From: a virus
Virus record (IMG/VR): IMGVR_UViG_3300010430_000555
Span: 1 to 20,287 of that record
Strand: one strand, 5' to 3'
Length of the DNA: 20,287 nt
A program made the translations under genes and the position numbers. Under the pieces are notes generated by a model, which saw only the letters and a program-made list of their open reading frames with translations, searched no databases and had not been told where the DNA came from. This document shows positions 1 through 20,287 of this stretch, one piece after another; the first letter of the stretch is position 1, and the number at the start of each line of letters is the position of its first letter.

Positions 1-3000
1 CAAGATGATGGTGGAAGTACAATAAATGTAAGTGGTTCATCAACAGCAAGAACAGTTGCAGCTGTAACAGGTACAGTAAGTTCTTCTTCTTCTAACTTAG
101 CAACAGGAGCACAAATACAAACCGCTATTGATACAGCTGTAACAGGAGTGTTAAAATTTGATGGAACATGGAATGCAAGTACAAATTCGCCATCTTTATC
201 AAGTGGTACGGGTACATCGGGAGACTATTATATAGTGTCTGTTGCAGGTAGCACGAACTTAGATGGCATTACAGATTGGGCAATAGGAGATTGGGCTGTA
301 TTTGCTAATACAACATGGACTAAGATTGACAACTCTCAAGTAGGTAATGTAACAGGTAGCGGCGCTAGTGGTAAAGTAGCATATTGGAATAGTTCTTCAA
401 ATATTACAAGTCAAAATAATTTTACTTTTGATGGTAATAATTTAGCTGTTGGTGGCACTATGACTTGGTCAGGCGGTGGTTCAGGTGAATCTAATTTAGC
501 TTACGATAGGTCGATTACTTCGTTTGGTGATACAGGTACATCTATTATAACATTAACAATAGGTAGACAAGACGGTGGCACTTTAACTACATCGTTTAGT
601 AATCCACAAGGTACTGTAACATCTGTAGGAACTGGAACTGGATTAGATGGTTCATTTACAACATCAGGTACAATTACTTTAGATTTATCAGAGCTTACTG
701 ACATGACTCAAACTATGGTTGGGACTGATGAATTTATAGTTTTAGATTCTGGTGCAGAACGTAGAAAAGCAGCTAACGAAATAGGATTAAGTATATTTAG
801 CAATGATGCTGGATTTATAACATCATCTTCTATACCATCTGTTGGTAATGGAACACTTACAGTACAAGGAACAGGTGTATTAGGTGGCTCAGGAACTTTT
901 ACAGCTAACCAATCTGGCAATTCAACAATATCTGTAACGCATGATAATTCAGGAGCAACTGCTGGAAGTTATACAAATGCAAATGTAACAGTTAATGCTT
1001 CAGGACACATAACGTCTGTATCAAATGGTAGTGACGCCCAAGGTGTAACTTCTGTAGCAACTGGAAATGGTTTGACTGGAGGAACTATTACATCAACTGG
1101 AACTTTAACAATGTCTGGTTCTTATACTGGTAATTATACAAATACTGGAAACTTTACAGTAACAGGAAATTCTTTTCTTGGAAATGCTAATGGGGACTAT
1201 GTGCATGTTAATGATAAATTATATGTTGGTGCAACTGATAGTGGTAATGCAGAGTTTTGGTTTGGTGAAGGAACAACAGGTGATGTTAATTATGGTGCAA
1301 GATGGTATTGGGACAGTGGTTATACACATCAATGGTATACAGTAAATGCTAGTACAGAAACTCTAATGATGAGTTATGCAACTAATGATACTAGTAAATT
1401 ACAATGGTTCCGTAATTTTGATATGAATAACAATAAAATTATTGAGCTAGCCACGCCTACAGCAGCACAAGACGCAGCAAATAAGACTTATGTTGATACT
1501 GCTGTGGCTGGTGTGCCACAGGGTGATATTACAAATGTAAGTACAACCTCACCAATAACAGGTGGTGGATCAAGTGGTTCTGTAACTATTGCTCATGCAA
1601 ATTCAGGTGTGACTGCAGGTTCATATGCAAGAGCTACTGTAACAGTAAATGCTACAGGACACGTAACTTCTATATCAGCTAATAGTGACGCTCAAGGTGT
1701 AACTTCTGTTGCTACATCAGGATCAGTAAACGGTATAACATTAACTGGAGGTACAATAACCTCAACAGGTACTATTACATTAGGTGGATCAGTTAGTATT
1801 AATAATGGAAACTGGTCAGGTACAGATTTATCAGTTGCTAATGGAGGAACTGGCGCATCATCTGCATCTGCAGCAAGAACCAATTTAGGTGTTGTAAATG
1901 ACACTGGTACTCCAGCAATACTAAGTAATGGTTCTACGCCAAGTTTAAATAGTGGTATTACAGCTACAGAAGTAAGAACTCTTATAGGAGCTGGTACAAG
2001 TTCAAGTTCTGGTGTTACGAGTGTTGCAACCGGTGGTGGACTTACGGGTGGAACAATAACTTCAACTGGAACTCTATCGCACGCAGATACATCAAGTCAA
2101 GGTTCTGTAAATAATTCAGGTAATACATATATACAAGACGTAACGCTAGATACATATGGACATGTTACAGGTTTAACTTCTGCTACAACTACATTGGCTA
2201 CGCTTGGATATACAGGCGCAACTAACGCTAACTATATAACCAATAACAACCAGTTAACTAACGGTGCTGGATATGTAACATCTTCGGGTGGCTCAATGTC
2301 AACCTGGATAGTAAGTTCAGATTCTGGGTCTGCTACAATTACCAATGGTGCTACAATGAAGATTGCAGGGGGAACAAACATTTCTACAGCTGAAAGTAGC
2401 GGTATTGTTACAATAACTAATGGTATAACCAATAACAATCAATTAACTAATGGTGCAGGTTATACAACAAACACAGGTACAGTAACCGGTACAGGCACAA
2501 GTGGAAACGTAACTCTTTGGAACGGTACTTCAAGTGTAAACTCAAGTAATTCGCTTACTTTTTCTTCTGGAACTTTGTATTCCGAAAAAAGCTATCACGT
2601 TAAAACAGGTGCTACATCGGTTGCGTATACTTCTACAGGTGATACAGACACAGGTTTAGGAGAGTTTGATGGCGCTAATTCAGTAAGTCTTATAAGTAAA
2701 GGCGCAAAAATGATTACTGTAAAAGAAGGAGCTGTTAAGTTCGATCCATATACTGCTACAGCTGTTGGAACTGGTAGTCCAGCTGGTGCTTTAAACGCGA
2801 ATCAAAACAACCAAGCGCCAACTCAAGATACATTAGCAACTTTAGCTGTTGACCCAAGTGGTAATGTTGTAAGAGGTGAACAAGAAGGAACGTGGACGTT
2901 TACCAAAGCACAACTTGATGGAACATTAGGTCTTACATTAATAAGTGCTCCAGGAACAAACAAAGCAATTATAGTTACAGAATCTGACTGGATGGTAAAA

Positions 3001-3309
3001 TACAGTGCAACAGGATCTATAAGTGGTAACCAAAGTTATGATGTAAGACAAGCTAGTAACACAAACGCTTCCGCTACAATAACAACATTACCTGGATCAA
3101 GAATAAATGAAATATTAAGTGCCTCACAAGGTACTCCTACAAATCCAAGTTATGGATTTTGTGCAAGAGATATTCCATTGCAAACAAGAACATATAAGAC
3201 AAACACCGCAACTACGCTTCATAAAAAATCAAGTGATGCACTACCTTCTGGCGTAATAAGTATATCTATAAAATTAAAATATAGAATATTTAATGCAACT
3301 ACTTTTTAA
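1..3309 (+). CDS. Tail fibre / receptor-binding-type repeat protein (5' end outside window)
   Basis: The reading frame is open from the first base, so this is the 3' part of a longer gene (at least 1102 residues here); the first in-window GTG at 148 is not a convincing start. The protein is very rich in Gly, Thr, Ser, Asn and Val, with almost no Cys, and is built of recurring beta-strand units such as GVTSVATGNGLTGG, ending in STGT. Two short motifs are familiar from phage fibres: a PTAAQDAANKTYVD segment (about 1456-1500) and a VANGGTGASSASAARTNLG segment (1834-1890). The last 140 or so residues (from about 2880) are less repetitive and probably form a distinct C-terminal domain. The likely role is a trimeric fibre or appendage contacting the host. 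The product class is well supported by composition and motifs; the receptor is unknown, and a baseplate- or head-attached fibre is also possible. Confidence 0.8.
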   Translation, partial: QDDGGSTINVSGSSTARTVAAVTGTVSSSSSNLATGAQIQTAIDTAVTGVLKFDGTWNASTNSPSLSSGTGTSGDYYIVSVAGSTNLDGITDWAIGDWAVFANTTWTKIDNSQVGNVTGSGASGKVAYWNSSSNITSQNNFTFDGNNLAVGGTMTWSGGGSGESNLAYDRSITSFGDTGTSIITLTIGRQDGGTLTTSFSNPQGTVTSVGTGTGLDGSFTTSGTITLDLSELTDMTQTMVGTDEFIVLDSGAERRKAANEIGLSIFSNDAGFITSSSIPSVGNGTLTVQGTGVLGGSGTFTANQSGNSTISVTHDNSGATAGSYTNANVTVNASGHITSVSNGSDAQGVTSVATGNGLTGGTITSTGTLTMSGSYTGNYTNTGNFTVTGNSFLGNANGDYVHVNDKLYVGATDSGNAEFWFGEGTTGDVNYGARWYWDSGYTHQWYTVNASTETLMMSYATNDTSKLQWFRNFDMNNNKIIELATPTAAQDAANKTYVDTAVAGVPQGDITNVSTTSPITGGGSSGSVTIAHANSGVTAGSYARATVTVNATGHVTSISANSDAQGVTSVATSGSVNGITLTGGTITSTGTITLGGSVSINNGNWSGTDLSVANGGTGASSASAARTNLGVVNDTGTPAILSNGSTPSLNSGITATEVRTLIGAGTSSSSGVTSVATGGGLTGGTITSTGTLSHADTSSQGSVNNSGNTYIQDVTLDTYGHVTGLTSATTTLATLGYTGATNANYITNNNQLTNGAGYVTSSGGSMSTWIVSSDSGSATITNGATMKIAGGTNISTAESSGIVTITNGITNNNQLTNGAGYTTNTGTVTGTGTSGNVTLWNGTSSVNSSNSLTFSSGTLYSEKSYHVKTGATSVAYTSTGDTDTGLGEFDGANSVSLISKGAKMITVKEGAVKFDPYTATAVGTGSPAGALNANQNNQAPTQDTLATLAVDPSGNVVRGEQEGTWTFTKAQLDGTLGLTLISAPGTNKAIIVTESDWMVKYSATGSISGNQSYDVRQASNTNASATITTLPGSRINEILSASQGTPTNPSYGFCARDIPLQTRTYKTNTATTLHKKSSDALPSGVISISIKLKYRIFNATTF
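940..1107 (+). repeat. Tail-fibre repeat unit, copy A
   Basis: In-frame diverged repeat inside the fibre gene, matching the segment at 1594-1776. Both read His-x-Asn-Ser-Gly, then T-AGSY, then TVNA-GH-TS, then NSDAQ or GSDAQ followed by GVTSVAT and LTGGTITSTGT. The copies differ at many synonymous sites, so they are old duplications kept as protein repeats. Confidence 0.8.
1594..1776 (+). repeat. Tail-fibre repeat unit, copy B
   Basis: Second copy of the unit at 940-1107, with a short insertion (SGSVNGI) before the LTGGTITSTGT ending. A partial third copy of the second half (GVTSVATGGGLTGG, then TITSTGT) lies at 2011-2076, and a more diverged relative (GTVTSVGTGTGL) lies at 610-681. Confidence 0.8.
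2236..2274 (+). repeat. Short fibre repeat ITNNNQLTNGAGY, copy 1
   Basis: The 13-residue peptide encoded here is encoded again at 2425-2463 with identical amino acids but several synonymous changes, for example CAG/CAA and GGA/GGT. The two copies flank a roughly 150-base segment. This looks like modular duplication within the fibre stalk. Confidence 0.85.
2425..2463 (+). repeat. Short fibre repeat ITNNNQLTNGAGY, copy 2
   Basis: Second copy of the peptide repeat at 2236-2274: identical at the protein level, diverged at third codon positions. Confidence 0.85.
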
Positions 3310-3349
3310 TGTAAAAACCGTTAAAATCAAGTGATAATAAAAATATACC

Positions 3350-3364
3350 TGCTCGGTGAGAGCA
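3350..3364 (+). other. Small hairpin between fibre gene and next gene
   Basis: TGCTC and GAGCA form a perfect 5-bp stem around the loop GGTGA in the 62-base gap after the fibre gene. No T-run follows, so it is not a standard intrinsic terminator. It may be an RNA-stabilising or processing hairpin, or it may be chance. Confidence 0.25.
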
Positions 3365-3371
3365 ATAACCA

Positions 3372-3713
3372 ATGTCTAACTTAAAACCAAAACCAATGAC
3401 ATTTTTTTACCAGACTAGTTCGTGGAATAGTCAACCACAAGTAACACAAGAAACCTTAAACCTTTGGAAGCATGTAGCTGACAAAAAAAATTGGCGTATT
3501 GTTCAATTACCAAACGGTTTTTATCAAACCGAGTACAAAGATCCAAAATGCGAGTGTAATCCTGAAAAAGATACATGTTGCGAGAATTGGATTGATGTAA
3601 CCAGACGCGAAACATTAGAAGGAGCAGAGCAAGCTATTGATTCTTCAGTTGCTCACTATGCTAAAAAAATAGAATTCGCAAATGGACCTAAAGTTGTAAA
3701 AACTTTTAAATAA
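3372..3713 (+). CDS. Small conserved phage protein with Cys cluster, function unknown
   Basis: This 113-residue soluble protein has no signal peptide or membrane segment. The middle carries a cysteine cluster, C-x-C-N-P-E-K-D-T-C-C (roughly residues 57-67), which could bind a metal or form disulfides. It is followed by a regular, probably helical C-terminal half containing WIDVTRRETLEGAEQAID. The compact WRIVQLPNGFYQTEY segment looks like a small beta-sheet. It lies between the fibre gene and the GroEL gene, 29 bases before the latter, so it may be a fibre-associated or chaperone-associated accessory protein. I have no family name for it. The A-rich leader lacks a Shine-Dalgarno sequence. Coding status is supported by length, codon use like its neighbours and tight spacing. 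Confidence 0.75.
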   Translation: MSNLKPKPMTFFYQTSSWNSQPQVTQETLNLWKHVADKKNWRIVQLPNGFYQTEYKDPKCECNPEKDTCCENWIDVTRRETLEGAEQAIDSSVAHYAKKIEFANGPKVVKTFK

Positions 3714-3742
3714 AAATAAATTAAATTTAATTAAATCAAATT

Positions 3743-5299
3743 ATGTCAGACATGATAGTAAAAAACCTTAGTTTTGGAAACGAAGCTAAGCAAGAAGTAT
3801 TTAAAGGTATAGAAAAACTCACAAAAGCTGTTAGCTCTACACTTGGAGCTAGCGGCAAATGTGTTTTGCTAGAAGATTCCTTTGGAAACCCAACCATAAC
3901 AAAAGATGGTGTAACAGTTGCAGATAGTGTAATACTTAAAAATCCTATAGAAAACTTAGGTTGTAGTTTATTAAAACAAGCCGCTAGAAAAACAGTAAAA
4001 GAAGCTGGCGATGGAACTACTACCGCAACGGTATTAGCTCATGCTATTTTAATTGAAGCTTATAAGCTTTCAAGCACTAGTAACTCTAGAGAAATAAAAG
4101 AAGGTATAAATAAAGCTACCGATAAAGTAGTTAAATACCTAGAATCAATATCATTATCGGTTAAAAATGATATGATTGATCAAATAGCAACTATATCTAC
4201 AAATAACGATAATAAGCTAGGTAAAATTATAGCCGACGCATTTAGGTCTGTAGATAATACAGGTGTTGTAATGATGGAGCAGTCAGAAAGCGGTAAAACA
4301 GAACTTGAAGTAATAGAAGGTTCTCAATATTTTAAAGGATTAACTAGTCCTCATTTTGTGACTAATAAAGCTAAGAATACAGCTGAACTAAGTAATCCAC
4401 TTGTTTTACTTATAGAGTCTCCGGTGGAAAGCGTTAGACAAATACAAAGTGTTTTAGAATACGTAATAAAAAATAATAAACCATTATTGGTTATAGGTGA
4501 TTTAAGTCCAGAAGTTTTATCAGCTTTAGCAATGAATAAAACTAAAGGTAATATAAAAGTAAATGTAATTGAAGCACCTACATTAGGTGTTAACAGAAAA
4601 GAAATGTTTGATGACATAGCTCTTTTAACAGGTGCTACATTAATAAATGAAGATTTAGGTGATGACATGGATATGATTCAAATAGAACATTTAGGATCAT
4701 GCTTAAAGTCTGTTACTGATAAAACAGAAACTATAATTCAACTTAAAGAAATAAATAAAGAGTCTTTAACTATTATAAAAGACATAAAAAAAGAATTGTT
4801 AGTATGTAAAATACCTGACAAAACTATAAGACTTGAAAAGCGATTAGCTATGTTAGCTGCTAAAATTGCAGTTGTTAAAGTTGGTGCTAATTCAGATATT
4901 GAATTAAAAGAAAAAATGGATAGAGTTGAAGATGCTATTTGTGCTACTAAAGCCGCGATTAAAGAAGGTATAGTGCCAGGTGGTGGAATCGCTTTATTAA
5001 ATGCTAGTTCTAATATAAAAGCTAAGTCAGATGGGGAGACTATATTGCTAGAAGCAATTAGAGCACCATTTAAGACCATATTAGAAAATGCTGGTATAAT
5101 AGATATTGATATGCCTAAAACAAAAGGAAGAGGTCTAGATGTTATTACTGGTAAAACAGTTAACATGATTGATTATGGCATAATTGATCCATTGTTAGTT
5201 ACTAAAAGCGCTTTAAAAAATGCAGCATCAGTAGCTACTACAATACTTTCAACTGATTGTGTAATAAATAACATAAGGATAGATGAAAGCAATAGGTAG
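3743..5299 (+). CDS. groEL: Phage-encoded GroEL-type chaperonin (Hsp60)
   Basis: This 518-residue group I chaperonin aligns by eye with bacterial GroEL along its whole length. The equatorial ATP-binding elements are intact: TKDGVTVA (Asp55, equivalent to E. coli Asp52), AGDGTTTATVLA (Asp90, equivalent to Asp87), VEDAICATKAA (Asp397, equivalent to Asp398), VPGGGIALL (412-419) and IIDPLLVTKSALKNAASVA near the C-terminus. The intermediate and apical domains are present. In the apical substrate/GroES-binding groove the usual Y-L-S-P-Y-F is L-T-S-P-H-F (200-205), so substrate preference may differ. The protein ends just after the equatorial domain and lacks the flexible GGM-rich tail. The GroES gene overlaps its 3' end by 17 bases. 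Complete ATP-site residues suggest an active ATPase ring that folds phage structural proteins. Very confident of the family; the substrate is unknown. Confidence 0.97.
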   Translation: MSDMIVKNLSFGNEAKQEVFKGIEKLTKAVSSTLGASGKCVLLEDSFGNPTITKDGVTVADSVILKNPIENLGCSLLKQAARKTVKEAGDGTTTATVLAHAILIEAYKLSSTSNSREIKEGINKATDKVVKYLESISLSVKNDMIDQIATISTNNDNKLGKIIADAFRSVDNTGVVMMEQSESGKTELEVIEGSQYFKGLTSPHFVTNKAKNTAELSNPLVLLIESPVESVRQIQSVLEYVIKNNKPLLVIGDLSPEVLSALAMNKTKGNIKVNVIEAPTLGVNRKEMFDDIALLTGATLINEDLGDDMDMIQIEHLGSCLKSVTDKTETIIQLKEINKESLTIIKDIKKELLVCKIPDKTIRLEKRLAMLAAKIAVVKVGANSDIELKEKMDRVEDAICATKAAIKEGIVPGGGIALLNASSNIKAKSDGETILLEAIRAPFKTILENAGIIDIDMPKTKGRGLDVITGKTVNMIDYGIIDPLLVTKSALKNAASVATTILSTDCVINNIRIDESNR

Positions 5300-5543
5300 A
5301 AATTTAATAATACAAAAAGAAAAACAAGTTACCACTGAAACAAAAGGTGGTTTAATTCTTGCAGAGTCACATAGAGAAGATATTAGATACACAAAAGCCA
5401 GTGTTGTATCTATTGGAGATGAGGTTGAAGGTTTAAAACAATCAGACACTATATTTTTTGATAGACATGCAGGTCATAAAATAGAAATAGGTGATTTAAC
5501 CTATCACGTCATTAAATTACAAGATGTAGTTGTTGTTTTATGA
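5283..5543 (+). CDS. groES: Phage-encoded GroES-type co-chaperonin
   Basis: An 86-residue protein with the GroES (Cpn10) pattern: an N-terminal strand (GRNLIIQKEK), a mobile loop region (about residues 16-34) with the hydrophobic GEL-binding tripeptide as LIL within KGGLILAES, a central strand ASVVSIGDEV, and a C-terminal strand HVIKLQDVVVVL. It is shorter than the roughly 97-residue bacterial protein, mainly where the roof hairpin and adjacent loops would be. It starts inside the 3' end of the GroEL gene, the reverse of the usual bacterial groES-groEL order, which argues for translational coupling and a dedicated pair. It should cap the neighbouring phage GroEL; whether it also works with host GroEL cannot be judged from sequence. 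Confidence 0.92.
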   Translation: MKAIGRNLIIQKEKQVTTETKGGLILAESHREDIRYTKASVVSIGDEVEGLKQSDTIFFDRHAGHKIEIGDLTYHVIKLQDVVVVL

Positions 5544-5986
5544 GAAAGCTAGATGCAGTAGATTTAAAAAATCTTAATCTGTTAAAACACTACCGAATAA
5601 TACGAAAGTGGGCTTGTAAAAACAACAACTTAAATGACGCTGATTTAGAACTGTTAATATATTTAGAATCTATAGAGTATTTTACTAAACAGGATTTTAA
5701 AACTGGTAGTTACTCTTATAGTTGGGATAATCGCAGATGGAACAGACTTCTTAAGCAAGGTTGGATAGTTGTTTGGAGAAATAGAAACAGAACAACACAA
5801 AAATACAATATATATAATGTTTCTTTTAAATTTAAACAATTAATAAATAAAATTTATAAAATAATGTTAGGTGAAGAAGATTTACCTATTAGTAAAAGAA
5901 GAAACAAAATAATAAATGGAAATAGTTATACAGACAAAGTACTGACAAAAGCTATTTATAATGTAAATAAAGATAAACACAGATAA
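5540..5986 (+). CDS. Winged-helix-like small protein, possible DNA-binding regulator
   Basis: A 148-residue protein whose ATG overlaps the GroES stop in an ATGA arrangement, so it is probably translationally coupled to the chaperonin genes. The first 95 residues look like a MarR-like winged-helix unit: a helical start, LNDADLELLIYLESIEYFT (a typical helix-turn-helix lead-in), then WDNRRWNRLLKQGWIVVWR followed by a short strand pair resembling a wing (RNRTTQKYNIYNVS). The C-terminal part is strongly basic (SKRRNKII and further Lys/Arg). No enzyme motif is seen. It could be a transcriptional regulator of late genes or a virion DNA-binding protein. The fold call is by eye only; no operator was identified. 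Confidence 0.6.
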   Translation: MRKLDAVDLKNLNLLKHYRIIRKWACKNNNLNDADLELLIYLESIEYFTKQDFKTGSYSYSWDNRRWNRLLKQGWIVVWRNRNRTTQKYNIYNVSFKFKQLINKIYKIMLGEEDLPISKRRNKIINGNSYTDKVLTKAIYNVNKDKHR

Positions 5987-5988
5987 AC

Positions 5989-7068
5989 ATGAGTTTTAAA
6001 TCAAGTATGCCATACCAACTAAATCCGCAATTAAAAGCGCAGGTTGATGCAAAAAAAGCTAGAGATGCAGCAGCATTTGGGCCAGGTGGTATAAACGATG
6101 GAACACCATGGTGGCAAAGAGATTCTTATTTAAAAGCTACTGGGCAAGAGGTTGCAGAAAAACCAATAGAAAAAATAGAATGGGCTAATGGTTTAGGAAA
6201 TAATATTGATGGAAGATATGAAAACTTTCAATTACCAGACGAATTAAGATACAGTGAAAATGTTGTTAGTGATAGAGATAGAACTGGCATGGCTTATCAA
6301 AACGCTGCTAGAGAAAGAGATATAATTCAAAGCCAACAAGATTTACTAACATATGGACCAGCTGGAAAACCAAAAATAACAAATAACGATATGAACAACA
6401 TACAAGATCCAAATATTATAGATCCAGCTAACATAGGTGAAAGCGGTCAATTAAATTCTTTTAAACCGATAGCGCAACAAGTTGCAGGTTCTCTTTATGG
6501 TAATAATTTAGAAAAAACAGCCGCATTATCTCCTGTAGCTATGAAAATAGATCCTAAAACAAGTTACAGTGCTCTAGATGCTTATAAAAGCGCTATGAAC
6601 ATAGGTAATATTGTTGCTTCAGGTGCTAAAACTAATTATGTAAAAGACACTAATAGAGTAAATAAAGCTTTAGGTCTTCCAAGTCTTCCAAATCTTAATT
6701 CTATGGGTGGAGGAAAAGGAGGAAGTTACTCAAATCCTAAAAACACATTAAGCGTAACACCACCATCAACAACACCGTCTTCAACACCACCACCAAATAC
6801 TCAATATGATTTTCAAAGTAAAATGGGTATTTCAGAAGGTTTTGACGGTTCCAATTTAAAAAATAAAGAACATAGAAACTCTTTTTTAGGTACTTACAAA
6901 AGAAACAAACCTTCTTTAGAGGCTAGAATTAAAGATGCTACAGACGCTGGTAAAACAAGAAAAGTAAATAGATTAAATAAAAAACTTAAAAACTTTGAAG
7001 ATTATCAAGCTGGAGGAAAAGGTTTTGTAGGAAGGGCACTACAGGGTATAGGAAACATTTTTAAATAA
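5989..7068 (+). CDS. Hypothetical phage protein with Pro/Thr/Ser linker, possibly virion-associated
   Basis: A 359-residue protein that starts two bases after the preceding stop. It is hydrophilic with no transmembrane segment or signal peptide. The N-terminal two-thirds is Asn/Gln/Gly-rich with few predicted regular elements. A low-complexity linker of Pro, Thr and Ser spans about residues 257-273 (nt 6757-6807). It is followed by a basic, helical C-terminus (KTRKVNRLNKKLKNFEDY) and an amphipathic tail, GFVGRALQGIGNIFK. This architecture of disordered body, linker and amphipathic end is compatible with an internal or ejected virion protein, but no family is recognised and no function is claimed. 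Confidence 0.7.
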   Translation: MSFKSSMPYQLNPQLKAQVDAKKARDAAAFGPGGINDGTPWWQRDSYLKATGQEVAEKPIEKIEWANGLGNNIDGRYENFQLPDELRYSENVVSDRDRTGMAYQNAARERDIIQSQQDLLTYGPAGKPKITNNDMNNIQDPNIIDPANIGESGQLNSFKPIAQQVAGSLYGNNLEKTAALSPVAMKIDPKTSYSALDAYKSAMNIGNIVASGAKTNYVKDTNRVNKALGLPSLPNLNSMGGGKGGSYSNPKNTLSVTPPSTTPSSTPPPNTQYDFQSKMGISEGFDGSNLKNKEHRNSFLGTYKRNKPSLEARIKDATDAGKTRKVNRLNKKLKNFEDYQAGGKGFVGRALQGIGNIFK

Positions 7069-7104
7069 AAAACATAAATAAAAATTAATAATAAATAAAA
7101 AAAT

Positions 7105-7329
7105 ATGTCAAATCACGGAAAATATGATCCTTCAATGGAAAAATTAAAACCTGGAACAAAAGTAGGTATAGTGGGTGAATCTCATGTTTGGGACGGACCA
7201 TTAAACCAAGAAGGTAGAGCTCATGGAGAAGGTTCAAGCTCAGGTATAACTGGTATGCAAATACTAAAAGCGCCTTGCAGAACATGTGACTCTAGTATAC
7301 CAATAACTACAAGAGCAAAAATAGGATAA
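7105..7329 (+). CDS. Small hypothetical protein with CxxC
   Basis: A 74-residue soluble protein, Gly/Ser-rich in the middle (GEGSSSGITG), with a single C-x-x-C pair (CRTC, near residue 60) close to the C-terminus. The start follows a 36-base A/T-only gap (7069-7104) that holds no Shine-Dalgarno sequence or promoter that I can recognise. The next gene starts two bases after its stop. No homology is recognised; coding status rests on position, spacing and neighbour-like codon use. Confidence 0.6.
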   Translation: MSNHGKYDPSMEKLKPGTKVGIVGESHVWDGPLNQEGRAHGEGSSSGITGMQILKAPCRTCDSSIPITTRAKIG

Positions 7330-7330
7330 T

Positions 7331-7492
7331 ATGTTTATAGGAAAGATTCAACATTCAGCAAGAATAAGTCCATTAACTAAAAAAGCAACTTGCTGGAAAG
7401 GTTATAAAGCTGAAGGTAAAAAGAAATCACCTAGTGGTAAAAAAACTAAGGGAGGAAAAATTAAAATGGTTAACAACTGTGTTAAAGCTTAA
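7331..7492 (+). CDS. Very small basic protein (53 residues), CWKGY-type motif
   Basis: A short ORF beginning ATGTTTATA, one base after the preceding stop, and ending GTTAAAGCTTAA. The product starts MFIGKIQHSARISPLTKKAT, continues with CWKGYKAEGKKKSPSG, and ends in a Gly/Lys run and MVNNCVKA. It is highly basic, with two Cys. The Cys-Trp-Lys-Gly-Tyr ... Gly-Gly ... Asn-Cys-Val pattern resembles, from memory, a short C-terminal module seen in many marine phage proteins (CWKGY...NCV). It packs neatly between genes on both sides (next start at 7498). Possible roles are DNA binding or a virion cargo tag; both are inference. Confidence 0.65.
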   Translation: MFIGKIQHSARISPLTKKATCWKGYKAEGKKKSPSGKKTKGGKIKMVNNCVKA

Positions 7493-7497
7493 TAAGC

Positions 7498-7794
7498 ATG
7501 TATATACAGTCAGATAATCCATTTAACTCTGCTTTGCCTAAAAAAGGCAAAATAAGAAAAACTACTAAGGGTAAAGGAAGAAACTTTAGAACTACTGATG
7601 AAGGTGCTGGCATGACTAGCAAAGGCGTTAAAGAATATAGAAAAAAGAATCCAGGTAGTAAATTAAAAACAGCAGTTACAGGTGATGTAAAACCAGGTAG
7701 CAAAGCTGCTAAAAGAAGAAAATCATTTTGTGCTAGATCAAAAGGCTGGACCGGAGAAAGAGGTAAAGCCGCTAGAAAACGCTGGAAATGCTAA
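7498..7794 (+). CDS. Small basic protein, DUF6321-like
   Basis: A 98-residue, strongly basic protein, about a third Lys plus Arg, with two Cys at its end. The C-terminal two-thirds reads AGMTSKGVKEYRKKNPGSKL, then a TAVTGDVKPGSKAAKRRKSF segment, then CARSKGW and a terminal KRWKC. I recognise this arrangement as the DUF6321-type module common in marine phages such as cyanophages; the name is from memory and should be checked. The conserved SFCAR and terminal W-x-C suggest a small compact or metal/disulfide-stabilised fold. It starts five bases after the 53-residue gene, so these two small basic proteins are probably made together. The function is not known; nucleic-acid binding is plausible from charge. 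Confidence 0.75.
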   Translation: MYIQSDNPFNSALPKKGKIRKTTKGKGRNFRTTDEGAGMTSKGVKEYRKKNPGSKLKTAVTGDVKPGSKAAKRRKSFCARSKGWTGERGKAARKRWKC

Positions 7795-7831
7795 AATAAA
7801 AACCAAACCAAAACAATAAAAAAAAACAATC

Positions 7832-8449
7832 ATGGGTTACACAGGAAACAACCATTACGCGCAAAAATATGACGCGTCAAAAGCTTACGACAAAGACTAT
7901 ACAGCTTCGGCTAGATTACATTATTTAGAAAATAGTGAACACGACAAACACGACCACCACCACCCCGCTAAAATGTGTGGGCCAGGAAATCACGCGCCTA
8001 AAATGCATGGGTCAATGAAAGGTGATCAATCAGATCAACATATAGATTATAAAAACTACAAAGGAACAGACAAAGGTTACCACGGTAGTACAGGTTCTTC
8101 ACATGGAGATCAATCAAATATTTTTCATGACTATGATAAGCATCCAGCTAAAATGTATGGGGAACCAGTAACAAAAAACTTAGGTTTTATTAAAGCAGAA
8201 ACTTTAAAAAAAGATCCTTCAGCTACTACAATGCAGGTTGGTGACGAAACAATGCCTATTAAAATGGCTGGCGACATGGGTCATAATGTTTTAGCAGAAG
8301 ATATGAGATCTAACCAAATTGCTGGAGCATCTGGCGATATGGGATATGCAGGCGACTTATCTGGTGCAGCACCTATGATGAAAGCTTTAGGTAAACCAGC
8401 GTTAATGTTAAAAAAAGGTATCGCATCTATGTGTGGTATGAAAAAATAA
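7832..8449 (+). CDS. Histidine-rich hypothetical protein with PAKM repeats
   Basis: A 205-residue protein. The first half is polar and His-rich: H37, H40, H42-44, H54 and H59 cluster in a short span. Short recurring units appear: HHPAKMCG (43-50), APKMHG (55-60), HPAKMYG (104-110) and MPIKMAG (141-147). A second repeat pairs GDQSDQHIDY with GDQSNIFHDY. The C-terminal half is Gly/Ala/Met-rich with basic ends. No membrane helix or enzyme motif is evident. The His clusters could bind transition metals. Early codons favour C-ending forms (TAC, GAC, AAC) compared with flanking genes. No family name is known to me; a virion or virion-associated protein is inferred from context and from PAKM-type motifs. 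Confidence 0.7.
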   Translation: MGYTGNNHYAQKYDASKAYDKDYTASARLHYLENSEHDKHDHHHPAKMCGPGNHAPKMHGSMKGDQSDQHIDYKNYKGTDKGYHGSTGSSHGDQSNIFHDYDKHPAKMYGEPVTKNLGFIKAETLKKDPSATTMQVGDETMPIKMAGDMGHNVLAEDMRSNQIAGASGDMGYAGDLSGAAPMMKALGKPALMLKKGIASMCGMKK

Positions 8450-8450
8450 A

Positions 8451-8465
8451 ACAGTAGAGAACTGT
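8451..8465 (+). other. Small hairpin after the His-rich gene
   Basis: ACAGT and ACTGT form a 5-bp perfect stem with loop AGAGA directly after the stop at 8449. There is no T-run. A second weak hairpin (GGCT/AGCC, 8497-8508) follows in the same 74-base gap, which is otherwise A-rich. These could form the 5' leader of the highly expressed gene at 8524 but may be chance. Confidence 0.2.
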
Positions 8466-8523
8466 ATAAAACTCAAAATAATAATAAACCAAACCAGGCT
8501 TAACAGCCAAAAAACAAAACAAA

Positions 8524-8967
8524 ATGTCAAAATTTTTAAAATTCAACATTGTTGACTCAGGAGCACTTATAACACAAGGACCTGAATTAGTCAACGTAGA
8601 TCAAATCGAAAGCGTATCATACGTGGCAGGAACAGGAGTATTATCAATCATATTGAAAGGCGCTATAGCTTTACAAAAAACTTACGCATTATCTGGAGGC
8701 GGCGATGGTACTGTACCAAACGTAAATTACGGTTACCGAGTAGTATCTATTACTGTAAGAACAACTAAAGACGGTAGCGCTGGTGTTCCAACAATTACAA
8801 ACGGAGCTAAATCACCACAGAAAGCTGTATACGCAGCAATGACAGCTAATCCAGGAGGTGTACAATCAACAGTTCAGTTAGGACTTGATGAGGCAGCAAC
8901 TCCAGTTCAAATGTATTTCTCTGACTTTGCAGTTTCAACTGAAGAAGAACTCGTAACTTACGCATAA
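8524..8967 (+). CDS. Probable abundant structural (virion) protein, beta-rich
   Basis: A 147-residue protein rich in Val, Thr, Ala and Gly with alternating hydrophobic residues, typical of a small beta-sandwich. It has no Cys, signal peptide or membrane helix. Segments such as VDQIESVSYVAGTGVLSIIL and YRVVSITVRTTKDG look like successive strands. Codon choice is unlike most of the window: Tyr is TAC in six of seven cases and Asn is AAC in four of six, whereas nearby genes overwhelmingly use TAT and AAT. Such bias usually marks very highly expressed phage genes. It has its own longer leader (74 bases) and is followed by a strong intrinsic terminator, so it may be its own transcription unit. A head decoration, tail tube or other major virion protein would fit; which one is not determined. 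Confidence 0.7.
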   Translation: MSKFLKFNIVDSGALITQGPELVNVDQIESVSYVAGTGVLSIILKGAIALQKTYALSGGGDGTVPNVNYGYRVVSITVRTTKDGSAGVPTITNGAKSPQKAVYAAMTANPGGVQSTVQLGLDEAATPVQMYFSDFAVSTEEELVTYA

Positions 8968-8989
8968 TACTACTAACTAACCTAAATAT

Positions 8990-9023
8990 GCTCGCGGCTT
9001 AATTGTCGCGGGCTTATTTTAAT
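8990..9023 (+). terminator. Rho-independent terminator
   Basis: GCTCGCG (8990-8996) pairs with CGCGGGC (9007-9013), a 7-bp GC-rich stem with one T/G wobble around a 10-base loop, followed directly by TTATTTTAAT. In a genome of about one-third GC this is a striking structure. It sits 22 bases after the stop of the gene at 8524-8967 and before the next start at 9035. Confidence 0.85.
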
Positions 9024-9034
9024 AAAATCAATAT

Positions 9035-9502
9035 ATGAGTTCACCTATAAAACACTGTTGGAGCTCTATGATGCACAATCCTGAATGGGGTAAAATGCGT
9101 GGTAGAAGTGGTTCTGGAACCGGTAATGATGCTGCTTTAAAAGCTGCTAAGGCAAAAAGAACGTCTCCATTAAAAATGGGTTTTAAGATGAAAGGATCTC
9201 CATATAATGAAGAATCAGGCAATACACCTATATTACACGTTGATATGGAGGAAGGCACATTAGGTATGGCTACTAACAATGGTAGCATACTTATAAATAA
9301 AGACATTAAAGATCCAAAGCAACAACAAGAAGTTGTGGACCATGAGATGGTACACATTAAGCAAATAAAAGACGGTAGATTAAGCTACGATAAAGATAAT
9401 GTTTATTGGGAAGGAAAAAAGTTTTCAAGAGACGATATGAATGAAGGAGCTGAAAATTTACCATGGGAAAAAGAGGCTTATGATAAAACTGAAAACGCTT
9501 AA
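9035..9502 (+). CDS. Small zincin-like metallopeptidase (HExxH), possibly virion-associated
   Basis: A 155-residue protein with a zinc-peptidase signature: VVDHEMVHIKQ, with His103, Glu104 and His107. A downstream Glu in LPWEKEAYDK (Glu147 is the best candidate) could be the third ligand, as in HExxH...E zincins. Before it lies a compact beta region with SILINKD. The N-terminus is different in character: basic and Met/Ser-rich, with the short motifs SPIK (3-6), SPLKM (44-48) and GSPY. It looks like a disordered targeting or sorting segment. It follows the terminator and lies three bases before the next gene, which carries another metallopeptidase-like motif. The substrate is unknown; cleaving head proteins, the host envelope or peptidoglycan stems are options. 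The motif is clear, activity is inferred. Confidence 0.75.
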   Translation: MSSPIKHCWSSMMHNPEWGKMRGRSGSGTGNDAALKAAKAKRTSPLKMGFKMKGSPYNEESGNTPILHVDMEEGTLGMATNNGSILINKDIKDPKQQQEVVDHEMVHIKQIKDGRLSYDKDNVYWEGKKFSRDDMNEGAENLPWEKEAYDKTENA

Positions 9503-9504
9503 TT

Positions 9505-11547
9505 ATGGGATTAAAAAAGAATTTTTTTAAAGGATTACAAGGCGGTGTAAATCATAGTCCTTTAAAATCACATGAAGGTGGTCCACCTCACAAAGACTTT
9601 AAAGGTAAATTAGCGCATAAGCTTGCTAATAAAGAACCTGTAGTTGACGAAAGGCTATTAAACCAAAATGTTTCAGATAATCTAGCTGTAAATAATTTTA
9701 GAATAAATAATAATATATCTTCAAAAAAATTAAAAAATGACGCGGCTCAAATTAAAGAAATTGCAGATTTAAAAAATTTTAAAGAAAGACCAATGCTTAG
9801 TCAAGGTCCTGTAACAGAACGAGAAAAAGAACAAGCAGCTAAAAATCAAGAAAGAGGTGAAAAAATACATAATGCCTCATTAAGTTTATTAGAAAGACCA
9901 CTAGCTTACATGTCAGATCCATCAGCACTTTTAGGTGATATGGGTATTAATTCTTTTTTAGGTTTTGATACTGGAAATACAACACAATTAGCTAGAGAAA
10001 TAGAGACAATGAGAACAGATCCAAATTTATCGCTTTCTGACAAATTAAAAGCTAAAACTCAAATGGGTCTTGGTATGGTTCCTTCTGCAACTGTTAATGT
10101 TGGGCTAGGTATGATAGGAGCTGGAGGTGTGGGAGCTGGACTTAAAGGTACTACTAGATATGCTGGAAATGTTTTAAACAATACTCTTAACCCTTTAGCT
10201 GGATTTGGTAAACCCACTATAAATGCAGTGAGTAATGCATTAGGTAAAAATGCTGATGACGTTGGATTAGATTCAATGCAAAAAGCAATGAATGATTATT
10301 ATGGAACTGTAAATAAAAAATATAATACCACTAATGTTTCACCGTCATCAACTAACTTATCACCAGAAGATGTTGGCATGAACGAATCAATACTGCCAAA
10401 TAGATCTACAAGCAGATTTGGCAGACCAAATAATGATACTGATTTAGGTAATCAATTAAAACCTCTTGTTGATGAGTTGTCTTCATATGCACCAACTAAT
10501 CAAACTATAAGAAATCAAACAGTTGAAAACATGACATCTACTCAAGGTCAGGAAAGATTAGTTAACAATATTTTAGAAGAAATAAACGCTGGAAGCCTGA
10601 ATCACCGAGGCGTTAAAGTTCCAAGAGCAAAATTAGGTGTTAGAAATTTTTTAACTGAAAAGCTAGGTTTTGAAGGTACAACTGAAATAGCAAAAATGAC
10701 AGATGCTCAAAAACTAGAGTATGCTAAAAAAATTGCAAAAGAAAAAGTAAAAGAAATAAAAGAGAGTATTAGTGTTAACGAAAAACTATTATCTTCTTAT
10801 AATCCTGATGGAAGCTACGACCCGAGTAAAGCCATAAAAGCATTATATGGTGATAATGTTGGATCTGGAAATCGTCTTGGAATAAGTTCGTTTGACAACG
10901 CATCATATTCTGGTGAAGTTAGTATGAGTCCAAATAAAGACGTAATGTGGGGATTAGGAACAAATTCTAATAACCCTATGACTTCTGCTCATGAACTAGT
11001 GGGGCATGGTGGTCAAGAGTTTAAAGGATTAGGTTTTAACCAATCGTCATTAATGTCTAAAAATTCTGGACTAGATCAACGTCTTCTAAACTTAGATCAG
11101 GTTACGCCTATTGAAGGTTCAGGAGCTAAAGTAAATCAAAATTATTTTAATACTGGTTCTGCTAGTGAGTTCGGCGAATACAACCCACATACAGGTAGAT
11201 ACTCGGTTAGAGAAAGCGAGCCAAGAGCTTTTTTATCTGAATTTAGACAAGGTATGAAAGAATATGATTTTTTGAAAAATGCTGATGGAACATGGGAAAC
11301 TGCTACGCCACAAAAAATTAAAGATTTTTCAGATTACCTAAAAGCAAACCCAAGTGGAACTATGAAAGGAAGCGATTTTTCTCCTAACATTAGGATTCAT
11401 GATATTATAGATTTTGATAATCCAAAAAATCTTGATGAAATTTCAAAAGAATTAAACAAAATGATTGGCCAAAATAATCCAGGTGATGCAGATGGTAAGA
11501 ATAAATTTAATATGTTGAAATCTAATTCAATGGAAGCTAATGCGTAA
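9505..11547 (+). CDS. Large probable internal/ejected virion protein with HExxGH metallopeptidase motif
   Basis: A 680-residue protein. The N-terminus is basic and disordered, with HSPLK at 17-21 like the neighbour gene's SPLKM. Residues about 187-215 form a Gly/Ala/Val/Met-rich hydrophobic stretch (MGLGMVPSATVNVGLGMIGA and onward) that could interact with membrane. Long charged helical parts follow. Near residue 493 lies SAHELVGHGGQEF: His496, Glu497 and His501 give the variant H-E-x-x-G-H, not standard HExxH. A later RESEPRAF (569-576) has a candidate Glu ligand. The HExxGH form is known from dipeptidyl peptidase III (M49), and I recall similar HExxGHxG motifs in zincin domains of phage polyvalent proteins; the latter fits better. 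The family assignment is tentative. Size, low complexity and position suggest a cargo protein delivered into the cell. Confidence 0.7.
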   Translation: MGLKKNFFKGLQGGVNHSPLKSHEGGPPHKDFKGKLAHKLANKEPVVDERLLNQNVSDNLAVNNFRINNNISSKKLKNDAAQIKEIADLKNFKERPMLSQGPVTEREKEQAAKNQERGEKIHNASLSLLERPLAYMSDPSALLGDMGINSFLGFDTGNTTQLAREIETMRTDPNLSLSDKLKAKTQMGLGMVPSATVNVGLGMIGAGGVGAGLKGTTRYAGNVLNNTLNPLAGFGKPTINAVSNALGKNADDVGLDSMQKAMNDYYGTVNKKYNTTNVSPSSTNLSPEDVGMNESILPNRSTSRFGRPNNDTDLGNQLKPLVDELSSYAPTNQTIRNQTVENMTSTQGQERLVNNILEEINAGSLNHRGVKVPRAKLGVRNFLTEKLGFEGTTEIAKMTDAQKLEYAKKIAKEKVKEIKESISVNEKLLSSYNPDGSYDPSKAIKALYGDNVGSGNRLGISSFDNASYSGEVSMSPNKDVMWGLGTNSNNPMTSAHELVGHGGQEFKGLGFNQSSLMSKNSGLDQRLLNLDQVTPIEGSGAKVNQNYFNTGSASEFGEYNPHTGRYSVRESEPRAFLSEFRQGMKEYDFLKNADGTWETATPQKIKDFSDYLKANPSGTMKGSDFSPNIRIHDIIDFDNPKNLDEISKELNKMIGQNNPGDADGKNKFNMLKSNSMEANA

Positions 11548-11621
11548 TAGTTTGTAATAACATGTAATATTATTATTATGAGGGTTTATATTGAATTCTT
11601 ATAACAATTAAATTAAATATT

Positions 11622-12062
11622 ATGTTAAAAAACTTAAGTGTAACAAACATGCTCTATGGAATTGGAGCAGCAATTGTTATTTTAGGAGCCTTATTTAAGA
11701 TACAACACTGGAATGGTGGCTCTTTATTATTAACAATAGGTATGATAACAGAGGCTGTTGTATTTACTTACTCTGCTTTTGAAAAAAAAGAAAATAATAA
11801 TAACAAAAGAGGAATAATAGAGGATGCGCCCAATGATCCTATTGCTTATATAAAAGCTCAAAAAAAATATATTGATGAAATTAAAGATGCAACTAAAAAT
11901 ATTTCTTTAATAAACAAAGCTCATAAAAATCAACTTAAACTTATTAAAAGTTCAACTGATGCTTATAAAACAATTAACACAGAAGCTAACTCTTTAGCTC
12001 AACATACTTATTTTATGAGTAAAACTTATTATTCAATATTAAAAGCAATGAAAAGCAAATAA
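11622..12062 (+). CDS. GldL-like membrane protein (gliding/T9SS motor component homologue)
   Basis: A 146-residue protein. Its first 54 residues match the membrane part of flavobacterial GldL almost throughout: YGIGAAIVILGALFKIQHW, a short loop, then LLLTIGMITEAVVFTYSAFE. Two hydrophobic helices (about 11-25 and 34-52) are separated by a loop about five residues shorter than I recall for Flavobacterium johnsoniae GldL. Lys26, His29, Glu44 and Glu54 line up with conserved charged residues that work on the GldLM proton-driven motor implicates (cellular numbering from memory). After residue 54 it differs: an Asn/Lys-rich, helical, basic tail instead of the long GldL cytoplasmic domain (GldL is about 215 residues). 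The holin-like gene follows two bases after the stop. It probably inserts in the inner membrane. It could poison or modify the host motor, block superinfection, or aid lysis. The family match is strong; the role is inference. Confidence 0.88.
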   Translation: MLKNLSVTNMLYGIGAAIVILGALFKIQHWNGGSLLLTIGMITEAVVFTYSAFEKKENNNNKRGIIEDAPNDPIAYIKAQKKYIDEIKDATKNISLINKAHKNQLKLIKSSTDAYKTINTEANSLAQHTYFMSKTYYSILKAMKSK

Positions 12063-12064
12063 CT

Positions 12065-12463
12065 ATGAAAAAAATATGGGAATGGTTAAGCGGTAACGTT
12101 ATCAAAGATGTTGGTGACGTTATCGATAAACTAACAACTACAGAGGAAGAAAAACTTGAAATTAAAAAAGAAATTCAAGTTATAGTAGAAAAAGCAGCTG
12201 CAACAGCAGAAGACCAAATAACAAGACGCTGGGAATCCGATATGACATCAGACTCTTGGCTTAGTAAAAATACTCGCCCTATGGCGCTTATATTTTTATC
12301 GTTTATGGCTATAGCTTTTATATGGGTTGATAGTCACCATGAAATATCTTTTACAGTTGAGCAAGAGTGGATAGAATTATTAAAACAATTATTAACAACC
12401 GTGTATGTAGCTTATTTTGGCTCACGTGGTTTTGAAAAATATAAATCAATAAGTAACAAATAA
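12065..12463 (+). CDS. Holin-like membrane protein
   Basis: A 132-residue protein. An amphipathic, charged N-terminal half (MKKIWEWLSG, then a Glu/Lys-rich helix) leads to SWLSKNTRPMALIFLSFM, a hydrophobic helix (about 72-89), a short loop and a second hydrophobic helix (about 103-119), ending in a basic tail. The SWLSKNTRP-hydrophobic pattern is characteristic, from memory, of the three-transmembrane holin family (PF11351-type), although only two strong helices are visible here. Holins permeabilise the inner membrane at a set time and release endolysin. No endolysin is recognised in this window. Tight coupling with the GldL-like gene suggests both membrane proteins are made at the same stage. 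A membrane protein is certain; holin activity is likely. Confidence 0.75.
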   Translation: MKKIWEWLSGNVIKDVGDVIDKLTTTEEEKLEIKKEIQVIVEKAAATAEDQITRRWESDMTSDSWLSKNTRPMALIFLSFMAIAFIWVDSHHEISFTVEQEWIELLKQLLTTVYVAYFGSRGFEKYKSISNK

Positions 12464-12473
12464 ATAAAAAAAA

Positions 12474-12824
12474 ATGGGACAATTTCCAACAAATGACGGC
12501 ATAATAGGACAAGCTATGCCCTTAACAGCAGCTATGGTAGCTAGTATAGACGTTAGACCGGCTTGGTTATTTGAAAACCAAAGTGGGACATTAGGTACTA
12601 ACCTTAATTCATCTGTAATATATTGTGGTGTAATGCCAGCAGACGCAACTATTAGTGTTATACTATCGGGTGTTACTGCAGTTGGAGGTGGACCACCAGT
12701 GGCTGGGCAAGCTATAACCTTTGAAGGCTTACAATCTGGATCAATACTTCCAGTAGCTGTAGATTATGTAACAGCTGTAGCAGGTGCTGGCGTGGCGGTA
12801 GGTGACTTTATAGTATGTAAATAG
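12474..12824 (+). CDS. Small beta-rich hypothetical protein, possible virion protein
   Basis: A 116-residue protein preceded by an A-run leader. It is Gly/Ala/Val/Thr-rich with alternating hydrophobic residues: SSVIYCGVMPADATISVILS, then TFEGLQSGSILPVAVDYV, ending VAVGDFIVCK. This looks like a compact beta barrel or sandwich, like many small phage head-decoration or fibre-tip proteins. No signal peptide is predicted, and the mildly hydrophobic character is strand-like rather than helical. It sits between the membrane-protein pair and a coiled-coil protein; the gap to the next gene is 50 bases. I do not recognise a family; a structural role is inferred from composition only. Confidence 0.6.
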   Translation: MGQFPTNDGIIGQAMPLTAAMVASIDVRPAWLFENQSGTLGTNLNSSVIYCGVMPADATISVILSGVTAVGGGPPVAGQAITFEGLQSGSILPVAVDYVTAVAGAGVAVGDFIVCK

Positions 12825-12874
12825 TAAAAAAACAAGTGACTATATAATTATAAACAATTAAATAAAATCAAATA

Positions 12875-13126
12875 ATGGCAAAAGCAAAAAAACAAATTAC
12901 AGAAGAACAGTTAAAAACTGTAAAAGATCAACAAGCTAAGTTAAACGGATTATTAAGATCTTTAGGTGTTTTAGATTTACAAAAAGAAAACATACGTGTT
13001 GAGGTAAATAAAGTATCTGAAGAAATAGATTCTACCAAAAAAGAACTAGAAGACGAGTATGGTCAAGTTAATATTGATCTTCAAGATGGTTCTTATACTG
13101 ACATCGAAAAAGAAGATGGCAAATAA
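12875..13126 (+). CDS. Small coiled-coil protein, function unknown
   Basis: An 83-residue, highly charged protein. Residues about 5-60 form one long helix with heptad-like spacing of Leu, Val and Ile (EEQLKTVKDQQAKLNGLL, then VEVNKVSEEIDSTKKEL), so it is very likely a coiled coil. It is followed by a short strand-like end, YGQVNIDLQDGSYT. It has the typical layout of small phage assembly or virion accessory proteins, but I cannot assign it. The start follows the recurrent A/T leader AATAAAATCAAATA. The next gene begins inside its last codons. Confidence 0.7.
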   Translation: MAKAKKQITEEQLKTVKDQQAKLNGLLRSLGVLDLQKENIRVEVNKVSEEIDSTKKELEDEYGQVNIDLQDGSYTDIEKEDGK

Positions 13127-13343
13127 TATTAGAAAAATAAGTATTGGTTCTGATTACAAGAATGACGCTATGCATTATGCTGTTGGACAGCAAGTTTATG
13201 GTGGTCACGAAATATCTCACATTTTATTAAACGATTCAGACAATTCTTATAATATACACATAAAGAAAAACAACGAAATATTGCCGTGGAAGAAATTTAA
13301 TTCTAACATGGCAATATCAGTTGAGTATGATCTAGAATATTAA
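13116..13343 (+). CDS. Hypothetical 75-residue protein
   Basis: I place the start at 13116 (MANNIRKISIGSDY), which overlaps the preceding gene by 11 bases. An upstream in-frame ATG at 13059 would add 19 residues read out of frame through the coiled-coil gene and is unlikely. The product is a compact alpha/beta-looking protein with YAVGQQVYGGHEISHILL and an acidic, strand-like end (MAISVEYDLEY). No motif I can name is present. It overlaps the next gene by one base (TAATG), so translation is probably coupled. Found in the run leading to the terminase genes, it may be an assembly accessory protein. Confidence 0.65.
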   Translation: MANNIRKISIGSDYKNDAMHYAVGQQVYGGHEISHILLNDSDNSYNIHIKKNNEILPWKKFNSNMAISVEYDLEY

Positions 13344-13948
13344 TGAAAAGCTTATATGACTTTATTGTAGAACCATTAGGTGATAAATACAATAATGAAA
13401 TAAAAATAAACAATAAAAGCTTAGTATTAAATAGCAAAATAGAAAGTTTTAAATTTGTAAATAGGCACGCTATAGTTAAAGCTATACCTTTGGCTTTTAA
13501 AACAAATATAAAAATTGGAGATATATTAATTATACATCAAAATGTTTTTAGAACTTTTTATGACTCAAGAGGTAAAAAGAAAAAAAGTAGATCTTTTTTT
13601 AAAGAAAACCTATATTTTTGTGCTTTAGATCAAATTTATTTGTATAAAAATAAAGATGGCTGGAACTCTATAAACAATAGATGTTTTATAAAACCTATAG
13701 TTAATAAAGACACTTTAGTTAATGATAAAGAAAAAAGTCTTATTGGCATATTAAAGTATGGAAATAACGTCTTAGAACAGCTAGATATAAACATAGGGGA
13801 CCTAGTTGGTTACACGCCTGGTGGTGAATGGGAATTCTTAATAGATAAAGAAAGACTATATTGTATGAAATCAAATGATATTGTAATTAAATATGAACAT
13901 AAAGGAAACGAAGAAGAATATAATCCTAGCTGGGCAAGTAGCAGTTGA
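13343..13948 (+). CDS. Tandem GroES-like (Cpn10-fold) protein, proposed
   Basis: A 201-residue protein that by eye carries two GroES-like halves. Half one runs DFIVEPLG, then LVLNS, AIVKAIPLA, IKIGDILIIHQN (56-67) and YFCALDQIYLYK (91-102). Half two has GILKYGNN, INIGDLVGYTPG (149-160) and YCMKSNDIVIKY (173-184). This mirrors GroES, where a strand is followed by a V-G-D-I-V-I-F turn and a final strand ending in S-D-I-L. The two IGD turns and the two final-strand motifs align with each other. The first half has a basic insertion (RGKKKKSRSFF, 76-86). A clear GroEL-binding mobile loop is not obvious in half two. It sits just before the terminase genes and could adapt the chaperonin for capsid or portal folding, or be a structural barrel protein. 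The fold is inference without structure search. Confidence 0.55.
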   Translation: MKSLYDFIVEPLGDKYNNEIKINNKSLVLNSKIESFKFVNRHAIVKAIPLAFKTNIKIGDILIIHQNVFRTFYDSRGKKKKSRSFFKENLYFCALDQIYLYKNKDGWNSINNRCFIKPIVNKDTLVNDKEKSLIGILKYGNNVLEQLDINIGDLVGYTPGGEWEFLIDKERLYCMKSNDIVIKYEHKGNEEEYNPSWASSS

Positions 13949-14168
13949 AGAGCTAATTAAAGTAGCAAAAGAAGCTATTGTAGATTCAGGAGACGATATA
14001 ACAGCAGATAGACTTAAAAATGCTGCTGCAACTAAAAAACTGTGCATATTTGATGCGTTTGAAATACTAACTAGAATACAAGCTGAAGAAGATTTGTTAA
14101 ACGAAAAACCTAAAGAAATAAAAGAAGAAAAGTCTTTTAAAGGTTTTGCTGAGGGAAGATCTAAGTAA
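13893..14168 (+). CDS. terS: Probable terminase small subunit
   Basis: A 91-residue, mostly helical, charged protein immediately upstream of the large terminase, overlapping it by one base (TAATG). It overlaps the preceding gene by 56 bases in another frame. The only Met is at 13893, and the run IILAGQVAVEELIKVAKEAI looks like a genuine helix spanning the overlap, so I keep the long overlap. The helical core continues with DRLKNAAATKKLCIFDAFEI and an acidic/basic tail (KPKEIKEEKSFKGFAEGRSK). Position, size and helical content fit a small terminase subunit, which recognises viral DNA and stimulates the packaging motor. The family assignment rests mainly on context. Confidence 0.65.
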   Translation: MNIKETKKNIILAGQVAVEELIKVAKEAIVDSGDDITADRLKNAAATKKLCIFDAFEILTRIQAEEDLLNEKPKEIKEEKSFKGFAEGRSK

Positions 14169-16384
14169 TGTACGAGCAAAGTTTATATAAAGTATTAAAA
14201 GACCATATTAAACCTAAAGTTTTAAAAAGAAACAATAGGTATAAAAAATGGGAATATGGTTATAACGAAGAACACGATGTTATAATTATAAGTAAAACGG
14301 GTGAAATAGGCGAAGTATATGAAATACAGAACTTAAAAATAGCTTTACCTAAACAAAACGATGTAGTAGAGTTTAAAGAAAACAAATGGAGTCACACAGA
14401 ATATCCTAAACAATTAAAAAAGATAAAATCTGTTTTTGATTGGGAAGAATATCCAACAGAATTTAAAGAAGAATGGTATGATTACATTGATAAAGAATTT
14501 AATAGAAGAGAACAAGGTTTTTGGTTCTATAATAAAAACGTGGCTACTTACATTACTGGTACTCACTATATGTACTTGCAGTGGTCCAAAATTGATGTTG
14601 GGCAACCAGACTTTAGGGAATCAAATAGATTATTCTACATTTTCTGGGAAGCTTGCAGAGCAGACTACAGGTGTTATGGTATGTGCTATCTCAAAAACAG
14701 GCGTTCCGGATTTTCATTCATGGCCTCTGGCGAAACCGTCAACATGGCGACCATTTCAACGGATTCACGGTTTGGGATTTTGTCCAAATCTGGCCCCGAT
14801 GCTAAAAAGATGTTCACAGATAAGGTTGTACCAATATCCGTTAATTATCCATTTTTCTTTAAACCAATCCAAGACGGTATGGACCGTCCAAAAACCGAAC
14901 TTGCCTACAGAGTACCAGCATCCAAATTTACCCGTAGAAAACTTGACTCCAATCAAACCCTTAAAGAAATTACCGGTTTGGACACCACAATCGACTGGAA
15001 AAACACCGGTGACAACTCCTATGATGGTGAAAAGCTCAAACTCCTCGTTCACGATGAATCGGGTAAATGGGAAAGACCAAACAATATATTAAATAATTGG
15101 CGCGTTACAAAAACAACTCTTAGATTAGGTAGTAAGATAATAGGTAAGTGTATGATGGGTTCAACATCAAACGCTTTAGATAAAGGTGGTGATAATTTTA
15201 AAAAATTATACTATGATTCAGATATTAAAGAAAGAAACGCCAATGGACAGACTCGCTCAGGACTCTATTCTTTGTTCATACCTATGGAATGGAACTACGA
15301 AGGATACATTGATTCTTATGGATTACCTGTCTTCGAAACTCCAAATAAAAAAACCTTTGGACCTCACGGTCAAGAGATAAAAATAGGAGTAATTGAATAC
15401 TGGCAAAATGAAGTTAATGGTTTAAAAAAAGATCAAGACGGTTTAAATGAATTTTATAGACAATTTCCAAGAACTGAACAACACGCTTTTAGAGACGAAG
15501 CAAAACAATCAATATTTAATTTAACAAAAATATACGAACAAGTTGATTTTAATGAAGACTGCAAAAGTGAGTCACTAATAACAACAGGTTCTTTTAATTG
15601 GCACGGTGGTATAAAAGATAGTCCAAACGGTGTTTTATTTGTACCAAATGAAAACGGTAGATTTAAAATTTCTTGGGTACCTGAGTTAAATCTTCAGAAT
15701 CGTTTAATAATGAAAAATGGACTAAAGTATCCAGCAAACGATCACATGGGTGCTTTTGGTTGTGACAGCTATGATATATCAGGTACTGTTGATTCTCGTG
15801 GATCAAATGGTTCACTACACGGTTTAACTAAGTTTTCTATGGAAAACGCACCACCTAATATGTTTTTTTTAGAATATATAGCTAGACCACAAACAGCAGA
15901 AATGTTTTTTGAAGATGTACTTATGGCATGTATATTTTATGGTATGCCAATATTAGCTGAAAATAATAAACCTAGGCTGCTTTATTATTTTAAACGTAGA
16001 GGTTATAGAGGATATTCAATGAATAGACCAGATAAGTCTATTGCTAAATTGTCTGTTACAGAAAGAGAAATAGGTGGAATACCTAATTCAAGCGAGGATA
16101 TAAAGCAAGCACACGCTGCAGCTATAGAATCATATATAGAGACACATGTTGGTAATTTAGGTGAATCTTATGGAAACATGTACTTTCAAAGAACACTAAA
16201 TGATTGGGCTAGATTTGATATTAATAATAGAACAAAACATGATGCTTCTATTAGCTCTGGATTAGCAATAATGGCTTGTAATAAAAACAAATATAATCCT
16301 GTTTTTAAAAGAAAATTAGAAGTAAAACCATTAGGTTTTAAAAAATATAATAACGAAGGATATAGTTCACAAATAATACAATAA
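14168..16384 (+). CDS. terL: Terminase large subunit (packaging ATPase/nuclease)
   Basis: A 738-residue protein, long for a terminase but within the range of large phage packaging motors. The ATPase domain has a variant Walker A at about 176-183 (KNRRSGFS, lacking the classic GxxxxGK[ST]) and a Walker B at LKLLVHDESGKW with Asp296-Glu297. The C-terminal part contains a likely RNase H-fold nuclease: FGCDSYDISG (Asp533 as a metal ligand candidate), followed by acidic residues including FFEDVLMACIFYGMPILAE. The enzyme cuts concatemeric DNA and pumps it into the procapsid through the portal, which is encoded directly after it with no gap. Bases about 14684-15075 (Walker A to Walker B) use markedly different codons and higher GC than the rest of the gene. 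Very likely correct from motifs and gene order. Confidence 0.92.
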   Translation: MYEQSLYKVLKDHIKPKVLKRNNRYKKWEYGYNEEHDVIIISKTGEIGEVYEIQNLKIALPKQNDVVEFKENKWSHTEYPKQLKKIKSVFDWEEYPTEFKEEWYDYIDKEFNRREQGFWFYNKNVATYITGTHYMYLQWSKIDVGQPDFRESNRLFYIFWEACRADYRCYGMCYLKNRRSGFSFMASGETVNMATISTDSRFGILSKSGPDAKKMFTDKVVPISVNYPFFFKPIQDGMDRPKTELAYRVPASKFTRRKLDSNQTLKEITGLDTTIDWKNTGDNSYDGEKLKLLVHDESGKWERPNNILNNWRVTKTTLRLGSKIIGKCMMGSTSNALDKGGDNFKKLYYDSDIKERNANGQTRSGLYSLFIPMEWNYEGYIDSYGLPVFETPNKKTFGPHGQEIKIGVIEYWQNEVNGLKKDQDGLNEFYRQFPRTEQHAFRDEAKQSIFNLTKIYEQVDFNEDCKSESLITTGSFNWHGGIKDSPNGVLFVPNENGRFKISWVPELNLQNRLIMKNGLKYPANDHMGAFGCDSYDISGTVDSRGSNGSLHGLTKFSMENAPPNMFFLEYIARPQTAEMFFEDVLMACIFYGMPILAENNKPRLLYYFKRRGYRGYSMNRPDKSIAKLSVTEREIGGIPNSSEDIKQAHAAAIESYIETHVGNLGESYGNMYFQRTLNDWARFDINNRTKHDASISSGLAIMACNKNKYNPVFKRKLEVKPLGFKKYNNEGYSSQIIQ
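14684..15075 (+). other. Codon-shifted, GC-elevated patch inside terL
   Basis: Hand count: 157 G+C of 360 bases (44%) at 14701-15060, against 51 of 180 (28%) at 14221-14400 in the same gene. All nine Leu codons in the patch are CTC, CTT or TTG and none is TTA, whereas the first six Leu codons of the gene are all TTA. Arg uses CGN in four of seven cases. The reading frame and motifs stay intact, so this is a recoded or exchanged segment, not an insertion. Confidence 0.8.
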
Positions 16385-18799
16385 ATGACATATACTAATT
16401 ACGTAGGTTCATTTCCAAGTCAAGTAGTATCAGACGAAGAGAAGCAAGGTTACGAATACGGTTACGCCGTAGGTCGCGCAATAGAAGGCGAATGGTTTTC
16501 TGGAGACAGAGGTGGCATGGGAAATAGATACCAAAATAGTTGGTTAAATTTTCACAGACTAAGATTATACGCTAGAGGTGAACAATCTGTTCAAAAATAC
16601 AAAGATGAATTATCTATTAATGGTGATTTATCTTATTTAAATTTAGACTGGAAACCAGTTCCTATTATACCTAAGTTTGTAGATATAATAGTAAACGGTA
16701 TGTCTCAAAAAATTTTTGATATAAAAGCTTATGCACAGGATCCTGAGTCTTTAAAGCAAAGAACAAAGTATGCTGATGCTATAATGAAAGATATGTATGC
16801 TAAAGAAATAATTCAAGCTACAAATGAAGCTACTGGTATGGATTTTTTTAACAGCAACGATCCTAATAACATACCTGAATCTCAAGATGAATTAGATCTT
16901 CACATGCAACTGTCTTACAAGCAATCTATAGAAATTGCAGAAGAAGAAGCTATAGAAAATGTTTTAGCAGCTAACAAATATGAATTAATAAAAAGAAGAT
17001 TAATATCTGATTTAACTATAATAGGTATAGGTGCTGTAAAAACAGATTTTAACTTATCCAACGGTGTTACATTAAATTATGTAGACCCTGCTAATTTAGT
17101 TTATTCATACACAGAAGATCCAAACTTTGAAGACATATATTATGCCGGAGAAGTAAAATCTATTAGTTTAGTAGAATTAAAAAAACAGTTTCCTGGTTTA
17201 ACAGATGAGGAATTAAAACAAATAGAAAAGTTTCCTGGTGATGCGAATTATACTAGAAACTTCTACGCGCAACAAGATTCTTATAATCAAGTTCAAGTTT
17301 TATATTTTGAATACAAAACATATAGTAATCAAGTATTTAAAATAAAACAAACAGATCAAGGATTAGAAAAAGCACTAGAAAAACCAGATACATTTAATCC
17401 ACCTGAAAGTGATAACTTTGAAAGAGTTGGAAGAGCTATAGAGGTTTTATATACTGGTGCTAAAATACTAGGTCATGAGATGATGTTAGAGTGGAAGATG
17501 TCAGAAAACATGACAAGGCCAAATTCTAACGTAACAAAAGTTAACATGAATTACTCTATATGTGCTCCTAGAATGTATAAGGGCATGATAGAATCAACAG
17601 TTAGTAGAATAACTGGTTTTGCTGATATGATTCAATTAACACATTTAAAACTACAACAAGTTTTATCTAGAATGGTTCCTGATGGTGTTTTTGTTGATGT
17701 AGATGGTTTAGCTGAAGTTGATTTAGGCAATGGCACAAACTATAACGCTCAGGAAGCACTTAATATGTACTTTCAAACTGGTAGTATAGTAGGTAGATCC
17801 ATGACACAAGATGGTGATTTAAATAGAGGTAAAGTTCCTATTCAAGAACTTCAAACTTCTTCTGGTAATGCTAAAATAGGATCTTTAATACAAACTTATC
17901 AGTATTACTTACAAATGATTAGAGATGTAACCGGGTTAAACGAAGCTACTGATGCTAGTACTCCGGACGCACATGCTTTAGTTGGTTTACAAAAAATGGC
18001 AGCTGCAAACTCAAATACAGCGTTAAGACATGTAATGCAAGGTGGTTTATACCTAACATTAAGAACATGCGAAAATATAGCGTTGAGAATAGCAGATGCC
18101 TTAGATTATCCTTTAACTAGGGCTGCATTAATAGATTCTATATCGTCTTATAATACTGGTACTTTAGAGGAATTACAAGAAAAAACGTTACAAGACTTTG
18201 GTATATATTTAGAATTAGAACCAGACGATGAAATGAAAGCTCAATTAGAGCAAAACATTCAAACAGCACTAGCATCTGGTGGTATTGATTTAGATGACGC
18301 TATTGATATTCGTCAAGTTAAAAATATAAAATTAGCAAATGCTTTATTAAAACAAAGTCGAAAAAAGAAAGCCGCTAGAGATCAAGCTAATCAACAAGCG
18401 AATATACAAGCTCAAGCGCAAGCAAATTCACAAGCAGCTCAACAAGCTATAGAGGCTGAAATGCAAAAGCAACAAGCTTTAGCTGAAACAACAATACAAA
18501 TTGAGCAAGCAAAAATACAGTTTGAAATAAATAAAATGCTTCAGGAGGCTAAAGTTAAAAAAGAACTTATGGCTGAAGAATTTAGCTATAATATGAAGTT
18601 GGCTCAAATAAAAGCACAAGCAGAAACACAAAAAGAAAAAGAAATAGAAGATAGAAAAGATAATCGAATAGAAAAACAAGGAACACAAGAGTCTGAGTTA
18701 ATAAACCAAAGACAAAACAACACTTTACCTCAAAGTTTTGAATCCGCAGGATTTGATGGACTAGGAGGGTTTGGATTAGAACAATTTGATCCTAGATAA
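16385..18799 (+). CDS. Portal protein
   Basis: An 804-residue protein starting at the base after the terL stop, in the canonical TerL-portal order. The N-terminal and central regions look like a phage portal: KPVPIIPKFVDIIVNGMSQK, GIGAVKTDFNLSNGVTLNYV, DPANLVYSYTEDPNFEDIYY, then a long helical region with TPDAHALVGLQKMAAANSNT. The C-terminal 150 residues (about 655-770) form a Gln/Ala/Lys/Glu-rich continuous helix likely to be a coiled coil or barrel extension of the portal ring, followed by a Gly-rich end. Portals form dodecamers at one head vertex and connect head, packaging motor and tail. The long C-terminal helix could reach into the DNA-filled head. The assignment rests on position, size and overall pattern; there is no strict sequence motif. 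Confidence 0.85.
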   Translation: MTYTNYVGSFPSQVVSDEEKQGYEYGYAVGRAIEGEWFSGDRGGMGNRYQNSWLNFHRLRLYARGEQSVQKYKDELSINGDLSYLNLDWKPVPIIPKFVDIIVNGMSQKIFDIKAYAQDPESLKQRTKYADAIMKDMYAKEIIQATNEATGMDFFNSNDPNNIPESQDELDLHMQLSYKQSIEIAEEEAIENVLAANKYELIKRRLISDLTIIGIGAVKTDFNLSNGVTLNYVDPANLVYSYTEDPNFEDIYYAGEVKSISLVELKKQFPGLTDEELKQIEKFPGDANYTRNFYAQQDSYNQVQVLYFEYKTYSNQVFKIKQTDQGLEKALEKPDTFNPPESDNFERVGRAIEVLYTGAKILGHEMMLEWKMSENMTRPNSNVTKVNMNYSICAPRMYKGMIESTVSRITGFADMIQLTHLKLQQVLSRMVPDGVFVDVDGLAEVDLGNGTNYNAQEALNMYFQTGSIVGRSMTQDGDLNRGKVPIQELQTSSGNAKIGSLIQTYQYYLQMIRDVTGLNEATDASTPDAHALVGLQKMAAANSNTALRHVMQGGLYLTLRTCENIALRIADALDYPLTRAALIDSISSYNTGTLEELQEKTLQDFGIYLELEPDDEMKAQLEQNIQTALASGGIDLDDAIDIRQVKNIKLANALLKQSRKKKAARDQANQQANIQAQAQANSQAAQQAIEAEMQKQQALAETTIQIEQAKIQFEINKMLQEAKVKKELMAEEFSYNMKLAQIKAQAETQKEKEIEDRKDNRIEKQGTQESELINQRQNNTLPQSFESAGFDGLGGFGLEQFDPR

Positions 18800-18829
18800 A
18801 GAATTATAAATTTTTAATTATATTATATT

Positions 18830-20032
18830 ATGTCAAAAGAAACAGAAGTAAAAGAACCTGTTAAGCAGGAAGGTGACTTTAAAGTTAAAAAGAAAGTACC
18901 TAAAAAACTAATTGTACCAGAAGAAACTATAAAAATGGATCTTGCTGCAATTAAAAAAGAAGAACCTATTAAAGTAGATTTAACACAAAAAAACAAAGAA
19001 GATGCCATTCAAAAGCAAAGCTCAGAGAAAAGCGTGTTACGCGAAGAGGGATCCAAGGTGGAACTGCAAGATGTGGGACAAGGAGACAAAGGGTCCGCTG
19101 AAAATGTTATTAAAGAAATACCAAGATCCAAAGAAGAAATAAAAAAAGTAAAAACAGAGGTAAAAGAAGCTATTAGAGATCAAGAAGTGCTAGGTAAAAA
19201 ACTACCTGAAAACATTGAAAAGCTAGTTTCCTTCATGCAAGAAGTGCCTGGTTCAACTATTGAAGATTACGTTAGATTAAACGCTGATTATTCAAATGTT
19301 GATAATAACACTTTACTTAGAGAATATTATAAAAATACACGTCCACATTTAGAGTATGATGAAGTTAATTTTCTTTTAGAAGATAATTTTAAATATGACG
19401 AACAAGTGGACGAAGAACGCGAGATTAGAAAAAAGAAACTTGCGTATAAAGAAGAAGTTGGAAAAGCTAAAACTTTTTTAAATGGTCTTAAAGATAAATA
19501 TTATGATGAAATCAAGTTGAAATCATCTTCTACTCCAGACCAACAAAAAGCTGTAGATTTTTTTAACCGATACAATGAAGATGAAAAAGTGAGACTTAAA
19601 CAACGTGAAGAGTTTGAGCGCATAACTAAAGATACTTTTAATAAAGAATTCGAAGGTTTCGATTTTAATTTAGGAGAAAAAAGCTTTAGATATGGCGTTA
19701 AAAACCCTAACGAAGTAGTTGAAAATCAATTAGACTTAACAAATTTTGTTACGAAGTTCTTAGCAGATGACGGTAGTTTAAAAGATCCAAAAGGTTATCA
19801 CAAAGCCATGTATGCTGCTAGAAATGCAGACACTATAGCTCAACACTTTTATGAACAAGGCAAAGCAGACGCTGTTAAAGACGTTGTGGCTAAGTCTAAA
19901 AATATTACTACAGAAACAAGAAAAGAAGGTGGTAATAATAGTGGAAGTGTTTTTGTTAATGGTATGAAAATTAAAGCAATAAGTGGTGCTGATTCTTCAA
20001 AACTAAAAATTAAAACAAAAAAATTTAACTAA
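18830..20032 (+). CDS. Scaffold-like / capsid assembly protein
   Basis: A 400-residue, extremely charged, Lys/Glu-rich, mostly helical protein lying between portal and the probable capsid gene, the usual place for a scaffolding protein. The first 110 residues are low-complexity and probably disordered (VKEPVKQEGDFKVKKKVPKK, then EEPIKVDLTQKNKEDAIQKQ). The central part is helix-rich with long Glu/Lys tracts. The end (NSGSVFVNGMKIKAISGADS) is shorter and more hydrophobic and may bind the capsid protein, as scaffold C-termini often do. No protease motif is seen, so it is not obviously a head protease. Bases 19021-19100 show a local GC spike. The start follows an A/T-only leader. Function is inferred from composition and order. 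Confidence 0.65.
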   Translation: MSKETEVKEPVKQEGDFKVKKKVPKKLIVPEETIKMDLAAIKKEEPIKVDLTQKNKEDAIQKQSSEKSVLREEGSKVELQDVGQGDKGSAENVIKEIPRSKEEIKKVKTEVKEAIRDQEVLGKKLPENIEKLVSFMQEVPGSTIEDYVRLNADYSNVDNNTLLREYYKNTRPHLEYDEVNFLLEDNFKYDEQVDEEREIRKKKLAYKEEVGKAKTFLNGLKDKYYDEIKLKSSSTPDQQKAVDFFNRYNEDEKVRLKQREEFERITKDTFNKEFEGFDFNLGEKSFRYGVKNPNEVVENQLDLTNFVTKFLADDGSLKDPKGYHKAMYAARNADTIAQHFYEQGKADAVKDVVAKSKNITTETRKEGGNNSGSVFVNGMKIKAISGADSSKLKIKTKKFN

Positions 20033-20047
20033 AACAATTTAAAAATT

Positions 20048-20287
20048 ATGAGTTTACAACCTCAATTTGGGAATTTAGTCCCATCTCAAGCACAGGAAGT
20101 ATTAAACAGCAACTACCTACAATGGAATGATGCTGCAGGTGCTAACTTCGTGGATTTTGCACAACAATATCTACCTGAAGTATACGAACAAGAAGTAGAG
20201 CGTTATGGAAACAGAACGTTATCTGGCTTTTTAAGAATGGTTGGCGCTGAAATGCCAATGACTTCTGATCAAGTAATTTGGTCTGAA
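20048..20287 (+). CDS. Probable major capsid protein (5' end only, runs out of window)
   Basis: The ATG is at 20048 after the leader AACAATTTAAAAATT. The frame stays open to the window edge (80 codons). The product starts MSLQPQFGNLVPSQAQEVLN and continues with AAGANFVDFAQQYLPEVYEQ and FLRMVGAEMPMTSDQV. The position after terminase, portal and scaffold-like genes is where the major capsid gene sits in most tailed phages. The N-terminus is helix-rich and acidic, like the N-arm of several capsid families. C-ending codons (AAC, TAC, TTC) are more frequent than in most of the window, consistent with high expression. The fold (HK97-type) cannot be shown from this fragment. Confidence 0.7.
   Translation, partial: MSLQPQFGNLVPSQAQEVLNSNYLQWNDAAGANFVDFAQQYLPEVYEQEVERYGNRTLSGFLRMVGAEMPMTSDQVIWSE

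Follow-up and report, generated by a model that had tools for sequence, protein, structure and literature searches.

A GroEL/GroES pair and a predicted two-domain co-chaperonin gene in a phage that probably infects Flavobacteriaceae

The genes of the window

The stretch of DNA analysed here, which at its full length of 20,287 bases we call the window, is an IMG/VR virus record. It carries a gene for a GroEL-like chaperonin, an overlapping gene for a single-domain GroES and, adjoining the packaging genes, a third chaperonin-related gene that was overlooked in the preliminary description of this DNA. The features that bear on our argument are as follows.

1..3309, plus strand: long Ser/Thr/Gly-rich repetitive protein, judged by its sequence a possible tail fibre; reading frame open at the start of the window
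3743..5299, plus strand: GroEL-like group I chaperonin, 518 aa, without a GGM tail (PF00118, PHROG 5725, AF2 model)
5283..5543, plus strand: single-domain GroES (Cpn10), 86 aa, overlapping GroEL by 17 nt (PF00166, hhalign)
5540..5986, plus strand: small 148-aa protein whose gene shares 4 nt with that of GroES (PHROG 17028, a family of unknown function, E 5.8e-10)
13343..13948, plus strand: predicted tandem GroES-like co-chaperonin (Cpn20-like), 201 aa (PHROG 13932, AF2 model, terminase linkage)
13893..14168, plus strand: small conserved protein, 91 aa, between the tandem gene and the terminase (matches in 162 related loci searched)
14168..16384, plus strand: terminase large subunit (PHROG 6681, E 3.1e-163)
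16385..18799, plus strand: portal protein (PHROG 6547, E 1.8e-139)
20048..20287, plus strand: virion structural protein of which the window contains only the start (PHROG 13704, E 3.9e-6)

The terminase is 62% identical to that of phage ctfjg026 (MW202828), 45% to that of Elemovirus and 36–38% to those of Cellulophaga phages such as phi46:3 and phi38:1. This likeness suggests that the host of this marine phage is most likely a member of the Bacteroidota, and probably of the Flavobacteriaceae. Gene order suggests that the truncated structural protein is possibly the major capsid protein; a fragment of the repetitive protein at the other end gave no match in Pfam and PHROG searches. Between the chaperonin pair and the packaging genes lie several other small genes. 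The short protein of 7498-7794 matches several PHROG families (10346, 727, 3477 and others) in their C-terminal part and is perhaps a shared tail or virion-binding domain. GldL is a motor protein of gliding and type IX secretion, and a 146-aa protein encoded at 11622-12062 contains its N-terminal domain (PF22827, E 3e-23; TIGR03513 above cut-off). Its gene, found in 11 related loci at 57–78% identity, directly precedes that of a holin-like protein (12065-12463; PHROG 3427, E 4e-24; matches in 127 related loci searched). The 146-aa protein may be a partner in lysis or may interfere with the motor of the host.

The preliminary description had called the first chaperonin gene a full-length group I chaperonin, and this is borne out both by sequence family (PF00118, E 6.8e-59, 200 bits against a cut-off of 34.3; PHROG 5725 "chaperonin groEL", E 2.4e-132) and by the predicted three-domain Cpn60 fold, whose AF2 model (pLDDT 84) matches E. 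coli GroEL with a Z of 42.3 over 508 residues. Its score of 464 bits against the NCBIfam GroEL equivalog TIGR02348 falls under the curated cut-off of 582, and we thus regard the protein as divergent and do not call it a cellular-type GroEL equivalog. The claim that all ATP-site residues are present holds for the catalytic ones (K51, D52, D87, T89-T91, D398, G414/G415 and D495 in E. coli numbering) and is slightly too strong as a whole: P33 is alanine here, and N479/A480/A481 are replaced by D/V/I. Alignment to E. coli GroEL also confirms the altered apical groove and the missing GGM tail that had been described. The apical motif LTSPHF amounts to Y199L and Y203H, further substrate-site changes are L234Q, A241I, V263A and V264M, and these changed substrate-binding residues are conserved within the window GroEL family; the GGM tail is likewise absent from the other phage GroELs compared. 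The tuning of this groove to capsid or fibre proteins, which the preliminary description put forward, stays a conjecture. Pairwise dN/dS among relatives is 0.04–0.17, indicating purifying selection.

Residues that join the two rings of GroEL appear to be lost. We took the inter-ring salt bridges R452-E461 and K105-E434 as the mark of a double ring. In an alignment with local gaps, E434 of the window GroEL falls within a deletion and R452 is lysine, and the E461/S463/V464 stretch is deleted in nearly all GroELs of the window family. The single-chain AF2 model has coil following helix 441-449, in the place of the inter-ring helix of E. coli GroEL. The single-ring mutant SR1 is altered at R452, E461, S463 and V464, and because the lost contacts coincide with these positions it is plausible, on the gapped alignment and single-chain model, that the window GroEL forms single or weakly joined rings.

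The downstream GroES is recognised by Pfam (PF00166, E 6.7e-12, 45.7 bits against a cut-off of 21.1) and by a bacterial GroES profile (hhalign 96%); it has the GG-hydrophobic mobile loop, as the motif GGLIL, and a pairwise dN/dS of 0.10–0.24, which again indicates purifying selection. The genes overlap at 5283-5299, in the order EL then ES. Our scan of IMG/VR gave 21 loci with a GroEL 71–98% identical to that of the window, and both the order and the identical 17-nt overlap recur in all 20 relatives with a readable pair (in one, L019, the GroEL start is cut off by the contig end). GroES lies upstream in 35 of the 37 cellular loci in which a GroES was recognised nearby (in 40 further cellular loci the simple motif used recognised none), which makes the reversed phage order a real difference from bacteria. 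Both the overlap and the order opposite to most bacteria had been noted before and stand; the order is common to Elemovirus, ctfjg026 and Panino. A promoter scan around the operon gave results at chance level, and an Rfam search gave no match. The 148-aa gene lies directly 3' of GroES in 9/9 relatives checked. Homologues of it sit beside GroES, on the opposite strand, in ctfjg026, Panino and phi46:3 (L023, L024 and L311), and that of ctfjg026 is annotated "repressor protein"; the protein is a possible winged-helix regulator, judging from its sequence, and its gene possibly a regulator linked to the chaperonin genes.

The tandem GroES-like gene

The third gene encodes a protein whose relation to GroES was revealed by PHROGs, hhalign and a folded model. 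Searched alone against the PDB and Pfam, the tandem protein gave no match; a profile search of the PDB gave weak matches to GroES, and PHROG 13932 "co-chaperonin GroES" matched with an E of 4.7e-21. An AF2 model built from 62 sequences (pLDDT 88, pTM 0.81) predicts a single chain that carries two GroES-fold domains in tandem, domain 1 at about residues 1-106 and domain 2 at about 107-185. Among PDB structures, both comparison programs place Cpn20 of the Chlamydomonas chloroplast first (7ekq_R; Foldseek E 8.3e-6); the predicted structure aligns to it with a Z of 10.0 and an rmsd of 4.1 over 156 residues within the span 1-185. For GroES structures the aligned part is residues ~105-187 (Z up to 8.5) and for T4 gp31 it is residues 1-103 (Z 6.6), whereas proteins outside the GroES group, reductases and dehydrogenases, start at a Z of 4.9.

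The two domains differ in how they are recognised. Domain 2 matches bacterial GroES by hhalign (96%), and its counterparts in the tandem homologues of phi46:3, phi38:1 and G020, another phage record, exceed the Pfam Cpn10 cut-off. Domain 1 has no similarity detectable by hhalign to GroES (12%) or to domain 2, and the same comparison of domain 1 of phi46:3 likewise detected none; the identification of domain 1 as GroES-like thus comes from the predicted model. In domain 1 the model shows a long loop of ~30 residues, predicted with lower confidence, in which a hydrophobic motif (such as LVLN) is conserved. The mobile loop of domain 2 is short in the window lineage, so that the GroEL-binding mobile loop in both domains that marks Cpn20 was not found; in G020 and phi46:3 it is long, with GroES-like hydrophobic motifs.

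The gene is widespread and its position is fixed. At least 597 stretches in IMG/VR encode relatives, and in all 152 testable loci the terminase lies downstream, usually with one small gene between. Pairwise dN/dS is 0.07–0.18. In a literature search restricted to open papers, no two-domain phage GroES was described, and the tandem protein of phi38:1, 31% identical to that of the window, is annotated as hypothetical only. New relative to those papers are the two-domain, Cpn20-like nature predicted for this co-chaperonin linked to the terminase and the finding that it occurs alongside Cpn10 and Cpn60. Separately, a 218-aa frame in phage DAC22, which belongs to a different group, contains a weak, below-cut-off Cpn10 match (71310-71417 of its record, L314; E 0.001) and may encode a further tandem co-chaperonin.

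Relatives, distribution and origin

A phage GroEL/GroES pair is not in itself exceptional, contrary to the preliminary description, and is already known in this phage group. GroEL matches were found in 282 of 50,697 phage records, many of them near-duplicates; GroEL was reported in 2017 in 36 of 78 environmental genomes of the phi38:1 phage group (PMC5332604); and the annotation of Elemovirus phages gives GroEL followed by GroES. Some phages are known to have both genes (PMC7185714), and homologues of both have been reported in Maribacter phage Panino (PMC11590407). The GroEL of phi38:1 has been detected by mass spectrometry (PMC13288928). In the crAss-like phages phi14:2 and cr111_1, the genes adjoining GroEL are not GroES-like. 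A further GroEL, from a record named Acinetobacter phage MD-2021a (L308, CAKLQF020000019.1), was set aside as bacterial sequence; that record carries groS, groL and housekeeping genes.

The closest arrangements are those of Elemovirus (Flavobacterium phages, e.g. NC_055854) and Panino, which share the pair in the order EL then ES and a tandem GroES-like gene beside the terminase but lack the same-strand string of three genes that includes the 148-aa protein. The Elemovirus GroEL is 39% identical to that of the window, and its gene shares 1 nt with GroES rather than 17; in Panino a small ORF lies between the two. Phage phi38:1 and the marine Bacteroidetes phages of "group 2" (PMC5332604) share the terminase family and have GroEL, GroES-like and tandem genes; the order in phi38:1, however, is ES, one ORF, EL, and its GroEL is 37% identical to that of the window. 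More distant systems resemble the set in part. The jumbo-phage proteins EL gp146, OBP gp246 and AR9 are phage GroEL homologues for which single-ring forms are known (PMC9598537, PMC7185714), but they act without a co-chaperonin, and the two that we compared, OBP and AR9, are at most 26% identical to the window GroEL. T4 gp31 and RB49 CocO are phage lids linked to virion morphogenesis, and gp31 resembles the predicted fold of tandem domain 1; they are, however, single-domain proteins that use host GroEL, with no GroEL of the phage (PMC3012670). The chloroplast, from which such an arrangement is best known, combines one- and two-domain co-chaperonins with one group I chaperonin and shares the predicted tandem fold, but Cpn20 is only ~12% identical to the window protein and has the long domain 2 mobile loop missing here, and common descent is not evidenced.

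Both lids recur together more widely than GroEL does. Each of the longer window-family records with GroEL also has both co-chaperonins, as does phi38:1. The complete genome of phi46:3 encodes two proteins annotated co-chaperonin GroES, one with a single domain (gp074) and one of the tandem kind (gp092), and a search of that genome for GroEL found none; G020, a possibly incomplete record, likewise has both lids and no GroEL that we could find. The phi46:3 genome indicates that the lids persist where the host has to supply the GroEL, and that the two lids may be the more ancient part of the set.

Could the pair instead have been captured recently from a host, or the contig be a chimera of phage and host? 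Capture does occur: in a 60-row tree, the GroELs of Bacteroides phage DAC22 and of a 735-kb phage fall among those of the Bacteroidota. For the window family itself, an AU test does not reject a place with the Bacteroidota (p 0.18) or with the Flavobacteriaceae (p 0.177). In the 60-row tree, however, the window family forms one clade (node value 97) outside the bacterial sequences (98), and with the longest branches removed it joins Elemovirus, Panino and ctfjg026 (95). The best cellular GroEL is only ~43% identical (38–43% among the best 80), and the pair recurs in 20 other viral contigs and in cultured relatives. Low cellular identity and the many independent contigs make recent capture or a chimera so improbable that we treat it as ruled out, and the view of the pair as genuinely of the phage stands. 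On these sequence comparisons GroEL appears old in this phage group. We do not propose a rooted origin, because the tree is long-branched and the AU test keeps both groupings.

Possible function of the set

We consider it probable that Cpn60, Cpn10 and the Cpn20-like protein are a phage-owned set that folds proteins of the phage, most likely those of the virion. An infecting phage would thereby bring its own group I chaperonin machinery: GroEL would bind unfolded chains and use ATP, and the single-domain GroES made from the overlapping gene would cap it. The tandem co-chaperonin, whose gene adjoins those of terminase and portal, would probably be made with the morphogenesis genes, and could provide or modify a lid for large virion proteins, much as T4 gp31 does for gp23, where it makes a larger cage for that capsid protein (PMC3012670). 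The fixed place of the tandem gene beside the packaging genes suggests virion-protein substrates, as for gp31. We count the dN/dS values, well below 1 for all three genes, in favour of a folding set, and count against it that the identity of tandem domain 1 comes from a model, that domain 2 in this lineage has no long mobile loop, and that GroEL and the tandem gene lie 8 kb apart, which makes their joint action no more than presumed.

Two other accounts start from the same observations. The set might be a general stress or takeover chaperonin serving the whole infected cell, host and phage enzymes alike. In its favour, the GroEL/GroES operon stands apart from the capsid genes and, in other phages, is placed elsewhere, near the DNA polymerase in immuto and among other genes in phi38:1. 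Such a role would leave unexplained why the terminase follows the tandem lid in every testable locus, and why the apical substrate-binding residues are changed yet conserved within the family; we think it rather unlikely. The fixed linkage to the terminase could also be read to mean that the tandem protein is a GroES fold reused as a packaging or virion-assembly factor bound to terminase or portal, and not a co-chaperonin at all. Domain 1, with no GroES similarity detectable in its sequence, and the short loop of domain 2 in this lineage fit such reuse. That domain 1 nevertheless retains a flexible loop in which a hydrophobic motif is conserved, and that the phi46:3 and G020 homologues have GroES-type loops in a domain 2 above the Pfam cut-off, argue the other way, and we hold reuse to be about as doubtful as a cell-wide role.

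If the three proteins do form a folding set, the chloroplast offers an analogy for how the lids might combine. There, mixed lids are built from Cpn10 and Cpn20, and hetero-oligomers of seven-fold form are considered likely (PMC5780408). By analogy, three tandem chains and one GroES, for example, would make seven domains on a possibly single-ring phage GroEL, and a virion protein would be enclosed in a cage that is enlarged or asymmetric; in relatives of the phi46:3 type the same lid would sit on host GroEL. The shortened domain 2 loop and the 8-kb distance lower our confidence in this arrangement, which we offer as a speculation with the odds against it.

Should the three genes act together, the phage would have reached independently the scheme of the chloroplast, in which one chaperonin is served by lids of one and of two domains; cultured hosts are available for testing this. 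Phage phi46:3, with its lids and no GroEL, makes it possible to ask whether the lids first retuned host GroEL and a ring of the phage's own was added later. As a natural test, the set could also show which contacts between rings are dispensable in a GroEL that still works with GroES.

Follow-up and report, generated by a model that had tools for sequence, protein, structure and literature searches.

Gene order and motif copies in the window

The window analyzed here is the whole of a phage record of 20,287 bases. Its 5′ part carries a tail fiber gene, g3372, GroEL, GroES, g5540, a run of small proteins from g5989 to g9505, and g11622. Its 3′ part carries a holin, small proteins, a GroES-like protein, terminase, portal, scaffold, and the start of the major capsid protein; the fiber, scaffold, and capsid labels are based on position and weak matches. 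GroEL and GroES lie at 3743-5543, and the second, GroES-like protein lies at 13343-13948, before the terminase. In a study of phages other than those bearing the motif described below, lysine methylation of Cellulophaga phage proteins was reported and methylated phi38:1 GroEL was detected in free virions (PMC13288928).

We use “slot” for the variable genes in the order GroEL-GroES-g5540-[slot]-holin-TerL-portal. The initial annotation had described short SPxK- and PAKM-like motifs recurring in disordered parts of otherwise dissimilar proteins of this region, and every motif that it named is present at its gene in the window sequence. The features are as follows.

5989-7068, plus strand: g5989, 359 aa, same slot; a weak carrier with SPVAMK (SPVK or SPLAKK in relatives)
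7331-7492, plus strand: g7331, 53 aa, with SPLTK at residues 13-17 in an N-terminal leader
7367-7381, plus strand: SPLTK of g7331
7498-7794, plus strand: g7498, 98 aa, basic, Pfam DUF6321 (PF19846, E 3.9e-11)
7832-8449, plus strand: g7832, 205 aa, with repeated PAKM, APKM, PAKM, and PIKM
7964-7975, 7994-8005, 8144-8155, and 8255-8266, plus strand: these four copies in g7832, in that order
9035-9175, plus strand: N-terminal extension of g9035, 47 residues, clade specific, with SPIK and most of SPLKM
9041-9052 and 9164-9178, plus strand: SPIK and SPLKM of g9035
9176-9502, plus strand: conserved, zincin-like core of g9035, with HEMVH ... LPWEKEAY
9505-9588, plus strand: N-terminal leader of g9505 (MGLKKNFFKGLQGGVNHSPLKSHEGGPP)
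9556-9567, plus strand: SPLK of g9505
9589-11547, plus strand: variable body of g9505, with HELVGHGGQ (H496) and EPRAF

Within-protein shuffles of the window proteins gave 0.18 expected copies of SP[LI]K against three seen (p 0.0015) and 0.16 expected copies of P[AILVMF]KM against four seen (p 0.0005). For the looser pattern P[ALIMFV]K by itself, the same shuffles showed no significant excess (9 versus 5.7). As the window patterns were chosen post hoc, the relatives are the real test.

Enrichment in close and distant relatives

g9035 is carried by 22 IMG/VR loci, and the slot proteins of these loci retain the motif. In the window plus four relatives, with redundancy removed and the permuted record G001 left out, proteins between g5540 and g12875 hold 27 copies of the motif family versus 4.76 ± 2.2 in shuffles, and none of 500 shuffles reached 27. 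Outside the slot, the same proteomes hold 4 copies versus 12.2 in shuffles. With the slot enriched and the remaining proteome depleted, composition does not account for the motif, which is restricted to the slot. It is absent from about half of the slot proteins, several small ones among them. The relatives also have carriers without a counterpart in the window (MPSPIKNHH.., MASSPIKKIS.., SPVKKKKQ, ESPLHKNE, SPLQKKGPCWK, and VPVKMEGD).

We then assembled a distant set of 82 loci, 58 through a search with the C-terminal core of g9035 and 25 through a DNA pattern, one overlapping. The DNA pattern, encoding PAKMYGGK, was scanned over all of IMG/VR independently of phage homology, and at all 25 loci that it found the match falls in this slot, in phages of the same type. 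A second motif-only scan of IMG/VR, with GHSPMKM, placed 8 of 10 matches in this slot; a third, with KSPLKKSP, gave one match, which was unrelated. In the nonredundant proteins of the 82 loci, SP[LAMFVIY][KN] occurs 115 times versus 13.0 ± 3.6 expected; the loci are related, so that these counts are not fully independent events despite the removal of redundancy. Control patterns (PS, TP, AP, GP, DP, or NP in place of SP, the reversed motif, SG, and SP[hyd] followed by D/E or S/T) gave 11 to 41 copies at the same loci. Enrichment over composition-matched expectation, the absence of which would have refuted the initial annotation, is seen both in close relatives (27 versus 4.8) and at the distant loci (115 versus 13.0). 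The motif observation is confirmed and is more extensive than first described.

The residues after SP show a preference. At SP +2, L, A, M, and F are favored 2.7-, 2.4-, 1.9-, and 1.6-fold, while Lys is depleted to 0.2× and Arg to 0.5×. K is favored 2.8-fold at SP +3, and M and K are favored 3.9- and 2.6-fold at SP +4. PS, used as a comparison, showed no such pattern. Across the 115 copies there are 84 different 12-base words, which vary among synonymous codons in the usual way and so point to selection on the protein; conservation of the motif at the DNA level is ruled out by this codon variation.

The window terminase and portal match those of the Flavobacterium elemo phages, the Cellulophaga phi38:1 and phi19:3 groups, and the metagenomic phage MW202828. 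The regions examined of elemo, phi38:1, phi19:3, and MW202828 hold no comparable motif set. Genome bins with the g9035 core are mostly Bacteroidota, with some other phyla, binning being no proof of host; the motif-bearing clade is probably one of marine phages of Bacteroidota. Searches of GenBank phages with g7832, a synthetic SPAKMYG repeat, and the motif-rich protein L096:2507-3889 found no true relative, and the top match to the SPAKMYG repeat, MW202478, proved to be an HTH protein. The literature yielded nothing relevant on this or similar short motifs in phages; a four-letter text search is weak, so that the novelty of the motif stands on thin evidence.

Shared leaders on unrelated bodies

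The motif falls within the first 40 aa of 49 of the 292 nonredundant slot proteins, versus 4.5 expected. We compared proteins whose bodies have no detectable homology and found that N-terminal 30-mers score at least 40 in 87 pairs, compared to 1 pair for internal and 1 for C-terminal segments; some of these pairs may be orthologues diverged past detection, in which case the N terminus is still their conserved part. Recurrent leaders are MAFKMK..SPL, MAYTQ.NPISRK.SPLN, M.KPIT.RVK.SPLK, and MGLKKNFFKGLQGGVNHSPLKMH. Some proteins carry four to six copies, in several cases 21 residues apart. Taken together, the motif is a protein-level feature, specific to one clade and one slot, biased toward the N terminus, and common to nonhomologous bodies.

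In g7331, the leader is followed by a Cys/Lys-rich CWKGY..NCV module, and relatives have SPLQKK, SPLLKA, or SPITKK at the position of SPLTK. The g7498 leader, MYIQSDNPFNSALPKKGK, looks like a degenerate form of the SPLKK and SPLHK leaders of its relatives. The DUF6321 domain of g7498 is up to about 75% identical to versions in Pelagibacter and Synechococcus phages, which indicates that this basic module crosses host phyla.

A 29-member alignment of g9035 has the core pattern MAFK..PPY..NTPI...HExVHxDQ...LPWEKEAY, in which H103, E104, H107, E145, and E147 are invariant. The 47-residue extension with its two motif copies belongs to the window's clade and is missing from distant members of the alignment. 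All 29 members match PHROG 16532, and 3 of 29 match the metallo-protease PHROG 87. AlphaFold2 modeled the core with a pLDDT of about 75 to 89, while residues 1-31 and 40-55 fell below 50; for g9035, this supports the earlier placement of the motifs in disordered parts. The top structural matches of g9035 were metallopeptidases, all weak: IrrE/PprI (Z 6.3; Foldseek E 0.2), a DNA-protein-crosslink repair protease (5.4), CapP (4.5), and minigluzincins (about 4.5). On these matches, the core is likely, though not established, to be zincin-like. The description of the carriers as otherwise dissimilar also stands: they belong to different families, and most lack any Pfam or PHROG match.

In the g9505 slot, about 25 to 28 leader residues are kept across orthologues whose bodies do not align. 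For example, the bodies of loci L008 and L022, and those of L012 and L017, show no alignment beyond the leader. Nearly all of these bodies contain HExxH or HExxxH. In the window body, H496, E497, and H501 and the EP.AF..E element, residues of zincin-like type, are invariant among five relatives; AlphaFold2 modeled this C-terminal part with low confidence (mean pLDDT of 44). Over 9505-11547, and in relatives L003 to L023, whole bodies have been swapped between close relatives with the leader retained. From these sequence comparisons, the g9505 slot may be a hotspot of effector exchange.

Scaffold and capsid proteins

SP[hyd][KN] is no more frequent in the scaffolds than expected by chance (1 versus 0.24). 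P[ILVA]K[MV] occurs 5 times versus 0.47, an excess that the shuffles overstate since the scaffolds are homologous. Across the clade, the scaffold (18830-20032) has at its N terminus the element KQEGDFK, which is conserved, and the repeat [PT][IV]K[VM][DN][LI]. This repeat overlaps the tag in P[IV]K[VM] only, which makes it a lead and not evidence; mimicry of the scaffold by the tag was an appealing idea, but the scaffolds do not hold the full motif above chance. The portion of the major capsid protein within the window has no motif. Another reading frame inside the scaffold gene (19002-19142, plus strand), MPFKSKAQRKACYAKRDPRWNCKMWDKETKGPLKMLLKKYQDPKKK, resembles small basic phage proteins and contains PLKM. 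Among 21 sources, only the window and the near-identical L011 contain it, and on this evidence it is not a conserved overlapping gene.

Comparison with known systems

The leader of T4 internal proteins is removed by the prohead protease on maturation. The passages on these proteins in PMC3012670 describe them as highly diverse, having in common only the capsid targeting sequence (CTS), which places diverse anti-host passengers in the precursor scaffolding core. The marine motif resembles the CTS as it is described there, in that one short conserved sequence stands on highly diverse phage proteins, and motif leaders are likewise common to otherwise unrelated proteins (87 versus 1 versus 1 pairs). 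The sequence and the phage group are different, and CTS function is experimental, whereas that of the marine tag is inferred. The marine motif also occurs internally and in tandem, which does not appear in the CTS passages of PMC3012670. By analogy, we favor a marine tag that would work as the CTS does, with one conserved leader on diverse passengers.

SPKK is a DNA minor-groove motif of eukaryotic histones, with Ser-Pro followed by lysine in disordered tails. The marine motif shares Ser-Pro, lysine, and a location in disordered segments, but unlike SPKK it has a hydrophobic residue at +2, where Lys is depleted. Among polyvalent proteins, many of which are probably packaged, no domain is more common than the zincin-like metallopeptidase (PMC5512222). 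The marine set resembles polyvalent proteins such as P1 DdrB and the N4 virion RNA polymerase, likely packaged themselves, in its probable HExxH zincin-like domains and highly variable domain set (PMC5512222). Polyvalent proteins are large and multidomain; in contrast, the marine set has a common short leader, with bodies mostly small or of unknown fold. In crAss001, a podovirus of Bacteroidota, as the phages here probably are, gp45 and gp46 are cargo proteins in capsid and tail, and gp45 binds the portal (PMC10172136, in its account of these proteins). There, by contrast, a folded domain together with a helical segment keeps gp45 in place, and that account describes no common short tag (PMC10172136).

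A proposed docking tag for virion cargo

Our tentative reading, which we hold to be just short of an even chance, is that accessory proteins are sorted into the virion through the motif, which would act as their docking tag. SP[L/A/M/F/V/I]-(x)-[K/N], together with the shorter version P[A/L/I]KM, would be a short linear docking motif, found either in a leader that is disordered or as tandem copies within disordered proteins, and marking the fast-evolving accessory proteins of one marine phage clade. It would bind one component of the assembling virion, e.g., the scaffold core, portal, or major capsid protein. Tagged small basic proteins and zincin-like metalloproteases would thereby be loaded into the head, and the cargo may be ejected with the DNA. 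A binding motif is in keeping with copies that stand on unrelated bodies, whether in disordered leaders or in tandem; we infer both the binding of a partner and the virion location from sequence. Upstream of the head genes, the slot codes for basic proteins as well as candidate proteases. Of the three functions suggested in the initial annotation, cargo sorting fits best, with a leader on interchangeable bodies in one slot, and a processing site is possible but fits poorly with tandem copies; for the third, a host-modification site, the lysine methylation reported in Cellulophaga phages other than the motif-bearing ones (PMC13288928) may be a parallel.

All that the sequences offer in favor of a binding motif holds just as well for docking outside the virion, in which the motif would bind a phage or host protein in the infected cell, e.g., the phage chaperonin or a host target, and would organize an accessory or anti-host complex instead of loading cargo. 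The slot follows directly after GroEL-GroES-g5540 in the loci reaching that far. However, MW202828 and elemo have phage GroEL and GroES without the motif, and the slot also adjoins the genes for holin, terminase, and portal, a sign of late assembly; we consider such docking unlikely. Improbable in our view is trimming of the leaders during head maturation by a virion-assembly protease, possibly zincin-like g9035 itself. Throughout the clade, the slot includes a gene for a zincin-like protein, the leaders are N-terminal and that of g9035 is predicted to be disordered, and metallopeptidases of polyvalent proteins have been proposed to process packaged proteins (PMC5512222). Yet proteins with four to six copies would be cut to pieces, and this tandem arrangement makes a cleavage site less likely; moreover, the two-motif extension of g9035 occurs in one clade only, and the motif is missing from the capsid portion examined and at chance level in the scaffold.

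We give little credence to a relic of leader and repeat duplication in a variable locus with biased composition and no current function. The loci share ancestry, tandem repeats make up some of the copies, and the g9505-slot leader is inherited by descent, but the core residues are kept while the surrounding protein diverges beyond alignment, synonymous codons vary, and the remaining proteome is depleted in the motif. We give very little to a role in condensing packaged DNA, in which the motif and nearby Lys-rich modules would bind DNA as eukaryotic SPKK repeats do. Some of the carriers are strongly basic (+21 to +27 per 100 aa), and basic DUF6321 and DUF5872 modules co-occur. Several carriers, namely, g7832 and the g9505 bodies, are near neutral, however, and the depletion of Lys at SP +2 in favor of hydrophobic residues disfavors an SPKK-type motif. 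The minor-groove motif requires a basic residue right after SP, and we rejected it on the Lys (0.2×) and Arg (0.5×) values there.

If the docking tag does load cargo, unrelated hypothetical proteins of marine phages become predicted virion cargo and probable injected effectors, and a leader-reporter fusion would be a handle on how podovirus heads outside T4 select internal proteins. It is possible, at somewhat below even probability, that the tag amounts to a modular loading code, one motif allowing marine Bacteroidota phages to swap diverse accessory proteins, with injected zincin-like proteases as candidates, into one head-loading route. Tagged proteins of obscure function could then be recognized as virion cargo from their sequence alone. 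If docking instead takes place elsewhere in the cell, the motif still marks a common binding partner of the whole accessory gene set.

Among phages that bear the motif, we found none with virion proteomics. In phi40:1, a cultured relative, gp80 lies two genes downstream of the g5540 homologue and is a small, basic virion protein by MS/MS. The motif is missing from this protein, whose homologues in the motif clade are encoded elsewhere than in the slot, so that gp80 gives only indirect support for virion proteins near this position.
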